DNA of 64,000 bases from contig NZ_CP032762.1 of NCBI RefSeq assembly GCF_003641205.1, positions 4,603,501 to 4,667,500 of the forward strand. The letters run 5' to 3'. The notes under the pieces are model-generated. The model was not told where the DNA came from. It worked only from the letters and a program-made list of their open reading frames with translations, and did no database searches. Below are positions 1-64,000 of the stretch, in pieces (position 1 is the stretch's first letter; each line of letters opens with the position of its first letter). A program made the translations under genes and the position numbers. The stretch is from Rhodococcus sp. P1Y (GTDB lineage: Bacteria; Actinomycetota; Actinomycetes; Mycobacteriales; Mycobacteriaceae).

Positions 1-706
1 AGAGCCACACCGCCGAACGGCTGTCGTCGAGGAACTGCGTCTCCGAGGTCACCTCGGCGCTCAATGTTCCGACGCATGCGTCGACAAGGAATCTCGCCAG
101 CGAAAGCCAGTCAGGCTGGTCGACGGACCTTTCCTGCACCCTGCTTTCGTATTCGGCACAGACATCCACCACCATTAATCCCAACATCCAGAACCTCGCC
201 GTCAACACCGAAGTCGGTATATCGGACAACGACTCCCGCACCCGCGCAAGCAGGTCCTCGACGATCGGAGCGTCGGCGGCGGCGTCGGTCAGTAGCGTCT
301 TCGACGACGGTGACGTACGCAGCTGCCGAATGAAACGCGCATGCCAGCTCACCCTGCCTGCCGCTTCGAGCTGGTCGGTCAAAGGCAGAATCAAGCAACG
401 GAGGAGATCGTGTAGCTGCGGGTCTGGCCGGAGACTCTCGACCATTTCTCGACGCCGCACGGCAGTGTTGCCTGCCTGCCTTCTGACAATCGCCGCGAGC
501 AGCCCGTCGCGACCGCCGAAATGGTAATTGACGGCCGAGTGGTTGGCATTGCCGGCGTGCTCTGCAATTTGCCGACTCGATACTGCGTCGATGCCGTGCG
601 TAGCGAACAGTTCCTCTGCCGCATCGACCAGAGTCGCCTTGACTCGGTCTGTATAAGTTCCCACTTCTGGTCGTCCCCGTTCGTCGCTGAGCCAGCGTGT
701 CACCAC
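1..706 (-). CDS. TetR-family transcriptional regulator, 3' end cut by the window
   Basis: The minus-strand frame is open from about 706 to the window edge, so the C-terminus is missing. The N-terminal helix-turn-helix is recognisable: a DAAEELFATHGIDAVSSRQI-like helix, then AEHAGNANHSAVNYHFGGRDGL, the usual TetR recognition helix and Y-F-G signature. The C-terminal ligand domain has no family I can name. The start is uncertain. GTG at 706 leaves a long leader, GTG at 664 gives the compact N-terminus usual for TetR, and TTG at 739 lies inside the candidate operator. The gene diverges from the membrane-protein gene starting at 862, so local repression of that gene and of itself is the natural inference. 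The family call is firm; ligand and target are unknown. Confidence 0.85.
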   Translation of the reverse strand, partial: MVTRWLSDERGRPEVGTYTDRVKATLVDAAEELFATHGIDAVSSRQIAEHAGNANHSAVNYHFGGRDGLLAAIVRRQAGNTAVRRREMVESLRPDPQLHDLLRCLILPLTDQLEAAGRVSWHARFIRQLRTSPSSKTLLTDAAADAPIVEDLLARVRESLSDIPTSVLTARFWMLGLMVVDVCAEYESRVQERSVDQPDWLSLARFLVDACVGTLSAEVTSETQFLDDSRSAVWL

Positions 707-723
707 TGCGACCAGCGTCACCG

Positions 724-741
724 AAGTTCCACTTGGCAAGT
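724..741. promoter_or_regulatory. Overlapping inverted repeats, candidate TetR operator
   Basis: Two overlapping palindromes share one half-site: AAGT-TCC-ACTT (724-734) and ACTTG-G-CAAGT (731-741). They lie in the divergent gap between the TetR gene and the membrane-protein gene. TetR proteins commonly bind such sites next to their own gene. Binding is inferred. Confidence 0.4.
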
Positions 742-861
742 TTAAGACATGTGGCGTAACTTTTGAAGTCAGGCCGTAAGAATTTTTTTCGCACTTCACC
801 TGGACGCACAGCGGCCTGGTCGACGTTCAGCGCGGCAAACCCAACTCAGGAGCACCTCTCC

Positions 862-2964
862 ATGACAACGATCGAGTCCGAGCTCGGCCCCCCCGACGGC
901 CCCGACCAATCCGAAGCCGACGCTGCACGCGCCCGTAAAGAAGACATCGGCCGTGTAGTCGCGATGTTCGTACTTCCGTTCATCATGGTGTCGATGATGA
1001 TCACGGGTTACCTGGCAGCGATGCACGCCCCAGCGCCTCATGACATGCCGATTGCCGTCGCGGGCAACGCTCAGTTGGCCGAAGACTTCGCTCGGTCCCT
1101 GCAGAGCGACAACCCTGATGCAGTCGACGTGCGCATCGTTGCCGATGACGCCACCGCCCGCGAGCTAGTCCTCTCGCGTGAGGTCGCGGGCGCGGTGACA
1201 GTGCAGAACAGCGCAGCAAGCGTCTACACAGCCGGAGCTGCAGGTGCCTCGCAGGCGTCGTCTGTCAGCGAATTGGTCGTCCCCGAGGTCCTCGCGCAGA
1301 ATCTGGATCTCACGATCGAGGACCTCGCGGCGCTTCCGAACAACGACATGGCCGGACTGGCAGCAATGTTCATGACGACCGCTTTGATGTTGGCCGGCTA
1401 CATGCCGCTCAGCATCATGCTGAGCAATTCACCCGAGCTTTTACGCAAACGCAAGGTATTTCCGCTGCTGGCAGGCTGGTCCGCGCTCATAGCTGTTCTA
1501 GTGTGGTTCGTCGCAGGACCGGTTCTCGGCGCAGTCGAAGGGAACGCAGGCGTCATCCTCGGAATCAGTTGGCTCGCCGTGTTCGCGGTCGGATCCGTTC
1601 AGTTGTTTTTGACAAGGATCTTCGGGCCAATGGCCGTGCTGGTCGGCATGCTCTTATTGATGGTCCTTGGGGTACCCGCGTCCAACATGGGCATGTCGGT
1701 ATACATGATGCCGTCGCTTTACGGCTGGCTCCATAGCTTCCTTCCCGCTGCAGCGACGGGCGAGGCGCTGCGTTCGGTGCAGTACTTCGATGGTGACGGA
1801 GTTGGCATTCACATCTTCGTGCTCGCCATCGGGGCAGCGATCGCAATCGCACTGACGTTTTCGGTCGACGCGGTGAAGCGTCGACGCAACCCCGACAACA
1901 TCGACCCCGAGGTCACGCTCGAATCCCTGACTGCGGGCCCGCGACCCAAGAGCGACGCGGTGCGCTACCTCACGCTGGCGAGCTTCCCACTTGCGATGGT
2001 CGTATTGATGTTTTCGGTCATGCTCGGCGCCATGTATCAGCCTGCACCGCGCGACCTGCCGGTTGCGGTCGTCGCATCGACCACCGAGCAAGCGCAGCAG
2101 GCAGTCGACGGGCTCGAAGAAAACCTGGCGGGCATGTTCGATCTACGTGCTTACGATTCCGCAGATCGAGCGACAGACGACGTTCGCGACCGCACAGTCG
2201 TCGGCGCTTACGTATTGCCTTCGGAGACTTCACCGAACGCTGTTTTGGTCACCAGTGAGGCTGCCGGCGTCAGCCAAATGCAGGTCGTCGACTCGGTGTT
2301 CGGTGAAATAGCTTCTGGTCAGCAGGTTCCCCTGGTCATCCAGGACGTCACGCCGCTACCCGGATCCGACTCCATGGGCACCGTCACGCTGTACATGGCG
2401 ATGGGCTGGATTCTTGCCGGCTTCATGATAATCGTCGTCGGCAGCAGTGCGGCCCCGAAGGTGATGGGACTGAAGACGCTATTGCCCATTGTGGCTGGCT
2501 GGTCGGTCTTCATGTCGGCAGTCGTTTGGCTGATCGCCGATCCGATCGTCGGAGCAATCGACGGACACTTCCTACAGCTAATGTGCGCCGGAATAGTGGC
2601 AATATTCGCAACAGCAATGTTCACCACCGTTTTCGTACGCCTCCTTGGACTGCTTGCCGTCATCCCGGCGGTAGCAATCTTGATGTTCGTGGGCGTGCCC
2701 GCCTCGAACGGGGCGATGTCGATCTTCATGACTCCGAGCGTCTTTCAGTTCCTGCACGGAATATTGCCGATGCCCGCGGCCGTGGAAACGATCCGCTCAA
2801 TTCTGTACTTCGGCGGTGACACGGTGGGTGAGCACCTCATCGTGTTGGTGATCTGGGGCGTATTGTCTCTCGCCTGCGTTGTCACGATCGACGCCTTTCG
2901 CCGCAAAAAGAACTCCGACCGTCTGAATGGGCCGGTGGAATCCGACACGGTTTCCGTGCAGTAA
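862..2964 (+). CDS. Internally duplicated ABC-2/YhgE-like membrane protein
   Basis: A 700-residue polytopic protein starting at ATG 862, chosen because AGGAG lies just upstream. It is a tandem duplication. Each half has an N-terminal membrane helix, an extracytoplasmic domain beginning PAPHDMPIAV or PAPRDLPVAV, then a bundle of about five helices. Paired motifs include VLGVPASNMGMSVYMMPS in the first half and FVGVPASNGAMSIFMTPS in the second, and SVQYFDGD versus SILYFGGD. The layout of one helix, a large outer loop and a C-terminal helix bundle is that of ABC-2-type, YhgE/Pip or DUF3533-like proteins. No ATP-binding subunit is nearby. Export of a hydrophobic or toxic compound under control of the divergent TetR gene is inferred. 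Confidence 0.75.
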   Translation: MTTIESELGPPDGPDQSEADAARARKEDIGRVVAMFVLPFIMVSMMITGYLAAMHAPAPHDMPIAVAGNAQLAEDFARSLQSDNPDAVDVRIVADDATARELVLSREVAGAVTVQNSAASVYTAGAAGASQASSVSELVVPEVLAQNLDLTIEDLAALPNNDMAGLAAMFMTTALMLAGYMPLSIMLSNSPELLRKRKVFPLLAGWSALIAVLVWFVAGPVLGAVEGNAGVILGISWLAVFAVGSVQLFLTRIFGPMAVLVGMLLLMVLGVPASNMGMSVYMMPSLYGWLHSFLPAAATGEALRSVQYFDGDGVGIHIFVLAIGAAIAIALTFSVDAVKRRRNPDNIDPEVTLESLTAGPRPKSDAVRYLTLASFPLAMVVLMFSVMLGAMYQPAPRDLPVAVVASTTEQAQQAVDGLEENLAGMFDLRAYDSADRATDDVRDRTVVGAYVLPSETSPNAVLVTSEAAGVSQMQVVDSVFGEIASGQQVPLVIQDVTPLPGSDSMGTVTLYMAMGWILAGFMIIVVGSSAAPKVMGLKTLLPIVAGWSVFMSAVVWLIADPIVGAIDGHFLQLMCAGIVAIFATAMFTTVFVRLLGLLAVIPAVAILMFVGVPASNGAMSIFMTPSVFQFLHGILPMPAAVETIRSILYFGGDTVGEHLIVLVIWGVLSLACVVTIDAFRRKKNSDRLNGPVESDTVSVQ

Positions 2965-3060
2965 GCGCCTTCGATCCCATGATCGAACTCCAGGGTTTCG
3001 CCGCCGCTTCGATGCGAACGAAGCCCTGCAGTTCGCCGGGTCGACGCCTAACCGGTCCCG

Positions 3061-3705
3061 CTATCGGCGGAGGATCAGACTCAGCGCCTCGGCCCGTGAT
3101 GCCGAGTTGGATTGCAGCGAACCACGAACCGCTGAAGTCATCGTGGTCGCACCAAGCTTCCTGATTCCACGCATCGCCATGCAGAGATGCTCGGCTTCGA
3201 TGACGACGATCACTCCGCTCGGGTCAAGCTTCCGCATCAACGCATCGGCTACCTGGCTTGTCAACCGTTCTTGAACCTGTGGGCGTTTCGAGTACAAATC
3301 GACCACGCGCGCGAGCTTGGAAAGTCCGGTGACCTTACCGCTGTCCCCTGGGATGTATCCGACATGAGCCCTTCCGTGGAACGACACCAAATGGTGCTCA
3401 CAGGTGGAAAACATCGGTATGTCACGGACCAGCACGAGCTCCTGATGACCCTCGTCGAAGGTTGTGTCCAGCACCGAGTCTGGATCTATGAGCAGACCCC
3501 CGAACTGCTCACGGTACGCACGTGCGACGCGGGCGGGAGTGGCTGCCAGCCCTTCTCGGTCCGGATCCTCGCCAACTGCGATCAACAACTCTCGGACTGC
3601 TGCCTCCGCCCTGGCCTGGTCGAAAGCATCGTCCGGCCTTGGCGACGGTCTCCCGCATTCCAACGCCTGACCAGTGTCGTTATGGTCGATCTCGCTGGCC
3701 GACAA
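3061..3705 (-). CDS. folE: GTP cyclohydrolase I
   Basis: The 214-residue product matches FolE along its length. It converts GTP to 7,8-dihydroneopterin triphosphate, the first step of tetrahydrofolate and pterin synthesis. Visible hallmarks are the zinc/active-site segment [20 protein letters not shown] (Cys102, His104, His105), the [20 protein letters not shown] core and a second zinc Cys in [10 protein letters not shown]. The start is TTG at 3705, preceded by a good AGAGGTGAGG ribosome-binding site. In actinobacteria the folate-operon folE normally sits beside ftsH and folP. None of those genes is here, so this may be a second copy serving another pterin. It diverges from an alcohol dehydrogenase across about 300 bp. 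Confidence 0.95.
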
Positions 3706-3783
3706 TGCCTCACCTCTGCTCTACTCATCACGCCAACTCGACGTCGCGCACACGTTCGGCGTCTGACTTCTACTGCGTCCGAA

Positions 3784-3812
3784 GCAGTGAACTTACGTTC
3801 ATTGCAGTGAAC
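3784..3812. promoter_or_regulatory. Nested inverted and direct repeats upstream of folE
   Basis: In the 306-bp folE/alcohol dehydrogenase gap, CAGTGAAC (3785-3792) and GTTCATTG (3797-3804) form an imperfect palindrome with a 4-nt centre and one mismatch. GCAGTGAAC also recurs as a direct repeat at 3784 and 3804, exactly 20 bp or two helical turns apart. This looks like a regulator-binding site for the divergent promoters. The rest of the gap, 3813-4011, shows no gene. Confidence 0.4.
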
Positions 3813-4011
3813 CATGCGCGAGCAACGGATCGGACGGCGGCCATACAACACATGCCGCGCTTGAAGGAGTGCCGCATGCGGGAGTCTCGAACTTCGTCGC
3901 CCCCCAGGGCATGGCCAGCTCAACCGACCGGATTCGACGATTCCATAGAATTCAAGCCCCGCCTATGCCATCCTGTCAATGATTGTAATATCGGTGGAGG
4001 GAGGAGTTCCG

Positions 4012-5133
4012 GTGAAGACCAAGGGAGCGTTGCTGTGGGGGCCCGGTACGCGGTCGGGTTGGAGCGTCGAAGACATCGAAATAGATGATCCGCGCGAGCG
4101 TGAAGTACTGGTTCGCCTGGCCGCGACCGGTATCTGCCATTCGGACGATCACGTCGACACCGGCGACATCCCCCTTGATTGGGCACCGATTCTGGGAGGC
4201 CATGAAGGTGCAGGCATCGTCGAGCAGGTCGGACCTGGAGTTACTGACGTCGAAGTTGGCGACCACGTCGTTTTCTCGTTTCTTCCCGCCTGCGGGAAAT
4301 GCGTGCCATGCGTAGCGGGTGAGCAGAATTTGTGCGACTTGGGCGCAGGAGTGCTCGGCGGTTTGACGCTCGACGGGTCCCATCGCGTTCATGCCCGCGG
4401 TGCAGGAGTCGGAGCGATGTGTTATTTGGGCACATTCAGTCCGTATGTCGTCGCTCCCCTGGATTCCGTAGTGAAGATCGACAAGTCCATTCCGCTCGAC
4501 AAGGCCGCGCTGGTCGGCTGCTGTGTTCCTACAGGGTGGGGATCTGCGGTGTACGCAGCCGAGACCCGCATCGGAGACACGGTCGTGGTCTTCGGCGTCG
4601 GCGGTGTCGGAATGAACGCTGTCCAGGGTGCCAAATTCGCTGGAGCTACACAGATCGTTGCCGTCGATCCTGTCTCTTTCAAGCGCGAGAAAGCGAAAGA
4701 ATTCGGTGCTACACACACGGCCGCGAGCGCCGAGGAAGCACTGACGCTCGTGGAAAGTATCACCCGGGGCCGGCTCGCAGATCGCGCAGTCATCACCGTT
4801 GGGGTCGGCGAGGGAAAATTGATACAGGGCATGCAGGCAGTGGTACGGAAAGGCGGCGTGATCGTCTGCACCTCGGCTGCGCCCGCGTTGCAGACCGAGA
4901 TCAGTCTGGACCTGTTAACCCTGACAATGTCGGGAAAACGTCTGCAAGGGGCGCTGTTCGGGTCTTGCGCGCCGCGCAACGACATCCCTATGCTCTTGGA
5001 TCTCTACATGCGTGGATTGCTGAAATTGGACGAGCTGGTGACGACCAAGTACTCCCTCGAAGAGATCAATCAGGCGATGGCCGATCTGCGCGATGGCAAG
5101 AACATTCGCGGTCTTATCGTCTTCGACCAGTAA
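4012..5133 (+). CDS. Zinc-dependent NDMA-type alcohol dehydrogenase
   Basis: A 373-residue medium-chain dehydrogenase starting at GTG 4012, placed by the GGAGGGAGGAG ribosome-binding site. The catalytic zinc ligands are Cys42 (TGICHSD), His64 with Glu65 (GGHEGAG) and a later Cys in GCCVPTGWGSAV. The structural zinc cysteines are Cys94, 97, 100 and 108. The nucleotide-binding glycine motif is VFGVGGVGMNAVQGAKFAGA. Overall similarity is to the actinobacterial NDMA-dependent alcohol dehydrogenase family (TIGR03989/Rxyl_3153 type, assigned from memory), which retains nicotinoprotein-bound NAD and oxidises alcohols in mycofactocin-linked pathways. No mycofactocin genes are in the window. An SDR gene follows about 100 bp downstream in the same direction and probably acts in the same pathway; the substrate is unknown. 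Confidence 0.85.
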   Translation: MKTKGALLWGPGTRSGWSVEDIEIDDPREREVLVRLAATGICHSDDHVDTGDIPLDWAPILGGHEGAGIVEQVGPGVTDVEVGDHVVFSFLPACGKCVPCVAGEQNLCDLGAGVLGGLTLDGSHRVHARGAGVGAMCYLGTFSPYVVAPLDSVVKIDKSIPLDKAALVGCCVPTGWGSAVYAAETRIGDTVVVFGVGGVGMNAVQGAKFAGATQIVAVDPVSFKREKAKEFGATHTAASAEEALTLVESITRGRLADRAVITVGVGEGKLIQGMQAVVRKGGVIVCTSAAPALQTEISLDLLTLTMSGKRLQGALFGSCAPRNDIPMLLDLYMRGLLKLDELVTTKYSLEEINQAMADLRDGKNIRGLIVFDQ

Positions 5134-5148
5134 GCCGGAAATTGCCCG

Positions 5149-5168
5149 GCAACCAACCAAGTGGTTGC
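5149..5168. promoter_or_regulatory. Perfect 7-bp inverted repeat between dehydrogenase and SDR genes
   Basis: GCAACCA (5149-5155) and TGGTTGC (5162-5168) are perfect complements around a 6-nt centre, 15 bp after the dehydrogenase stop. There is no U-tract, so an operator or RNA hairpin is likelier than a terminator. It also covers the alternative GTG start of the SDR gene at 5161. Confidence 0.4.
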
Positions 5169-5232
5169 ACTGTTCGACGAGCTTTGGACGTCGGACGCAA
5201 CCGTTTTTCAACCACTACAACGAAAGAAAACT

Positions 5233-6063
5233 TTGTCCGACAGACGATTTGACGGAGTAACCGCGGTGATGTCGGGCGGCAGCCGCGGCATTGGACTAGC
5301 GATTGCAACCGAACTCGCACGCGGCGGTGCGAATCTGGTGCTTCTGGCGAAAACCGATACGCCACACCCCCGACTGCCCGGCACCATTCATACAGCTGTG
5401 GCTGAGATCGAAGCTGCGGGAGGTCGTGCAGTGGGAGTCGTCGGCGACGTTCGCAACGACGAAGATGTCGTACGGGCGGCTCGCACTGCTGCCGACGAAT
5501 TCGGCGGGGTCGACATCTGCATCAACAACGCAAGTGTGCTCAACCTGTCGGCGACCGAAGAGCTGCCTCTCAAGCGATTCGATTTGATTCAACAAGTCAA
5601 TGTGCGCGGCACTTTTGCGTTGACACAAGCATGCTTGCCCTACTTGAAGAAGTCCACATCGGCACATATTCTCACGCTGTCTCCACCGCTGAACATGTCC
5701 GAGGAATGGCTGGGAAAACACCCGGGTTACACACTGGGAAAGTACGGAATGACGCTGTTGGCAATGGGCTTCGCGGCCGAATTCAAGGAGTCCGGCATCG
5801 CGAGCAACTGTCTGTGGCCGGAGACCACAATTGCTACCGCTGCGGTGAAGAACCTCCTCGGCGGCGAGGAGGGCACCGCGCATGCACGAAGTCCTCAGAT
5901 AATGGCCGATGCTGCAGCTGCAATTCTGTCCCATACTCCCGGCCACCGGTCCGGGCGAACACTCATCGACGTCGATGTGCTCGCGGAGGCCGGAACAACA
6001 GACCTCACACCGTACGGCGGCGTCGAACCACTCGACTACGACATCTTCGTCGACCCTCGCTGA
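5233..6063 (+). CDS. Short-chain dehydrogenase/reductase, HSDL2-like
   Basis: A 276-residue classical-fold SDR. The cofactor motif is SGGSRGIGLAIATELARGG, followed by an NNAS motif (CINNASVLNLS). A YTLGKYGM segment supplies the catalytic Tyr-x-x-x-Lys region. The long loop between strands and the LSPPLNMSEEW segment after strand 5, where the usual Ser is displaced, resemble HSDL2-type hydroxysteroid dehydrogenase-like proteins. I chose TTG at 5233 because a purine-rich GAAAGAAAAC lies just upstream and the Rossmann motif follows directly; GTG at 5161 would add a 24-residue unstructured leader. The gene is co-directional with the alcohol dehydrogenase. Substrate unknown; NAD(P)-dependent oxidoreduction is certain at family level. 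Confidence 0.85.
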   Translation: MSDRRFDGVTAVMSGGSRGIGLAIATELARGGANLVLLAKTDTPHPRLPGTIHTAVAEIEAAGGRAVGVVGDVRNDEDVVRAARTAADEFGGVDICINNASVLNLSATEELPLKRFDLIQQVNVRGTFALTQACLPYLKKSTSAHILTLSPPLNMSEEWLGKHPGYTLGKYGMTLLAMGFAAEFKESGIASNCLWPETTIATAAVKNLLGGEEGTAHARSPQIMADAAAAILSHTPGHRSGRTLIDVDVLAEAGTTDLTPYGGVEPLDYDIFVDPR

Positions 6064-6117
6064 TCAACAGCTAGGGACTTCGAGCACGGTTTCAAATCCA
6101 TCCGAAAGAGGTTGATA

Positions 6118-7710
6118 GTGTCTCGACAGCAAACCCTCTGGCGCAGTCGCTTCGCGTCCGGCGCAATCGCCGTAACCAGCATCTTCGCGCTCGCGGCCAC
6201 GGGTTGTAGTAGTTCGATGCCTTCGGATGCCGAACCGGCTGCCGGCGCAACGGGCGACCCTGTTCCCGGAGGAGCGGCCGAAGTGATGCAAACCAGTGAG
6301 CCTAGGTCTCTCGACCCCGCCGTTCTCGGCAATACAACGTCTACCCAGGGCTTCCTGGGCAACGCGCTGTACGGCACCCTCTTGATCAACGACGTCGAGA
6401 CCACCGAGATCGAGGGCCAGATGGCCACCGACTTCGTCACCGACGACGGCGGCACGACCTTCACGTTGACACTCCAGCCGGACCTTACGTTCACCGATGG
6501 GACGCCGCTGGATGCAGAGGCGGTGAAGTTCAATTGGGATCGCCTCACCGACCGGACGCTCGGATCGTTGTCCATCGATCAAGCTTCTGCGGTTGCCGCG
6601 ACTGCGGTCATCGACGAGGTCACGTTGACGGCGACCCTGAAAGCGCCGAACCCGCATTTTGCTCAGGCTGTGGTCAATTCGTCGATGAACTGGATTGCTT
6701 CGCCGACCGCGCTGGCCCTCCCACCGGAAACGTTCAACGAGAATCCGGTGGGCGCAGGCCCCTTCACCCTGACCTCCTGGGCACGCCAGGACGTCATGGA
6801 GTTGGTCAAGAACCCGGACTTCTGGGATGCTCCGCGGCCGTATCTGGACAGCATTTCCTTGCGGACGTCCAATGATTCTCAGCAACGCGTCAATACGTTG
6901 ATCTCGGGGGGCGTGGACTTGGTCATGGACTCGAGCTGGACGAGCGTCGCGAAAGCAAAAGAAGCGGGCCTGGTCGCTGACTTGGTACCGGTGGGCGGGG
7001 GGCTATACCTGACGATGAATACCCGCGAGGCGCCCTTCGACGATATTCGGGCACGACAGGCAATTTCGATGGCTGTCGACCTGCAGTCGATGAACCTCGC
7101 GATGTACAACGGTGCCGGTACGGTACCGGAAACGCTGTTTCCCGAGGCCTCGCCATTCTTCACCGACACCGCCTTGACTACCCATGACCCTGAACGTGCA
7201 CAGGAGTTATTCGACGAGTTGGCCGCAGAGGGAAAGCCGGTCCAGTTCACTGCTACCGCTTTTTCGACACTGGAGAACAAAGCCAGTGCCGAGAATCTGC
7301 AAACGCAGTTGAGTGCTTTCGACAACGTCGACGTGCAGGTCGAGGTAGTCGACTTCCCCACCGGTTTCGCGAAGTTCGCTTCCTCGGACTTTCAGGTGAT
7401 GCCGTCGTCGGCGCACATCCAGGACCCCGATATGGCATTGTCACGTAGCTTCCAGAGCGGGTCTCCCAGGAATGAATCTGGAATCTCCGATCCCCAACTC
7501 GACGAAGCGTTGGCAACTGGTCGCTACGCCGAAACTGTCGAGGAACGTACCGCGGCATACGAGGTCGTGCAGGATCGCCTTGCCGAACTGCGTCCGGTCA
7601 TCTTCCTGACCCGTTCGGTCCTGGCTGTTTTGAGCAGTACGGACGTAGGCGGGATCCGGCAGTACGGCACAGGATCATTGCTGCCGGCGGAAATCTGGAT
7701 CAACGACTGA
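6118..7710 (+). CDS. ABC transporter solute-binding lipoprotein, family 5 (OppA/DppA-like)
   Basis: A 530-residue exported lipoprotein. An Arg-rich N-terminus and hydrophobic helix lead to the lipobox LAATGC, so the mature protein is lipid-anchored outside the membrane. Family-5 hallmarks follow: EPRSLDPAVLGN, an N-terminal lobe with LTFTDGTPLDAEAVKFNWDR, NPVGAGPFTLTSW, NPDFWD and an ARQAISMAVD segment. Such proteins bind peptides, nickel or other small solutes and deliver them to DppBCDF-type permeases. GTG 6118 is preferred over TTG 6112 for its spacing to a purine-rich GAAAGAGG. No permease or ATPase gene follows; the next DNA is pseudogene debris, so this is an orphan, or its partners were lost. 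It may be co-transcribed with the SDR gene. Confidence 0.88.
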   Translation: MSRQQTLWRSRFASGAIAVTSIFALAATGCSSSMPSDAEPAAGATGDPVPGGAAEVMQTSEPRSLDPAVLGNTTSTQGFLGNALYGTLLINDVETTEIEGQMATDFVTDDGGTTFTLTLQPDLTFTDGTPLDAEAVKFNWDRLTDRTLGSLSIDQASAVAATAVIDEVTLTATLKAPNPHFAQAVVNSSMNWIASPTALALPPETFNENPVGAGPFTLTSWARQDVMELVKNPDFWDAPRPYLDSISLRTSNDSQQRVNTLISGGVDLVMDSSWTSVAKAKEAGLVADLVPVGGGLYLTMNTREAPFDDIRARQAISMAVDLQSMNLAMYNGAGTVPETLFPEASPFFTDTALTTHDPERAQELFDELAAEGKPVQFTATAFSTLENKASAENLQTQLSAFDNVDVQVEVVDFPTGFAKFASSDFQVMPSSAHIQDPDMALSRSFQSGSPRNESGISDPQLDEALATGRYAETVEERTAAYEVVQDRLAELRPVIFLTRSVLAVLSSTDVGGIRQYGTGSLLPAEIWIND

Positions 7711-7745
7711 CATCGCACGAAGAGCGGCGCCGACGACCGTGTCAT

Positions 7746-8021
7746 TCACAACGATGCCGACAGATGCGGGGCGTCCTTCACCACAGCACTCAACAATTCG
7801 TCCACCGCCCTCACGCGCGCGAGTCCGACCAGCTCGCGCGGCGCAGCAATCCAGAAAGTGCGATCGACCGAGAAGTGTTCCGGGAGCACTCTGATGAGAG
7901 TCGGGTCAGGCTCGCCGATGTAACTGGGCAACGGGGCTATACCGAGGCCGTGGCGCGCAGCGAGAAGGTGTCCCTTGATGAAGTTCGCCTGAATGCGCGC
8001 TTTGTCGTCGGGAGAATCGAG
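7746..8021 (-). pseudogene. C-terminal remnant of a LysR-family regulator
   Basis: Only the last ~90 residues of a LysR-type effector-binding domain survive. They include GHLLAARHGLGIAPLPSYIG and then a typical LysR ending with an LPEHF...FWIAAP strand and a VRAVDELLSAVV helix. An in-frame TGA at 8022-8024 closes the frame and no DNA-binding domain is found upstream. The fragment is a decayed gene; any start codon within it would yield only part of one lobe. Confidence 0.65.
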
Positions 8022-8162
8022 TCAGTACCAACCAGTTCTCTGTCGACGCGCACTAGAACACCCGAGCTTCTCTATCGACGCAGAACCGGCCAGAGCCTGC
8101 AGCCATACGGTCCGCCAATCCTGTGCCCGTGACGCGTGCAATCAACTGACGGAGGACACGTC

Positions 8163-8528
8163 ATGCCCCCTACTGCCTTTCCGCCGTCCCGGCCACGGCC
8201 GCCAATGCGGTGTCGGGTGTGTGGGCTGCAGCACAGCCACACGGAGTGGGCTTTCACGGCTCACTCGACCGGCTCGCCCCCGAAGACCTCTGCCCGCCGC
8301 TGCGCCTCTGCGCTCCTGCGCGGCGTCGGCGCACCCATTGAAAACCACCGACTTCCGTGGGGTCTGCCCGCGCGGCTGGTCGCAGTGCGGTGTCAAGAAC
8401 ACCACCCTGTAGCGACCCGACGCCAGCGCACCGTGCATGACCCTGATCGTCGGCAGTGCGAAACGCCCACCCGCACAGGGCTTGGTGCTTCCCTCAGCGC
8501 ATCGCGTCGAACGTCGTGCACCCGATAA
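8163..8528 (+). pseudogene. Possible small zinc-finger protein, probably frameshifted
   Basis: A strong GGAGGACAC ribosome-binding site precedes ATG 8163, and the reading begins with a Pro/Arg-rich stretch then MRCRVCGLQHSHTEWAF, a CxxC half zinc finger. A second plausible metal pair, LAPEDLCP, is visible only in another frame between about 8260 and 8300, with RCASALLRGVGAP returning to the first frame. That is what two compensating indels would give. No family is recognised. The region may be non-coding; confidence is low. Confidence 0.2.
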
Positions 8529-8589
8529 CACGTTGCCGGGTGGTCGGTGGGGCCATACGGAACGGGCAAATTACCTCGAGCTGGCTGGT

Positions 8590-9102
8590 TCATCCTCCGT
8601 TTACCGGTTGGTTGTAGGTGTGTCCGTTGATGGTGGTGGTCATGGTGCCGGTGGCACGCATAACGTTGTCTCTCTTTGTCTGTCGGTCGAGGGTGAATCC
8701 CTCAGGGCTGGTTACAACAGTCCCGTCATAGAGACCGGAGATCGTCAAGTCGGCTTTCCATGTGATGTCCGACAGCGGCGAATCTTGATATATCTCAGCG
8801 CTTTGCGGGCCATTGATGATGAGTTCGCCGTCGTCGGTGAATTCGTCGAAGACAACGGAGATCGACATGGTGCGCGTGCCTTTGTCATTCGCCGTCACGG
8901 TGATATCAGCAACGCCACCCGCGGCTCCGTTCATGGTGTAAGTCCCGGCCGGAATGCTCGGGCGGGGCGGCATCGGTTGGCCGGGTGTGTAGTCGATGCC
9001 CCATTCCACGATCGTCGCCGGTTTTACGTCGACTGGATCCTTGGCGGTGAAGCCGTCGAATTTTGCCACGACGATTCGGGAGTTCGGCTCACCTGGAGAC
9101 AT
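8590..9102 (-). CDS. Hypothetical beta-rich protein, likely 3' part of a broken gene
   Basis: 170 residues from ATG 9102, rich in Thr, Gly, Val and Asp, with alternating segments such as PAGTYTMNGAAGG and TWKADLTISGLYDGTVV that suggest an extracellular beta-sandwich. There is no signal peptide. The same frame continues upstream past ATG as APACGGENPLPCPQ until a TGA, and upstream of that a second protein-like stretch lies in the same frame (9214-9525). It therefore looks like the downstream half of one gene interrupted by stop codons. No family is recognised. Confidence 0.45.
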   Translation of the reverse strand: MSPGEPNSRIVVAKFDGFTAKDPVDVKPATIVEWGIDYTPGQPMPPRPSIPAGTYTMNGAAGGVADITVTANDKGTRTMSISVVFDEFTDDGELIINGPQSAEIYQDSPLSDITWKADLTISGLYDGTVVTSPEGFTLDRQTKRDNVMRATGTMTTTINGHTYNQPVNGG

Positions 9103-9213
9103 CTGCGGGCAGGGAAGCGGATTCTCGCCGCCGCACGCTGGTGCCTGAACGATCTGTTCGGCTCACACGGCACCTGTTCCGTCCGCCAACCACGCCGGGG
9201 CGGCGGATGCGTT

Positions 9214-9525
9214 TCAGTTCAGGTCGTTGTCGTACGAGAGCTGCTGACTCTTCAGGGTGTCGGTGTCCACGAGGTAAGGCTGGAAGAAGCGGCGTTCGCT
9301 GTTGTTGCGCATGCCTGAGATGTAGCCCGCAAGCGGCAATTCGTCGATGATCGGTGGGATCCCGGGGGCGCCGGCGACAAAGTCGAGACGACCGGACCCC
9401 ATGGTATTGAGGGCCAGCATGTGCTTCCCGGCCGGCAAGGTCATTAGGGGGTCCACATAACCCGCATGGCGGGTGAGGGGGCGAGACTTTCCGTCGACCA
9501 GGTCCGTCGCTATTGCATCCCCCAA
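9214..9525 (-). pseudogene. Upstream fragment of the same broken exported-type gene
   Basis: About 103 residues from TTG 9525 with no good ribosome-binding site: LPAGKHMLALNTMGSGRLDF, a GIPPIIDELPLAGYISGM segment and the end LSYDNDLN before TGA. The frame is identical to that of the segment ending at 8590. The 111 bp between them translate in frame with just two TGA codons (9214-9216 and one more). This supports one ancestral gene of roughly 310 codons now inactivated, and missing its own N-terminus. Confidence 0.4.
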
Positions 9526-10080
9526 CGGTCGGACGTGACAGGCCCGCTTGACCGACCGCGGATTTACTTCCTGCCTGCGTCAGCGAGACGGCGTTCGGCT
9601 GGTTTCGTAGGGCGCACGCCGTGCGTGATTGCTACCGTAGGCGTTGGCCGAGATCATGGCGAGTGCCGCGTGGGGCCCTGTGTGTAGATCTGGGCTTTGC
9701 AGCGGCGGAAGGTGCAAACAATCATCGGTCTCACCGACAGCGTGGGCGTCTTCGCAAGACTGGATTTGTGACATCGGTCCTGCGAAAGGGGTTGCGCGGC
9801 GATTAGCTAGTCGACAATAGACATTATGTAGGTTTGAGTGAGACTGCCGCTCTTGCAATGTCATTGACGGAACAATTGCGTAATGTTCTTATCACGGGAG
9901 CCACCTCCCCAGAGTGGCAGCAACCACCACACAAGGGCAATTCAGGACTCTCGAGCTCACCTCGTACACGCGGTTTCGCGCAGAGATCCGGGGATGCCGT
10001 CCACGATAGATGTTGCCGCCAGTCCGAAGGTGGTCTCGACTGCGGCCGATTCGAAGCGATATGGCGTAGTGCACTGCGTA
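9526..10080. other. Degenerate DNA without a supported gene
   Basis: Short open frames exist on both strands, but none has a ribosome-binding site or recognisable domain. The stretch lies between the broken gene and the transposase remnant and is best read as eroded mobile-element or gene debris. Confidence 0.5.
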
Positions 10081-10483
10081 CCCTCCCACCCACTTTTCTC
10101 TGTCCTGATCTCGATGCCAGGCATCGGAATCAGGACAGCAGCACGCATCCTCCTCGAAGTCGGTGACGGTTCGGCATTCAAAACAGCAGGACACCTGGCC
10201 GCCTACGCCGGCATCGCACCCGTGACCCACCGATCCGGCACCTCGATCCGAGGTGAGCACCCTGCAAGATCGGGCAACCGCAAACTCAAACGAGCGTTGT
10301 TCCTTTCGGCCTTCGCCGCACTGCACGACCCCACCAGTCGTGCCTACTACGACCGCAAACGCGCCGAAGGCAAGAGACACAACGCAGCGCTCATCTGCCT
10401 CGCCCGCCGCCGATGCGACGTCCTAAATCGCCATGCTCAAGACTAAAACCCTCTACCAACCGCCCACTACTCATGCCGCATGA
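10081..10483 (+). mobile_element. IS110-family transposase remnant (C-terminal domain, frameshifted)
   Basis: The translation carries the C-terminal helix-hairpin-helix and Ser domain of IS110/IS116/IS902 transposases: LISMPGIGIRTAARILLEVG, FKTAGHLAAYAGIAPV, SGTSIRGEHPARSGNRKLKR and the ending segment RAYYDRKRAEGKRHNAALIC. The N-terminal DEDD catalytic domain is absent. Near 10425 an extra base shifts the frame: the expected ending AMLKTKTLYQPPTTHAA continues in the +1 frame from ATG 10433 to TGA 10483. The element is a dead fragment. No flanking inverted repeats are expected for IS110 and none is seen. Confidence 0.8.
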
Positions 10484-10721
10484 CAGAAACCATAGGGACA
10501 CCCCCGACGCGTCCGGTCGAGCACAAAGGAACGCAGCAGCGGGATAGGAGCTGCGCTACAACGTCCTCGGCCGCAATCGAGCGACATCTGTCTGCGACCC
10601 TCACCGCCGCAACGAAGTCGGGCATCGGCACCAGGTTCGATGTGTTGGCCGCGAACCGACGTCAACCGACGAAACCGTGTGTCGGGGCGTCCCTGCACGC
10701 GGTTTCGTCATCGGCCAGCCC

Positions 10722-12938
10722 TTACGAGACGGTCGACATGTGATCGTCATGCTCCGGGTTCGGCTGCAGATTTTCATCTAGTGCCCGGCCTTCGACATCG
10801 AGATCAGGGATTATTTTGTCGAGCCACTTCGGGAGCCACCAGGCGCTCTCACCCAGTAGAGCCAGCATCGCAGGCATGAGAATCAGGCGAACAATGAATG
10901 CGTCCGCGAAAACGCCGACTACCAGTCCGAAAGCGATGGACGCGGCGACTGCCATCGTGCTGCTGGCAAAGCCCGCGAAAACGAACACCATGATCGCTGC
11001 AGCGGAGACCAGCACAGGCGCCGAAGTCTTGAACCCGGACACAACAGCGTCTTTCGGTGACATTCCGCGCGAATGCATTTCTTGGATCCGCGAGACCAAA
11101 AAGACTTGATAGTCCATTGCCAAACCGAACAATACGCCGACCAGAATGATGGGGAGAACACTCAGCATCGGGTCGCCCTGTGGTGCAGGAATGAGCGCAT
11201 CGAGCCAGCCCCATTGGAACACCGCGACACTGCCTCCGAAGGCTGCTCCCACCGACAACAGGTACCCCAGGGTCGCGATCAGCGGGACCAAAAGTGAACG
11301 GAACATTATTGTCAGCAGTATGAACGAGAGCACGACGATGACGGCAACGTACTTGAGCAGCGCCTGATGCAACTGTGCGTCCCCATCGACTCCAATTGCT
11401 GTTTCACCGGTGACCTCGAGATGTACACCGGTGATCGAGTCGGCGCGATCACGGATGTGGTCGACAAGGTCTTTCAAGCTTTCGTCGATCGGGCTTCCGA
11501 CCGGGACCACCGTGTAGAGAACCGTTTCACCGTCAGCGCTGACCGTGCCGGGATCCACACTCTGCACGCCGTCGAGGCCAGCGAGTTGGAGCTGCACCGG
11601 CGTGAGGTCCGTAGCAGCGTTGTCCCCGTCTGCGACCACCATGAGCGGGCTTTGCACGCCGCCGAACTCGTCGACGATCAAGTCGTAGGCGTGACGCTGA
11701 GTCGATGCGGGATCCATGCCTCCCGGTACGTTCTGAGCTGTCTTCATGCTGAGCACGGGCAGCGTAATCAGAAGCAGGACAACAACTCCCGCAACAATCG
11801 ACACCACGGGCCTCGTCACGAGGAACGCAACCCAGGCACCGAATATCCGCGTGCTTTTCGAAGGTGTCGGTTCAGCAGGATTGTTCTCGCCATCGCGAAC
11901 CCTCTGCTTCCGGGGAAGCGCACGCATTCCGAGGGTACGCAGCAGGGTGGGCAACAACGTCACGGACATCAACATCGCCACCAGAACACCGAAGGCGCCG
12001 GCCATACCCATATCGGTGATGAAACTGATGCCGACCACACTCAGACCGGCGAGCGCGATGATGACGGTGAGACCGGCGAACACAACCGCGGTGCCGGCCG
12101 TACCAACAGCCCGACTCACTGCAAGTTCGACGCTATGACCCGATTTCAGCTCGGTCCGAAAGCGCGTCAGGATGAACAGGCTGTAATCGATGCCGACTGC
12201 AAGGCCGAGCATCGCCGACAAAGTGATGGTCGTGGGTTCGATCGGGCTCAATGCGCCGTAGGCGAGGACCCCGATTGTGCCGACCGCGACACCGCTGAGT
12301 GCCACGAGCATATTCGCACCCGCTGCCAGCAGGGAACCGAAGGTCAGGAAGAGCACGACGAACGCCACCAGAATCCCGGCGATCTCACCGACACCACCGA
12401 CCGACGCCTCGGGTTCGAACAGTTGCCCGCCGACCTCGGCCGTCAGTGACGAGGGAGCCCCGTCGGCGACGGCAAGTACAGCGTCGTATGCCGCGACCTG
12501 TCTATCTTCGTCCATCGGGTCGAACGTCAGCGTCGACACCACGGTGGTCCCGTCCGCCGATACATAGGGACTGCTCGGGTCGAATGGGTCGCTCAACGAC
12601 TGCAGACCGTCGACGCCCGCAGCCGAACTTAGGACTGCGTCGACCTGATCCCGCATCGTGGGGGCTGTTATCGCTTCGCCGTTCGTAGTCTGCAGAACGA
12701 GTTGAAGGCTGCCTCGGTCTTTGGCAGCGCCGTCTGGTGCGGGAAATTTGTCCGCCACCATTGTCATCGCTTGCCCTGCCCGGGTTTCCGGCGCCGACGG
12801 CGCAGCCGATTCAGTGCTCGAAGAAGTCCCGAATGCCAGAATACCGGTTAGTACGAGAAGTGCCGCCACCCATGCGACGACGACGAGTATTCGATGACGG
12901 GCACTGAAAAGCCCTATCCAAGCCAGACGTTTCGGCAT
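10722..12938 (-). CDS. MMPL/RND-family membrane transporter
   Basis: 738 residues starting at ATG 12938, set by AGGAGAACC immediately upstream. Layout is the two-fold MMPL pattern: one N-terminal helix, an outer domain, five to six helices, a repeat of the same, then a cytoplasmic tail. Proton-relay-type motifs are LAVGIDYSLFILTRFR in the first bundle and LFGLAMDYQVFLVSRIQE in the second. MMPL proteins export lipids, siderophores or drugs using the proton gradient. The gene follows a response-regulator gene in the same direction with a 132-bp gap, so it may be a target or operon member of the two-component system. At this length it resembles the generic short actinobacterial MMPL exporters more than the large mycolate transporter MmpL3. 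Substrate unknown. Confidence 0.9.
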   Translation of the reverse strand: MPKRLAWIGLFSARHRILVVVAWVAALLVLTGILAFGTSSSTESAAPSAPETRAGQAMTMVADKFPAPDGAAKDRGSLQLVLQTTNGEAITAPTMRDQVDAVLSSAAGVDGLQSLSDPFDPSSPYVSADGTTVVSTLTFDPMDEDRQVAAYDAVLAVADGAPSSLTAEVGGQLFEPEASVGGVGEIAGILVAFVVLFLTFGSLLAAGANMLVALSGVAVGTIGVLAYGALSPIEPTTITLSAMLGLAVGIDYSLFILTRFRTELKSGHSVELAVSRAVGTAGTAVVFAGLTVIIALAGLSVVGISFITDMGMAGAFGVLVAMLMSVTLLPTLLRTLGMRALPRKQRVRDGENNPAEPTPSKSTRIFGAWVAFLVTRPVVSIVAGVVVLLLITLPVLSMKTAQNVPGGMDPASTQRHAYDLIVDEFGGVQSPLMVVADGDNAATDLTPVQLQLAGLDGVQSVDPGTVSADGETVLYTVVPVGSPIDESLKDLVDHIRDRADSITGVHLEVTGETAIGVDGDAQLHQALLKYVAVIVVLSFILLTIMFRSLLVPLIATLGYLLSVGAAFGGSVAVFQWGWLDALIPAPQGDPMLSVLPIILVGVLFGLAMDYQVFLVSRIQEMHSRGMSPKDAVVSGFKTSAPVLVSAAAIMVFVFAGFASSTMAVAASIAFGLVVGVFADAFIVRLILMPAMLALLGESAWWLPKWLDKIIPDLDVEGRALDENLQPNPEHDDHMSTVS

Positions 12939-13070
12939 GGTTCTCCTGAATTCGCTGCGAAGGTGACCGCGGGCGACGTGCGCCGCGATCATGACCCTTT
13001 CACTGTGCTGCGATTCGTCCGGTTAATCGTCGTCCAGGAGGACCGTTGCTCCTACTGCATCGGTAGTACG

Positions 13071-13730
13071 TCAATCAACGAGACCCGCCCGATACGCGAA
13101 CGCGATCAGCTGTGCCCGGTCACGAGCGCCGACTTTTGTCATGGCTCGATTGATGTGAGTCTTCACCGTGAACGGCGACAGGTGGAGACCCGCCGCGATC
13201 CCTGCGTTGCTCTCCCCCGTTGCCGCCGCTAACACCGCTTCCAACTCGCGCGGGGTAAGAGCATCGAACTCCCGACGCAGTGCAGAATCGATCGCGCGCG
13301 GACGACTTTCAGCAACATGGTCGATCAACGACGCTGCAGCAGATGAGGAGAGAGCGGCACCCCCCGCCGCTACCTCACGGATTCGCGATGCCAACTCCGC
13401 AGGCCCCACGCCCTTACTCAGAAATCCGTTGGCGCCTGCCGTAAGCGCTTCCAGGACCGTAGATGCCTTGTCGAATGTTGTGAGCACGACGATCTTGACA
13501 GTGTCTGCGGACGCGAATTCCCGTATGCGTCGGGTCGCTTCGACCCCGTCCATCACAGGCATGCGTAAATCCATCAGCACGACTTCGGCGACGCCATCCC
13601 GAACCGCGCGCACCGCGGCGGCACCGTCGGCGACATCAGCGGTCACCTCGATGCCGTCGACGGCGTCGAGTATCGCACGGAGACCCTGCCGGATAATTTC
13701 TTGGTCGTCGGCAAGCAATACCCGAATCAT
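13071..13730 (-). CDS. NarL/FixJ-type response regulator
   Basis: 219 residues. The receiver domain (1-120) has the acidic pair in LLADDQEIIRQGL, the phospho-acceptor Asp in VVLMDLRMPVMDG and the conserved Lys in GFLSKGVGPAELA. The LuxR-type DNA-binding helix-turn-helix is at the C-terminus: LTPRELEAVLAAATGESNAG, then LHLSPFTVKTHINRAMTKVG. ATG 13730 overlaps the histidine-kinase stop by 4 bp (ATGA), so the two are translationally coupled. The likely role is phospho-dependent activation of nearby promoters, perhaps the MMPL gene downstream. Confidence 0.95.
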   Translation of the reverse strand: MIRVLLADDQEIIRQGLRAILDAVDGIEVTADVADGAAAVRAVRDGVAEVVLMDLRMPVMDGVEATRRIREFASADTVKIVVLTTFDKASTVLEALTAGANGFLSKGVGPAELASRIREVAAGGAALSSSAAASLIDHVAESRPRAIDSALRREFDALTPRELEAVLAAATGESNAGIAAGLHLSPFTVKTHINRAMTKVGARDRAQLIAFAYRAGLVD

Positions 13731-14902
13731 GCCAAAGCCCCATGCTGCGAGGGAAATTCGGCTTCCACGACAAATTCGTCGGCGGCCGTTCCGATACGTA
13801 GTTGTCCGCCGACCGAGGTCACGCGTTCCCGCATACCCACGAGACCGTAGCCATCTCGTGCCCGGCCGCCGTTCGATTCGCTGCCTCGGATGTTGCTCAC
13901 GCGCATCAGTATTCGGTTGTCGACCGTATCGATGTGCACGCTCGCCGATCCGTTCCCGTGCCGATGCGCATTGGTGAGTGCCTCTTGCATCACTCGGTAG
14001 AGCGCCACGTCGACGGCTGGCGCCAGGCAACCCGGATCGACGGACACCGCATCGTTTATGTCGAGACCTGCACCACGGAACGAAGCGAGCAACGTTTCCA
14101 ACCTCCAAACGCTCGGAACCACCTCCGCGGCGGGACTGTCCTCGACGCCGCCACGCAAGACGCGCAGGATGCTCTGTGTTTCCTCGAGAATGGTTTGCAC
14201 CCCTACCCGGGCTGACGCGATCGCGACGCGCGAGCGATCCGCTTCTGGTGGAAGCGCGACCTCTGCCATTCCCAAGTTCATGCTGAGAACGGCGACCTCG
14301 TGGCCCATCATGTCGTGCAAATCTCGCGCGATCCGGACCCTCTCCTCCGCAACTCTCCGGTTGACCTCGTTGTGACGCGCCGACGCGGCATCACGGGCAC
14401 GGTCGTCGAGCGCATTCCAATACAGGTCTCGGCTTCGCACAGCATTTCCGGTCGCGGCGGCAGCCAGACACACCGAGAATCCGAGTATTGCGGCCGCGTC
14501 GAATAGTCCCGCGTCGTTCGCGTACACCGAAGCTCCGAATGCCACCGCTGCGGTCGTCAATCCTGTGCCGATCACCGACATGCCTCGCAGGGTCATGGTG
14601 AAGACGGTGAAGGTAGCGATCGTCCACATCACGAGAGGATCCCAGAACAGGGCATCGACGACGATGCCCAACAACACCAGGATCAAACCCACCCAGGGGT
14701 GCGAGCGGGCGAGCACCACGCCGCACATTGCGACGGCAAGCGCGACGTAGCCGCCTGGCGTACCGGAACCGGCGACCAACACTGCGAGCTCGACTGCCCC
14801 AGCCATCAGAGAGACGACGAACGCAGACTCGCTCAACACCGGAATCCGACGAAACCACGGACGTCGCACGCGCGGATCCCACGCTTCGACTGTTTTAGGC
14901 AT
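13727..14902 (-). CDS. Sensor histidine kinase, HisKA_3/DesK-type
   Basis: 391 residues starting at ATG 14902 (TGGAG upstream; ATG 14911 is an in-frame alternative). The N-terminal third has about five membrane helices and no large outer loop, suggesting sensing within or at the membrane. The dimerisation helix carries the phospho-acceptor His in ERVRIARDLHDMMGHEVAVL. The ATPase domain has the N-box in VMQEALTNAHRHGNGS and G-boxes in DGYGLVGMRERV and GGQLRIG. It pairs with the overlapping response-regulator gene. Signal unknown; cell-envelope stress would fit an MMPL-linked system but is inference. Confidence 0.95.
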   Translation of the reverse strand: MPKTVEAWDPRVRRPWFRRIPVLSESAFVVSLMAGAVELAVLVAGSGTPGGYVALAVAMCGVVLARSHPWVGLILVLLGIVVDALFWDPLVMWTIATFTVFTMTLRGMSVIGTGLTTAAVAFGASVYANDAGLFDAAAILGFSVCLAAAATGNAVRSRDLYWNALDDRARDAASARHNEVNRRVAEERVRIARDLHDMMGHEVAVLSMNLGMAEVALPPEADRSRVAIASARVGVQTILEETQSILRVLRGGVEDSPAAEVVPSVWRLETLLASFRGAGLDINDAVSVDPGCLAPAVDVALYRVMQEALTNAHRHGNGSASVHIDTVDNRILMRVSNIRGSESNGGRARDGYGLVGMRERVTSVGGQLRIGTAADEFVVEAEFPSQHGALA

Positions 14903-15516
14903 GCTCCACATTCTTGCGCTGCTTCTGCCAACTGCGAACAACGGGTCGAGGATCGATCTCGCACCGAGCCAGCAGTGACCGTGACCCTGTTGCGCCCGAG
15001 AACACCTCACGTCCACGCCGGTTGCGCGTGCAGGCGCCTCTCGGCGTAGCCGCACACAGACGGGAGGCCTGATCGAACACCGCGCTCAATCGCTTATCGA
15101 CAATGATTTTCGCAGCGCTGCGGTAGACGAAGAAGTTGCTCCGCACTTCGAGGGCGCCGACTGTCGTTTTGATACGAACAATCGACACCAGGTGTCGCGT
15201 GCGTCAGGGGGTTCCTCGGACCCCTGTTGCATCGACAGCAATCGACGAACGCGCCCGCGCACCATGTGAATGTCGTCGTCGATCACAACTGGCTCGTGCT
15301 CCGACGCGATCTCGCGATGCGTTCGCGCACCGGGACGGTCATGCGTGTGGGAATCCAAAAGCGACAGTCCTCGGTGAACAAGCTTACCCATGTGGTGGGA
15401 CCGTTCTCCCCGTGGACGTTGCGTCGAACGTCGGACGCCACGCGCGTCCTGTTCCCGCGGCTCGCTGACCGCATGGACCATGCGTGAGAGGCGCTGACGA
15501 GCCCGTCACTTGCTTG
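14903..15516. other. 614-bp gap upstream of the histidine kinase
   Basis: No gene is supported. Short frames on both strands lack ribosome-binding sites and domains. It should hold the promoter of the HK-RR unit near 14950-15150. The remainder toward 15516 may be eroded DNA beside the truncated amidohydrolase. Confidence 0.4.
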
Positions 15517-16335
15517 TCAGGCTCGCCGGGAGCGGGCCTGACGGACCGCCTCGGTGATCACCGCGTTCACCTGGTCTCGGACTAGCTCGGGGATATCGGG
15601 CACGCCCATGACGAACAGCCCGATCAACCACGCCACCCCGCTCATGAGATCACGGAGGTTATGTTGCAGTGCAGCCATATTCGCGCACGGAGCACCGAAA
15701 TCCGAGCCGTACACGAGGTGCTCTAGCGTCGTCACCGTCAATATTGGCGCCAGGGAACTAGCCGAACCCGACATTGCCGTGTCGTAATAAACCCTGCGCA
15801 GCGCCTGGGACACGTCCTCCGCCGTGACCCCCTCATGTGGGACCCAGTCCGCCTCGCACAAGAGGTGAAGCCGCCCCGCAAGTGCGGGAAGCACGCCACC
15901 GCCGTGGGTAAAGATCACGCGGACGGCCTGGTGGTCCTGCAACGTGCGTGACCACAGCAAACTCACCGCAGTTCGGGCTGTATCGAACGCCACTTCGAAG
16001 AGGGGCGGCGGTAGCGGCAACACTCCCGGGGTGAACGGATTCGGGTGAACCAGAACCGTGGCGCCTCGTCGGTCGAGTTCGCGCCACACGGGTCTGAATC
16101 GTTCTGCGCCCAGAAATTCCCCGCCGTAGGTCGCGCACAGCGCAAACCCGTCCGGTCGGTGTTCCCTCGTCACCCGTTCGATTTCCTCCACCGCCGCGTC
16201 GACATCCTCGAGCGGAGGTGCCGCGAGCAGACCGAACCGTGTGGGATCGTCGGCCACCGCGGACGCTCCGACGTCATTGGAGCGGCGCACGCCTGACGGG
16301 TCGTACACCGACGAGTCCGACGCCGAGGCCAACAC
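15517..16335 (-). pseudogene. Amidohydrolase-2 family protein lacking its N-terminus
   Basis: About 272 readable residues belong to the ACMSD/6-methylsalicylate-decarboxylase-like TIM-barrel family: DPTRFGLLAAPPLEDVDAAV, GFALCATYGGEFLG, metal or active-site His in VLVHPNPF and IFTHGGGVLPALAGR, and LVYGSDFGAP near the end with its catalytic Asp. The family normally runs about 320-340 residues and opens with an HxHxxP metal-binding strand. That strand is missing here; the recognisable homology begins at about 16300, directly against a truncated integrase on the other strand. The product could not bind both metals as the family does, so I treat it as a pseudogene created by the same rearrangement. 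Confidence 0.7.
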
Positions 16336-17017
16336 TCCAGAAGTCCGCAGTCCGCGCGCTGACTCCCGACGGCTCGACGAATTGCGCGGACGCGTGCAGA
16401 ACTACTCTCGCCACCAGACCATCGACGAATATGGGGTCGTACGGCCGAAGCTCGGACAACGACCCGGTGCCGATCTCGAGGACATTCTTATGCTCCTGAT
16501 CGCCACAGGTGCTCGCATCGGTGAGCTCTTGGCTTTGAAGTGGGACCAAGTCGATCTGGACTCGCCGATCCCGACAGTCACATTCAGCGCAACTCTTGTT
16601 GTTCCGCGAGCGGCCGGCGAGCGCCTCTTCCGTCAGAACTTCCGAAAGGGTGATGCACCTCCGCTTACCGTGGTGCTCCCGCCGTTCGCGGTCACAGCAC
16701 TCCGACGTAGGCGCGCTATGCCAACTTTTCAGAACCCGGAGAACGCGCTGTTCGTGACGGGCACCGGCAATTGGGTATCGCCGGCGAACGTTCGGAGATC
16801 GTGGCGAGCTGCACGCGGCGACAACTTCGACTGGGTAACTCCTCACACCCTCAGAAAGACCGTAGCCACTCTGGTAAAAGAGACTTACGGGGTCGAAGCA
16901 GCTCAGATTCAGCTGGGACACGCCAACACGAGGGTCACCGAGGCGCACTACATCCAGCGAGTGACCTTGGCCCCAGACATGAGCGACGCGCTGAACAAGT
17001 TTGCGCCCAAGGCTTAG
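16241..17017 (+). pseudogene. Tyrosine recombinase (phage-type integrase), catalytic domain only
   Basis: Recognisable sequence begins near 16330 and covers the catalytic domain: active Arg in LLIATGARIGELLALKWDQV, the His-x-x-Arg box in TPHTLRKTVATLV, LGHANTRVTEAHY with the second His and the nucleophilic Tyr. The arm-binding and core-binding N-terminal domains, usually 150-200 residues, are missing. The first ~30 codons of the open frame overlap the amidohydrolase antisense and are not integrase-like. It points at a tRNA-Lys gene 330 bp downstream, the usual target side for such enzymes. All catalytic residues are present, but without DNA-binding arms it is probably inactive. Confidence 0.75.
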
Positions 17018-17234
17018 GCTTCCCCATGCATCAAGGTCCGGCTGAGCCGGTCGCGTGGACAGTTGGGCCTGGCCCCATCATCGGCAATTCTGGCCAGATC
17101 TCGGCAGGCGGGACCGATCGCGCTCGCCGCAACCTCGAACGATCTGTCCTTGAACTTTCGAGAGCGTAAACGGACCGCAGGCGTAAAGCCGCCCATCAAG
17201 GGTCGCGCGGAGCTCCTAGCAGGAACGGAGCAAG

Positions 17235-17279
17235 CAACTCATCACTTTGCCCTCAAAGTGATGAGTAAGTGATGAGTTG
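17235..17279. repeat. Three-arm repeat able to form alternative hairpins
   Basis: CAACTCATCACTTT (17235-17248) pairs perfectly with AAAGTGATGAGT (17255-17266), and its first 13 nt pair perfectly with AAGTGATGAGTTG (17267-17279). The two right arms are near-identical direct repeats. The element lies between the integrase stop and the tRNA-Lys terminator. It could be a recombination site, a regulatory RNA switch or a terminator stem without U-tract. Confidence 0.55.
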
Positions 17280-17299
17280 GGGCAAAACCCCGCAAAAGC

Positions 17300-17342
17300 A
17301 AAACACCCCGCCTCCAGCTTTACGCTGGTGACGGGGTGTTTT
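17300..17342. terminator. Strong bidirectional intrinsic terminator after tRNA-Lys
   Basis: An 11-bp perfect stem, AAAACACCCCG with CGGGGTGTTTT, encloses an inner CCAGC/GCTGG stem. It sits 5 bp beyond the tRNA 3' end on the tRNA strand and has T-runs on both sides, so it can stop transcripts in either direction. Confidence 0.85.
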
Positions 17343-17346
17343 AGTG

Positions 17347-17420
17347 TGCGCCATCAGGGATTCGAACCCCGGACCCGCTGATTAAGAGTCAGCTGCTCTA
17401 ACCAACTGAGCTAATGGCGC
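17347..17420 (-). tRNA. tRNA-Lys (CTT anticodon)
   Basis: A full cloverleaf is readable on the minus strand: acceptor GCGCCAT pairs with ATGGCGC, discriminator A, D-arm GCTC/GAGC, anticodon stem around loop CTCTTAA giving CTT, and T-arm loop TTCGAAT. No CCA is encoded. The 3' end faces the integrase remnant, the orientation expected of an integration target. Confidence 0.95.
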
Positions 17421-17512
17421 CGATCCGCAGCGCGTGTTCTCTGCGCTGCGGGAGAAACATTAACAGGAGAAGCCGCCGAATGTGAAATCGCCAGGTCAGA
17501 GCACCTGAAACG

Positions 17513-17734
17513 TCAGCTGAAGATCTTTCGGACAACGAGAACCGCGACGACTGCACCCACCCCGATGAGGGTGAACTTCACCGGGGGCTCGTTGAGCTTG
17601 GCGACGATGTTCTGCTTGGTGGTCTCGGCGATCCGCTTCGGGCTGGCCCGGACGCTGAGCTCATCCAAGGTGCTGGCGAGCTGGTTTCGAGCAGCCTCGA
17701 TCTCGCGCTCGATCTTGTCGGTGTCCCTGGCCAC
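17513..17734 (-). CDS. DUF3618 small membrane protein (Rv2520c-like)
   Basis: 73 residues from GTG 17734, set by an excellent GGAGGACAC ribosome-binding site. The sequence opens MARDTDKIEREIEAARNQLA, the charged helix typical of DUF3618, with SPKRIAETTKQNIVAKL in the middle and one C-terminal membrane helix (TLIGVGAVVAVLVVRKIF). It diverges from bcp with a 78-bp gap, the same arrangement as Rv2520c-bcp in M. tuberculosis. Function unknown; a membrane-anchored helical protein facing the cytoplasm. Confidence 0.88.
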   Translation of the reverse strand: MARDTDKIEREIEAARNQLASTLDELSVRASPKRIAETTKQNIVAKLNEPPVKFTLIGVGAVVAVLVVRKIFS

Positions 17735-17812
17735 GTGTCCTCCAACTTGTCGCAAAAGCTTGTATGTCACGGTCGAGCCTAGAGCACTGCGAATCTTGGA
17801 TAGTCTCGTCGT

Positions 17813-18286
17813 GTGACCGATACCGAAAAGCTAGAGGCCGGCGACACCGCGCCAGCGTTCACTCTCCCCGACGCAGACGGAAACGACGTCTCCTTGTCCG
17901 ACTACAAGGGCAAGAAAGTCATCGTCTACTTCTACCCGGCTGCCAGCACTCCGGGCTGCACCAAGCAGGCGTGCGACTTCCGTGACAGCCTCGCCGAGCT
18001 AAACGGCGAGGGTCTGGACGTCATCGGCATCTCCCCCGACAAGCCGGCCAAGCTGGCCAAGTTCCGCGACAAAGAAGGCCTGAACTTCCCGTTGCTTTCC
18101 GACGAGGAGAAGACGACGCTCAGAGCCTGGAGCGCGTTCGGCGAGAAGAAGAACTATGGCAAGGTCTACGAGGGCGTCATTCGTTCGACGTTCCTTGTGG
18201 ACGAAGAGGGCAAGATCGAGGTTGCGCAGTACAACGTCCGCGCAACCGGCCACGTCGCCAAACTTCGCCGCGACCTATCGGTCTGA
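17813..18286 (+). CDS. bcp: Thioredoxin-dependent peroxiredoxin, BCP/PrxQ type
   Basis: 157 residues from GTG 17813. The thioredoxin fold carries the peroxidatic Cys49 in YPAASTPGCTKQAC and a resolving Cys54 five residues on, the typical PrxQ spacing. GDTAPAFTLPDADG and a conserved Arg/Trp-containing C-terminal half complete the family pattern. It reduces hydrogen peroxide and organic hydroperoxides in the cytoplasm at the expense of thioredoxin. Its 3' end overlaps the convergent M20 peptidase gene by 12 bp. Confidence 0.95.
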   Translation: MTDTEKLEAGDTAPAFTLPDADGNDVSLSDYKGKKVIVYFYPAASTPGCTKQACDFRDSLAELNGEGLDVIGISPDKPAKLAKFRDKEGLNFPLLSDEEKTTLRAWSAFGEKKNYGKVYEGVIRSTFLVDEEGKIEVAQYNVRATGHVAKLRRDLSV

Positions 18287-19621
18287 AGAACCCAACTTTT
18301 GCAGGAACAAGGCTTCGGCCACCGCGAGGTTCTCGATCTCGCGGGGGTCGACGCTTTCGTTCGGGGCATGAATCCTGCACAGCGGTTCCTCGACGCCCAT
18401 CAAAATGATCTCGGCTTTCGGGAAGGTCTGTGCGAGAACATTGCACAGTGGGATCGAGCCACCCTGCCCAGCCGATGCCACCGGCCGACCGAATGCGTCG
18501 GCCAGCGCGTCGCTCAGGGCTGCGTAGCCCGGTCCGTCGGTCAGGGCTTTGAACGGGGAACCGACAGCCTCCGGTTCGACGGTAATCCGCGCGCTCCAGG
18601 GGACGTGAGCTTTCAGGTGTTCCGTCAGCGCATCCTGCGCCTGCTGGGCGTCGATTCCGGGCGGCACGCGGAGATTCAGGCGGGCCGATGCCGTCGGCGA
18701 TATCGCTGCTGCCGACCCGACCACGGGCGGGCAGTCGATGCCGAGGACCGTGAGTGCCGGCCGCGCCCACACCGCGTCGGCGACGGTCGACGACCCTGCT
18801 AGCTCGACCCCCTCCAGCACGCTCGCATCGGCCCGAAAGCGCTCAGGTGCGTAGTCGATGCCATCCCAGCTCTGGTCGGTGGTCAGACCGTCGACGACGG
18901 TGTTGCCGTGCTCGTCTCGCAGCGTAGACAGCAGCTGAATCAGCGCGGCGAGCGCATCGGGCGCCGGTCCCCCGTACATGCCGGAATGTACTTCGCCCTC
19001 GAGAGTGTCGATGCGGACGATCACATTGGCGATACCGCGGAGCGTGGTGGTCAGGGTCGGCTGCCCGACTTCGGCATTGCCTGTGTCGGCAACAACGATG
19101 ATGTCCGACGCGAACAGCTCGGGCCGGTCGACGACGAGGTGTTCGAGGCCGCCCGTGCCCATCTCCTCCGAACCTTCTGAGACGACGGTTATCCCGACGC
19201 CGAGATCGTCACCGATCGCCCGAAGCGCGAGCAGATGCATGATCACATTGCCCTTGCAGTCCGCGGCGCCGCGGCCGTACCAGCGACCATCGCGCTCGGT
19301 GAGCTCGAAAGGTTCACTGCTCCAAAGACTTCTCTCGCCATCGGGTTGAACGTCGTAGTGGGAGTACAGCAGCACCGTCGGTGCGCCTTCGGGGGCGGGC
19401 CTGTGCCCGACAACAGCGAGGGAACCGTCGACGGTGTCGATCAACTCCGCACTGGTGATGCCTGCATCGAGAAACGCATCACGCACCCACTCGGCTGCAC
19501 CGACGCATTCTTGTCGCGGGTACTGGCGCTCGTCTGCGACCGATCGAAACCTGACCAGATCCGACAGTTCACGCCACGCCCGTGGCATGTCTGCAGCAAC
19601 TCGGGCCCGCACTTCCGACAT
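18275..19621 (-). CDS. M20-family dipeptidase (Rv2522c-like)
   Basis: 448 residues from ATG 19621, chosen for GAGGAGTTCTG just upstream. The zinc-metallopeptidase core is clear: metal His and Asp in LYSHYDVQP, RGAADCKGNVIMH with bridging Asp, VVSEGSEEMGTGG with the general-base Glu pair, and a late metal His in RIHAPNESVD. The central dimerisation domain contains EGEVHSGMYGG. Family members hydrolyse dipeptides or similar amides in the cytoplasm. The gene occupies the Rv2522c position between bcp and the fas region. Confidence 0.92.
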   Translation of the reverse strand: MSEVRARVAADMPRAWRELSDLVRFRSVADERQYPRQECVGAAEWVRDAFLDAGITSAELIDTVDGSLAVVGHRPAPEGAPTVLLYSHYDVQPDGERSLWSSEPFELTERDGRWYGRGAADCKGNVIMHLLALRAIGDDLGVGITVVSEGSEEMGTGGLEHLVVDRPELFASDIIVVADTGNAEVGQPTLTTTLRGIANVIVRIDTLEGEVHSGMYGGPAPDALAALIQLLSTLRDEHGNTVVDGLTTDQSWDGIDYAPERFRADASVLEGVELAGSSTVADAVWARPALTVLGIDCPPVVGSAAAISPTASARLNLRVPPGIDAQQAQDALTEHLKAHVPWSARITVEPEAVGSPFKALTDGPGYAALSDALADAFGRPVASAGQGGSIPLCNVLAQTFPKAEIILMGVEEPLCRIHAPNESVDPREIENLAVAEALFLQKLGSSDR

Positions 19622-19693
19622 CAGAACTCCTCGACGACTCGACCTGCACTCTGTGGTCATTCTGTCATCGAGCGCCCGGCGAAACTCAGCGCG

Positions 19694-21469
19694 TCAGTTT
19701 CCGACGATCTCCTGCTGCAACCACTCCGCGGTGTGAGCCCAGTGACGGTTCCACGCCTCCTGCTCCAACTGCTCCTGGGACTTGCCGGGCTCCGGAATGA
19801 TCGGCGGCAGAGCAAACACCGGGGGCTCAACCGTCGCGTGCGGCACAACGGCAGCAGCAGGAGGAATTGCCGACGCAGGAATAGGCGTCAGGCGCTCCGA
19901 CGCCGGCCTTGCGACCCCAGTAGTCGGATCGATCGTCCACTGCTCATCAGGGGCTTGGGCGACAACTGGAAGCTGGGTCACCGGATCGATGACGACGGGC
20001 GGCGGCGACGGTGCGGCGGGCGGTGCCGGTTGCGTCACCTCGACGGTCCCAGTGGCACCGGTCAAACTCGTGTCGATGCCGGTAGCCTCCGGCGCCGCAA
20101 CGTCCTTGGCCTCGGTGCCTGCGGTCTCGGTCGCGGGTAGGACCGCCGCAAGCGCGACGCCGCCGGACATCACTGCCGCCAACAGCGCTGCGGTCAGCAC
20201 AATCTTCTTGCGCGAAAACGAACTCTGTCGGGGCACAGCAGCAGGGGCAGATTCGGTCGTCGAGATCGCGCTCTGCCCGACCGAAGGCAGAGACGCGACG
20301 GTCGGTGCCAGCGACGCGACCGGCGCGACCTCCTTCGCCGGAGCCGACTTAGTCGATATAGGTTCGGCTGGAACGAGTTTCGTCGACGCCATCTTCTCGA
20401 CCTTGTGCATGGTCACGGCGTCCTGGACGACCGAGACGGGCTCAGCGAGGGCGGCTGGCTCTGCGACCTCGGCAACCTTGGCCGACTTGGCGAGGCTGGC
20501 TGGCGTGGCCGGCTCTGCAACCTTGGCAGGCTCGGCGACCTTGGCGACCGCGGTGTTCGTCGGAACGATCTTCACCGCTGCACGGGCACTCGACACAGCG
20601 ACAGTTGACCGTGCAGCACCAGACTTCCTGGTTCCGAACGCCTTCTTCACTGCGGCAGGCTTGTGCAGAGAAGCAGCTGTTTTTGCGGCGCCGGACTGTA
20701 CGGCAGCGGACGTTGTGGAAGCAGCCGTTGTGGAAGCAGCCGTTGTGGAAGCAGCCGTTGTCGATACTGGGATCTTGTCCGGGTCGGCTCCGTCCACCGG
20801 TGCCGCCGCGGAACTGTCGGTACGTGCCGCAGCGAGCAACGCTGCGCCTCGTACTGCGATTTCGTCGCCATCCTCGACGCAGACCACTGGAACCCCCAAC
20901 CCCAGGGCAAGGATGTCCACGATGTCAGGACTGGCCGATCGGTCGCCGAACAGGGCGACTGCTGTCGGCTTGCGGGCCGCCTCGTCGACAACTTCCCAGA
21001 CAAGCGGAACGGTACTACCAATTCGCTCAGGGCTCATGGAGTCGAGAACTGCAGTTTTCGGGGCCGTCAGACTCTCGCTTTTCGCGTCGGCCAAAATCAC
21101 CGACACCCCGGATTCGCCCAGGAAGTACAGCAGTACGCAATCGGATGAATCGAACTCCGGCGACCTGGCCAGCCACCCGAGAACTGCCGTCGCGGCGGGG
21201 ACCAACTCGATGTCGCTCAGTTCGCTATCGGCGATAGCTTTCGAGAAACGGATCCGTTCGTCCTCCGAGCGATAGACCAGTGCCGTCGCATCCACGATCA
21301 TCCCGCGCCGAGCTGCGATACTGTGCATCGCCTGTACCGCCGCGGGAAGCGAAGACGATTCGCCACCCCTCAGCGATGTCGTCTGGCTCGCTACAACCAT
21401 GTCCGCTTCGGAGTCGAAGAGAACAGCATTCAGTGCGCCCGCCTCGATCGATAGACCGATGTTCGCCAC
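19694..21469 (-). CDS. Hsp70/actin-fold domain fused to a membrane-anchored Pro/Ala-rich protein
   Basis: 591 residues from GTG 21469, set by AGGAGG. Residues 1-225 look like a divergent Hsp70/actin-type ATPase fold: NIGLSIEAGALNAVLFDSE at the start, then ELVPAATAVLGWLA and an ALFGDRSASPDIVDILALGLG segment reminiscent of the DnaK adenosine motif, but the phosphate loops are weak. Residues ~240-400 are low-complexity Ala/Thr/Lys/Val with AASTT and KVAEPA repeats. One membrane helix follows an SFSRKK anchor (about 430-450). The C-terminal 140 residues are Pro-rich, with DPVTQLPVVAQAPDEQWTID, and predicted outside. No substrate-binding Hsp70 domain exists. Function unknown; a nucleotide-responsive cell-envelope protein is an inference. 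Confidence 0.7.
   Translation of the reverse strand: MANIGLSIEAGALNAVLFDSEADMVVASQTTSLRGGESSSLPAAVQAMHSIAARRGMIVDATALVYRSEDERIRFSKAIADSELSDIELVPAATAVLGWLARSPEFDSSDCVLLYFLGESGVSVILADAKSESLTAPKTAVLDSMSPERIGSTVPLVWEVVDEAARKPTAVALFGDRSASPDIVDILALGLGVPVVCVEDGDEIAVRGAALLAAARTDSSAAAPVDGADPDKIPVSTTAASTTAASTTAASTTSAAVQSGAAKTAASLHKPAAVKKAFGTRKSGAARSTVAVSSARAAVKIVPTNTAVAKVAEPAKVAEPATPASLAKSAKVAEVAEPAALAEPVSVVQDAVTMHKVEKMASTKLVPAEPISTKSAPAKEVAPVASLAPTVASLPSVGQSAISTTESAPAAVPRQSSFSRKKIVLTAALLAAVMSGGVALAAVLPATETAGTEAKDVAAPEATGIDTSLTGATGTVEVTQPAPPAAPSPPPVVIDPVTQLPVVAQAPDEQWTIDPTTGVARPASERLTPIPASAIPPAAAVVPHATVEPPVFALPPIIPEPGKSQEQLEQEAWNRHWAHTAEWLQQEIVGN
20712..20761. repeat. 15-bp coding minisatellite
   Basis: GTTGTGGAAGCAGCC occurs three times in perfect tandem (20712-20756) with a fourth partial start. 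It encodes AASTT repeats on the minus strand within the linker of the Hsp70-like protein. The unit is a multiple of three, so copy-number change would alter linker length without a frameshift. Confidence 0.9.
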
Positions 21470-21581
21470 GTGTTCCTCCTGTGCCCTTGGGTGAGGCTCC
21501 CGACATGAGCACCCCGATTCGACATCGGCGGCGCGCACCCTGCCCGAAAACGTAACTTTCAATACGAACCATACCCACCGA

Positions 21582-21604
21582 TTGTTTTCTTGACCAGAAA
21601 ACAA
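21582..21604. promoter_or_regulatory. Perfect 9-bp inverted repeat, candidate operator
   Basis: TTGTTTTCT (21582-21590) and AGAAAACAA (21596-21604) are perfect complements around TGACC. The site is AT-rich in a high-GC background and lies about 110 bp upstream of the Hsp70-like gene and 210 bp upstream of the TetR gene. It is a good candidate for a dimeric regulator, possibly that TetR protein. The rest of this divergent gap (21470-21816) shows no gene. Confidence 0.55.
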
Positions 21605-21816
21605 CTTATTACCCGTCACAACACGACTACGAGGGGGCATGTCGAAGATGACAGCGAAATGGTGGAGTCGGGGCCCGAGCGGGTACCTGTTACTGCGTGT
21701 AGTGGAGTTAAACCACATCAGCCCGCTAGCCTGAGCGGGTGGAGTCCTCTGCTAGCGCCCAATCTGCGAGACGTCTCGACGCCGCGCTCGAATCGACGGC
21801 GGAGACTCAGGAGCTG

Positions 21817-22443
21817 ATGCCACGGCGCCGACCCACCCAGGAGCGGAGTCAGCGCAAATTCGATGCCCTGCTCGCATCGTCGCGGGACTTGCTCAGCGAT
21901 GTCGGGTTCGAATCGTTCACCTGCGAAGAAGTAGCGGCGCGCGCCGAGCTGCCCATCGGCACCCTGTACCAGTTCTTTGCGAACAAGTACGTGATCGTGT
22001 GCGAGCTCAACCGTCAAGACCTGGTCGGTGTCCAGCAGGAGCTCGCCGAGTTCAACGGTGAAGTCCCGTCATTGGACTGGCTGCGCTTCCTCAACAAGTT
22101 CGTCGATCACATGGCTGGGATGTGGATGTCCGACCCTTCCCGACGCGAAGTGTGGCTGGCAATGCAATCCACCCCCTCCACCCGAGCGACCGGGGTCATT
22201 CACGAACGCGAGTTCGCCGATCAGGTCGCCAAAATGCTCGGCCCGCTGACTCCCCGCACTCCACGGGCCAAACGCAATCTGATGGCCCAGGTACTCGTCC
22301 ACATCGTCTACTCGATGCTGAATTTCTCCGTCCAGGACGGCCAGAGCCACGAGGACGCCGTCGCTGAGCTCAAGCAGATCATGACGGCCTACCTCCTCGT
22401 TGCGGAGAAGCAGTCCCGTCGATCGGGTGCAACCGTCGAATAG
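21817..22443 (+). CDS. TetR-family transcriptional regulator
   Basis: 208 residues from ATG 21817, preceded by CAGGAG. GTG 21739 is an alternative adding 26 residues. The DNA-binding domain is clear: RSQRKFDALLASSRDLLSDV, then FESFTCEEVAARAELPIGTL and YQFFANKYVIVCEL. The ligand domain is helical with a Trp/Leu-rich middle (SLDWLRFLNKFVDHMAGMWM). It diverges from the Hsp70-like gene and reads toward the repeat array and the acpS-fas operon. It may regulate itself and the Hsp70-like gene via the palindrome at 21582. A role in fatty-acid control is conceivable from position only; it does not look like the mycobacterial FasR that I remember. Confidence 0.88.
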   Translation: MPRRRPTQERSQRKFDALLASSRDLLSDVGFESFTCEEVAARAELPIGTLYQFFANKYVIVCELNRQDLVGVQQELAEFNGEVPSLDWLRFLNKFVDHMAGMWMSDPSRREVWLAMQSTPSTRATGVIHEREFADQVAKMLGPLTPRTPRAKRNLMAQVLVHIVYSMLNFSVQDGQSHEDAVAELKQIMTAYLLVAEKQSRRSGATVE

Positions 22444-22669
22444 AACGCCAGTGGGTGGGCGCTGTTGCCCAATATTCTCGATGCCCGCGGGAATCCCCTG
22501 CATCCGGGCAAGTATTGGGCACTGACGCCCGCCCTCCGTTCGCCCCAGGTGACCGAAAGAACCGCTGGTCCGACTCGCGGTCCTCAGTGCGCACTATCGT
22601 CGGGAATCGACGGAATCCCGCCGCTACTGGCCGATAGTGTGCACACAGGTCCGCCGGTGCACTCCCGCG

Positions 22670-22910
22670 GTGACCGAATGAGACATTCGCTCACACCTGA
22701 GGTGACCGAATCAGCCGTTCGCTCACACCAGAGGTGACCGAATCAGCCGTTCGCTCACCACAAGTGACCGAATGAGACAGTCGCACACTCTGAGTGACCG
22801 AATCAGCCGTTCGATCACCCCAGGTGACCCAAGTAGACAGTCGCTCACCCCAGGTGACCGAATGAGACATTCGCTCACACCTGAGGTGACCGAATCAGCC
22901 GTTCGGTCCG
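22670..22910. repeat. Array of eight 25-nt imperfect palindromes
   Basis: Eight units begin GTGACC at 22670, 22702, 22734, 22764, 22794, 22824, 22854 and 22886, spaced 30 or 32 bp. Each can fold: stem GTGACCGAAT with ATTCGCTCAC or a close variant around a 5-nt loop, GAGAC/TAGAC in some and CAGCC in others. Linkers of 5-7 nt separate units. Units 1-2 and 7-8 share a 50-nt identical block, pointing to recent duplication. A decayed unit lies at 22549. The array sits between the TetR stop and the acpS terminator. Nothing coding is visible. Spacers are far too short for a CRISPR array. Confidence 0.9.
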
Positions 22911-22947
22911 CCGGTCCGCCGGGCCGCCGGGCCGCCGGGCCGCCGGA
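22906..22947. repeat. GC-only minisatellite (GCCGCCGG-type)
   Basis: About five tandem copies of an 8-nt unit (GGGCCGCC and one-base variants) follow directly on the last palindrome unit. It appears to have grown out of the truncated end of unit 8, which changes from GCTCAC to GGTCCG. Slippage-prone and non-coding. Confidence 0.8.
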
Positions 22948-22962
22948 ACGAACCCCACACAC

Positions 22963-23007
22963 ACGAAAACGCCGGCCCACCCGCAGGTGGACCGGCGTTT
23001 CGGTGTG
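22963..23007 (-). terminator. Intrinsic terminator of the fas-acpS operon
   Basis: Arms CGAAAACGCCGGCCCACC and GGTGGACCGGCGTTTCG form a long stem with a CGCA loop, one bulge and one mismatch, extended by ACAC/GTGT. It lies 8 bp beyond the acpS stop and carries a TTTTCG run on the acpS strand. Confidence 0.75.
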
Positions 23008-23014
23008 TACAGAC

Positions 23015-23407
23015 CTACTCCTCCAGGATCGCCACCGCTGCAGCGATGTCGCCGTCATGGGTGAGCGAAAGGTGGATCTTCACCGTCGGCAGGAACTCGA
23101 GTGCCATTCCGTGCAGCTTGATGGACGGCCGACCCCACGCGTCGTTGACGACCTCGATCAAGGGATACGGGTTGTCACCGATCTGCGGTGGTCGAGCGAA
23201 CCGTGAGGTCGCCCAAGCCTTCAGCACTGCTTCCTTGGCGGCCCACCGTGCTGCGTAGTGGCGGGCAGGTTCGGAACTCTTCGTCGCTGCGTGTCGACGC
23301 TCCCCCGCGGTGAAGCTGTCGCGGATCATCGTCGTGCCGGCTTTTTCCATCTGCTCGGCGAAGTCGGACACGGTCACCAGGTCGAAACCCACTCCCAAGA
23401 TGGCCAT
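23015..23407 (-). CDS. acpS: Holo-[acyl-carrier-protein] synthase
   Basis: 130 residues from ATG 23407; GTG 23419 would overlap the fas stop and add four residues. It opens MAILGVGFDLVTVSDFAEQM with the catalytic Asp9, and contains ARHYAARWAAKEAVLKAWA with the magnesium-binding Glu. The C-terminus KIHLSLTHDGDIAAAVAI is typical. AcpS transfers 4'-phosphopantetheine from coenzyme A to the Ser of acyl carrier proteins. The start codon lies 2 bp after the fas stop codon, so the two genes are one operon. The neighbour is also its main substrate, since this FAS I lacks its own phosphopantetheinyl transferase domain. Same order as Rv2524c-Rv2523c. Confidence 0.97.
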   Translation of the reverse strand: MAILGVGFDLVTVSDFAEQMEKAGTTMIRDSFTAGERRHAATKSSEPARHYAARWAAKEAVLKAWATSRFARPPQIGDNPYPLIEVVNDAWGRPSIKLHGMALEFLPTVKIHLSLTHDGDIAAAVAILEE

Positions 23408-23409
23408 AT

Positions 23410-26400
23410 CTACTTGCACCCCGGCAGACCCGAGCGGTAGACGTCGTCGTCGCCGAGGCGTGCAGCCTCGTTGAGCAAGACGTCTGCCTCGAGCTCGCGC
23501 GACGCCTTGGCGGGCGTCCCGTCGTGTCCGAGCCTTCGGTCGTCCGGTCGCTCGTACAGGGCGTCACCTCCCACCATTGCGGAGATCAGCCTGCGCTGAC
23601 CGGCGATACGACGCGCATTCGCCTTGGCCACGTACTCCTCGCGCTGTGCGACGGGTACAGCCTCGACGAACGCCTGCGGGTGCACGACGGCGATGAGGCC
23701 GGAGACGTGTCCGAAGCCGAGCGAGGTCAGCAGACCGGCCTTCAGGGGCACCGAGTCACCGAACCTCAATGGCTCCCGAGCCCACACGAGGTGTTCGTAG
23801 CTCGTCATCTTGTCGTCGACGCAGTCGAGACTGCGGTTCGGCGGGATGACGCCGTTTGTGAGCACCTGGCAGAGTCCGATCAGCTGGAATGCTGCGGCGC
23901 CGCCCTTCGAGTGTCCGGTGAGGCTCTTCTGCGAGACGACGAACAGCGGTGCACCGTCGGTGCGGCCGATGGCCTTTGCGAGGCGGGTGTGAAGCTCGGC
24001 CTCGTTCGGGTCGTTGGCTGCGGTGGAGGTGTCGTGCTTGGAGATCACGGCGATCTCGTCGGCACTGACGCCAAGAGCGTTCAGTGACAGTGCGAATGTC
24101 GAATCCTTGCCGCCGCGACCGGCGCTGAGTGCGCCGAGTCCCGGAGCCGGGATGGAGGTGTGCACACCGTCGCCGAACGACTGTGCGTACGCCACCACAC
24201 CGAGGACCGGGAGACCCATTTCGAGTGCAAGGTCTCCGCGCGCCAGCAGGATGGTTCCGCCGCCCTGCGACTCCACGAATCCGCCGCGACGACGATCGTT
24301 GGCCCGCGAGAATCGACGATCACTGATTCCCTTGGCGGACATCGCTGCCGAGTCCGCTGTTGCCGACATGTCGCCGAAGCCGATGATGCCTTCGGTGCTC
24401 AGGTCGTCGAAGCCGCCGGCCACGACCAGTTGCGCCTTGCCCAACTTGATCTTGTCGACGCCTTCTTCGACGGAGACTGCCGCGGTGGCGCAGGCGGCGA
24501 CGGGGTGAACCATCGCGCCGTAGCTACCGATGTACGACTGAACCACGTGCGCAGCAACGACGTTCGGCAGAGCTTCCTGCAGGATGTCGTTCGCACGAGC
24601 GTCGCCGAGCAACGTGTCGATGTACAGCGAGCGCATCGACTCCATACCGCCCATGCCGGTGCCCTGGGTGTTGGCGACCAGCGTCGGGTGGACCCAGCGC
24701 ATCAGTTCCGACGGGTTGAAGCCCGAGGAGATGAACGCGTCGACCGTGGTGACGATGTTCCACAGTGCAACTCGGTCGATCGAGCTGGCCATGTCGGGCG
24801 AGATGCCCCACTTGGTCGGATCGAATCCGGTTGGAATCTGTCCACCCACGGTGCGGGTGAGCTTCATCTTGCGCGGAACGCGAATCTCGGTGCCGGCCTT
24901 GCGGGTGACCTGCCAATCACTCGAATCCGGAACCGGAGTGATCAGCGTGTGCTCGGGATCGGCTGCAGCGAACGAGCGTGCGTCGATCTCGGTTCCGACG
25001 ACGAACGTCAGGTCGTTGTCGAGGAAGATCGAGGTCATGAGCGGCGCAGAGTTGCCGACCATGGCGCCGTCGTCAGCGTAGGTGCGGATACCGCACTTCT
25101 CGACGACGATGTCGTGGTACTTGTCCGCGATCTCTTCTTCCGGCACGAAGTCGCCGGATTCGATGTCGTACCAGCCCGGCTTGGGGTCGTTCTCCCAGGC
25201 GATGAGGCCGGTGTTCCACGCGAGTTCGAGAACGCCTGCAGCAGAGAGCTGCTCGTCGACCTCCATCTCGAAGCGGGTACGAGCCGAGCCGTACGGCCCG
25301 AGCTCGCCGGCACCGACGATGACGATCAGGTCCTTCGGATCGACGTCGAGCTTCGGCCATGCCGGAGCGGTGGTCGCAGCGAGCCGCGGCGGTGCAGGCA
25401 GTGCGGCGATGACCGCGCTGTCGGCTTCTTCCACGACCTTGTCGGCAGCCGCTGCCGCAGCTTCACGAGCCAGCTCGACGAGGTTGAGCTTGGTGTTCGC
25501 CAAGCCGCCCGTCAGATCTGCGAGCAGCGGTGCTTCCGCAGCCTGACGCTGAGCTTTAGCGTCGGAGAGCTTCAGCAGTTCGGTTGCCATCTCGTCCGTG
25601 GACCAGGTGCGCACGCCTTCTGCTTCGACTGCCTCGACGATCGGATCGTTGCCGCCCATGAGGCCTGTTCCACGAACCCAGCCGATGTGCGCATGAGCAA
25701 TGGTGACCCGCTCGGCCCAATTCTTCTCCGAGCCCCACTTCGCCGCGATGGCGTCGAGCGCGGCCTTGGACTCGCCGTAGGCACCGTCGCCACCGAACAT
25801 TCCGCGGTTCGGAGAACCAGGCAGGACGACGTGCAGATGTGTGTCGACGTCGTTGTCGTAACCGATCTTCGACAGTCCGGCGATGAGACGCTCGACAGAC
25901 CAGAGCAGCACCCGCATTTCCATCTCGGCACGGCCACCGGCGTCGGACATTTCGCCGACGACGCGAGGCGCAGCGAACGGGAACAGCAAGGTCGGGGTGA
26001 TTCCGGCCTTGACGAGTGTCTTTGCGCCACCGGCATTGTCGACCTGGTCGGAGCCGATCCACTCGATGAGTGCGTCGACGTCCGAGTAGGACGCGATGTT
26101 GGCGGGCACGACCCACAGTGATGCACCGGCGCGAGCGTTCTCGCGGTACAGGCTGCGGTAGAAGCCGAGTCGCTCCTCGTCGAGACGTGAGGTGGTGACG
26201 AAGACCGTCGCTCCCCCACCCAGCAGCTTGGCTGCGACCGATGCGGCAATCGAGCCCTTGCTGCCGCCGGTGATCACGGCGACCTCGTCGGACCACTCGC
26301 CCTTCTCGTCGGAGTCGAGCGCGATCGCGGCGATCCGGCCGAAGGTGTCGGCAAGAACTGCCTTGCCCTCGGCGGCGGCCTTGGACTTCCACCACTGTGC

Positions 26401-29400
26401 CTGTGCGGCAACAGCGTTGCCTGCACCTGCGAAGGACTCGACTGCAAGGTCACCTGCGGTACCGAGCCACAGACGGGCCAGGTCCTCACGGGCAGTGGCC
26501 CAGCGGTCGTCGATCAGTACCGCGCGTCGAGCATCGAATGCGGGTGCGACGAGGCGCGGCCAATCCGAACCGAGTTCTGCCGCAACCAGATCGACGAGCG
26601 CCGCGTCCGGGTTCTCCACGGCCAGTGCGTTCGGAGCGTCGGCGAGGCCGAGCTGCTCCAGCACGAGGCGAGCAGCCGAAGCCAGCACTCCGTCCCGTCC
26701 GGTGATGTGTTCGGTGAACTCACCGAGTGCAGCAGCGTCGACGGTTCCTCCGCCGCCACCGCCGGTCTGCGGCAGCGAGACTGCGACGCCGCGACGGGCA
26801 GCAACTGCGGCCACTGCCGAGTCGATGACGTTGTCGACGGCAGCGCCGTCGGCCAGAGCACCGTCGGCGAGTCCGCCGAGAGCGCCACCGCGCACCGATA
26901 CGCCGTCACGAGTACCGAGGGCGACCTCGGCGGTGACGTGGTTGGCCCAACCGTCGCCCAGTTCCCAGGTCTTCTTGACGCGGTCCGCGATGGAGGCGGG
27001 TCGACGTCCTGACGGCCCGAACACCTTGCGCAGGTGGTCGTTGATCGAGTCGCTCAACACGGGGCCGAACGGCTTGTACGTACGAGCCAGCTTGTTGACC
27101 GTGCCGGAGAGCGCACCCATGTCGGCATCGGCAGCACCGTCGATGGCGCCGAGCGAGAGCTCGGAACCGAGGTCGACGAGCAGCTGATTACGACGCGAGG
27201 ACACGCCGTCGCACAGGGCTTCGATGGTGTCAGCGGGTCCGATTTGATCGAGCTGCAGTTTGGTCCACAGGCCGATCAGGATCTTGGTTGCATCTGCTGC
27301 GCTGAAGGCGATGTCGTCGGGACGCGGTCCACCGGACGGTGCAGCGGCAGGTGCGGCGGCCGGGGCTGCTGCTGCGGGAGCGGCTGCAGTCTCGGCAACG
27401 GGTGCCGACTCTTCTTCTTCGGCAGGCGCAGGATCGGTGTCGGTGCCGTAGACGATCGCGGCTTCACGCTCGACGTTGAGGACCTCGACCGGCAACCCGA
27501 AGCGACCCGGCAACTTCAGCGTCTGTGATGCGAGGTTGGCGACGGTCGGCGTTGCGCTGAGACCGATTTCGACGAAGCGCTCGACGCCGAGGCCACCGTC
27601 CGCCTCGTCGGCGAACAACAGGTCCTGGGTCTCGATCCAGCGCACCGGGCTGGCGAACTGCCATGCCAGCAGCTCGGTGAGAACGACGCGGCACAGATCG
27701 TGCGGACGTGCCGCCCACGAATCGAAGTCAGCGAGGACACCGTCGAGCGGCTCCGAAGGAACCAGATCCGCGATTTCCTGGATGAACTCGCGTTCGAGCG
27801 AGAACGGCTTCGGAACCAGGTTCGGAACGTAACGGCCGAGCAGGATCTCGGGATCGAGATCTTCGGGCAGCAGCGCCTCCAGTCGGGTGCGGAAGTCGTC
27901 GACTCCCCCGCGCAGGACTGTCGAGTGGAACGGCACGTCGATGCCGGGAACCATGATGTAAGCGGCCTTGCCACCGAACTCGGCCCGGCGGATCGCGATC
28001 TTCTTCTCGAGCTCGCCGAGTCCGTCGACCGTGCCGGCGATGGCGTACTGGCTGCCACGCAGGTTGAGGTTGACGATCTCGAGGAACTCACCGGACTCCT
28101 CGGCGACACCGGCGACGAAGCTTTGAACGTCCTCGTCGGCGAGACCGATCTGCGACGGCCTGATCGCCGCCATGCGGTAGTTGCTTCGCCCCGCAGCGTC
28201 ACGTGGGACAAGTGCGTGCATCGCCGATCCACGCTGGAAGACGACCTCGAGAACGGCTTCGAGCGGAAGAACACCGGCGACGGCAGCGAGAGCGTTGTAC
28301 TCACCGACGGAGTGTCCGGCGAGAATCGAGTTCTCGACGAACACGCCGGACTCACGGAGCTCGGCAACCTGCGCGACGCCGAGGACCGCCATGGCGACCT
28401 GGGTGAACTGCGTCAGGTGCAGCACGCCGTCGGGATGCTTGTGCGTGACGCCGCGCGCCTTGAGCGTCGTCGGATTGTCCCGCACGACAGCGAGAATCGA
28501 GAATCCGAGAGCTGAGCGGGTGTGCTTGTCGGCACGCTCCCACACTTCGCGGGCAGCCTTGGAACGTGAACGGGCGTCGAGTCCCATGCCCTGACGCTGG
28601 ATGCCCTGGCCGGGGAATGCGTAGACCGTCTTCGGTGCGGCGGTACGTGCCGTCGCGACCATGACGAGCTCACCGTCGACACGGCAGCCGACCTCGATGA
28701 GCTCGGCGCCCTGATCGAATCCGGTGCGATCGACGCGGACGTCGATCTCCGCTCCTGGGCGAACCATGCCCAGGAATCGTGCTGTCCACGCGGTCAAGCG
28801 ACGCGGCGGGGTCTTGGTGTCCTCGAAATCGACAGCGGTGACGGTCTGCTGGGCAGCAGCCGAGAGCCACATGCCGTGCACGATCGGGCTACCGAGACCG
28901 GCGAGGAGCGCTGCGGAATCGGAGGTGTGGATCGGGTTGTGATCACCCGAGACCTGTGCGAACGCAGCCATGTTGCGCGGAGCGACGATCGTGGCCTGAC
29001 GACGACGTCGACGCGGTGTGTCCTTGGCGTCGGCCGAGACCGAACCACCGGCGCGAGCCGGGTCGACGAGCTCACCCTTACCGGTGCGTCCGCGAATCGC
29101 GAAGCGCTCCACCAAAGTTGCGATGGACGGCGCTTCGGTACCTTCACCGAGCGCAGCACCGATTTCGACGGTCACCTCGACGACACGGCCCAGGTCGGTG
29201 TCGAGCACCTCTCCGGCTTCGGCCTTGACCACGAGGATCGACGGGTCGGTCGGGAGTTCGCCGACGAGGTTCACGCTGTGGTCGAGGTGAACCAGGTCGA
29301 GCATGCCCTCGATCACATCGAGGCCCGAATCTGTACGCGCGGAACCGAGTACGGCGAACACGGCCGGCCAGCAGGCGCCGACGAGCACGTCGGGAACGGC

Positions 29401-32400
29401 TTTGTCACTGACGGTCAACGACTCGGGCAGACCCGAACCGGTGACGCCTGCGTGATCGGCGACCATGTCGGGGATCCACGCCAGGCTGATGCGAGCCGCG
29501 CCGTTCTTGACCTTCGGAAGATCCTGTCCTGCTGCAACTCCGAGGAGCGCCGACATCGATGTCTGTGCATCGTCGGCAGTGACGACGGGTGCGCCTCCGT
29601 CGATGGTCGACGCCGGGACGGTCAAGCGAATGCTGACCTCCTTGCCCGGAGCAAGCGGAACCCTCAGATCGACGTGCTCGGAATCGACCACTGTCAGTGT
29701 GGATCCGGTCTGCGGATGCGAGGCGACGGACTCGGAGGTGACGAGCCAGTCCGCGGGATCACCCAGGCGTGCAACGGGGTTCTGTGTCATCCGCGAAGCC
29801 CAGTTGACGTCGGGGGCGGCGAGGACGATGCCGAGAAGTCCCGGTGCGATCTCGACGTGCCGACGGCTTGCGATCTGCTTGGCTTCGATTCCTTCGGCGA
29901 TCAGCTGATCTGCTGTTGCCTTCTCGAAACGATCGAGCAGTTCGCCGACGGGCTCGTCGACGCGGGTGATGCCTGCGACGGCGACGGTGCCGGGAATGAT
30001 GCATACCTGGTCCGCCGAGTAGCGAGCGTCGTGTGCCTGCCACAGTGAGTCACTCCGCCACCAGCGACGGACGTCGCCGTCGACGACGGGAACGAAGTTG
30101 ACGGGCTTACCCGGCAGTCGGCACAGCGAGGTGAAGAAGGTGATGTCGGCGGGGTGCAGAACGACATCGCCGGCATCGGGGAACTGAGCCACCAAGGAGC
30201 TCAGTGCGGCACGCGGGCGCTCAAGTGTCTCGACATCTGCGAACAAGGTCGGGATCGGACCGCGGTCGACCGGGTGCAGACGTGCCTCGGCGCGCTGCAG
30301 CATCTCGAGGAATCGGGTGCGCCATGTGACGTCGAGCCACACGGATTCGGTCGCCTCGTTCAAGGCGTCGGTGAATCCGCCACCACAATCGAAATCCTTG
30401 CGTACGTCGGTGCCGATGGCGAGATCCAGGTAGCGGGTGAGCCACTGCTGGTACGTCATGTCCGCGACGTCGCCGAAGAAGGGCTTCGCGGTGCCGTCGA
30501 GCGCAGCGATGATCTCGTCGCGGCGTTCCGCTACTGCCTCGGAATCGCCTGCGACCTCGTCGAGTAGGCGTCCACATCGCGATGCCGCATTGTCGATTTC
30601 GTGAATGTCGGCGCCGAGCTGGCTACGGCCTGAGGCCATTCCGCCATTGGCGGTACCTGCGCCGACCCAGTCCGGAGTTCCCGGGGTGTCAACGAGAAGC
30701 TGCTTGACCTCCGGTGCCGTGGTCGCTTCGAGTGTTGCCATCGCAGCGGTTCCGACGAGAATGCCGTCGAGGGGCATCTTCGGGTAGCCGTGCACGGCAG
30801 ACCAGGTACCGGTGAGGTACTCGGCTGCACGCTCGGGAGTACCGATGCCGCCGCCGACGCAGATGACGAGGTTGGGACGAGAACGAAGTTCTGCGTAGGT
30901 GGCCAGCAGCAGATCGTCGAGGTCTTCCCACGAGTGGTGTCCGCCTGCGCGACCACCCTCGATGTGAACGTTGACCTGATAGGACGGAACCTCGTTCGCT
31001 ATCCGGATGACCGCGCGAATCTGCGCGACGGTACCGGGCTTGAACGAGACGTAGCTGATCCCCGCTTCGGTGAGCTCCTCGATGAGTGCAACGGCCTCGT
31101 CGAGTTCGGGGATACCCGCAGTGACGACGACGCCGTCGAATGCGGCACCCGCGGCACGAGCGCGCTGGACCAGACGACGTCCGCCGAGCTGCAACTTCCA
31201 CAGGTACGGATCGAGAAAGAGCGAGTTGAACTGCACAGCGCGGCCCGGCTCGAGCAGTTGGGACAGCTCAGCGACGCGGTCGGTGAAGATGTCCTCGGTG
31301 ACCTGTCCACCGCCGGCGAGCTCGGCCCAGTGACCTGCGTTCGCTGCGGCAGCAACGATCTTCGCATCGACGGTGGTCGGGGTCATTCCCGCAAGCAGGA
31401 TCGGCGAGCGTCCGGTCATCTTGGTGAACGATGTCTCGACGACGACCCGGCCGTCCGGCAACGTGACTGGCTGGGGTGCGAATTCGGACCAGGACGGCTG
31501 AACCTCGGGCGCTGCGCCCGGCGTGAGGAGGTTGCGGTGTCCACCGCGAGTCGACGCCGCGATGATCCCGACGCCCTGGCCGCGGAGGGCGGGGGTGGTC
31601 ATGCGGGTGAGGAGGTCGCCCGGACCCAGGTCGAGGATCCAGTTGGCACCGGCGGCGACGACGCCGTCGATCTCGGTAACCCAGTCGACGGGGTCGACGA
31701 GGATGCGCTGTGCGAGCCTGCGGGCGACATCGACGTCGAGCCCGGTGCGCTGAGCCCAGGATGCGACCAGTTCGACCGCGTCGCTCAGTGCTGGATGGTG
31801 GAAGCCGATCTCGACAGGGAGAATCTCGAATACCGGGGCGAACACAGCTCCGCCGCGCTTCTTGGAGTCACGTTCACGCTCCTCGGAGACGGCGATCTGC
31901 TCGGCGCGTTGCTGAACGCGCGCAAGCTGTGCAGGCGGGCCTGCAAGAACGACGCGGCGACGACCGTTGCGGATGGCGAGCACTGCAGAGCGCTCGGGAG
32001 CACCGTCGATGGCGAGTTCGTCGACGATCGCCTGGAGCCGCTCCGGCTCGACGTTCGAGACCGAGACCATGGGAGCGCGGTCGGCTGCGCCGAGGATTCC
32101 GCGACGACGACCGACGAGTCCGGCTGCGGCACCGATCAACTGCGCAACCGCGAGAAGGTGTGCGTCTTCGCTGCCGTTGCTCTTGACCGACTCGGCGGCA
32201 ATGAGCCCCTGCGAATGTCCGATGACGGTGACGGGAGGAGCTTCCGCGGGGTCGAGGCCCTGCAGCTTGAGGGCGCGCAACGCAGCAACCTGAGTCAGGA
32301 AGACGCCGGGCAGAGAAACCGCTGCGGAGGTGAGTGCCGCCTCGGAGGGGCCGAAAGAGCCGGCGCCGTCGAGATCGTCGGCGAGGTCTTGCTCCAACAT

Positions 32401-32688
32401 CCAGCCGATGGGATCGAAACCGACGGAGCGGACGACAAGGAGCTCGTCGGCGACCGGAGTCAGAATCGCGGCCGACTCGTTGACGAGGTCGGTGAGCTCG
32501 GGCTCGAGTGCGGAATCACGCGCAAGCTCTTCGAGCGAGCTGAGCCATGGCGATCCCTGACCGCCGAACGCCAGTGCGTAAGGCTCGCCGGCCGCGAAGC
32601 GGTCTGCGAGGGTACGAGAACCGCCACCGCTCTTGGGGAATCTTCCCGCGCCCTGTCCGTGTGATGGTGTGCTCTCGTTGATCGTCAA
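23410..32688 (-). CDS. fas: Type I fatty acid synthase, multifunctional
   Basis: About 3092 residues from TTG 32688, close to the ~3070 residues of mycobacterial FAS I; GAGAGGAAC lies upstream. Domains run in the fungal-type order on one chain. Acyltransferase: GHSQG near 158. Enoyl reductase: AGMTPTTVDAKIV near 425 and VGGGIGTPERAAEYLTG near 606. Dehydratase hot-dog: SGDHNPIHTSD near 1250. Malonyl/palmitoyl transferase: GHSVGEYNALA near 1460. A Pro/Ala linker precedes the ACP, with its Ser in CDGVSSRRNQ near 1831. Ketoreductase: ITGGSKGSIAASVAAKL near 2140. Ketosynthase: Cys in VHPVAACATAAVSVEEG near 2731 and His in LTGHSKGG near 2922. It makes C16-C26 acyl-CoAs feeding membrane lipids and mycolic acids. 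No frameshift seen. Confidence 0.98.
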   Translation of the reverse strand: MTINESTPSHGQGAGRFPKSGGGSRTLADRFAAGEPYALAFGGQGSPWLSSLEELARDSALEPELTDLVNESAAILTPVADELLVVRSVGFDPIGWMLEQDLADDLDGAGSFGPSEAALTSAAVSLPGVFLTQVAALRALKLQGLDPAEAPPVTVIGHSQGLIAAESVKSNGSEDAHLLAVAQLIGAAAGLVGRRRGILGAADRAPMVSVSNVEPERLQAIVDELAIDGAPERSAVLAIRNGRRRVVLAGPPAQLARVQQRAEQIAVSEERERDSKKRGGAVFAPVFEILPVEIGFHHPALSDAVELVASWAQRTGLDVDVARRLAQRILVDPVDWVTEIDGVVAAGANWILDLGPGDLLTRMTTPALRGQGVGIIAASTRGGHRNLLTPGAAPEVQPSWSEFAPQPVTLPDGRVVVETSFTKMTGRSPILLAGMTPTTVDAKIVAAAANAGHWAELAGGGQVTEDIFTDRVAELSQLLEPGRAVQFNSLFLDPYLWKLQLGGRRLVQRARAAGAAFDGVVVTAGIPELDEAVALIEELTEAGISYVSFKPGTVAQIRAVIRIANEVPSYQVNVHIEGGRAGGHHSWEDLDDLLLATYAELRSRPNLVICVGGGIGTPERAAEYLTGTWSAVHGYPKMPLDGILVGTAAMATLEATTAPEVKQLLVDTPGTPDWVGAGTANGGMASGRSQLGADIHEIDNAASRCGRLLDEVAGDSEAVAERRDEIIAALDGTAKPFFGDVADMTYQQWLTRYLDLAIGTDVRKDFDCGGGFTDALNEATESVWLDVTWRTRFLEMLQRAEARLHPVDRGPIPTLFADVETLERPRAALSSLVAQFPDAGDVVLHPADITFFTSLCRLPGKPVNFVPVVDGDVRRWWRSDSLWQAHDARYSADQVCIIPGTVAVAGITRVDEPVGELLDRFEKATADQLIAEGIEAKQIASRRHVEIAPGLLGIVLAAPDVNWASRMTQNPVARLGDPADWLVTSESVASHPQTGSTLTVVDSEHVDLRVPLAPGKEVSIRLTVPASTIDGGAPVVTADDAQTSMSALLGVAAGQDLPKVKNGAARISLAWIPDMVADHAGVTGSGLPESLTVSDKAVPDVLVGACWPAVFAVLGSARTDSGLDVIEGMLDLVHLDHSVNLVGELPTDPSILVVKAEAGEVLDTDLGRVVEVTVEIGAALGEGTEAPSIATLVERFAIRGRTGKGELVDPARAGGSVSADAKDTPRRRRRQATIVAPRNMAAFAQVSGDHNPIHTSDSAALLAGLGSPIVHGMWLSAAAQQTVTAVDFEDTKTPPRRLTAWTARFLGMVRPGAEIDVRVDRTGFDQGAELIEVGCRVDGELVMVATARTAAPKTVYAFPGQGIQRQGMGLDARSRSKAAREVWERADKHTRSALGFSILAVVRDNPTTLKARGVTHKHPDGVLHLTQFTQVAMAVLGVAQVAELRESGVFVENSILAGHSVGEYNALAAVAGVLPLEAVLEVVFQRGSAMHALVPRDAAGRSNYRMAAIRPSQIGLADEDVQSFVAGVAEESGEFLEIVNLNLRGSQYAIAGTVDGLGELEKKIAIRRAEFGGKAAYIMVPGIDVPFHSTVLRGGVDDFRTRLEALLPEDLDPEILLGRYVPNLVPKPFSLEREFIQEIADLVPSEPLDGVLADFDSWAARPHDLCRVVLTELLAWQFASPVRWIETQDLLFADEADGGLGVERFVEIGLSATPTVANLASQTLKLPGRFGLPVEVLNVEREAAIVYGTDTDPAPAEEEESAPVAETAAAPAAAAPAAAPAAAPSGGPRPDDIAFSAADATKILIGLWTKLQLDQIGPADTIEALCDGVSSRRNQLLVDLGSELSLGAIDGAADADMGALSGTVNKLARTYKPFGPVLSDSINDHLRKVFGPSGRRPASIADRVKKTWELGDGWANHVTAEVALGTRDGVSVRGGALGGLADGALADGAAVDNVIDSAVAAVAARRGVAVSLPQTGGGGGGTVDAAALGEFTEHITGRDGVLASAARLVLEQLGLADAPNALAVENPDAALVDLVAAELGSDWPRLVAPAFDARRAVLIDDRWATAREDLARLWLGTAGDLAVESFAGAGNAVAAQAQWWKSKAAAEGKAVLADTFGRIAAIALDSDEKGEWSDEVAVITGGSKGSIAASVAAKLLGGGATVFVTTSRLDEERLGFYRSLYRENARAGASLWVVPANIASYSDVDALIEWIGSDQVDNAGGAKTLVKAGITPTLLFPFAAPRVVGEMSDAGGRAEMEMRVLLWSVERLIAGLSKIGYDNDVDTHLHVVLPGSPNRGMFGGDGAYGESKAALDAIAAKWGSEKNWAERVTIAHAHIGWVRGTGLMGGNDPIVEAVEAEGVRTWSTDEMATELLKLSDAKAQRQAAEAPLLADLTGGLANTKLNLVELAREAAAAAADKVVEEADSAVIAALPAPPRLAATTAPAWPKLDVDPKDLIVIVGAGELGPYGSARTRFEMEVDEQLSAAGVLELAWNTGLIAWENDPKPGWYDIESGDFVPEEEIADKYHDIVVEKCGIRTYADDGAMVGNSAPLMTSIFLDNDLTFVVGTEIDARSFAAADPEHTLITPVPDSSDWQVTRKAGTEIRVPRKMKLTRTVGGQIPTGFDPTKWGISPDMASSIDRVALWNIVTTVDAFISSGFNPSELMRWVHPTLVANTQGTGMGGMESMRSLYIDTLLGDARANDILQEALPNVVAAHVVQSYIGSYGAMVHPVAACATAAVSVEEGVDKIKLGKAQLVVAGGFDDLSTEGIIGFGDMSATADSAAMSAKGISDRRFSRANDRRRGGFVESQGGGTILLARGDLALEMGLPVLGVVAYAQSFGDGVHTSIPAPGLGALSAGRGGKDSTFALSLNALGVSADEIAVISKHDTSTAANDPNEAELHTRLAKAIGRTDGAPLFVVSQKSLTGHSKGGAAAFQLIGLCQVLTNGVIPPNRSLDCVDDKMTSYEHLVWAREPLRFGDSVPLKAGLLTSLGFGHVSGLIAVVHPQAFVEAVPVAQREEYVAKANARRIAGQRRLISAMVGGDALYERPDDRRLGHDGTPAKASRELEADVLLNEAARLGDDDVYRSGLPGCK

Positions 32689-32841
32689 GTGCTTGTGTTC
32701 CTCTCGTGAGCAACCCCAGGGGGGTCCGAAGTTGCTTTCGTCTGTGGCGGCCGCATGGCGCCGAGGGGGCGAAATCGAGGAGCGAACGCTGACCGGCAGC
32801 GCGGTGGCTCTATCCGCGTGCAACCAGGTTGACACAAAATC

Positions 32842-32857
32842 ATGAGGAAAACCTCAC
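32842..32857. promoter_or_regulatory. Palindrome in the fas promoter region (site 1)
   Basis: TGAGG-AAAA-CCTCA, within CATGAGGAAAACCTCA, lies about 155 bp upstream of the fas start. An almost identical sequence recurs 140 bp away. Candidate binding site for a fatty-acid regulator of fas; which protein binds is not shown by sequence. Confidence 0.5.
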
Positions 32858-32980
32858 GTTTCGTTTGACGTCCAAGTGCTACCCGCCAGTAAGCACCTGA
32901 ACTGCGGATTTCGTACCGGTCGCCGAACTGGTGAGTAACAAACGTCGCTGCAGGCAGCGCGCCGATCGACGAGCGAAAAA

Positions 32981-32998
32981 CATGAGGAAATCCTCATA
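32981..32998. promoter_or_regulatory. Palindrome between fas and the 33109 gene (site 2)
   Basis: ATGAGG-AAAT-CCTCAT is a perfect 6-bp palindrome sharing 15 of 16 bases with site 1 at 32841. It lies about 110 bp upstream of the divergent gene at 33109, so one regulator may link both promoters. The remaining gap 32689-33108 shows no gene. Confidence 0.5.
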
Positions 32999-33108
32999 TC
33001 AATCGTTATCATTCCGTTATGTGAGGCTGAACACACGGGCGCCGATCCGAAGAATTGTCGGACAGGCGAGGTAACTTCCCCGGCACGCAAACCAACAGGG
33101 GGGTTTTC

Positions 33109-33858
33109 ATGTATTCGCCAGTTACACATATCCATTCACATCGCGTTGCCGACAGTCCTGCCGCTCAGGAGGCTGCGACCGAACATCAGGGGGAGGTCGT
33201 TGCCCTCGTCGCGATCATCGAGAAAACCTTGTCCAAAGAAGCGTCGCCGTTTTGGTTCCCCGGTTGGCAGGGCGAAATAGAAGCAGCTCTGCTCGACTCC
33301 GTGTTCGCGGCACGTGCGACCTACGGAGGCGAAGGCAATGGAGTCCGTCGCGTCATTTCGCGATGGCGCGAGCACCGAGGCGACGGCCCGCTCGACGACC
33401 TGTCCGTTCTCGCGTCGTTCGTAGAAGCACCGCACGTGCTGGAGGAGTTGCTCGGCAACCGTCAGCGCGTTGCCGGAAACTCCACGACCAAGGCCGAGGC
33501 GGCCGCGAAGGCCGCAGCAGCCTTGACCGAGGTCGGGGTGGTTCGGTCGGAAGACCTCGCCGATGCCGACGAAGACTCACATCGGTACCTTGCGCAGGCG
33601 AGGGCCTTCACGTCGATCACGGGCGTCGGATACAAGACTTGGCGAAGTCTTGTGTATCTCGCAGGCGGTCGGGATTCCGAGGATTCACTGCTGGTGCAGT
33701 TCGTGTCGAACGCTATCGGCGAGCAGGTCGACGAATGCGGAATGCTGGAGTTGATGCACTGCGCAGCCGAGGAACTAGGCACCGATTCACCGACGCTCCA
33801 GCACGCTTTGTGGCGTGAACTGCGCCGACCGAATACAACGAAAGCGACTGCCGTCTAA
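33109..33858 (+). CDS. Hypothetical protein with a helix-hairpin-helix-like segment
   Basis: 249 residues from ATG 33109, fixed by AGGGGGG seven bases upstream. No family is recognised. It is soluble and mostly helical. Visible features are a FWFPGWQGEIEAALLDSVFA helix near residue 45, an Ala/Lys-rich helix (TTKAEAAAKAAAALTEVGVV), and FTSITGVGYKTWRSLVYLAG near 180, which resembles a helix-hairpin-helix (I-G-V-G-Y-K-T) of DNA-binding proteins. It diverges from fas across a region holding two matched palindromes. Its 3' end overlaps the convergent TetR gene by 4 bp. DNA binding is only a suggestion. Confidence 0.65.
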   Translation: MYSPVTHIHSHRVADSPAAQEAATEHQGEVVALVAIIEKTLSKEASPFWFPGWQGEIEAALLDSVFAARATYGGEGNGVRRVISRWREHRGDGPLDDLSVLASFVEAPHVLEELLGNRQRVAGNSTTKAEAAAKAAAALTEVGVVRSEDLADADEDSHRYLAQARAFTSITGVGYKTWRSLVYLAGGRDSEDSLLVQFVSNAIGEQVDECGMLELMHCAAEELGTDSPTLQHALWRELRRPNTTKATAV

Positions 33859-34670
33859 GAACTTTCGATCAGCGCGGCTACACCGTCGAGAATCCGCTCG
33901 ACACCGAACTCGTACTCGTGCACGGGATCGCTCGCAGCGTCGTAATGCGTCGCTGCGGCGGTCCCGACGCGGGACGACACGGAATACCGTTCGGGCGTCA
34001 TGACCGATTCCAGAACCGGAGCGGTCGCGTCCCACCACTGTTGATCCGTCATTCCAGAATGCTCTCGAACCCGATCGACCTGAGCGAGTGCACGGGCACT
34101 GCCCGCCACATGGTTGAGCACCAGCGTCAGCACCGAGTCCATCTGAACATCGGTGAGCCCGATACCGTCGAGCACGCGGAGTTCGGCTTCGTATTTGTCG
34201 CTGACGTTCGGGCCCAACACCGCTCGGCCACCCTGCGCGTCGAGCATCCATCGATGTCGACGGAGCAGATGCCAGTTTCGCTCGGCGACGAACAGTAGAC
34301 CATCGCGCCACCCGCCTGAGGATCTCGGCTCGTCCACCGTCGCGTACAGGCCTTTCAGCGCTCGATCGATCATCAAATCCACCAGATCGTCCCGCCCTGG
34401 AACATGGGTGTAGAGCGACATCGTCCCGGCGCCCAGTCGATCGGCGATTCGCCGCATGGATACCGCATCGAGGCTTTCGGAATCGGCGATCACAATCGCG
34501 GCGTCGACTATCGCGTCGATCGTCAACCCTGACCGGCTGACTTTCTCGTTCACTCGCCACAGCAGCCCGAGCGTTCTCGCTGGATCGAAACCCGATTCTT
34601 CCTTACGCGCCACACGACGAACAGTACGCTGTACGCCCGAGCACGCCCATCGCTCGAACGGTCCATCCAT
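33855..34670 (-). CDS. TetR-family regulator with TetR_C-type ligand domain
   Basis: About 271 residues from ATG 34670; TTG 34700 and GTG 34613 are in-frame alternatives and no ribosome-binding site decides between them. The DNA-binding domain begins after an ~45-residue leader: SGLTIDAIVDAAIVIADSES, then VSMRRIADRLGAGTMSLYTH with the VPGRDDLVDLMID follow-on. The C-terminal domain (GWRDGLLFVAERNWHLLRRH, LNHVAGSARALAQVD, an FEFGVERILDG-like ending) resembles the class that includes tetracycline-repressor-type TetR_C proteins. It is convergent with the unknown gene at 33109. Target unknown. Confidence 0.85.
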   Translation of the reverse strand: MDGPFERWACSGVQRTVRRVARKEESGFDPARTLGLLWRVNEKVSRSGLTIDAIVDAAIVIADSESLDAVSMRRIADRLGAGTMSLYTHVPGRDDLVDLMIDRALKGLYATVDEPRSSGGWRDGLLFVAERNWHLLRRHRWMLDAQGGRAVLGPNVSDKYEAELRVLDGIGLTDVQMDSVLTLVLNHVAGSARALAQVDRVREHSGMTDQQWWDATAPVLESVMTPERYSVSSRVGTAAATHYDAASDPVHEYEFGVERILDGVAALIESS

Positions 34671-34748
34671 ACGATCAGATGGCGTCGAGGTCACATCCAA
34701 GCGGATTCGAGTACCGGATCGGCAGCGTTGTAGACTTGCCGAGCACTC

Positions 34749-34830
<82 letters not shown>

Positions 34831-34895
34831 CAAAATCCCATGACTCCCGTCTCCCTAACTACCAGAGGTAGTAGAGGCTCGGGTACCGTCGTGGT

Positions 34896-35282
34896 GTGGC
34901 AAAATCCCGCTCTCACCATCGTCCAGCGCTCATTGCGCTGGTACTCGTGTCGGCGGTGGCGTGTCTTGCCCTCGGCTGGTGGCAGTGGGAACGATTCGAA
35001 TCCGTCGGCGGAAACGGACAGAATTTGGGCTACGCCTTCCAATGGCCGCTGTTCGCGGTTTTCGTGATCTACGCGTATCGCAGGTTCGTACAGCTCGAGG
35101 ACGACGCCGAATCGGCCGAGAACGACGAACACCCGACCGACGACATCGCGCGTGAAATTCCCGCCGATCTTCTGCCTGCGCGGCCGACCTACGTGGACGA
35201 CGATCTCGACGACGTCGAGGCCCGCCAACTTCTCGAGTACAACAGCTATCTCGCCGAGCTCGACCGCTCCCGAGAACGATGA
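34896..35282 (+). CDS. LprD-like small membrane protein (Rv1343c position)
   Basis: 128 residues from GTG 34896. An N-terminal membrane helix (ALIALVLVSAVACLALGWWQ) is followed by WERFESVGGNGQNLGYAFQW, a second helix (PLFAVFVIYAYRRFV) and an acidic cytoplasmic tail ending ARQLLEYNSYLAELDRSRER. This arrangement and the neighbouring DUF3817 gene match the Rv1343c-Rv1342c pair next to rdgB and rph in M. tuberculosis. It lacks a clear lipobox despite the lipoprotein label of its mycobacterial relative. Function unknown. Confidence 0.75.
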   Translation: MAKSRSHHRPALIALVLVSAVACLALGWWQWERFESVGGNGQNLGYAFQWPLFAVFVIYAYRRFVQLEDDAESAENDEHPTDDIAREIPADLLPARPTYVDDDLDDVEARQLLEYNSYLAELDRSRER

Positions 35283-35298
35283 CAGGAGCACCACCACA

Positions 35299-35649
35299 GT
35301 GAGTACGGCTGCGGACAAGCCCGTTTCGACCGACCGCCAGAAGAAGATCGCGTCGGCTCTCCTGCGTTACCGAGTGTTGGCCTACGCCACCGGCATCTGG
35401 CTTCTCGTCCTCACCGTCGAGGTCGTCGCGAAATACATTTTCAAAGTGGAGAATCTTCCCAGTTGGATCGCCGTCGTGCACGGCTGGGTCTACCTCGTGT
35501 ACCTCATTCTGACCGTCGACCTGGCCATCAAGGTCCGCTGGCCGGCAGCCCGAACCATCGGCACGCTACTGGCGGGCACCATTCCGTTCCTGTCGTTCTT
35601 CGTCGAGCACTGGCGCACCACCCAGGTCAAGCGCGACTTCGGGGTCTAG
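35299..35649 (+). CDS. DUF3817 membrane protein
   Basis: 116 residues from GTG 35299, set by AGGAG 10 bp upstream. Three membrane helices: ALLRYRVLAYATGIWLLVLT, WIAVVHGWVYLVYLILTVDL, then RTIGTLLAGTIPFLSFFVEH. The arginine-flanked first helix and HGWVYLVY core define DUF3817. It follows the LprD-like gene by 16 bp, so the two form an operon. The stop codon abuts the convergent lipase stop with no intervening base. A second DUF3817 gene occurs at 54437. No function is known. Confidence 0.9.
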   Translation: MSTAADKPVSTDRQKKIASALLRYRVLAYATGIWLLVLTVEVVAKYIFKVENLPSWIAVVHGWVYLVYLILTVDLAIKVRWPAARTIGTLLAGTIPFLSFFVEHWRTTQVKRDFGV

Positions 35650-36435
35650 TCAGCAGGTAACGGCCGGGGTGTCGACGCCGGCCAGCGCATTCCGAACGAC
35701 CTGCTGCGCCACGGGGTCGTAGGAAATGCCCGTGTGTTCGACGACGTCAGCCGGGCACAGGTCCTGCAGCACCACGTTCCGGGCCCCCTCACCCCGAAGT
35801 AGGGACGCCTCCCACGGCACCACTTGGTCGTAGCGGGTGACGATAACGGTGTACTCCACCCCTGGGACGGTGTCGGTAGGCGAATTCAGTTGCGCCAGAG
35901 AGTCATCCGCGGGCGGACCTGGAACCGGATAGTTGGGCGGCGACAGCGCGACGATCTTGGACACGCGTTCGACCCCACCCAGAAAGCGGACGTAGTAGCG
36001 CGGAACCACACCGCCCTTGGAGTGACCGACTATCGCCACCTTCGACGCGCCAGTTGCCCCGAGAACATCGTCGACGAAGGTGGACAACTCGGCAGCACTG
36101 TCCGATATCGAACCGAGCCCGCCCACCGGGAGGCCCGCGGGTGCACCGTAATCGAGCGCGAAAACGCAGTAGCCCTCGCTGACCAACTGTGGCCCCAAAG
36201 ACGCCCAATTGTCGTAGGCGTTCTCGAGGAACCCATGCACCAGCACTACCGGTTCGGGATGCGCGTCACTGGGTTCACAGGCGAAGTTGTTCACCCCCGC
36301 CGGCGTGGCGCCCGGGTGCAGGACGGAATAGACCGCCGCTTCCGGGAACGAGGGCTGCGCCGAAGACACTGCTGGCGCAGCACAGGCCGCCGCTCCTACC
36401 AATCCCGCAATCACGGCCGTACGATTCACGACCAC
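35650..36435 (-). CDS. Secreted lipase/esterase, alpha/beta-hydrolase (lipase class 2)
   Basis: 261 residues with a Sec signal peptide (hydrophobic AVIAGLVGAAACAAPAVSSA, cleavage probably after SSA). The mature enzyme has the oxyanion strand VVLVHGFLENAYDNW, nucleophile Ser in VGHSKGGVVPRYYVR and a closing His in DVVEHTGISYDP. Acidic residues in VTRYDQVVPWEAS could complete the triad. The GHSKGG elbow replaces the commoner GHSQGG. Cysteines in the N- and C-terminal parts likely pair. It is read after rdgB with 7 bp between them. Substrate unknown; triacylglycerol lipase class 2 is the best family match. Confidence 0.88.
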   Translation of the reverse strand: MVVNRTAVIAGLVGAAACAAPAVSSAQPSFPEAAVYSVLHPGATPAGVNNFACEPSDAHPEPVVLVHGFLENAYDNWASLGPQLVSEGYCVFALDYGAPAGLPVGGLGSISDSAAELSTFVDDVLGATGASKVAIVGHSKGGVVPRYYVRFLGGVERVSKIVALSPPNYPVPGPPADDSLAQLNSPTDTVPGVEYTVIVTRYDQVVPWEASLLRGEGARNVVLQDLCPADVVEHTGISYDPVAQQVVRNALAGVDTPAVTC

Positions 36436-36442
36436 CAGTGTC

Positions 36443-37054
36443 CTACGACGTCAGCGCTTGCAACGCCGGAATCAACAATCTCAGTGCACGCCCGCGGTGC
36501 GACGCTGCGTCTTTCTCTTCCGGTGTCAGTTCGGCCGCCGAACGCCTGTCTCCTTCGGGCACGAAGACAGGGTCGTACCCGAACCCGTTCTCTCCCAACG
36601 GGCTACGAGCGATCACTCCCCGCCATTCACCACGCACGACGCTCTCGCCCCCGCCAGGGACAGCCAATGCGCAGGCGGACACGAATCCCGCTCCCCTACG
36701 CTCGTCCGGAACGTCGCCGAGTTGAGCAAGCAGGAGCGCGGTGTTGGCGTCGTCCTGACCGTGCACTCCCGACCACCGCGCCGACAGAACTCCCGGCATT
36801 GCGTTCAGCGCGTCCACCTCGAGCCCCGAGTCGTCTGCAACGCAGGCCAATCCCGTGGCGGCCGCCCCGTCGCGTGCCTTCGCCAGTGCGTTCTCTTCGA
36901 AAGTCGCCCCGGTCTCCGGCGCCTCCGGAAACTCGGGCACCTCGTCCAGACCGACCAGTTCGATACCGGATACACCCGCGGCGTCGAGAACGCGTCGTAA
37001 CTCCTTCAGCTTCTTGGCATTACGACTCGCGACGAGGAGCTTGACGTCAGCCAC
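36443..37054 (-). CDS. rdgB: XTP/dITP diphosphatase (RdgB/HAM1)
   Basis: 203 residues from GTG 37054, overlapping the rph stop by 8 bp. The family signature opens [19 protein letters not shown], then [43 protein letters not shown] with the metal-binding Asp pair, and [15 protein letters not shown]. The enzyme hydrolyses deaminated purine triphosphates to monophosphates, keeping them out of DNA and RNA. Corresponds to Rv1341, directly after rphA. Confidence 0.97.
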
Positions 37055-37835
37055 CGAACTTCTTCTTCGACGACTCGGCCGCAGCAGGCTCGGGCAGTAC
37101 ACCGGGATACGGTTCGGCCAGTGCTGCCTTCTGCACCTCGAACAACTGCTCGATGCCCGCGAGCGCGGAGTCGAGCAGCTTGTCCAGGGTGGAACGCGGG
37201 AACGTCGCGCCCTCGCCCGTTCCTTGGATTTCGACGAGGGTCCCGGTGTCGGTGGCGACGACGTTCATGTCGACCTCGGCGCGGGAGTCCTCCTCATAGG
37301 GAAGATCCAGTCGGACGCGGCCGTCGACCACTCCGACGCTGACTGCCGCTATCCCGCACGAGATCGGCTGCGGATCGGCCAGTCGGCCTGCAGCGCGCAG
37401 ATACGTGACGGCGTCGCACAGTGCAACGTAGGCGCCGGTCACTGCGGCGGTACGAGTTCCTCCGTCGGCCTGCAGCACGTCGCAGTCGAGAGCAATGGTG
37501 TTCTCGCCGATAGCGGCGAGATCGATGCACGCGCGAAGCGACCGACCGACCAGGCGAGAGATCTCCTGGGTCCGACCGCCGACTTTGCCCTTGACCGACT
37601 CTCGGCCGCTACGGGTATGCGTGGCGGCGGGCAGCATGGCGTACTCGGCTGTCAGCCAACCGAGGCCCGACCCCTTGCGCCAGCGCGGAACGCCTTCCTC
37701 GACGCTGGCCGTACACATGACCCGGGTGTTGCCGAACTCGACCAGTACCGAACCCGCCGGGTTGCTGGTGAATCCACGCGTGATCTTGATGGTGCGGAGT
37801 TCATCGTCCGCTCGTCCGTCTTCTCGTCTCGACAC
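37047..37835 (-). CDS. rph: Ribonuclease PH
   Basis: 262 residues from GTG 37835 with TAAGGTGAAA upstream. Signatures include [56 protein letters not shown] and [20 protein letters not shown]. Active-site acidic residues lie in [14 protein letters not shown]. It trims tRNA 3' ends by phosphorolysis, producing nucleoside diphosphates. The last residues, SSKKKFGG, form a basic tail. The upstream gene ends 20 bp before the start. Confidence 0.97.
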
Positions 37836-37855
37836 GGTTTCACCTTAGTGGCTGC

Positions 37856-38623
37856 CTACACCGTGAAGACATCCCCCGGGGACACAGCGTGGACCGGACC
37901 GCTGAACTCGGCCTTGGCTTCTGCGATGACGTCCTCGCGCGAAGTCCACGGCGGAATGTGCGTCAGCAACAGCTCCCCGACGCCTGCGTCGCGAGCGAGC
38001 TGTCCAGCCTCGGTTCCGGATAGATGTACACCCTTGGGACGATCGTCGCTGTGTGTCCAGGACGCCTCGGACAGCAACACGTCGGCGCCCTGGGCGATAT
38101 CGCGAACTGCTTGGCACATCCCGGTGTCGCCGGTATAGGAAAAAATCTTCCCGTCACCGGTGGTGAAGCGCATCCCGTACGACTCGGGTGGGTGATACAC
38201 CTGACGCGTCAACACCGACAGGCGACCGTGCTGAATGGTCCGACCGTCGGCCCATCGTCGAAGGTCGAGCGTGTCGGACATGTCATCGATCTGACCGCCG
38301 CATTCGGCCGAGGCGACCCCGAGACGAAACGCCGTGTCCTTGGGTCCGTAGACCAGCGCACGTCCCTCTGGCGGGTTCGGGTGGTAACGCCTCCACACGA
38401 GAAGACCCGGAACGTCGAGGCAATGATCGGCGTGCAGGTGGGACAGGAAGACGCTGACGTCGCCCGGATCCGCATAACGCTGCAGTGCACCCAGAATGCC
38501 CGGTCCGAAGTCCAGTACCACCGGTGAGGTATCGGGCTCGTCGAGCAGATACCCCGATGCGGGGGAATCAGGCCCGGACACGCTGCCCGAGCATCCCAGG
38601 ACGGTAATACGCATGGAAGTCAT
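37856..38623 (-). CDS. Metallo-beta-lactamase-fold phosphodiesterase (Rv1339-like)
   Basis: About 255 residues from ATG 38623; ATG 38614 (MRITVLGCSGS) is nearly as likely. The MBL metal motif is SHLHADHCLD, with further ligands in YTGDTGMCQAVRD and LTHIPPWTSRED. The N-terminal strand ITVLGCSGSVSGPDSPASGY and lid sequence match the family of Rv1339, reported as an atypical cyclic-AMP phosphodiesterase in M. tuberculosis. It lies directly upstream of rph, as Rv1339 does. If active on cAMP it would oppose the adenylate cyclase at 58730; this link is inferred. Confidence 0.9.
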   Translation of the reverse strand: MTSMRITVLGCSGSVSGPDSPASGYLLDEPDTSPVVLDFGPGILGALQRYADPGDVSVFLSHLHADHCLDVPGLLVWRRYHPNPPEGRALVYGPKDTAFRLGVASAECGGQIDDMSDTLDLRRWADGRTIQHGRLSVLTRQVYHPPESYGMRFTTGDGKIFSYTGDTGMCQAVRDIAQGADVLLSEASWTHSDDRPKGVHLSGTEAGQLARDAGVGELLLTHIPPWTSREDVIAEAKAEFSGPVHAVSPGDVFTV

Positions 38624-38701
38624 GCTGCCACGACATTGCCCGCCGCCGAAACGCATCGCGTGTTTTTGCGGCTGCAACCGACCGCGTCGCCCGTCACATC
38701 A

Positions 38702-39331
38702 CTACAGGGCAGGAGATCCGAGCGACTTCCGTCTACGAGCGTCCCTGGCGTCCGAGGACAGAGCCCATGCCGCGATCACGCCGCCGACCGCGCCGGACAG
38801 GTGCCCTTCCCACGAGATACCTGGAGTGCTGGGCAGCACTCCCCACAGCGCGCCCCCATACACGAGAAAGACCACGACACCGATAGCCAACTGACCGAGA
38901 TTGCGGGCGAATATCCCACGTGTGAGCAGGTAAGCGATGAAGCCGAAGATGAGGATCGACGCGCCGATGTGGTTGTAGATCCCGCCCCCGATCAACCAGG
39001 TTCCGATACCGCCCACCAGCCAGATGATGCCGGTGGCAGCGAGCCCTCGGCCGATTCCGGACAACAACACCAGAAACCCGAGAACCAGGACGGGGATCGT
39101 GTTCGCGATGAGGTGGGCCCAGTCGTCGTGCAGAACCGGCGCGAACAGGATTCCCCAGAGCCCGTCGACCGAGCGAGGGGTGATGCCCGCCTGTTCGACT
39201 CGGCTTCCGGACGCGACGTCGACGATTTCTATGACCCACAGCAGTAGAACGAATCCGCCGACGTACTTTGCAGCCGACTGCCACGTGGGTCGCTTCGGAT
39301 CCGGTGTGGGCAGGTACGGGTTCGCGGTCAT
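38702..39331 (-). CDS. Rhomboid-family intramembrane serine protease
   Basis: 209 residues from ATG 39331. Six hydrophobic helices are visible. The catalytic Ser is in NHIGASILIFGFIAYL and the catalytic His in SWEGHLSGAVGGVIAA, at the usual four-helix distance. HDDWAHLIANTIPVLVLGFL gives the conserved His-Asn helix. It cleaves membrane-spanning substrates, here unknown. The gene corresponds to Rv1337. In mycobacteria murI lies between it and the next gene, but here only 78 bp separate them. Confidence 0.95.
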   Translation of the reverse strand: MTANPYLPTPDPKRPTWQSAAKYVGGFVLLLWVIEIVDVASGSRVEQAGITPRSVDGLWGILFAPVLHDDWAHLIANTIPVLVLGFLVLLSGIGRGLAATGIIWLVGGIGTWLIGGGIYNHIGASILIFGFIAYLLTRGIFARNLGQLAIGVVVFLVYGGALWGVLPSTPGISWEGHLSGAVGGVIAAWALSSDARDARRRKSLGSPAL

Positions 39332-39386
39332 CGCGTCGACGCCTTTCGCTCGAGGTGCTGGCCGTCCTCCCCGAGGATACCGCCGG

Positions 39387-40460
39387 TCAGGACTCGAAGG
39401 CCGAAGAAAATATCTGGCGATAGGTGGGGATGCCTGCGACCGATGTCGCGTCGAGCAGTGCTCTGACGATCGCGCGTTCGACGACGTCGGCCGCCACCGC
39501 GGCAACGGCATCGAGGACGGGAAGATCCCGGGCGAATGCCCTCGGCAGGGACGTCTCGGTCACCACGGAACGCGTGCCCGTCGACAAGGCGAAGAGGGTG
39601 TCGCCGTCGAGCGGCGAGTGAGCGGGCCGGATCGCTCGCGCGAGTCCGTCGTGACCCGCGACCGCCAGCCGCTTGCACGACGCCGGCGACAGCTCGACGT
39701 CCGTCGCGACGACGCCGATGGTCGTATTGAGCGCCGTACCTTTTGGTTCGAGAGAGTTCGCGTTCCACAGTTCGTGCACGTCGGGTTTGCGCATGCCATA
39801 CGCCTGCGGCCCGTCCGAGCCGACGCCCCAGGGCAGGCCGGTGCGTGCGTCGAACACCGCTCCGACGGGGTTGGTGACGATCAGTGCGCCGACGGTGATG
39901 CCGTCTGCCGGGCCACCGGAGATGACGGTGCTTGCCGTTCCGACCCCGCCCTTGAGGACACCAGCACGTGCGCCGACGCCTGCGCCGACGGATCCCGTCT
40001 CGAAATCTGCCGCTGCCGCTGCCGCCGCTCGATAACCGAATTCGGCTGTCGGACGTATTCCCCAGTCGCCGACGGGCAGATCGAAGATGACGGCACCCGG
40101 CACGATCGGCACCACCTCATCGGGACTGCCCATGACTATCCCGTGACCGTGCTCCTCCAGCCATCGCATCACTCCGTCGGCGGCGGCGAGTCCGTAGGCG
40201 CTGCCGCCACTGAGCAGAATTGCGTTGACCTGCTGGACCGAGTTGCTCGGGTCGAGCAGGTCGGTCTCTCGTGTACCCGGTCCCCCGCCTCGCACGTCCA
40301 CCGCAGCAACTGCTCCGCCCACAGTCCTGACGACCGTGCAGCCGGTAGCCGCCCCCGAGCCCATCTCGGCATCCGGGTCGAGCTGGTGGTGATGTCCGAC
40401 CAGCAACCCGCTGACGTCGGTCAATGAGTCCCGCGAACCATGCAACCGAACACCGGGCAC
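39387..40460 (-). CDS. P1-family peptidase (DmpA-like, Rv1333 type)
   Basis: 357 residues from GTG 40460, seven bases after AGGAG. The fold is that of self-cleaving aminopeptidases such as DmpA: SLTDVSGLLVGHHHQLDPDA at the start, TGCTVV, LSGGSAYGLAAADGVMRWLE, and the predicted autoprocessing nucleophile in ALNTTIGVVATDVELSPASC, where Thr becomes the new N-terminus of the beta chain. Substrate unknown. In M. tuberculosis mec, cysO and cysM separate this gene from the rhomboid gene; here the two are 55 bp apart. Confidence 0.93.
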   Translation of the reverse strand: MPGVRLHGSRDSLTDVSGLLVGHHHQLDPDAEMGSGAATGCTVVRTVGGAVAAVDVRGGGPGTRETDLLDPSNSVQQVNAILLSGGSAYGLAAADGVMRWLEEHGHGIVMGSPDEVVPIVPGAVIFDLPVGDWGIRPTAEFGYRAAAAAAADFETGSVGAGVGARAGVLKGGVGTASTVISGGPADGITVGALIVTNPVGAVFDARTGLPWGVGSDGPQAYGMRKPDVHELWNANSLEPKGTALNTTIGVVATDVELSPASCKRLAVAGHDGLARAIRPAHSPLDGDTLFALSTGTRSVVTETSLPRAFARDLPVLDAVAAVAADVVERAIVRALLDATSVAGIPTYRQIFSSAFES

Positions 40461-40470
40461 AGGCGAGCTC

Positions 40471-41037
40471 CTAGGGCGTGAGAACCTGCACGAGGGAATC
40501 CTGCATCCAGGTGAGCCAGTGGTACACATCGAGGTGAGGGGCACGCGGATCGCCCTCGTCGAGAACCTCTGGGGTGTCGGCGTCGATGCCCAGCGTGGTT
40601 CCGAGCGCCAATCGTACGTCGTTGAGGCCGGTCAGCCAGGCGTCGGCCTGCTCGGGTGTCAAACCGATCTTGCCGCCGTCGGCGGGAAGGGTATCGAGGA
40701 TGACACGGCTGGCTGCAAGCTTGTCGTCGATGATCGCCGGCTCGTGCAACCCACGGAGTGCGCCGTTGAGATCGGCGGTGTCGGCGTCGTCCGTCTGCTC
40801 GATCCGGTGGAAGTCCGGCAGCAATCTGGCGAGCGCTGCGTCTTCGGGGGGTGAGCTGTGGCCGGTGCGAAGACCCGTCATGGCCGCGAGTTCGTCGGCG
40901 GGTGCATCCGCCGCGCGATCACCGAGCAGACCGACGACCGAACCCACGAGGGATCTCAGCACCGTCGCCTCACGCGCATCCATCTCCGAACGGATCTTTA
41001 CTCCGCTGAGCGTGTTCTTCCTGCTCCAGGTCCGCAC
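40471..41037 (-). CDS. DUF2017 protein (Rv1332-like)
   Basis: About 188 residues from GTG 41037, chosen for AAGGAAG upstream and because the family begins just before VRTWSRKN. It reads DAREATVLRSLVGSVVGLLG, later LHEPAIIDDKLAASRVILDT and the C-terminal DVYHWLTWMQDSLVQVL typical of DUF2017. It is helical, has no catalytic motif, and sits between clpS and the P1 peptidase as in mycobacteria. A link to ClpS-dependent proteolysis is inferred from synteny only. Confidence 0.9.
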   Translation of the reverse strand: MRTWSRKNTLSGVKIRSEMDAREATVLRSLVGSVVGLLGDRAADAPADELAAMTGLRTGHSSPPEDAALARLLPDFHRIEQTDDADTADLNGALRGLHEPAIIDDKLAASRVILDTLPADGGKIGLTPEQADAWLTGLNDVRLALGTTLGIDADTPEVLDEGDPRAPHLDVYHWLTWMQDSLVQVLTP

Positions 41038-41066
41038 AGATCGATCTTCCTTCGCACTAGGGAACG

Positions 41067-41417
41067 CTATGTGTCCTGCTGCATGGTCGCCCACAGTCCG
41101 GCTGCATGAAGCCTGCGGACATCGTTCTCCATCTTGTCCCGGTCACCGCTGGACACGACTGCCTTGCCTTCCGAGTGCACCTGCATCATCAGCTCGGTCG
41201 CCTTCGCCTTGCTGTATCCGAAGAGTTTCTGGAAGACGTAGGTCACGTAGTGCATCAGGTTGACCGGATCGTCCCAGACGATGGTCACCCACGGAGCATC
41301 CTGCGCCTCGTCCGTCGCTTCCACCACGGTTTCGGCTGGCACTGCCTGCGGGGAGGCGGCCAACCTCGGCGCCTCGGCGACCCAGCCTGCGATCTCGTCA
41401 GCCGTCGATGAAGCCAT
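41067..41417 (-). CDS. clpS: ATP-dependent Clp protease adaptor ClpS
   Basis: 116 residues from ATG 41417. After a variable N-terminus the core is [40 protein letters not shown] and [19 protein letters not shown]. The DDPVNxM motif forms the N-degron pocket. ClpS delivers N-end-rule substrates to the Clp unfoldase. It begins a leftward operon that probably reaches the lipase gene at 35650, and diverges from pncB across 67 bp. Confidence 0.95.
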
Positions 41418-41484
41418 GGGAACAGCGTACGACGAGCGGGGGAACCTGCACACCGTCGCCCCCGCGCCTCGTAGTGTTGGTCAT

Positions 41485-42819
41485 GTGCCTACCGCATCGA
41501 CAGCCGGCCCGGACATATCGGACAACGCTCCCAGTGCCGCGCTCTTCACCGACCAGTACGAATACACGATGCTCTCGGCTGCTCTCGCCGATGGATCGGC
41601 GCACAAGCCCTGCAGTTTCGAGGTGTTCGCCCGCAGGCTTCCCGCCGGTAGGCGATACGGCGTCGTTGCAGGCACCGCGCGCTTCCTGGAGGCTCTCACC
41701 CGATTTCGGTTCGGACAGGACGAGCTCGACGTAGTCGCGAAATTCCTCGACGCACCGACCGTGGAGTGGCTCGCGAACTACCGCTTCACCGGCGACATCG
41801 ACGGCTACCGCGAGGGCGATCTCTACTTCCCCGGCTCACCGGTGCTCTCGGTCCGCGGCTCCTTCGCCGAGTGTGTCGTCCTCGAGACCCTTGCACTGTC
41901 GATCCTCAACCACGACAGCGCGATCGCATCGGCTGCTGCCCGCATGTCGGACGCTGCCCGCTCGCGACCGATCATCGAGATGGGCTCGCGCCGCACACAC
42001 GAAGAAGCTGCGGTCGCCTCGTCACGGGCGGCATACATCGCAGGGTTCTCGGCGACGTCGAACCTCGAAGCGGTCCGACGTCACGGAGTTCCAGGCGCGG
42101 GTACCTCGGCCCACGCGTTCACCTTGCTCTACACCGGCGCGGACGGACCCGACGAGAAGGCTGCGTTCGCCGCACAGGTCCGCGCGCTCGGCGTTTCCAC
42201 CACGTTGCTCGTCGACACCTACGACATCACACAGGGTGTCGCCAACGCGGTCGAGGTTGCAGGCCCCGAGCTCGGCGGCGTGCGGATCGACTCGGGAGAC
42301 CTCGGGGTCCTCGCGCGCCAGGTTCGCCAGCAACTCGACGACCTCGGCGCGAAGAACACGAAAATCGTCGTTTCCGGCGACCTCGACGAATACGCGATCG
42401 CCGCACTCCGCGCCGAGCCGGTGGACTCGTACGGCGTCGGGACGTCGCTGGTGACCGGGTCGGGAGCACCGACTGCCGGCATGGTCTACAAGGTCGTGAC
42501 CGTCGACGGGCGCCCGGTGGCCAAGCGCAGCAGCCACAAGGAATCGCGTGGTGGTGCCAAAGCGGCGCTCCGCACCACTCGGAGCACCGGAACCGCCGTC
42601 GAGGAAATCGTGTACCCGTTCGGCAGCACGCCGGAGATCGAAAGCGGACTGACGGCCACCGATCTCAGCGTTCCGCTCGTGCGCGGCGGCGAACAGGTCG
42701 ACGGGTTGCCGAGCCTGCAGGACTCGCGCGCACTGTTGGCCAGCAGGTTGATATCACTGCCGTGGGAGGGCCTGAAGTTGTCCCAGGGGGAGCCTGCAAT
42801 TCCCACGCGCTTCCTCTGA
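41485..42819 (+). CDS. pncB: Nicotinate phosphoribosyltransferase
   Basis: 444 residues from GTG 41485. Family signatures are ALFTDQYEYTMLSAALADGS, ARRLPAGRRYGVVAGTARFL, the phosphohistidine region IIEMGSRRTHEEAAVASSRA, VDTYDITQGVANAVE and GGVRIDSGDLGVLARQVRQQ. It makes nicotinate mononucleotide from nicotinate, PRPP and ATP in NAD salvage. It corresponds to pncB1 (Rv1330c) beside clpS and dinG. The gene ends before a strong hairpin. Confidence 0.96.
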   Translation: MPTASTAGPDISDNAPSAALFTDQYEYTMLSAALADGSAHKPCSFEVFARRLPAGRRYGVVAGTARFLEALTRFRFGQDELDVVAKFLDAPTVEWLANYRFTGDIDGYREGDLYFPGSPVLSVRGSFAECVVLETLALSILNHDSAIASAAARMSDAARSRPIIEMGSRRTHEEAAVASSRAAYIAGFSATSNLEAVRRHGVPGAGTSAHAFTLLYTGADGPDEKAAFAAQVRALGVSTTLLVDTYDITQGVANAVEVAGPELGGVRIDSGDLGVLARQVRQQLDDLGAKNTKIVVSGDLDEYAIAALRAEPVDSYGVGTSLVTGSGAPTAGMVYKVVTVDGRPVAKRSSHKESRGGAKAALRTTRSTGTAVEEIVYPFGSTPEIESGLTATDLSVPLVRGGEQVDGLPSLQDSRALLASRLISLPWEGLKLSQGEPAIPTRFL

Positions 42820-42832
42820 CTCTTCGGGCTCC

Positions 42833-42889
42833 GCGCCAGTGGCGCGGACAAGTGCCACATGGGGCACTTGTCCGTGCCACTCGCGGCGC
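42833..42889. terminator. Long hairpin between pncB and dinG
   Basis: CGGACAAGTGCC (42845-42856) and GGCACTTGTCCG (42863-42874) pair perfectly over 12 bp, extended by AGTGGC/GCCACT and an outer GC clamp. No U-tract follows, as is common for actinobacterial terminators, so it may end pncB transcription or insulate dinG. Confidence 0.6.
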
Positions 42890-42944
42890 CGCCTCCCCGG
42901 TGTCGGTGGAACAGTTCGTCGGTGATCCGCAGTAGTCTTCTTCG

Positions 42945-44993
42945 GTGCCGAAGACCGAACTGCCCACCGTGCCTGCTTTGCTGAAGGCCGCGGTGCACGC
43001 TCTCGGCGGTAAGGAGCGCAGCAACCAGCTGACGATGGCGTCGGCGGTAGCGCATTCGATCGATACCGGCGAGCACTTGGCGGTACAGGCAGGCACCGGC
43101 ACCGGAAAGTCGCTCGCGTACCTGGTGCCGAGCATCCGGCATGCCGTCGAATCCGGCCGCACCGTAGTGGTGTCCACGGCGACCATCGCGCTGCAGCGCC
43201 AGCTCGTCGATCGCGACCTCCCGCGTCTGGCCGACGCATTGACCGAGGCAATCGGGCGGAGGCCGAAGTTCGCGATACTCAAGGGCCGGAACAACTACCT
43301 GTGCATGAACAAGATCCACTCCGGGGCATCCGAGGAGGCTCCCGAAGCCGAACTGTTCGACGCCTTCGCTGTATCGCGGCTCGGCCGCGAGGTCGTGCGG
43401 CTGACCAAGTGGTCGTCCGAGACCGAAACCGGTGACCGCGACGACGTCGTCCCCGGTGTCAGCGATCAGGCATGGCGCCAGGTCAGCGTCACCGCGCGTG
43501 AATGCCTCGGCAAAGCCCGGTGCCCGGTCGGCGAGGACTGCTTCGCCGAACGAGCGAAAACCGAAGCGGCTCAGGTCGATGTCGTAGTAACCAATCACGC
43601 GCTTCTGGCGATCGATGCGATCACCGGGATCCAGATTCTTCCCGAGCACGATGTGGTCGTCATCGACGAAGCCCACGAGCTCGTCGACCGAGTCACGGGC
43701 GTCGCCACCTCCGAGTTGTCCGCGGCGACGGTCACCGCGGCAGCGCGCCGCTGCGCCAAACTGATCGAAGAAGAGATCATCGACTCTCTCGACGGTGCGG
43801 CCGAGAACTGGGGATCAGTCCTCGACGACATGCCTGCCGGACGCTGGGCCGCGCTGCCCGACGACGTTGCTCCCGCACTCGCATCCATCCGCGATTCTGC
43901 TTGGGCGGTGCGTACGGCGATCGGACCGATGCCGAAGGGAGCGGCAGCCGCCGACCCCGAGGCCGCAGCCGCGCGCAATGCAGCCCTCGTCGCAGTCGAC
44001 GAGGTGCACGACAGTGCAGTCCGAGTCCTCGAGGCCTTCGACGAACCGGACCCGGCCAAACGCAAAGACGTCGTATGGCACGCAGTCGACGACTTCCGCG
44101 GCTCGGTCAAACGGACGGTACGCATGGCACCGCTGTCGGTGGGCGGTCTGCTGAGGTCCAGGCTGTTCGCCGAGTCGACTGTGGTCCTGACGTCCGCGAC
44201 GCTCACCGTGGGCGGATCGTTCGATGGACTGGCCGTCAACTGGGGGCTACCGGCCGAGAACTCCGGCCGAAGTGAGACGACGATGGCTTCCGGCGTCGAA
44301 CCGCCCTCGGACACGGCGTCGATAAGATGGAATTCGCTCGATGTCGGATCGCCCTTCGACCACGCGAAAGCGGGCATCCTCTACGTCGCGAAGCACCTTC
44401 CGTCCCCAGGCCGCGACGGTTTGTCCCCGCTGTACCTCGACGAGATCGAGAAACTGGTCTCGGCCGCGGGTGGACGTACGCTCGGACTGTTCTCGTCGAT
44501 GCGTGCAGCCAAAGCAGCTGCCGAGGAGATGCGTGAGCGGCTCGACACTCCCATTCTGTGCCAGGGCGACGATGCTACCGGGGCGTTGGTCGACAAGTTC
44601 GCTGCCGACGAACCGACCTCTCTTTTCGGGACTTTGTCACTCTGGCAGGGAGTGGATGTCCCCGGTCCGTCGCTCAGTCTCGTCATCCTCGACCGCATTC
44701 CGTTTCCGCGTCCGGACGACCCGCTACTCGTCGCTCGGCAGCAGGCAGTGCAGTCGCGCGGCGGCAACGGATTCCTGTCCGTCGCAGCCAATCACGCTGC
44801 ACTTCTTCTGGCGCAGGGCGTCGGTCGCCTGTTGCGAAGCGTCGACGATCGGGGCGTCGTCGCCATGCTCGACTCGCGGCTGGCGACGGCCCGATACGGC
44901 GGCTATCTCCGGGCGTCGTTGCCTCCGTTCTGGGAGACATCCGACCCCGAAGTAGTACGAAAAGCCCTCACGCGCCTGGCCGGAAAGCCCTAG
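42945..44993 (+). CDS. dinG: ATP-dependent helicase DinG (XPD-like, iron-sulphur)
   Basis: 682 residues from GTG 42945. Helicase motifs in order: Walker A VQAGTGTGKSLAYLVPSI, Ia VVVSTATIALQRQ, DEAH in VVVIDEAHELVDRV, then VVLTSATLTVGGSF, FSSMRAAKAAAEEM, GTLSLWQGVDVPGPSLSLVI and the arginine-finger motif ALLLAQGVGRLLRS. Four cysteines fit an iron-sulphur cluster: NNYLCMNK, ECLGKARCPVGEDCF. DinG-type enzymes unwind DNA 5' to 3' and resolve R-loops or quadruplexes. The 3' end overlaps the convergent glgP gene by 4 bp. Corresponds to Rv1329c. Confidence 0.95.
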   Translation: MPKTELPTVPALLKAAVHALGGKERSNQLTMASAVAHSIDTGEHLAVQAGTGTGKSLAYLVPSIRHAVESGRTVVVSTATIALQRQLVDRDLPRLADALTEAIGRRPKFAILKGRNNYLCMNKIHSGASEEAPEAELFDAFAVSRLGREVVRLTKWSSETETGDRDDVVPGVSDQAWRQVSVTARECLGKARCPVGEDCFAERAKTEAAQVDVVVTNHALLAIDAITGIQILPEHDVVVIDEAHELVDRVTGVATSELSAATVTAAARRCAKLIEEEIIDSLDGAAENWGSVLDDMPAGRWAALPDDVAPALASIRDSAWAVRTAIGPMPKGAAAADPEAAAARNAALVAVDEVHDSAVRVLEAFDEPDPAKRKDVVWHAVDDFRGSVKRTVRMAPLSVGGLLRSRLFAESTVVLTSATLTVGGSFDGLAVNWGLPAENSGRSETTMASGVEPPSDTASIRWNSLDVGSPFDHAKAGILYVAKHLPSPGRDGLSPLYLDEIEKLVSAAGGRTLGLFSSMRAAKAAAEEMRERLDTPILCQGDDATGALVDKFAADEPTSLFGTLSLWQGVDVPGPSLSLVILDRIPFPRPDDPLLVARQQAVQSRGGNGFLSVAANHAALLLAQGVGRLLRSVDDRGVVAMLDSRLATARYGGYLRASLPPFWETSDPEVVRKALTRLAGKP

Positions 44994-47572
44994 ACCGCAG
45001 CAGTTTTCACCAACCCGAGTTCCGCGTCTCCTGCCAGAAGCTGGTGATGAGGTAGCACTCTGACCGTGTACCCGACGGCGCCGCTGACCGGCAGTGCCGT
45101 ATCGGTGACGAAAACATCACCGAGCGAGTCGGTTCCGGCGTGCGTCATGACGACGGTGCGAACGTCGGTGAGGTCGTCGTTGTCGTCTACCCGCCCGAGA
45201 ACGGCCTGGACAACCACGTCAGAAGGCGTCAACTCCCCCAGCCGAACGTAGGCTCGCAGAGTCAGTTGTGCGCCGATCACCGGTGTGTCGGGCAATCCTT
45301 CGCTGTCGACCTGGACGACCTCGACCGCGTGCCAGGTGTTCTCGACGCGAGAACGGTACGCAGCTACATCCTTGGCACCGAGATAGCCGTCGGCATTCGC
45401 GGCTCGACCTGCCTCAGCGGCCGGAGCGTAGTAGCCGAGGGTGTAGTCCCGAACCATCCTCGACGCCAGCACCTTCGGGCCCAGATTTTCGAGCGTGTGA
45501 CGCACCATTTCGATCCACCGCGTCGGTACTCCATCGGTCCGATCGTAGAACTTGGGCAGCACCGCCTGCTCGAGCAATTCGTAGAGTGCAGCCGCTTCGA
45601 GGTCGTCCCGTCGGTTCTCGTCGGTGACGCCATCCGCAGTCGGTATGGCCCAACCGTTTTCGCCGTCGTACATCTCGTCCCACCACCCGTCGCGAATCGA
45701 CAGGTTGAGTCCGCCGTTGAGCGCGGACTTCATTCCCGACGTACCGCACGCTTCGAGCGGCCGCAGCGGATTGTTGAGCCACACATCGCATCCCCAGTAC
45801 AGGTACCGTGCCATCGACATGTCGTAGTCGGGCAGGAACACGATGCGATGACGAACGTCGGCCTCGTCGGCGAACCGGACGATCTGCTGAATGAGTGCCT
45901 TACCGCCGTCGTCCGCGGGGTGCGATTTACCGGCGACGACGAGTTGAACCGGCCGTTCGGGGTCGAGCAGGAGGCGCTTGAGCCGCTCCGGCTCGCGCAG
46001 CATCAGCGTAAGACGCTTGTAGGTCGGTACCCGACGTGCGAACCCGACCGTCAGGATATTCGGGTCGAATACTCCGGCCGTCCAACCGAGTTCGGCTTGA
46101 GTGGAACCGCGCTCGAGGCACGAGCGCCGAACTCGACGCCGAACTTCCTCGACGAGCTGGCCTCTCAGTTGGTTCCGCGTTGACCACAGCGTGGCGGACG
46201 GAACCGAGTTGAGCTGTTCCCAGCCGCGCGCCTCTTCGACCGCCTGCGTCCCGACGACGTCGTGGGCTAGTTCCATCCACTCGCGCGCAGCCCAGGTCGG
46301 GGCATGCACTCCATTGGTCACCGATCCGATCGGCACCTCCGATGCGTCGAAACCGGGCCACAGATCACTGAACATGTCGCGGCTGACGATGCCATGGAGT
46401 TTCGAGACGCCGTTGGCGCGCTGACCCAGTCGCAGGCCCATGTGCGCCATGTTGAACACCGATCGGTCGCTCTCGGCGCCGAGTGCAAGGACGCGGTCGA
46501 GTGGAAGTCCGGGCAGCAGAGCCGAATCGGACGCTCCGTCCGCACTGCCGAAATAGTGCCGCACCAGATCGGCCGGAAAGCGGTCGATACCCGCTGGTAC
46601 GGGTGTGTGGGTCGTGAAGACAGTTGCGGCTCGGACGGACGCGAGCGCCGAGTCGAAGTCGAGCCCGCGCGAGGTGACAAGTTCGCGAATGCGCTCCGCG
46701 CCGAGGAACCCGGCGTGGCCCTCGTTCATGTGGAACACCTCGGGGTCGGGAAGACCGTGTTCGTGCGTGTACGCCCGGATCGCACGGACTCCGCCGATGC
46801 CGGCGAGAATCTCCTGCTTGATGCGGTGGTCCTGGTCACCGCCGTAGAGACGATCGGTGACGCCACGCAATTCGGGGTCGTTGTCGGGGATGTCGGAGTC
46901 GAGAAGGAGCAACGGCACCCGACCTACCTGCGCGATCCACACTCTGGCCCGAAGCACCCGCTGACCAGGCATGGACACGTGGATCAGAACAGGTACACCG
47001 GACGAATCGGCGAGAAGCCGCAGCGGCAGACCCTGCGGATCGAGTGAGGGATACCGCTCTGCTTGCCATCCGTCCGCCGTCAAGGACTGCCTGAAGTAAC
47101 CGGAGCGATAGAGCAGCCCGACACCGATGAGCGGCAACCCCAGGTCGGACGCAGCTTTGAGGTGGTCGCCGGCCAAGATGCCGAGCCCACCCGAGTAGTT
47201 GGGGAGGACCTCGCTGACACCGAACTCCATCGAGAAGTAGCCGATACCTGCGGGTAGCAACTGCCCGCTGTCCTGCTGTTGCTGGTACCACAGCGGGCGG
47301 GTGAGGTACTCGCGAAGATCGGCTGCCACTGCGTCGAGACGGTCGGTGAACGCGCTGTCACCAGCCAGGGACTCCAACCGCGCAGGTGCCACGGCGCCCA
47401 GCAATCCGATGGGGTCTCGTTCGGTCTCGATCCACAGCTGCGGATCGATGTCCTCGAACAGCTGTTGTGTGGGCGAGTGCCACGACCAGCGGAGGTTTGT
47501 CGACAGCTCCGCGAGGGCATTCAGCCGATCGGGCAGGTGGGCGCGGACGGTGAATCGGCGTAGAGCTTTCAC
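44990..47572 (-). CDS. glgP: Alpha-glucan (glycogen) phosphorylase
   Basis: About 860 residues from GTG 47572, the length of the short bacterial alpha-glucan phosphorylase class. Motifs: [82 protein letters not shown], and the PLP-lysine segment [20 protein letters not shown]. It releases glucose-1-phosphate from alpha-1,4-glucan. It diverges from glgE across 175 bp, so a shared regulatory region could balance glucan breakdown against synthesis. Corresponds to Rv1328. Confidence 0.95.
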
Positions 47573-47747
47573 CCGAAGAACCCTACCCACCCGCGGTCGC
47601 ATCGTGAGTCGACTTGCCGATCTCGTCTCGACTACGGCGCGGCCTCCGCAACTGCACTACGGTTGTCATGGAACAGCACGCCGACCACAGCTACCGATCG
47701 AATCACGTCGATCGAGAAGATCGCCGACGCGAAGAATGGAGCGTGAA

Positions 47748-49757
47748 GTGACAGGTCGACTCGGTATCGACAACGTCCTTCCAGACACGGCCACCGGAAA
47801 ATTTCCCGCGAAAGCGGTGGTGGGCGAAGCGTTTCCGGTTTCGGCGGACGTATGGCGAGAGGGTCACGACGCCGTCGCGGCAACGCTGGCCGTTCGCGGT
47901 CCCGGACTACGTACACCGCTGCGAATAACGATGACGCCGGGACACGAACCCGACACCTTCGACGCGTTGTTCACCCCCACTGCTCCCGGCTACTGGATAT
48001 GCCGAATCGAGGCATGGAGTGATCCCGTCGCGACGTGGAAACACGCAGTCGAGGCCAAACTCGGCGTCGGTCAGAGCGCGAGTGAACTCGCCAACGATTT
48101 GGAAATCGGCGCTCGGCTCTTCGAACGCGCTGCAGATGGCGTCCCGGACGAGGACAGAACTCTCCTCAAAGATGTCGTGACCGCCCTGCGAGATACCGAC
48201 CGACAACTGCCTGCTCGAATCTCCCCCGCGTTCGCCACGTCGGTGACCGCGTTACTGCACGAGTATCCCCTGCGCGAGCTCATCACCCGCTCGAACGGGA
48301 TCAACATCTGGGTCGACCGCAATCGCGCCCTCAACGGCGCTTGGTACGAGTTCTTTCCGCGCTCGACCGGCGGATGGAACGACGACGGCTCGCCGCGCCA
48401 CGGGACGTTTGCAACGTCGACGGAGCAGTTGCCACGAATCGCGCGTATGGGCTTCGACGTCGTTTACCTTCCGCCGATTCATCCCATTGGCGTCGTCAAC
48501 CGTAAAGGTCCGAACAACACCCTCACACCGGGTCCGGACGACGTCGGGTCGCCATGGGCAATCGGCTCGAAGGACGGTGGCCATGACGCCATCCATCCGG
48601 AGCTCGGAACCGAGGACGACTTCCGTGCATTCGTCGACGCCGCGAACGCTCTCGATCTCGAAGTGGCCTTGGACCTGGCGCTGCAGGCCGCTCCCGATCA
48701 CCCGTGGGCGGAGGCACATCCGGAGTGGTTCACGGTATTGCCGGACGGGACCATCGCCTACGCGGAGAACCCGCCCAAGAAGTACCAGGACATCTACCCG
48801 GTCAATTTCGACAACGATCGCCGTGGAATCTACGAGGAAGTACTTCGCGTCGTCCGCCATTGGATTGCGTTGGGCGTCAAGATCTTCCGGGTCGACAATC
48901 CGCACACCAAGCCGCCGGACTTCTGGCAGTGGCTGATCGCGGAGGTGAAGAAGTCCAATCCCGAGGTGCTGTTCCTCGCCGAGGCGTTCACCCGTCCCGC
49001 CCGCATGTACGGACTCGCACAGCGCGGATTCACCCAGTCCTACACCTACTTCACTTGGCGAGTCGCCAAGTGGGAGATCACCGAATTCGCCGAGGAGCAT
49101 GCGCGACGCGCAGACGATGCCCGGCCCAATCTGTTCGTCAACACCCCGGACATCCTGCACGAGAGCCTGCAACACGGTGGGCCGGGAGTCTTCGCGCTAC
49201 GCGCTGCCCTCGCCGCGACCTTGGCACCGACGTGGGGTGTCTATTCGGGGTACGAACTGTACGAGCATCAAGCCGTCCGTCCAGGTAGCGAGGAATACCT
49301 CGATTCCGAGAAGTACCAGCTGCGTCCGCGCGATTTCGAGGGTGCGCTAGCCCGTGGCGAATCGCTCGAGCCCTGGCTCGGAACGTTGAACTCGATTCGT
49401 CGCGCACACCCAGCGCTGCAGCAGTTACGCAACATTCACTTTCACCACGTCGACAACGACGCACTGATCGCGTATTCGAAGTTCGACCCCAACACCGGCG
49501 ACTCGGTGTTGGTGGTGATCAACCTCGATCCGTTCGGGCCCGAGGAAGGAACGATCTGGCTGGACATGCCGCAGATCGGACTGGACTGGCACGACACATT
49601 GACGGTCACCGACGAGGTGTCCGGGCAACAATTCCATTGGGGGCAAGCCAATTTCGTCAAGCTGGAACCGTGGAAGGCGGTGGCCCACATCCTGGCGCTA
49701 CCTCCGATCCCCTACCCCGCACGGCTCGAACTGGCATACCGCGGCAACCGGAAGTGA
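47748..49757 (+). CDS. glgE: Maltose-1-phosphate maltosyltransferase GlgE
   Basis: 669 residues from GTG 47748, with GGAG eight bases upstream; ATG 47736 is the alternative. GH13_3 family. After the N-terminal domain ([20 protein letters not shown]) come [31 protein letters not shown] with the GxPWAIGS region, the nucleophile Asp in [18 protein letters not shown], the acid Glu in [14 protein letters not shown], and [14 protein letters not shown]. The enzyme polymerises maltose-1-phosphate into linear alpha-1,4-glucan. It is translationally coupled with glgB. Corresponds to Rv1327c. No treS or pep2 partner is in the window. Confidence 0.97.
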
Positions 49758-49769
49758 GTGGGAATCAAC

Positions 49770-51974
49770 GTGACCGAGAATCCGACCACACCTGACAACG
49801 CAGCACCACCCCAGGGCGATCTCGACCTGCTCGCTCAGGGCACGCACTACAACCCGCACTCGATTCTGGGAGCTCATCCTGTCTCGGGCGCAACCGTCAT
49901 CCGTGCGCTCAAGCCGAACGCAGAGTCGGTCGTCGCACGCATCGGCGGCAAGGACTTCCCGCTCACGCACGTCGCGCACGGCATCTTCGCAGCGTCGGTA
50001 CCGTTCGAGAACCTGAGCGACTACCGACTGGTGGTCACCTGGCCCGGCGGTCACACCACCACCTCTGCGGACGGCTACCGCTTCCTGCCGACCCTGGGCG
50101 AGCTCGACCTCCACTTGTTCGGCGAGGGCCGCCATGAACGACTGTGGGACATCCTCGGCGCGCACCAGCAGAACTACACGACGCCCGACGGCGACGTCAG
50201 TGGCACGTCGTTCGCTGTGTGGGCGCCCGCAGCACGCGGAGTCACCGTCATAGGCGAATTCGACGGCTGGACGGGCCAGAGCTTCCCTATGCGTGCTTTG
50301 GGCTCCACCGGTGTGTGGGAGGTGTTCGTACCCGACATCGGCCCGGGCACGATCTACAAGTATCGAGTCCACGGCTCGGACGGTATCGCCAGGGACAAGG
50401 CCGACCCGATGGCATTCGCGACTGAAATTCCGCCGGCAACAGCATCGGTCGTCACCCAAACCGAGTTCGAGTGGACCGACGACGACTGGCTCGAGGCGCG
50501 GGCGGACATCGAGCCCACGGCAGCTCCGATGAGCGTGTACGAGGTCCACCTCGCGTCGTGGCGTCAGGGACTCGACTACCGCCAACTCGCGGTACAGCTC
50601 GCCGAGTACGTGCTGGAGACGGGTTTCACCCACGTCGAGTTGCTTCCCGTCGCCGAGCACCCGTTCGGTGGTTCGTGGGGATACCAGGTCACCTCGTACT
50701 ACGCACCGACGTCACGGTTCGGCAGTCCGGACGATTTCCGCTTCTTCGTCGACCACCTTCACCAAGCTGGTATCGGCGTCATCGTCGACTGGGTTCCCGC
50801 TCACTTTCCCAAGGACGAGTGGGCGCTCGCATTGTTCGACGGCGGCCCGCTGTACGAACACGGCGATCCCCAGCGCGGCGAGCAACTCGACTGGGGCACA
50901 CTGGTTTTCGACTTCGGCCGCCGCGAGGTCCGGAACTTCCTGGTCGCCAATGCGCTGTTCTGGCTCGACGAATTCCACATCGACGGACTTCGTGTCGACG
51001 CCGTCGCGTCGATGCTCTACCTCGACTACTCACGTCCCGAAGGTGGCTGGACGCCGAACATCCACGGCGGCCGCGAAAACCTCGAAGCAGTCTCGTTCCT
51101 GCAGGAGATGAACGCGACGGTCCACAAGAAGTTCCGCGGAGTCGTCACGGTTGCCGAGGAGTCGACGGCGTGGCCCGGTGTCACCCGGCCGACCAGTGTC
51201 GGCGGTCTCGGTTTCAACATGAAGTGGAACATGGGCTGGATGCACGACACGCTCGGGTTCCTGGGCCGCGACCCGATCCATCGGACCTACCACCACCACG
51301 AGATCACGTTCTCCCTCGTGTACGCCTGGAGTGAGAACTACCTCCTGCCCATCAGTCACGACGAGGTCGTGCACGGCAAGGGAACGCTGTGGACCCGGAT
51401 GCCCGGTGACGATCATGCGAAGGCAGCAGGCCTGCGAGGAATGCTCGCGTACATGTGGGCTCACCCCGGCAAGCAACTTCTGTTCATGGGCCAGGAGTTC
51501 GGTCAGACGCGCGAGTGGTCCGAGGAGCGCGGCCTGGACTGGTTCCAGCTCGACGAAAACAACGACAGTGGTCTGCATCGCGGGGTGTTGAACCTGGTCA
51601 CCGACCTCAACGCCACCTACCGCGAGCACGCGGCGCTCTGGACGCTCGACACATCGCCGAGCGGATATTCGTGGATCGATGCCAACGACACCGAGAACAA
51701 CGTGCTCAGCTTCCTCAGGTACGGAGCCGATGGTTCAGTGGTCGCCTGCGTCTTCAACTTCTCAGGAGTCGTACGCGGCGACTATCGTGTCGGATTACCG
51801 GAACCCGGTCGCTGGCGCGAGATCCTCAACACGGATGCACGCTCGTACGGCGGCAGCGGAGTCGGCAATCTCGGTGAAGTGACGGCAACGTCGCACTCGT
51901 GGCACGGCCGACCGGCGTCTGCACAGGTCGCGCTGCCCGCCAACGGAGCGATCTGGATCAAACTGGAGCGATGA
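49770..51974 (+). CDS. glgB: 1,4-alpha-glucan branching enzyme
   Basis: 734 residues from GTG 49770; GTG 49758, four codons earlier and directly after the glgE stop, is equally possible. Modules: an N-terminal carbohydrate-binding domain ([20 protein letters not shown]), a CBM48 ([20 protein letters not shown]), and the GH13_9 barrel with [20 protein letters not shown], catalytic Asp in [20 protein letters not shown], catalytic Glu in [14 protein letters not shown] and [14 protein letters not shown]. It adds alpha-1,6 branches to the chain made by GlgE. Corresponds to Rv1326c. Confidence 0.97.
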
Positions 51975-53429
51975 ATGAGCGGCGGTCGTACCCGACGACA
52001 CCCTGTGTGGATGACCGCCGTGATAGCCGTGGCAGTACTGGCTGGGTGTAGCCAGTCGGTGGACGGACGTGCAGTCTCGATCTACGAGAACCCGTTCACC
52101 GTTGCCGGCCTTCCGGTCACCGACGGGCCGAGCGGACCCCGGCCCGGAGTGCAGAACTCCAGTCTCGCCGTGCGTAACGCGGAGGGCACGGACTCGGACA
52201 TCATCGCGACCAACGCCATCGACGACATCCAGCAGTACTGGACCACGACGTACCCGGAGTTGTTCTCGACGCCGTTCGCTCCCGTGTCCGAGTTGATCTC
52301 GTGGGACGCCAGCGAGGACGAGGGTGACGGCATCCGATTCTGCGGCCTTCGCACCGGCGGCGTACCCAACGCTGCCTATTGCACCAGGGACGACACCATC
52401 GGCTGGGACCGGACCATTCTCTTGCCCGCGTTGATCGACGCTTTCGGCCCGATGGCCGTCGTCATGGTGATCGCGCACGAATACGGCCACTCGATTCAGC
52501 ACCAGTCCGGCCTCGTCGGTGACGACACACCGACCATCGTCGCCGAACAGCAGGCAGACTGCTTCGCGGGGGCCTTCATCAGGCATGTGGCCGAAGGCGA
52601 TTCGCCGCATTTCACCATCAACACGTCCGACGGGCTCAACGGCGTCCTCGCTGCGACAGTGGCAGTGCGTGACGTCGACCCCAACGATCCCGAATCGGTT
52701 CACGGTTCGGCGTTCGAGCGCGTCACCGCTGTTCAGATCGGCTTCACCGACGGAGCGTCGTCGTGCGTCAACATCGACGAGGACGAGATCGACTCCCGAC
52801 GTGCCGATCTGCCGCAGAAGTTCAGCGACGCGGACGACGACGGCGAACTTCCTGTCACCAGGGAGTCGCTGGAGGCGTTCGTTCGGTCCTTCGAAAGTCT
52901 GCTCGCACTGGAGAATCCGCCGACCGTGTCCTACGACGGAAGCGACACCGGATGCCCCGACGGGACGTCGACCGAGCCGGTGTCCTATTGCGCGTCGACC
53001 AACACTCTCGGCGTCGACGTCGACGAGCTCGCCGAACTCGGCACCGCAGAACGTCCCCGGCGCGGAGATGTCATCCCGCTCAACGTCTCGGGCGACTACA
53101 GCGCATATGTGTTGTTCGCGTCGCGATACACCCTCGCAGTGCAGAACGCGGCAGGCCAAGCCCTCGACGATCCGCAGTCGGCCCTCCGCTCGGCGTGCCT
53201 GTCCGGAGTCATCACAGCAGGATTGAGCTCCGAGAACCCCGAGGCAAAAGGCCTGGAAGTGTGGCTCTCGCCGGGCGACCTCGACGAAGCAGTCTCGGGA
53301 TTGCTCAGCGATGGCCTGACCGCCAGCGACATCAACGGCGTCACGCTGCCGAGCGGCTTTTCGCGCGTCGATGCCTTCCGCTCCGGCGTGCTCGGTGGCC
53401 AGGACACCTGCAATGTCCGCTACCGGTGA
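51975..53429 (+). CDS. Predicted zinc metallopeptidase lipoprotein
   Basis: 484 residues whose ATG 51975 immediately follows the glgB TGA, so translation is coupled. A signal peptide ends in the lipobox VLAGCSQ, making it a membrane-anchored outer lipoprotein. The metal motif is VMVIAHEYGHSIQHQSG, an HExxH with a downstream acidic ligand in AEQQADCFAGAFIRH. This pattern is that of the neutral zinc metallopeptidase family (YpfJ/KPN_00809-like). Several Cys pairs suggest disulphides. Its linkage to glgE-glgB might reflect capsule glucan export or simple synteny; substrate unknown. Confidence 0.85.
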   Translation: MSGGRTRRHPVWMTAVIAVAVLAGCSQSVDGRAVSIYENPFTVAGLPVTDGPSGPRPGVQNSSLAVRNAEGTDSDIIATNAIDDIQQYWTTTYPELFSTPFAPVSELISWDASEDEGDGIRFCGLRTGGVPNAAYCTRDDTIGWDRTILLPALIDAFGPMAVVMVIAHEYGHSIQHQSGLVGDDTPTIVAEQQADCFAGAFIRHVAEGDSPHFTINTSDGLNGVLAATVAVRDVDPNDPESVHGSAFERVTAVQIGFTDGASSCVNIDEDEIDSRRADLPQKFSDADDDGELPVTRESLEAFVRSFESLLALENPPTVSYDGSDTGCPDGTSTEPVSYCASTNTLGVDVDELAELGTAERPRRGDVIPLNVSGDYSAYVLFASRYTLAVQNAAGQALDDPQSALRSACLSGVITAGLSSENPEAKGLEVWLSPGDLDEAVSGLLSDGLTASDINGVTLPSGFSRVDAFRSGVLGGQDTCNVRYR

Positions 53430-53445
53430 ACCAGCCGGTGTCGGG

Positions 53446-54390
53446 TCAGTAGAGCGCTGACGCGAGCTTCCGGCGAGCAGCCACGACGACGGGGTCGGCC
53501 TTGTCGAAAAGTTCGAACAGTTCGAGCAATCTCGTCCGAAGCGCAGTCCGATCGTCACCGGCAGTCCGCTTGATGCCGTCGATCAGACGCGAGAACGCAG
53601 CTTCCGGATTCTGTTGCGAGAGCTCGACATCGGCCGCCTCGATCTGCAGTGACACATCGTTCGGCGCAGCATCGGCCTTCTCCACGGAGTCGGCGTCGAC
53701 GTCCTGCACGCGCGCAAGGAACTTCACCTGACGCAACGCCGCCTGCGCGTCCGTGTTCGACGGCTCCGCATCGATGATGGCCTGGTACGCGGCGATGGCC
53801 TTGTCGAAATCCCCATCGTCGAGCGCTTCCTCGGCCGCGACCAAGCGCGGGTCCTCGGGCTCGGGCTCGTCCTCGACGGGTTCGGCTCCCGGCGGACCGC
53901 TCAGTTTGCCCGCGGTGGCCTGTTCGATTGCTTCGATCCACTTACGAAGCTGCTCATCTGGCTGAGGGCCTTGAAAGTCCGCCAACGGTTGCCCACCAGC
54001 TACGGCAACGACCGTCGGGATGGCCTGGACGCCGAAGGCCTGTGCGATCTGCGGATTGCTGTCGACGTCGACTCGTGCGTGGATCCACGTACCGCCCGCT
54101 TCGAGCGCCAACTGACCGAGCTGGCGAGTGAGCGCGACCGATTGCGGGGATCGGGCCGATCCCAGGTCGACGATGACAGGAACCTGTGACGAGCGCTGCA
54201 GAACCTCGGCCTCGAATGTGGCTGCAGTCACATCTACGATCGGAGGCAATCCACCGGTGCCATCGCTGGATTCAGCCGTGGGCGGCGGCGCGGGCCGGTC
54301 TTTGAGTGCCGAAAGATCGACTGCACCGGCGATCGATGCTGGGACGACTGCGGGCGGACGGGCTGACGAGCGAGAACCGGGTCGAGTCAC
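53446..54390 (-). CDS. Thioredoxin-fold protein with TPR region (Rv1324/CnoX-like)
   Basis: 314 residues. After a Pro-rich leader, the thioredoxin fold covers residues 50-165: VTAATFEAEVLQRSSQVPVI, then VDLGSARSPQSVALTRQLGQ where the CxxC is replaced by SARS, and AQAFGVQAIPTVVAVAGGQP with the cis-Pro. TPR helices follow (AEEALDDGDFDKAIAAYQAI, DAEPSNTDAQAALRQVKFLA). This is the layout of YbbN/CnoX co-chaperones. Without cysteines it cannot do thiol exchange, so a holdase or protein-binding role is likelier. Corresponds to Rv1324. Convergent with the metallopeptidase gene. Confidence 0.88.
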   Translation of the reverse strand: MTRPGSRSSARPPAVVPASIAGAVDLSALKDRPAPPPTAESSDGTGGLPPIVDVTAATFEAEVLQRSSQVPVIVDLGSARSPQSVALTRQLGQLALEAGGTWIHARVDVDSNPQIAQAFGVQAIPTVVAVAGGQPLADFQGPQPDEQLRKWIEAIEQATAGKLSGPPGAEPVEDEPEPEDPRLVAAEEALDDGDFDKAIAAYQAIIDAEPSNTDAQAALRQVKFLARVQDVDADSVEKADAAPNDVSLQIEAADVELSQQNPEAAFSRLIDGIKRTAGDDRTALRTRLLELFELFDKADPVVVAARRKLASALY

Positions 54391-54436
54391 GCCATACAGT
54401 TTGTCACTAACCCGGTCCCGTCACTACCGGCAAGGT

Positions 54437-54799
54437 CTAGAGCGCGGCGCCCTTGGTGAGGGTCGGCTCCGAGGAACTCAGTTCTGCCAGCTTCCCTGTG
54501 CGTGCGGCCCACACCTCGAACACGATGGTGCCGAACGGGGGAATGCTTGCGACCGCCGCCAGAAGGGTGGTGACGACGGTCCATCGAAGTTTGACTGCAG
54601 TGAGAACCGTCACAATCAGGTAGATCACGAAGACCGCGCCGTGGATGGGGCCGAAGATCTTGACCCCGATCTCGTTACCGTCCGCGGGGATGTACTTGAA
54701 TGCCATCCCGATGAGCAGTCCGAGCCATGTGAGGGCTTCGAGGATTGCGATGAAGCGAAATCGCTTCGCGGTGGTGCTCAGGTCGAAGAAGTTCAGCAT
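54437..54799 (-). CDS. DUF3817 membrane protein (second copy)
   Basis: 120 residues from ATG 54799. Three membrane helices are readable, beginning FRFIAILEALTWLGLLIGMA, then IFGPIHGAVFVIYLIVTVLT, then WTVVTTLLAAVASIPPFGTI. The arrangement matches the DUF3817 gene at 35299, though identity is modest. It lies between the thiolase and the thioredoxin-fold gene. Function unknown. Confidence 0.88.
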   Translation of the reverse strand: MLNFFDLSTTAKRFRFIAILEALTWLGLLIGMAFKYIPADGNEIGVKIFGPIHGAVFVIYLIVTVLTAVKLRWTVVTTLLAAVASIPPFGTIVFEVWAARTGKLAELSSSEPTLTKGAAL

Positions 54800-54897
54800 G
54801 TCGACTATTGTGCCCCAACTTCTACGACACACCGTAGTGGCTCTGGTCTCACCACCAGGGCTTGACCGGAGCCACTACGGCGTGCTTTACCGACTCT

Positions 54898-56088
54898 TTA
54901 CTGCTTGGGCACGCGCACGATGAGGGCGTCGCCTTGTCCGCCGCCGCCGCACAGTGCTGCTGCGCCGATTCCGCCTCCGCGGCGCTGCAGTTCGAGTGCG
55001 AGATGCAGCGCGATGCGAGCGCCGGACATGCCGAGCGGGTGACCGATTGCGATGGCGCCGCCGTTGACGTTGACCTTGCTGTCGTCGATTCCCAGTTCAC
55101 GGGTCGAGGCGATCCCGACGGCCGCGAAGGCTTCGTTGATCTCGATCAGATCGAGGTCCTTGGGGTCGATTCCTTCCTTCGCGCAGGCTTTGACGATCGC
55201 GCGTGCAGGCTGAGACTGGAGCGAGGAGTCGGGTCCGGCGACAACGCCGTGTGCACCGATCTCGGCGATCCACGTGAGCCCGAGGCTTTCGGCTTTGGTC
55301 TTGCTCATCACGACGACGGCGGCGGCACCGTCGTTGATGGTCGAGGCATTGCCCGCGGTGATGGTGCCGGTCTTGGAGAAGGCCGGGCGGAGCTTGGCGA
55401 GGGTGTCCGTCGTGGTGTCGGCGCGGATGCCCTCGTCCTGCGAGAAGACAATCGGATCGCCCTTGCGCTGCGGAATCTCGACCGGCACGACCTCGTCGTC
55501 GAAGACGCCGTTCTTCCATGCCGTCGCTGCCCGCTGGTGCGACGCCGCCGCGAACGCGTCCTGCTCCTCCCGGGTGCTGGCGACCGCGCCGTCGTTGCGG
55601 GATTCGGTGAGCCCACCCATCGCCTGCTCGGTGAAGATGTCGTACAGCCCGTCGTACGCGAGGTGATCTTTCATCGTCACGTCGCCGTATTTGAATCCGG
55701 CACGGGACTTTTCGAGCATGTGCGGTGCCTGCGTCATCGACTCCTGACCGCCTGCGACGACGATCTCGAATTCACCAGCACGAATGAGCTGATCGGCCAG
55801 GGCGATGGCGTCGACGCCCGACAAGCACACCTTGTTGATCGTCAGGGCGGGGACGTCCATCGGGATGCCTGCGGCAACCGCGGCCTGACGAGCGGGGATC
55901 TGGCCGGCGCCTGCGGTGAGGACCTGGCCCATGATGACGTACTCGACGAGCTCGGGTGCCACACCGGACTTGTCCAATGCTCCCTTGATCGCGATCCCGC
56001 CGAGATCGGAACCCGAGAAGTCCTTCAACGATCCGGACAACCGACCGACCGGGGTACGAGCCCCGGCGACGATGACAGAGACGGTCAC
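54898..56088 (-). CDS. fadA4: Acetyl-CoA C-acetyltransferase (thiolase, FadA4-like)
   Basis: 396 residues from GTG 56088 with GGAGGAAT upstream. Thiolase signatures: [20 protein letters not shown], nucleophile Cys in [56 protein letters not shown] and the C-terminal catalytic Cys in [15 protein letters not shown]. It condenses two acetyl-CoA or cleaves acetoacetyl-CoA. It diverges from the methylmalonyl-CoA epimerase gene by 95 bp. The pair corresponds to Rv1323 and Rv1322A. Confidence 0.95.
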
Positions 56089-56183
56089 GATATTCCTCCA
56101 AATAGATGCAACAGAAGTTAGTAGCCATTGTGCATGGCAGCCCCGCTGAGCGGCGCGACGAAGCTGACGCTAACGTCGACTCT

Positions 56184-56663
56184 ATGACCTCGACCACGCC
56201 CTCTTCCACGGGACTCCCCATCCGATCCGACCTCGTCACGGCCATCGACCACGTCGGCATCGCCGTTCCTGATTTGGACGTCGCCATAGCCTGGTACTCC
56301 CATCACCTCGGGATGGTCTCCACACACGAAGAGGTCAACGAGGGCCAAGGTGTGCGCGAAGCGATGCTCTCGTTCCCTGGTGCACCCGCGGGAGCTACCG
56401 CTCTGCAACTCCTCGCACCGCTCGACGAGAACTCGACGATCGCCAAGTTCATCGACCGCAACGGACCCGGCCTTCAGCAGCTCGCCTACCGGGTCACCGA
56501 TATCGAGGAGATCTCCTCGGAACTCCGTTCCCGTGGTGTCAGACTGCTCTACGACGCCCCCCGACGCGGCACCGCCGATTCGAAAATCAACTTCGTTCAC
56601 CCCAAGGACGCAGGTGGAGTGCTGATCGAGTTGGTAGAACCGACCGAGAACCCGATTCATTGA
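56184..56663 (+). CDS. mce: Methylmalonyl-CoA epimerase
   Basis: 159 residues from ATG 56184; an upstream in-frame ATG at 56106 would add an unlikely leader. The vicinal-oxygen-chelate fold shows AIDHVGIAVPDLDVAIAWYS with the first metal His, GATALQLLAPLDENS, GLQQLAYRVTDIEEISSELR with the second His region replaced by Gln-Leu, and VLIELVEP with the metal Glu. It interconverts (R)- and (S)-methylmalonyl-CoA in propionate metabolism. The mutase genes are not in the window. Confidence 0.93.
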   Translation: MTSTTPSSTGLPIRSDLVTAIDHVGIAVPDLDVAIAWYSHHLGMVSTHEEVNEGQGVREAMLSFPGAPAGATALQLLAPLDENSTIAKFIDRNGPGLQQLAYRVTDIEEISSELRSRGVRLLYDAPRRGTADSKINFVHPKDAGGVLIELVEPTENPIH

Positions 56664-56708
56664 CCTAGCGTATGGCCCTGCAACCTACGCACCGGTAAAT
56701 TGACCGCC

Positions 56709-57647
56709 ATGGCCAACGAGCAAGAGCGCACCGGTGTGCAACTTCCCTTTTCCGTCGTCCGAAAAGGATTCGATCGAGACGAAGTAACCAACTACTTCGA
56801 ACGGTTCGACGCAGAACTTCGGTTGACGACCGCAGATCGTGACGCAGCTGCGTCGCAAGCTCGTGACCTCGCCAAGCAGCTCGACGACGCTCGGGACGAG
56901 ATCGACGAACTACGCAAGGACATAGACAGGCTTTCGGTTCCGCCGACCACGGCCGAGGGCATGAGCGACCGAATTTCTCGAATGCTGCGCCTCGCGTCCG
57001 ACGAAGCCTCCGAAGTTCGCGCGAAGGCGCACTCGGAAGCGGAGGAGATGGTGTCGGTCGCCGAGCAGGAGAGCGCCCGTCTGCGTGGGCGGCACGAATC
57101 GCTCGTCGCCGAATTGGAGGAACGGCGTTCTGCTCTCGAAACCGAACATGAGCAGACGATGGCGCAGGCACGCACCGAGGCGGCACGCGTCGTCGAAGCC
57201 GCCCAGGCCGAGCGCGATCAGTTGGCCGCCGAATCCGAGGCCAAGCGTGCCAAGGTTCAAGAGGACTTCGAGATCACGATGGCCGATCGTCGCACCAAGA
57301 TCCTTGCAGCACTGGAGGATCTGGAGGCATCGAGCAAGGCTGATGCGGCACACCGCATCGAGGAGGCGACCACCGAGTCGACTCGTCGACTGCAGGCAGC
57401 CACCGAGCAAGCCGAACGCAGGATCGCGCACTCCAAGGAACTGGCCGAGGAGCTGCGCGTCCTACGCAGCAGAGTTCTGGCTCAGTTGCTGGGCATTCGA
57501 GGCCAGCTGGATTCGGTGCCGGCGATGCTCGCTTCGGTCAATCGCGAGAGCGAACTTCTCGACGCACCCGACACTGCGTTGTCGGCCAAAGAGGACGATG
57601 CGTCCGGTGACGCCGACGCCAAGGAAAAGGCCGACGCCGCATCCTGA
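56709..57647 (+). CDS. DivIVA-domain coiled-coil protein
   Basis: 312 residues from ATG 56709; TTG 56700 is the alternative. The first ~40 residues, LPFSVVRKGFDRDEVTNYFE, resemble the DivIVA/Wag31 membrane-binding head. The remainder to residue 270 is almost unbroken charged coiled coil (heptads rich in Glu, Ala, Arg). A short acidic tail ends SGDADAKEKADAAS. It is not Wag31 itself, whose gene sits in the cell-division cluster. A polar or septal scaffold is a plausible inference. Confidence 0.8.
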   Translation: MANEQERTGVQLPFSVVRKGFDRDEVTNYFERFDAELRLTTADRDAAASQARDLAKQLDDARDEIDELRKDIDRLSVPPTTAEGMSDRISRMLRLASDEASEVRAKAHSEAEEMVSVAEQESARLRGRHESLVAELEERRSALETEHEQTMAQARTEAARVVEAAQAERDQLAAESEAKRAKVQEDFEITMADRRTKILAALEDLEASSKADAAHRIEEATTESTRRLQAATEQAERRIAHSKELAEELRVLRSRVLAQLLGIRGQLDSVPAMLASVNRESELLDAPDTALSAKEDDASGDADAKEKADAAS

Positions 57648-57666
57648 TTCGCTCAGGCGCTGGTCG

Positions 57667-57993
57667 TCACGACCAGCGCCGAGTGAGTCCGCGAGTGCCG
57701 CGACCGGACCAACATCCGGTGTGCCAATGTCGCCGATTTTCGGGCCCGCCAAGCTCGTCCGCAGGCCACGCAACCATATGCGCGACGCCGGGTCGGATCT
57801 CGTGGTCGCACCCGGGACACCGATAGGTCTTGGTCGCACGGTTGCCGGGGACGGTACGCGTCGTGAATTCTTCGTCGGACCAGCCAGCAGGGCCGGTCTC
57901 GACGCGTGCGCCGCCCATCAAGGAATCGGGACCCGAGTCCCGCGAACCGGCAGCTTTCCGGTTCGTCTTGCGATCGTGATTCCGTCGAGGCAC
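57667..57993 (-). CDS. Small zinc-ribbon-like protein
   Basis: 108 residues from GTG 57993. A basic N-terminus (PRRNHDRKTNRKAAGSRDSG) leads to a metal-binding module: CPGCDHEI, then HMVAWP and HWHTGCW, that is Cys-x-x-Cys followed by His and Cys ligands, as in treble-clef or HNH-like proteins. It begins 22 bp after the nucS stop and is in the same direction, so it is likely co-transcribed with nucS. No enzyme activity can be claimed. Basic residues suggest nucleic-acid contact. Confidence 0.8.
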   Translation of the reverse strand: MPRRNHDRKTNRKAAGSRDSGPDSLMGGARVETGPAGWSDEEFTTRTVPGNRATKTYRCPGCDHEIRPGVAHMVAWPADELGGPENRRHWHTGCWSGRGTRGLTRRWS

Positions 57994-58015
57994 ATCCCGA
58001 TTGTAGGAGAACCCG

Positions 58016-58687
58016 TCAGAAAAGCCTGAACTCCGTGCTGTCGGTTCCCCTGAGCACGTCGTAGTCGAGGGTGAGACAACGGATGCCTCGGTCGGTCGCC
58101 AATGTCTTGGCCTGAGGTTTGATGCTTTGAGCCGCGAACACACCGCTGACGGGCGCCAAAAGCGGATCGCGGTTGAGGAGTTCCAAATATCTGGTGAGCT
58201 GCTCGACGCCGTCGATCTCACCCCTGCGTTTGATCTCCACTGCTACCGTGCCTCCATCGGCATTGCGGCACAGCAGATCTACCGGTCCGATGGCGGTCAT
58301 GTATTCGCGCCGTACAAGGGTGTACCCGCTGCCCAAGGTCTCGACGTGCTCGGCCAGCAGCTCCTGCAGGTGCGACTCGACGCCGTCCTTGACGAGACCG
58401 GGATCGATGCCGAGTTCGTGGCTCGAGTCGAGCTCGACGTCGTCGATGGTGATCCGAAGCTCTTCGCCGGCCTTGTTGGTGACGACCCACTTGATGGACT
58501 CGTCCTCCGTCGATTCGACCATCCAGCACGGTGGACTCATCCAGTTCAAAGGCTTGTACGCGCGATCATCTGCGTGCACGCTCACCGATCCGTCGGACTT
58601 GACCAAAAGCAGCCTCCGCGCCGGCGGAAGATGAGCGGTCAGACGGCCTACATAGTCCACTTGGCACCGAGCAATTACGAGACGCAC
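58016..58687 (-). CDS. nucS: Mismatch-specific endonuclease NucS/EndoMS
   Basis: 223 residues from GTG 58687. The N-terminal beta domain ([40 protein letters not shown]) is followed by the PD-(D/E)xK nuclease domain with [20 protein letters not shown] and [14 protein letters not shown]. It cuts both strands at mismatches in the non-canonical mismatch-repair pathway of actinobacteria that lack MutS/MutL. The C-terminal end STEFRLF fits the beta-clamp-binding tail of NucS. Corresponds to Rv1321. It diverges from the adenylate cyclase gene. Confidence 0.97.
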
Positions 58688-58729
58688 TTGCCCACCCTAA
58701 GCCAAACCGAACGCTACTCTGTGACCACC

Positions 58730-60283
58730 ATGCCGCAACTAAGACGATCCGCCGCTCCTCTCGGATCACGCCTTCTCGGCGACACGTCCGAGTCTCCCCG
58801 ACGACGACGGGTTCGCGTCCAAATCCTTCTGACGATCTTCTTGCTCGGCGCCAACCTCATCGGCGCGGTGATCGTCGGCGCTCTCGTGAGCGTGGTCGTT
58901 CCTGGACCGAATGTGCTGGAGCCGAAGTTCTACTGGTGGGTGAACTACATCGTCATCCCGGTGTATGTGGGCCTTGCGTTCATCGTCGGAGTTGTCTGGG
59001 GCACGACGCGAGCGGTGCGGGCGCTGCGCTGGGCAATCGAGGATCGTAAGCCGACGCGTCAGGAACAAGTCAACACTCTGTCGATGCCGTGGCAGCTCAC
59101 GCGCGTCCAGATATTTCTGTGGACTGTCGGGCTGGTTCTGATCACGACAATCGACGGCATCATCGATCCGCAGTCGATCCCCAAGGTGGCCTTCACAATC
59201 GGAGCAGGTGGAACTGTCGTCTGTGCCTTCAGCTACCTGTTGAGCGAATTCGCTCTCAGGCCTGCTGCTGCCCGGGCGTTGGAGGCAGGCGACCCGCGGC
59301 GCATACGGATCGCCGGTGTGATGGGACGGTCCATCCTGTCGTGGATCCTCGGAACCGGAGTGCCGATAGCAGGCCTCATGATCATCGCCATCTTCAGCTT
59401 CATCCGGCCTTACCAGACCGATGCCGACCGAATGGCCGTCGCAATCCTGGCTCTTGGCGGCATCACCTTGGTCTTCGGTTTCTTCCTCACCTTGCTCGGC
59501 GGATTCGCGACGACTGCACCCATCAGCAACGTCCGTTCCGGAATGGCAGAGGTGGAGAAAGGCAACCTCGATATCCATCTTGCGGTGTACGACGGCACCG
59601 AGCTCGGCGAGCTCCAGAGTGGGTTCAACAGAATGGCCGACAAAGTTCGCGAACGCGAGACCATTCGCGATCTCTTCGGACGCCACGTGGGGCAAGAAGT
59701 TGCCGAAGCGGCCCTGAGTAAGAACCCCGAGCTCGGCGGAGAAGAACGCGATGTCGCGGTGTTCTTCATCGACCTCGTGGGTTCCACCGAAATTGCGTCC
59801 TCCCGCCCACCTGCCGAGGTTGTAGCTCTGCTCAATCGGTTTTTTGCAGTCGTCGTCGACGAGGTCGACGAACACGGCGGCTTCATCAACAAGTTCGAGG
59901 GCGACGCCGCCCTCGCAATCTTCGGTGCCCCCGCCGAAATCGACGATGCATGCGGCTCCGCACTTGCCGCTGCACGGGAGATCAGTCGCCGTCTCCGCGA
60001 CGAGGTACCCGAGTGCAGCGCTGCAGTAGGGGTCGCTTCCGGACGGGCGGTGGCTGGAAACGTCGGAGCCAAGTCTCGCTTCGAGTACACAGTCATCGGC
60101 GATCCGGTCAACGAGGCAGCTAGATTGTCCGACCTAGCCAAGAACGCCCCCGGTGCCATTCTTGCTTCCAAGATCACGGTCGACGGTGCCTCGTCCGCGG
60201 AGGCCGGGCACTGGGAATTCGGCGACAGCGTGACCCTCCGAGGCCGCTCGGCGGAAACCGTCCTCGCCAGTCCGACGTCCTGA
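58730..60283 (+). CDS. Class III adenylate cyclase with HAMP domain (Rv1318c-Rv1320c type)
   Basis: 517 residues from ATG 58730; GTG 58721 is three codons upstream and neither has a good ribosome-binding site. Six membrane helices occupy residues ~30-270. A HAMP linker follows (ISNVRSGMAEVEKGNLDIHL, GTELGELQSGFNRMADKVRE). The cyclase domain has the metal Asp in VFFIDLVGSTEIASS, substrate and metal residues in NKFEGDAALAIFGAP and the transition-state Asn/Arg in VIGDPVNEAARLSDLA. It makes cAMP from ATP. The Rv1339-like phosphodiesterase could degrade the product. Only one copy is present, where M. tuberculosis has three. Confidence 0.95.
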   Translation: MPQLRRSAAPLGSRLLGDTSESPRRRRVRVQILLTIFLLGANLIGAVIVGALVSVVVPGPNVLEPKFYWWVNYIVIPVYVGLAFIVGVVWGTTRAVRALRWAIEDRKPTRQEQVNTLSMPWQLTRVQIFLWTVGLVLITTIDGIIDPQSIPKVAFTIGAGGTVVCAFSYLLSEFALRPAAARALEAGDPRRIRIAGVMGRSILSWILGTGVPIAGLMIIAIFSFIRPYQTDADRMAVAILALGGITLVFGFFLTLLGGFATTAPISNVRSGMAEVEKGNLDIHLAVYDGTELGELQSGFNRMADKVRERETIRDLFGRHVGQEVAEAALSKNPELGGEERDVAVFFIDLVGSTEIASSRPPAEVVALLNRFFAVVVDEVDEHGGFINKFEGDAALAIFGAPAEIDDACGSALAAAREISRRLRDEVPECSAAVGVASGRAVAGNVGAKSRFEYTVIGDPVNEAARLSDLAKNAPGAILASKITVDGASSAEAGHWEFGDSVTLRGRSAETVLASPTS

Positions 60284-60402
60284 CCAATCGCCCGCGGGCG
60301 GCTTTCAGCCGCGTACGGTGCGTGGGCGGCTTCGGGCTAGTCGGTGCACATGTGTGGCTGGTAGAGCACGTCCCTGGCTGAGCGGGGGTGGCCGGTTGTG
60401 AA

Positions 60403-60650
60403 TTTACCCTCGTGTTGTGCGGTTTCGAGGGGTGTGGGCGTACATCGTGGGAGTAGATCTTCCGTTTCGGCAGCGGGCGGCGTATGCCTGGGTGGATTTA
60501 CCCTCGTAATGTGCGGTTTCGCGGGGTGTGCGCGTACATCGTGGGGGTAGATCCGTCGTTCGGTGGCGGCCCGGGGGTGTGGGCGGATTTACCCTCGCAA
60601 CGTGCGCTGGGGAGGGTCTTGGGTGCACATTCGGGGGGTGGATCCGTGGT
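60403..60650. repeat. Three tandem ~95-bp units, each with a TAA-ended micro-ORF
   Basis: Units begin TTTACCCTCG at 60403, 60497 and 60598. Units 1 and 2 share a ~57-nt block including GTACATCGTGGG and GTAGATC; unit 3 is more diverged. Read on the minus strand, each ends with ATG, 12 further codons and TAA: MYAHTPRNRTTRG, MYAHTPRNRTLRG and MCTQDPPQRTLRG. The preceding GSTPT-type residues are also similar. No ribosome-binding site precedes the ATG codons. The units lie between the rRNA terminator and the adenylate cyclase gene. Confidence 0.75.
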
Positions 60651-60883
60651 GATGCGACGTTCCCGATTCGAAATGCACGCCAATGTGTCGGGCGCACGGT
60701 GAGGTGCTGGCAATTCGGGGTGCGTCTGGCATGTGGGTGTGCGTCTGTCCGGCCGGGATACGGGATCGGCTGTAGATGCACATGATCTGGCCTGGAGGTG
60801 CGGGCGTCTTCGCCGGCGCGTCGGTGTCGGATACGGAATGTGCTGTGGGCGCGGAAATAGGCGCGGAAATAGTTGTGGAATGC
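60651..60883. other. Gap between the tandem units and the rRNA terminator
   Basis: Only short, domain-free open frames on both strands. A short direct repeat (GGCGCGGAAATA type, near 60850-60871) is present. No gene is supported. The stretch 60284-60402 after the cyclase stop is likewise empty. Confidence 0.4.
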
Positions 60884-60918
60884 AGAACACCCCCGACCGT
60901 GGTGGTCGGGGGTGTTCT
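60884..60918 (-). terminator. rRNA operon terminator
   Basis: AGAACACCCCCGACC (60884-60898) and GGTCGGGGGTGTTCT (60904-60918) form a perfect 15-bp stem with a 5-nt loop, 11 bp beyond the 5S rRNA 3' end. It ends the leftward rRNA operon. Confidence 0.9.
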
Positions 60919-60929
60919 GGAATATGTGT

Positions 60930-61046
60930 TCGGCGGTGTCCTACTCTCCCACACCCTGTCGAGTGCAGTACCATCGGCGCTGGAGGGCTTAGCTTCCGGG
61001 TTCGGAATGGGACCGGGCGTTTCCCCTCCGCTATGGCCGCCGTAAC
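60930..61046 (-). rRNA. rrf: 5S ribosomal RNA
   Basis: About 117 nt on the minus strand. The terminal stem ACGGCGGCCA pairs with the GGACACCGCCG end. The interior has CCCATTCCGAACCCGGAAGC and TAAGCCCTCCAGCGCCGATG, conserved 5S segments. It lies about 140 bp downstream of 23S rRNA. Exact ends are approximate by one to two bases. Confidence 0.95.
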
Positions 61047-61184
61047 TCTGTGAAACAGTGTCACGAGCGAACCGAAGTCGGAGACACACACAATTGTGTG
61101 TTCGTTCTTGGTTCTATCTAGTTGTGTACCGAAAATACACTTCGTGTGTTGTTTCAGATATTGCACAGTGGACGCGTAGCTTCT

Positions 61185-64000
<2,816 letters not shown>

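Follow-up and report, generated by a model that had tools for sequence, protein, structure and literature searches.

The DNA analysed here (the window) is a stretch of 64,000 nucleotides from the 5.87-Mb genome of the soil actinobacterium Rhodococcus sp. P1Y, which is the own genome in all counts below. Two convergent genes face each other in it, one encoding a TetR-family regulator (21817..22443, + strand; Pfam TetR_N and TetR_C) and the other being acpS, of the holo-ACP synthase family (23015..23419, − strand; Pfam ACPS), which reads towards a repeat array. As a sequence-only reading had reported, eight 25-nt palindrome units lie there in tandem at 22670-22910, all on the + strand. Units 1 (22670..22694, loop GAGAC, C.C mismatch at pair 5:21), 2 (22702..22726, CAGCC), 3 (22734..22758, CAGCC), 4 (22764..22788, GAGAC, three stem mismatches), 6 (22824..22848, TAGAC, four stem mismatches) and 7 (22854..22878, GAGAC, the same sequence as unit 1) are R-type. 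Unit 5 (22794..22818, CAGCC) has C.A at pair 5:21, and unit 8 (22886..22910, CAGCC), in the cap position, has C-G at this pair and has lost its outer two pairs.

Several finer points of that reading changed on measurement. It gave each unit a stem of about 10 bp, but an intact 10-bp stem is present in none of the eight; pair 5:21 is mismatched in all of units 1-7 (C.A in unit 5, C.C in the other six) and paired in unit 8 only. Spacing was said to alternate between 30 and 32 bp and the loops to alternate likewise, yet the unit starts are 32, 32, 30, 30, 30, 30 and 32 bp apart and the loops run GAGAC, CAGCC, CAGCC, GAGAC, CAGCC, TAGAC, GAGAC, CAGCC. An identical block does occur at both array ends, with a length of 53 nt instead of 50 (22669..22721 and 22853..22905, + strand). 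Folded as RNA, the whole array region surpassed each of 200 shuffles, whichever strand was taken (z −6.0 and −8.7); on their own, units 1 and 8 were clearly better than shuffles and unit 4 was near them (z −1.2 and −0.7). An 8-bp tandem repeat (CGGKCCGC) at 22904-22943 overlaps and trails the end of the last unit. An Rfam search of 22300-23300 gave sub-threshold hits only, none at gathering score.

On the acpS side, folding identified a terminator-like hairpin separate from the array (22959..23008, − strand; −40.8 kcal/mol, with a UUUU run), placed after the acpS stop and before the array. All 29 relatives examined (L009-L037) have a strong hairpin downstream of acpS, and recognisable units, one to six each, were present at this site in seven of them (L009, L010, L011, L013, L014, L016 and L024). 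Thus, the terminator seems to be the older element here and the array to have been added next to it. Given the intervening UUUU hairpin and the acpS hairpin in 29 of 29 relatives, this locus speaks against the earlier suggestion that the array stabilises the 3' end of the fas-acpS transcript. Because the array lies beyond that hairpin, any role at acpS would bear mainly on read-through from the TetR side.

On the TetR side, a long imperfect hairpin (22445..22543, + strand; −50.7 kcal/mol) lies just 3' of the stop codon. A copy about 85% identical was found at G000:C1:1390020-1390135, 5' of another array and with an unrelated gene alongside, and a 127-bp block comprising hairpin and array start is 86% identical between the window and this 1.39-Mb array, which suggests that the two were copied together between the loci. 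The fragment GTGACCGAAAGA (22550..22561, + strand) may be what is left of a former first unit; at the homologous position of the 1.39-Mb locus the unit is intact. Another palindrome separates this fragment from the array. A second dispersed palindrome, GTGCGCACTATCG...CGATAGTGTGCAC (22588..22643, + strand), is unrelated to the array unit; weaker matches to it were found both in the own genome (at 689115, 1181583 and 2901394) and in genomes G010, G018 and G006.

A search of the own genome with the unit pattern GTGACCGAAT-N5-ATTCGCTCAC, the check proposed in the sequence-only reading, returned 116 forward and 107 reverse hits at up to 3 mismatches, palindromic sites being counted on both strands, against 0 for the reversed control. 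The recurrence of the array unit is not due to chance. Of 36 own-genome stretches fetched, 33 were chosen around hits among the matches listed, and units were present in all 33, making 34 loci with the window; the remaining three stretches (one other site and two contig ends) were without units. A further unit site at 845336, outside the fetched stretches, brings the number to at least 35 loci. In the fetched own stretches and the window, 166 units were counted; they form 41 clusters, each of 1 to 11 units.

The family is not confined to this strain. The symmetric palindrome GTGACCGAA-N7-TTCGGTCAC (the cap pattern), searched as an exact match, was found in 16 of 37 genomes of the genus. Outside the genus it was found in one of 364 genomes of the family, a sample of a larger set, so by this pattern the palindrome family appears nearly genus-restricted. 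Since the exact cap is missing from 21 of the 37 genus genomes, the family is dispensable. Five of the 16 cap-bearing genomes (G020, G021, G028, G029 and G032) have exactly one exact copy each, in every case in a long hairpin beside one and the same gene, which we take to be that for glycyl-tRNA synthetase. The plasmid and viral collections searched gave no match, and topic and sequence-word searches of the open-licence literature found, among the matches listed, nothing on this repeat or on such Rhodococcus arrays. Several array matches lie at contig ends (for example G036 C12, C28, C9 and C23; also in G006), and draft assemblies may break at arrays and undercount them.

The arrays are polar, and most of them end in a symmetric unit. 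Orientation was taken from the majority side of the 5:21 mismatch, by which 41 of 45 arrays of at least three units in the own genome and in a second species (G010) could be oriented; the four others, at least one of which (L187) is of mixed orientation, were left out of the polarity count. In the 41 oriented arrays, 0 of 223 units run in the opposite sense. The symmetric unit (pair 5:21 being C-G) stands last only in 29 of them, first only in none, at both ends in five and at neither in seven. When oriented arrays of at least two units are considered, the pair is C.C in 153 of 185 internal units and C-G in 35 of 44 last units. Other genomes contributed 15 further arrays, with the symmetric unit last only in seven, at both ends in two, at neither in six and first only in none; L127, L128, L130, L131 and L137 were fetched via the cap pattern, which selects for the presence of a cap and not for its place, and L128, L214, L216 and L217 are of mixed orientation.

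Some caps reach beyond the unit: last units were extended by at least five further perfect pairs in 8 of 78 cases, compared with 7 of 1966 mixed-flank controls, and two extended cap hairpins fold at −29.6 and −39.8 kcal/mol. Some solitary sites are perfect dyads. A typical array has a spacer of about 5 bp and a period of 30-31 bp; periods of 29-32 dominate, with 30 the usual value except in stretches L212 and L213, where it is mostly 31. Within internal units the left arm is less variable than the right, with C5 constant in 185 of 185, any of the four bases at position 21, and frequent variation at 22 and 24, a contrast that arises partly by construction because arrays were oriented by the side of the 5:21 mismatch.

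Genes around the arrays were called with a home-made codon-usage script, and array-bearing gaps were compared with the other gaps of at least 50 bp in the same stretches and the window. None of the fetched arrays had most of its length within a called gene. The 35 array gaps of the own genome were 20 convergent, 12 tandem and 3 divergent, as against 6, 33 and 25 of the 64 other gaps (Fisher P = 5 × 10−7). The second species gave the same picture, with 16 convergent, 14 tandem and 2 divergent array gaps out of 32, compared with 3, 33 and 14 of 50 other gaps (P = 6 × 10−6), and own loci with solitary units only were in a convergent gap in 7 of 9 cases. The distance from stop codon to array has a median of 38 nt and is at most 40 nt at 51 of 98 array-facing gene 3' ends in the two genomes. 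In several gaps, for example L098, L101, L103, L110 and L113, both stop codons are within 30 nt of the array, which leaves only the array, or read-through, to end both transcripts.

We considered whether the arrays stand in for terminators. A canonical terminator was present between stop and array at 23 of these 98 ends, compared with 18 of 63 control 3' ends without arrays; with the array included, one was found within the first 250 nt at 47 of 98 array-facing ends. As control ends themselves have a canonical terminator in just 18 of 63 cases, the absence of another one beside an array is not telling, and the case for the array as a substitute terminator, weakened by control ends that lack canonical terminators about as often, was dropped. 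The proposal of a canonical multi-hairpin terminator fared no better: at least four T in the adjacent 8 nt were seen at 3 of 156 array ends, against a background of 3.9%. Without T-runs at their ends, the arrays are not canonical intrinsic terminators, in which a U-run comes after a GC-rich hairpin.

The sequence-only reading had also held that stem structure is better conserved than an unselected repeat would need, and it had predicted compensatory changes. In 55 distinct units, a chosen subset of those available from the own and related genomes, neither claim was supported over a 10-pair stem, with 499 of 500 shuffles pairing at least as well as the real stems. Paired cells made up 80.7%, compared with 82.5% in shuffles; two pairs had double changes, compared with 3.2; the covariation score was 0.073, compared with 0.087; and all five measures were below their shuffled means. 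The double changes were six cells at pair 10:16 and one at pair 5:21, pairs that were unpaired in 29 and 34 units. The true register paired better than slid versions (80.7% vs 16-40%), as it would for any palindrome. Thus, pairing is inherited with the palindrome, and we found no excess covariation from which maintenance by compensation would be evident.

At many places the locus has outlasted its units. For 17 of 34 own loci, a figure that is a lower bound, the flanks align at 76-93% identity with stretches of G010 that carry arrays (16 on both sides, one on one side), and orientation agrees in 14 of the 15 own-G010 array pairs in which both members can be oriented. Unit identity averages 0.769 between orthologous arrays and 0.773 between non-orthologous ones (at least three units on each side), and 0.816 within one array. 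Because flanks match while orthologous units are no more alike than others, loci persist and units turn over in place. In a comparison with empty sites by joined flanks at four own loci, both flanks were found for L106 only. The solitary own unit at L106 corresponds to variant units spaced 109 bp apart in two other genomes (L218 and L219), and this spacing is, judged by those orthologues, a different mode of growth at one place. For L103, alignment to G010 and G018 (L221 and L220) was obtained on the right side alone, with no unit there at up to 4 mismatches.

Repetitive extragenic palindromes (REPs), in the generic sense of extragenic palindromes of 20-40 bp in many copies, describe the 25-nt unit family, and the REP-like guess was the best of the four offered by the sequence-only reading in that the units are dispersed, intergenic and enriched at 3' ends; the more specific REP traits are lacking. 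PMC3733652 places REPs predominantly in unidirectional and convergent spacers, and our array family likewise favours convergent and tandem 3' ends. Unlike the GTAG/CGTC superfamilies of REPs, it has no constant tag, with GTAG or CGTC near an end in 8 and 10 of 278 units from the own genome and G010. GTAG-type REPs are usually linked to RAYT transposases (PMC2817692 and PMC3733652), tyrosine transposases that in REP/REPIN systems have inverted REPs on either side. A search for the RAYT-type domain Y1_Tnp (PF01797) gave 0 matches in the own genome and matches in 5 of 14 control genomes, and on that count RAYT-driven spread was rejected; the search covered the own genome and the controls, and a diverged or lost enzyme is possible. 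The head-to-tail arrangement with a cap also sets the own arrays apart from RAYT-linked REPs. BIMEs, which according to PMC2817692 have REPs in alternating orientation, are similar as clusters of regularly spaced intergenic palindromes, and differ in that none of the 223 oriented units above is reversed.

Two other known systems overlap with the arrays in part. Like bidirectional intrinsic terminators, the arrays offer a hairpin common to convergent stops, and some caps and the single copies in five genomes are long perfect hairpins; unlike them, array ends have no T-runs and internal stems are usually mismatched. As in minisatellites or VNTRs, tandem unit number differs between species at one locus, whereas at least 35 dispersed loci with one common unit and a common polarity are not minisatellite-like. 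By these sequence comparisons the window array is one locus of a REP-like family, a variant without the usual REP tag or alternation and without a detectable REP enzyme.

The explanation we prefer, tentatively and at somewhat less than an even chance, is that a REP-like family of 3'-end palindromes has been amplified in place and forms a hairpin barrier between facing transcripts. It takes up the dispersal, 3'-end placement, polarity with a cap, and persistence of loci with unit turnover established in the alignments and counts above, and adds a barrier or 3'-end role that we infer from placement. The starting point would be a solitary symmetric palindrome after stop codons, often between convergent genes. 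Amplification on site may then have given, at many sites, a one-way array of mismatched units in which the symmetric palindrome usually ends up as the last unit. If transcribed through, the arrays would leave both facing transcripts with 3' ends rich in hairpins, which would slow or halt RNA polymerase, hold off 3' exonucleases and in this way keep convergent transcription apart. Providing such 3' ends is probably the main role, since in many cases no other structure comes between an array and the two facing stops. Several observations count against a barrier: the stems have no excess of covariation and the internal 5:21 mismatch is destabilising; T-runs are missing from array ends; 21 of 37 genus genomes do without the exact cap; some array gaps are divergent (3 of 35 in the own genome and 2 of 32 in G010); and at acpS a strong hairpin is already present, with 22 of 29 relatives lacking a recognisable unit there.

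Close behind comes a neutral or selfish repeat, a real possibility, in which the arrays would be by-products of minisatellite-like slippage or recombination at palindromes that survive between gene 3' ends, where with no promoters and no coding sequence they do least harm. This would fit a unit number at the acpS site that runs from 0 in relatives to 8 here, a period that differs by stretch, the turnover of units between species, the stems without excess covariation, and a hairpin and array start common to two unrelated gene 3' ends. It fits less well with the half of own loci that have an array-bearing counterpart in G010, mostly in the same orientation, and a cause is needed for the placing of the cap at one end, a strong rule (29 arrays to 0) seen again in other genomes, where the symmetric unit was last only in 7 of 15 arrays and first only in none. 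That same rule and the head-to-tail order are also more than a simple operator would need, which is one reason why we think it unlikely that the arrays are DNA-binding sites, each unit being a dyad operator for a dimeric protein with the left half-site GTGACCGAA as main contact, repeated about every three helical turns. The less variable left arm (partly by construction), the dominant period of 29-32 and the perfect dyads among solitary sites would suit such a protein; the strong preference for gene 3' ends over promoters and the turnover of units would not. A regulator specific to acpS-fas or the TetR gene, to which location alone points, is highly improbable given arrays at no fewer than 35 loci, 22 of 29 relatives without units at the acpS site, and a terminator-like hairpin intervening on the acpS side. 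Rather unlikely, if a little less so than the operator array, is that these RAYT-free, polar, capped arrays have a growth mode of their own and a dedicated role between convergent genes, with the perfect cap hairpin as the active barrier and, behind it, mismatched units added one way; the 5:21 mismatch might then be kept since tandem palindromes without it would be prone to instability or mis-pairing.

The family is present at 35 or more loci without a detectable RAYT, and its polarity of growth points to another route of spreading or amplification. If arrays do insulate convergent genes, they could provide natural, tunable 3'-end parts for Rhodococcus-type hosts.

Other readings were tried and set aside. 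A signal linked to replication was suggested weakly by a hand count, in which about 19 of 29 oriented loci ran in one sense relative to the fork; with dnaA at 760634 and a skew change at about 3.2-4.0 Mb, the terminus would be near 3.7 Mb, which is not the centre of the array-sparse stretch that runs from about 2.1 to 3.9 Mb and contains three fetched loci. Orientation relative to tandem genes was also weak (11 antisense vs 5 sense of 16), and insertion into older terminator hairpins was rejected as complementarity of the outer flanks was little raised (mean run 0.77 vs 0.69 in mixed flanks). In both species, two opposed arrays enclose two reading frames, one of them a GNAT acetyltransferase gene (L095 2439-4424 in the own genome, and L199), the GNAT assignment coming from a Pfam run on the L095 gene only. 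A mobile enzyme between these arrays was rejected, one gene encoding the acetyltransferase and the second ORF, inspected by eye, not being transposase-like. At the G010 counterpart of the acpS-TetR interval (L163 1012-3879), acpS and the TetR gene are separated by a UPF0182-family gene with three units beside it; in the own genome the corresponding place is taken up by spacer only.
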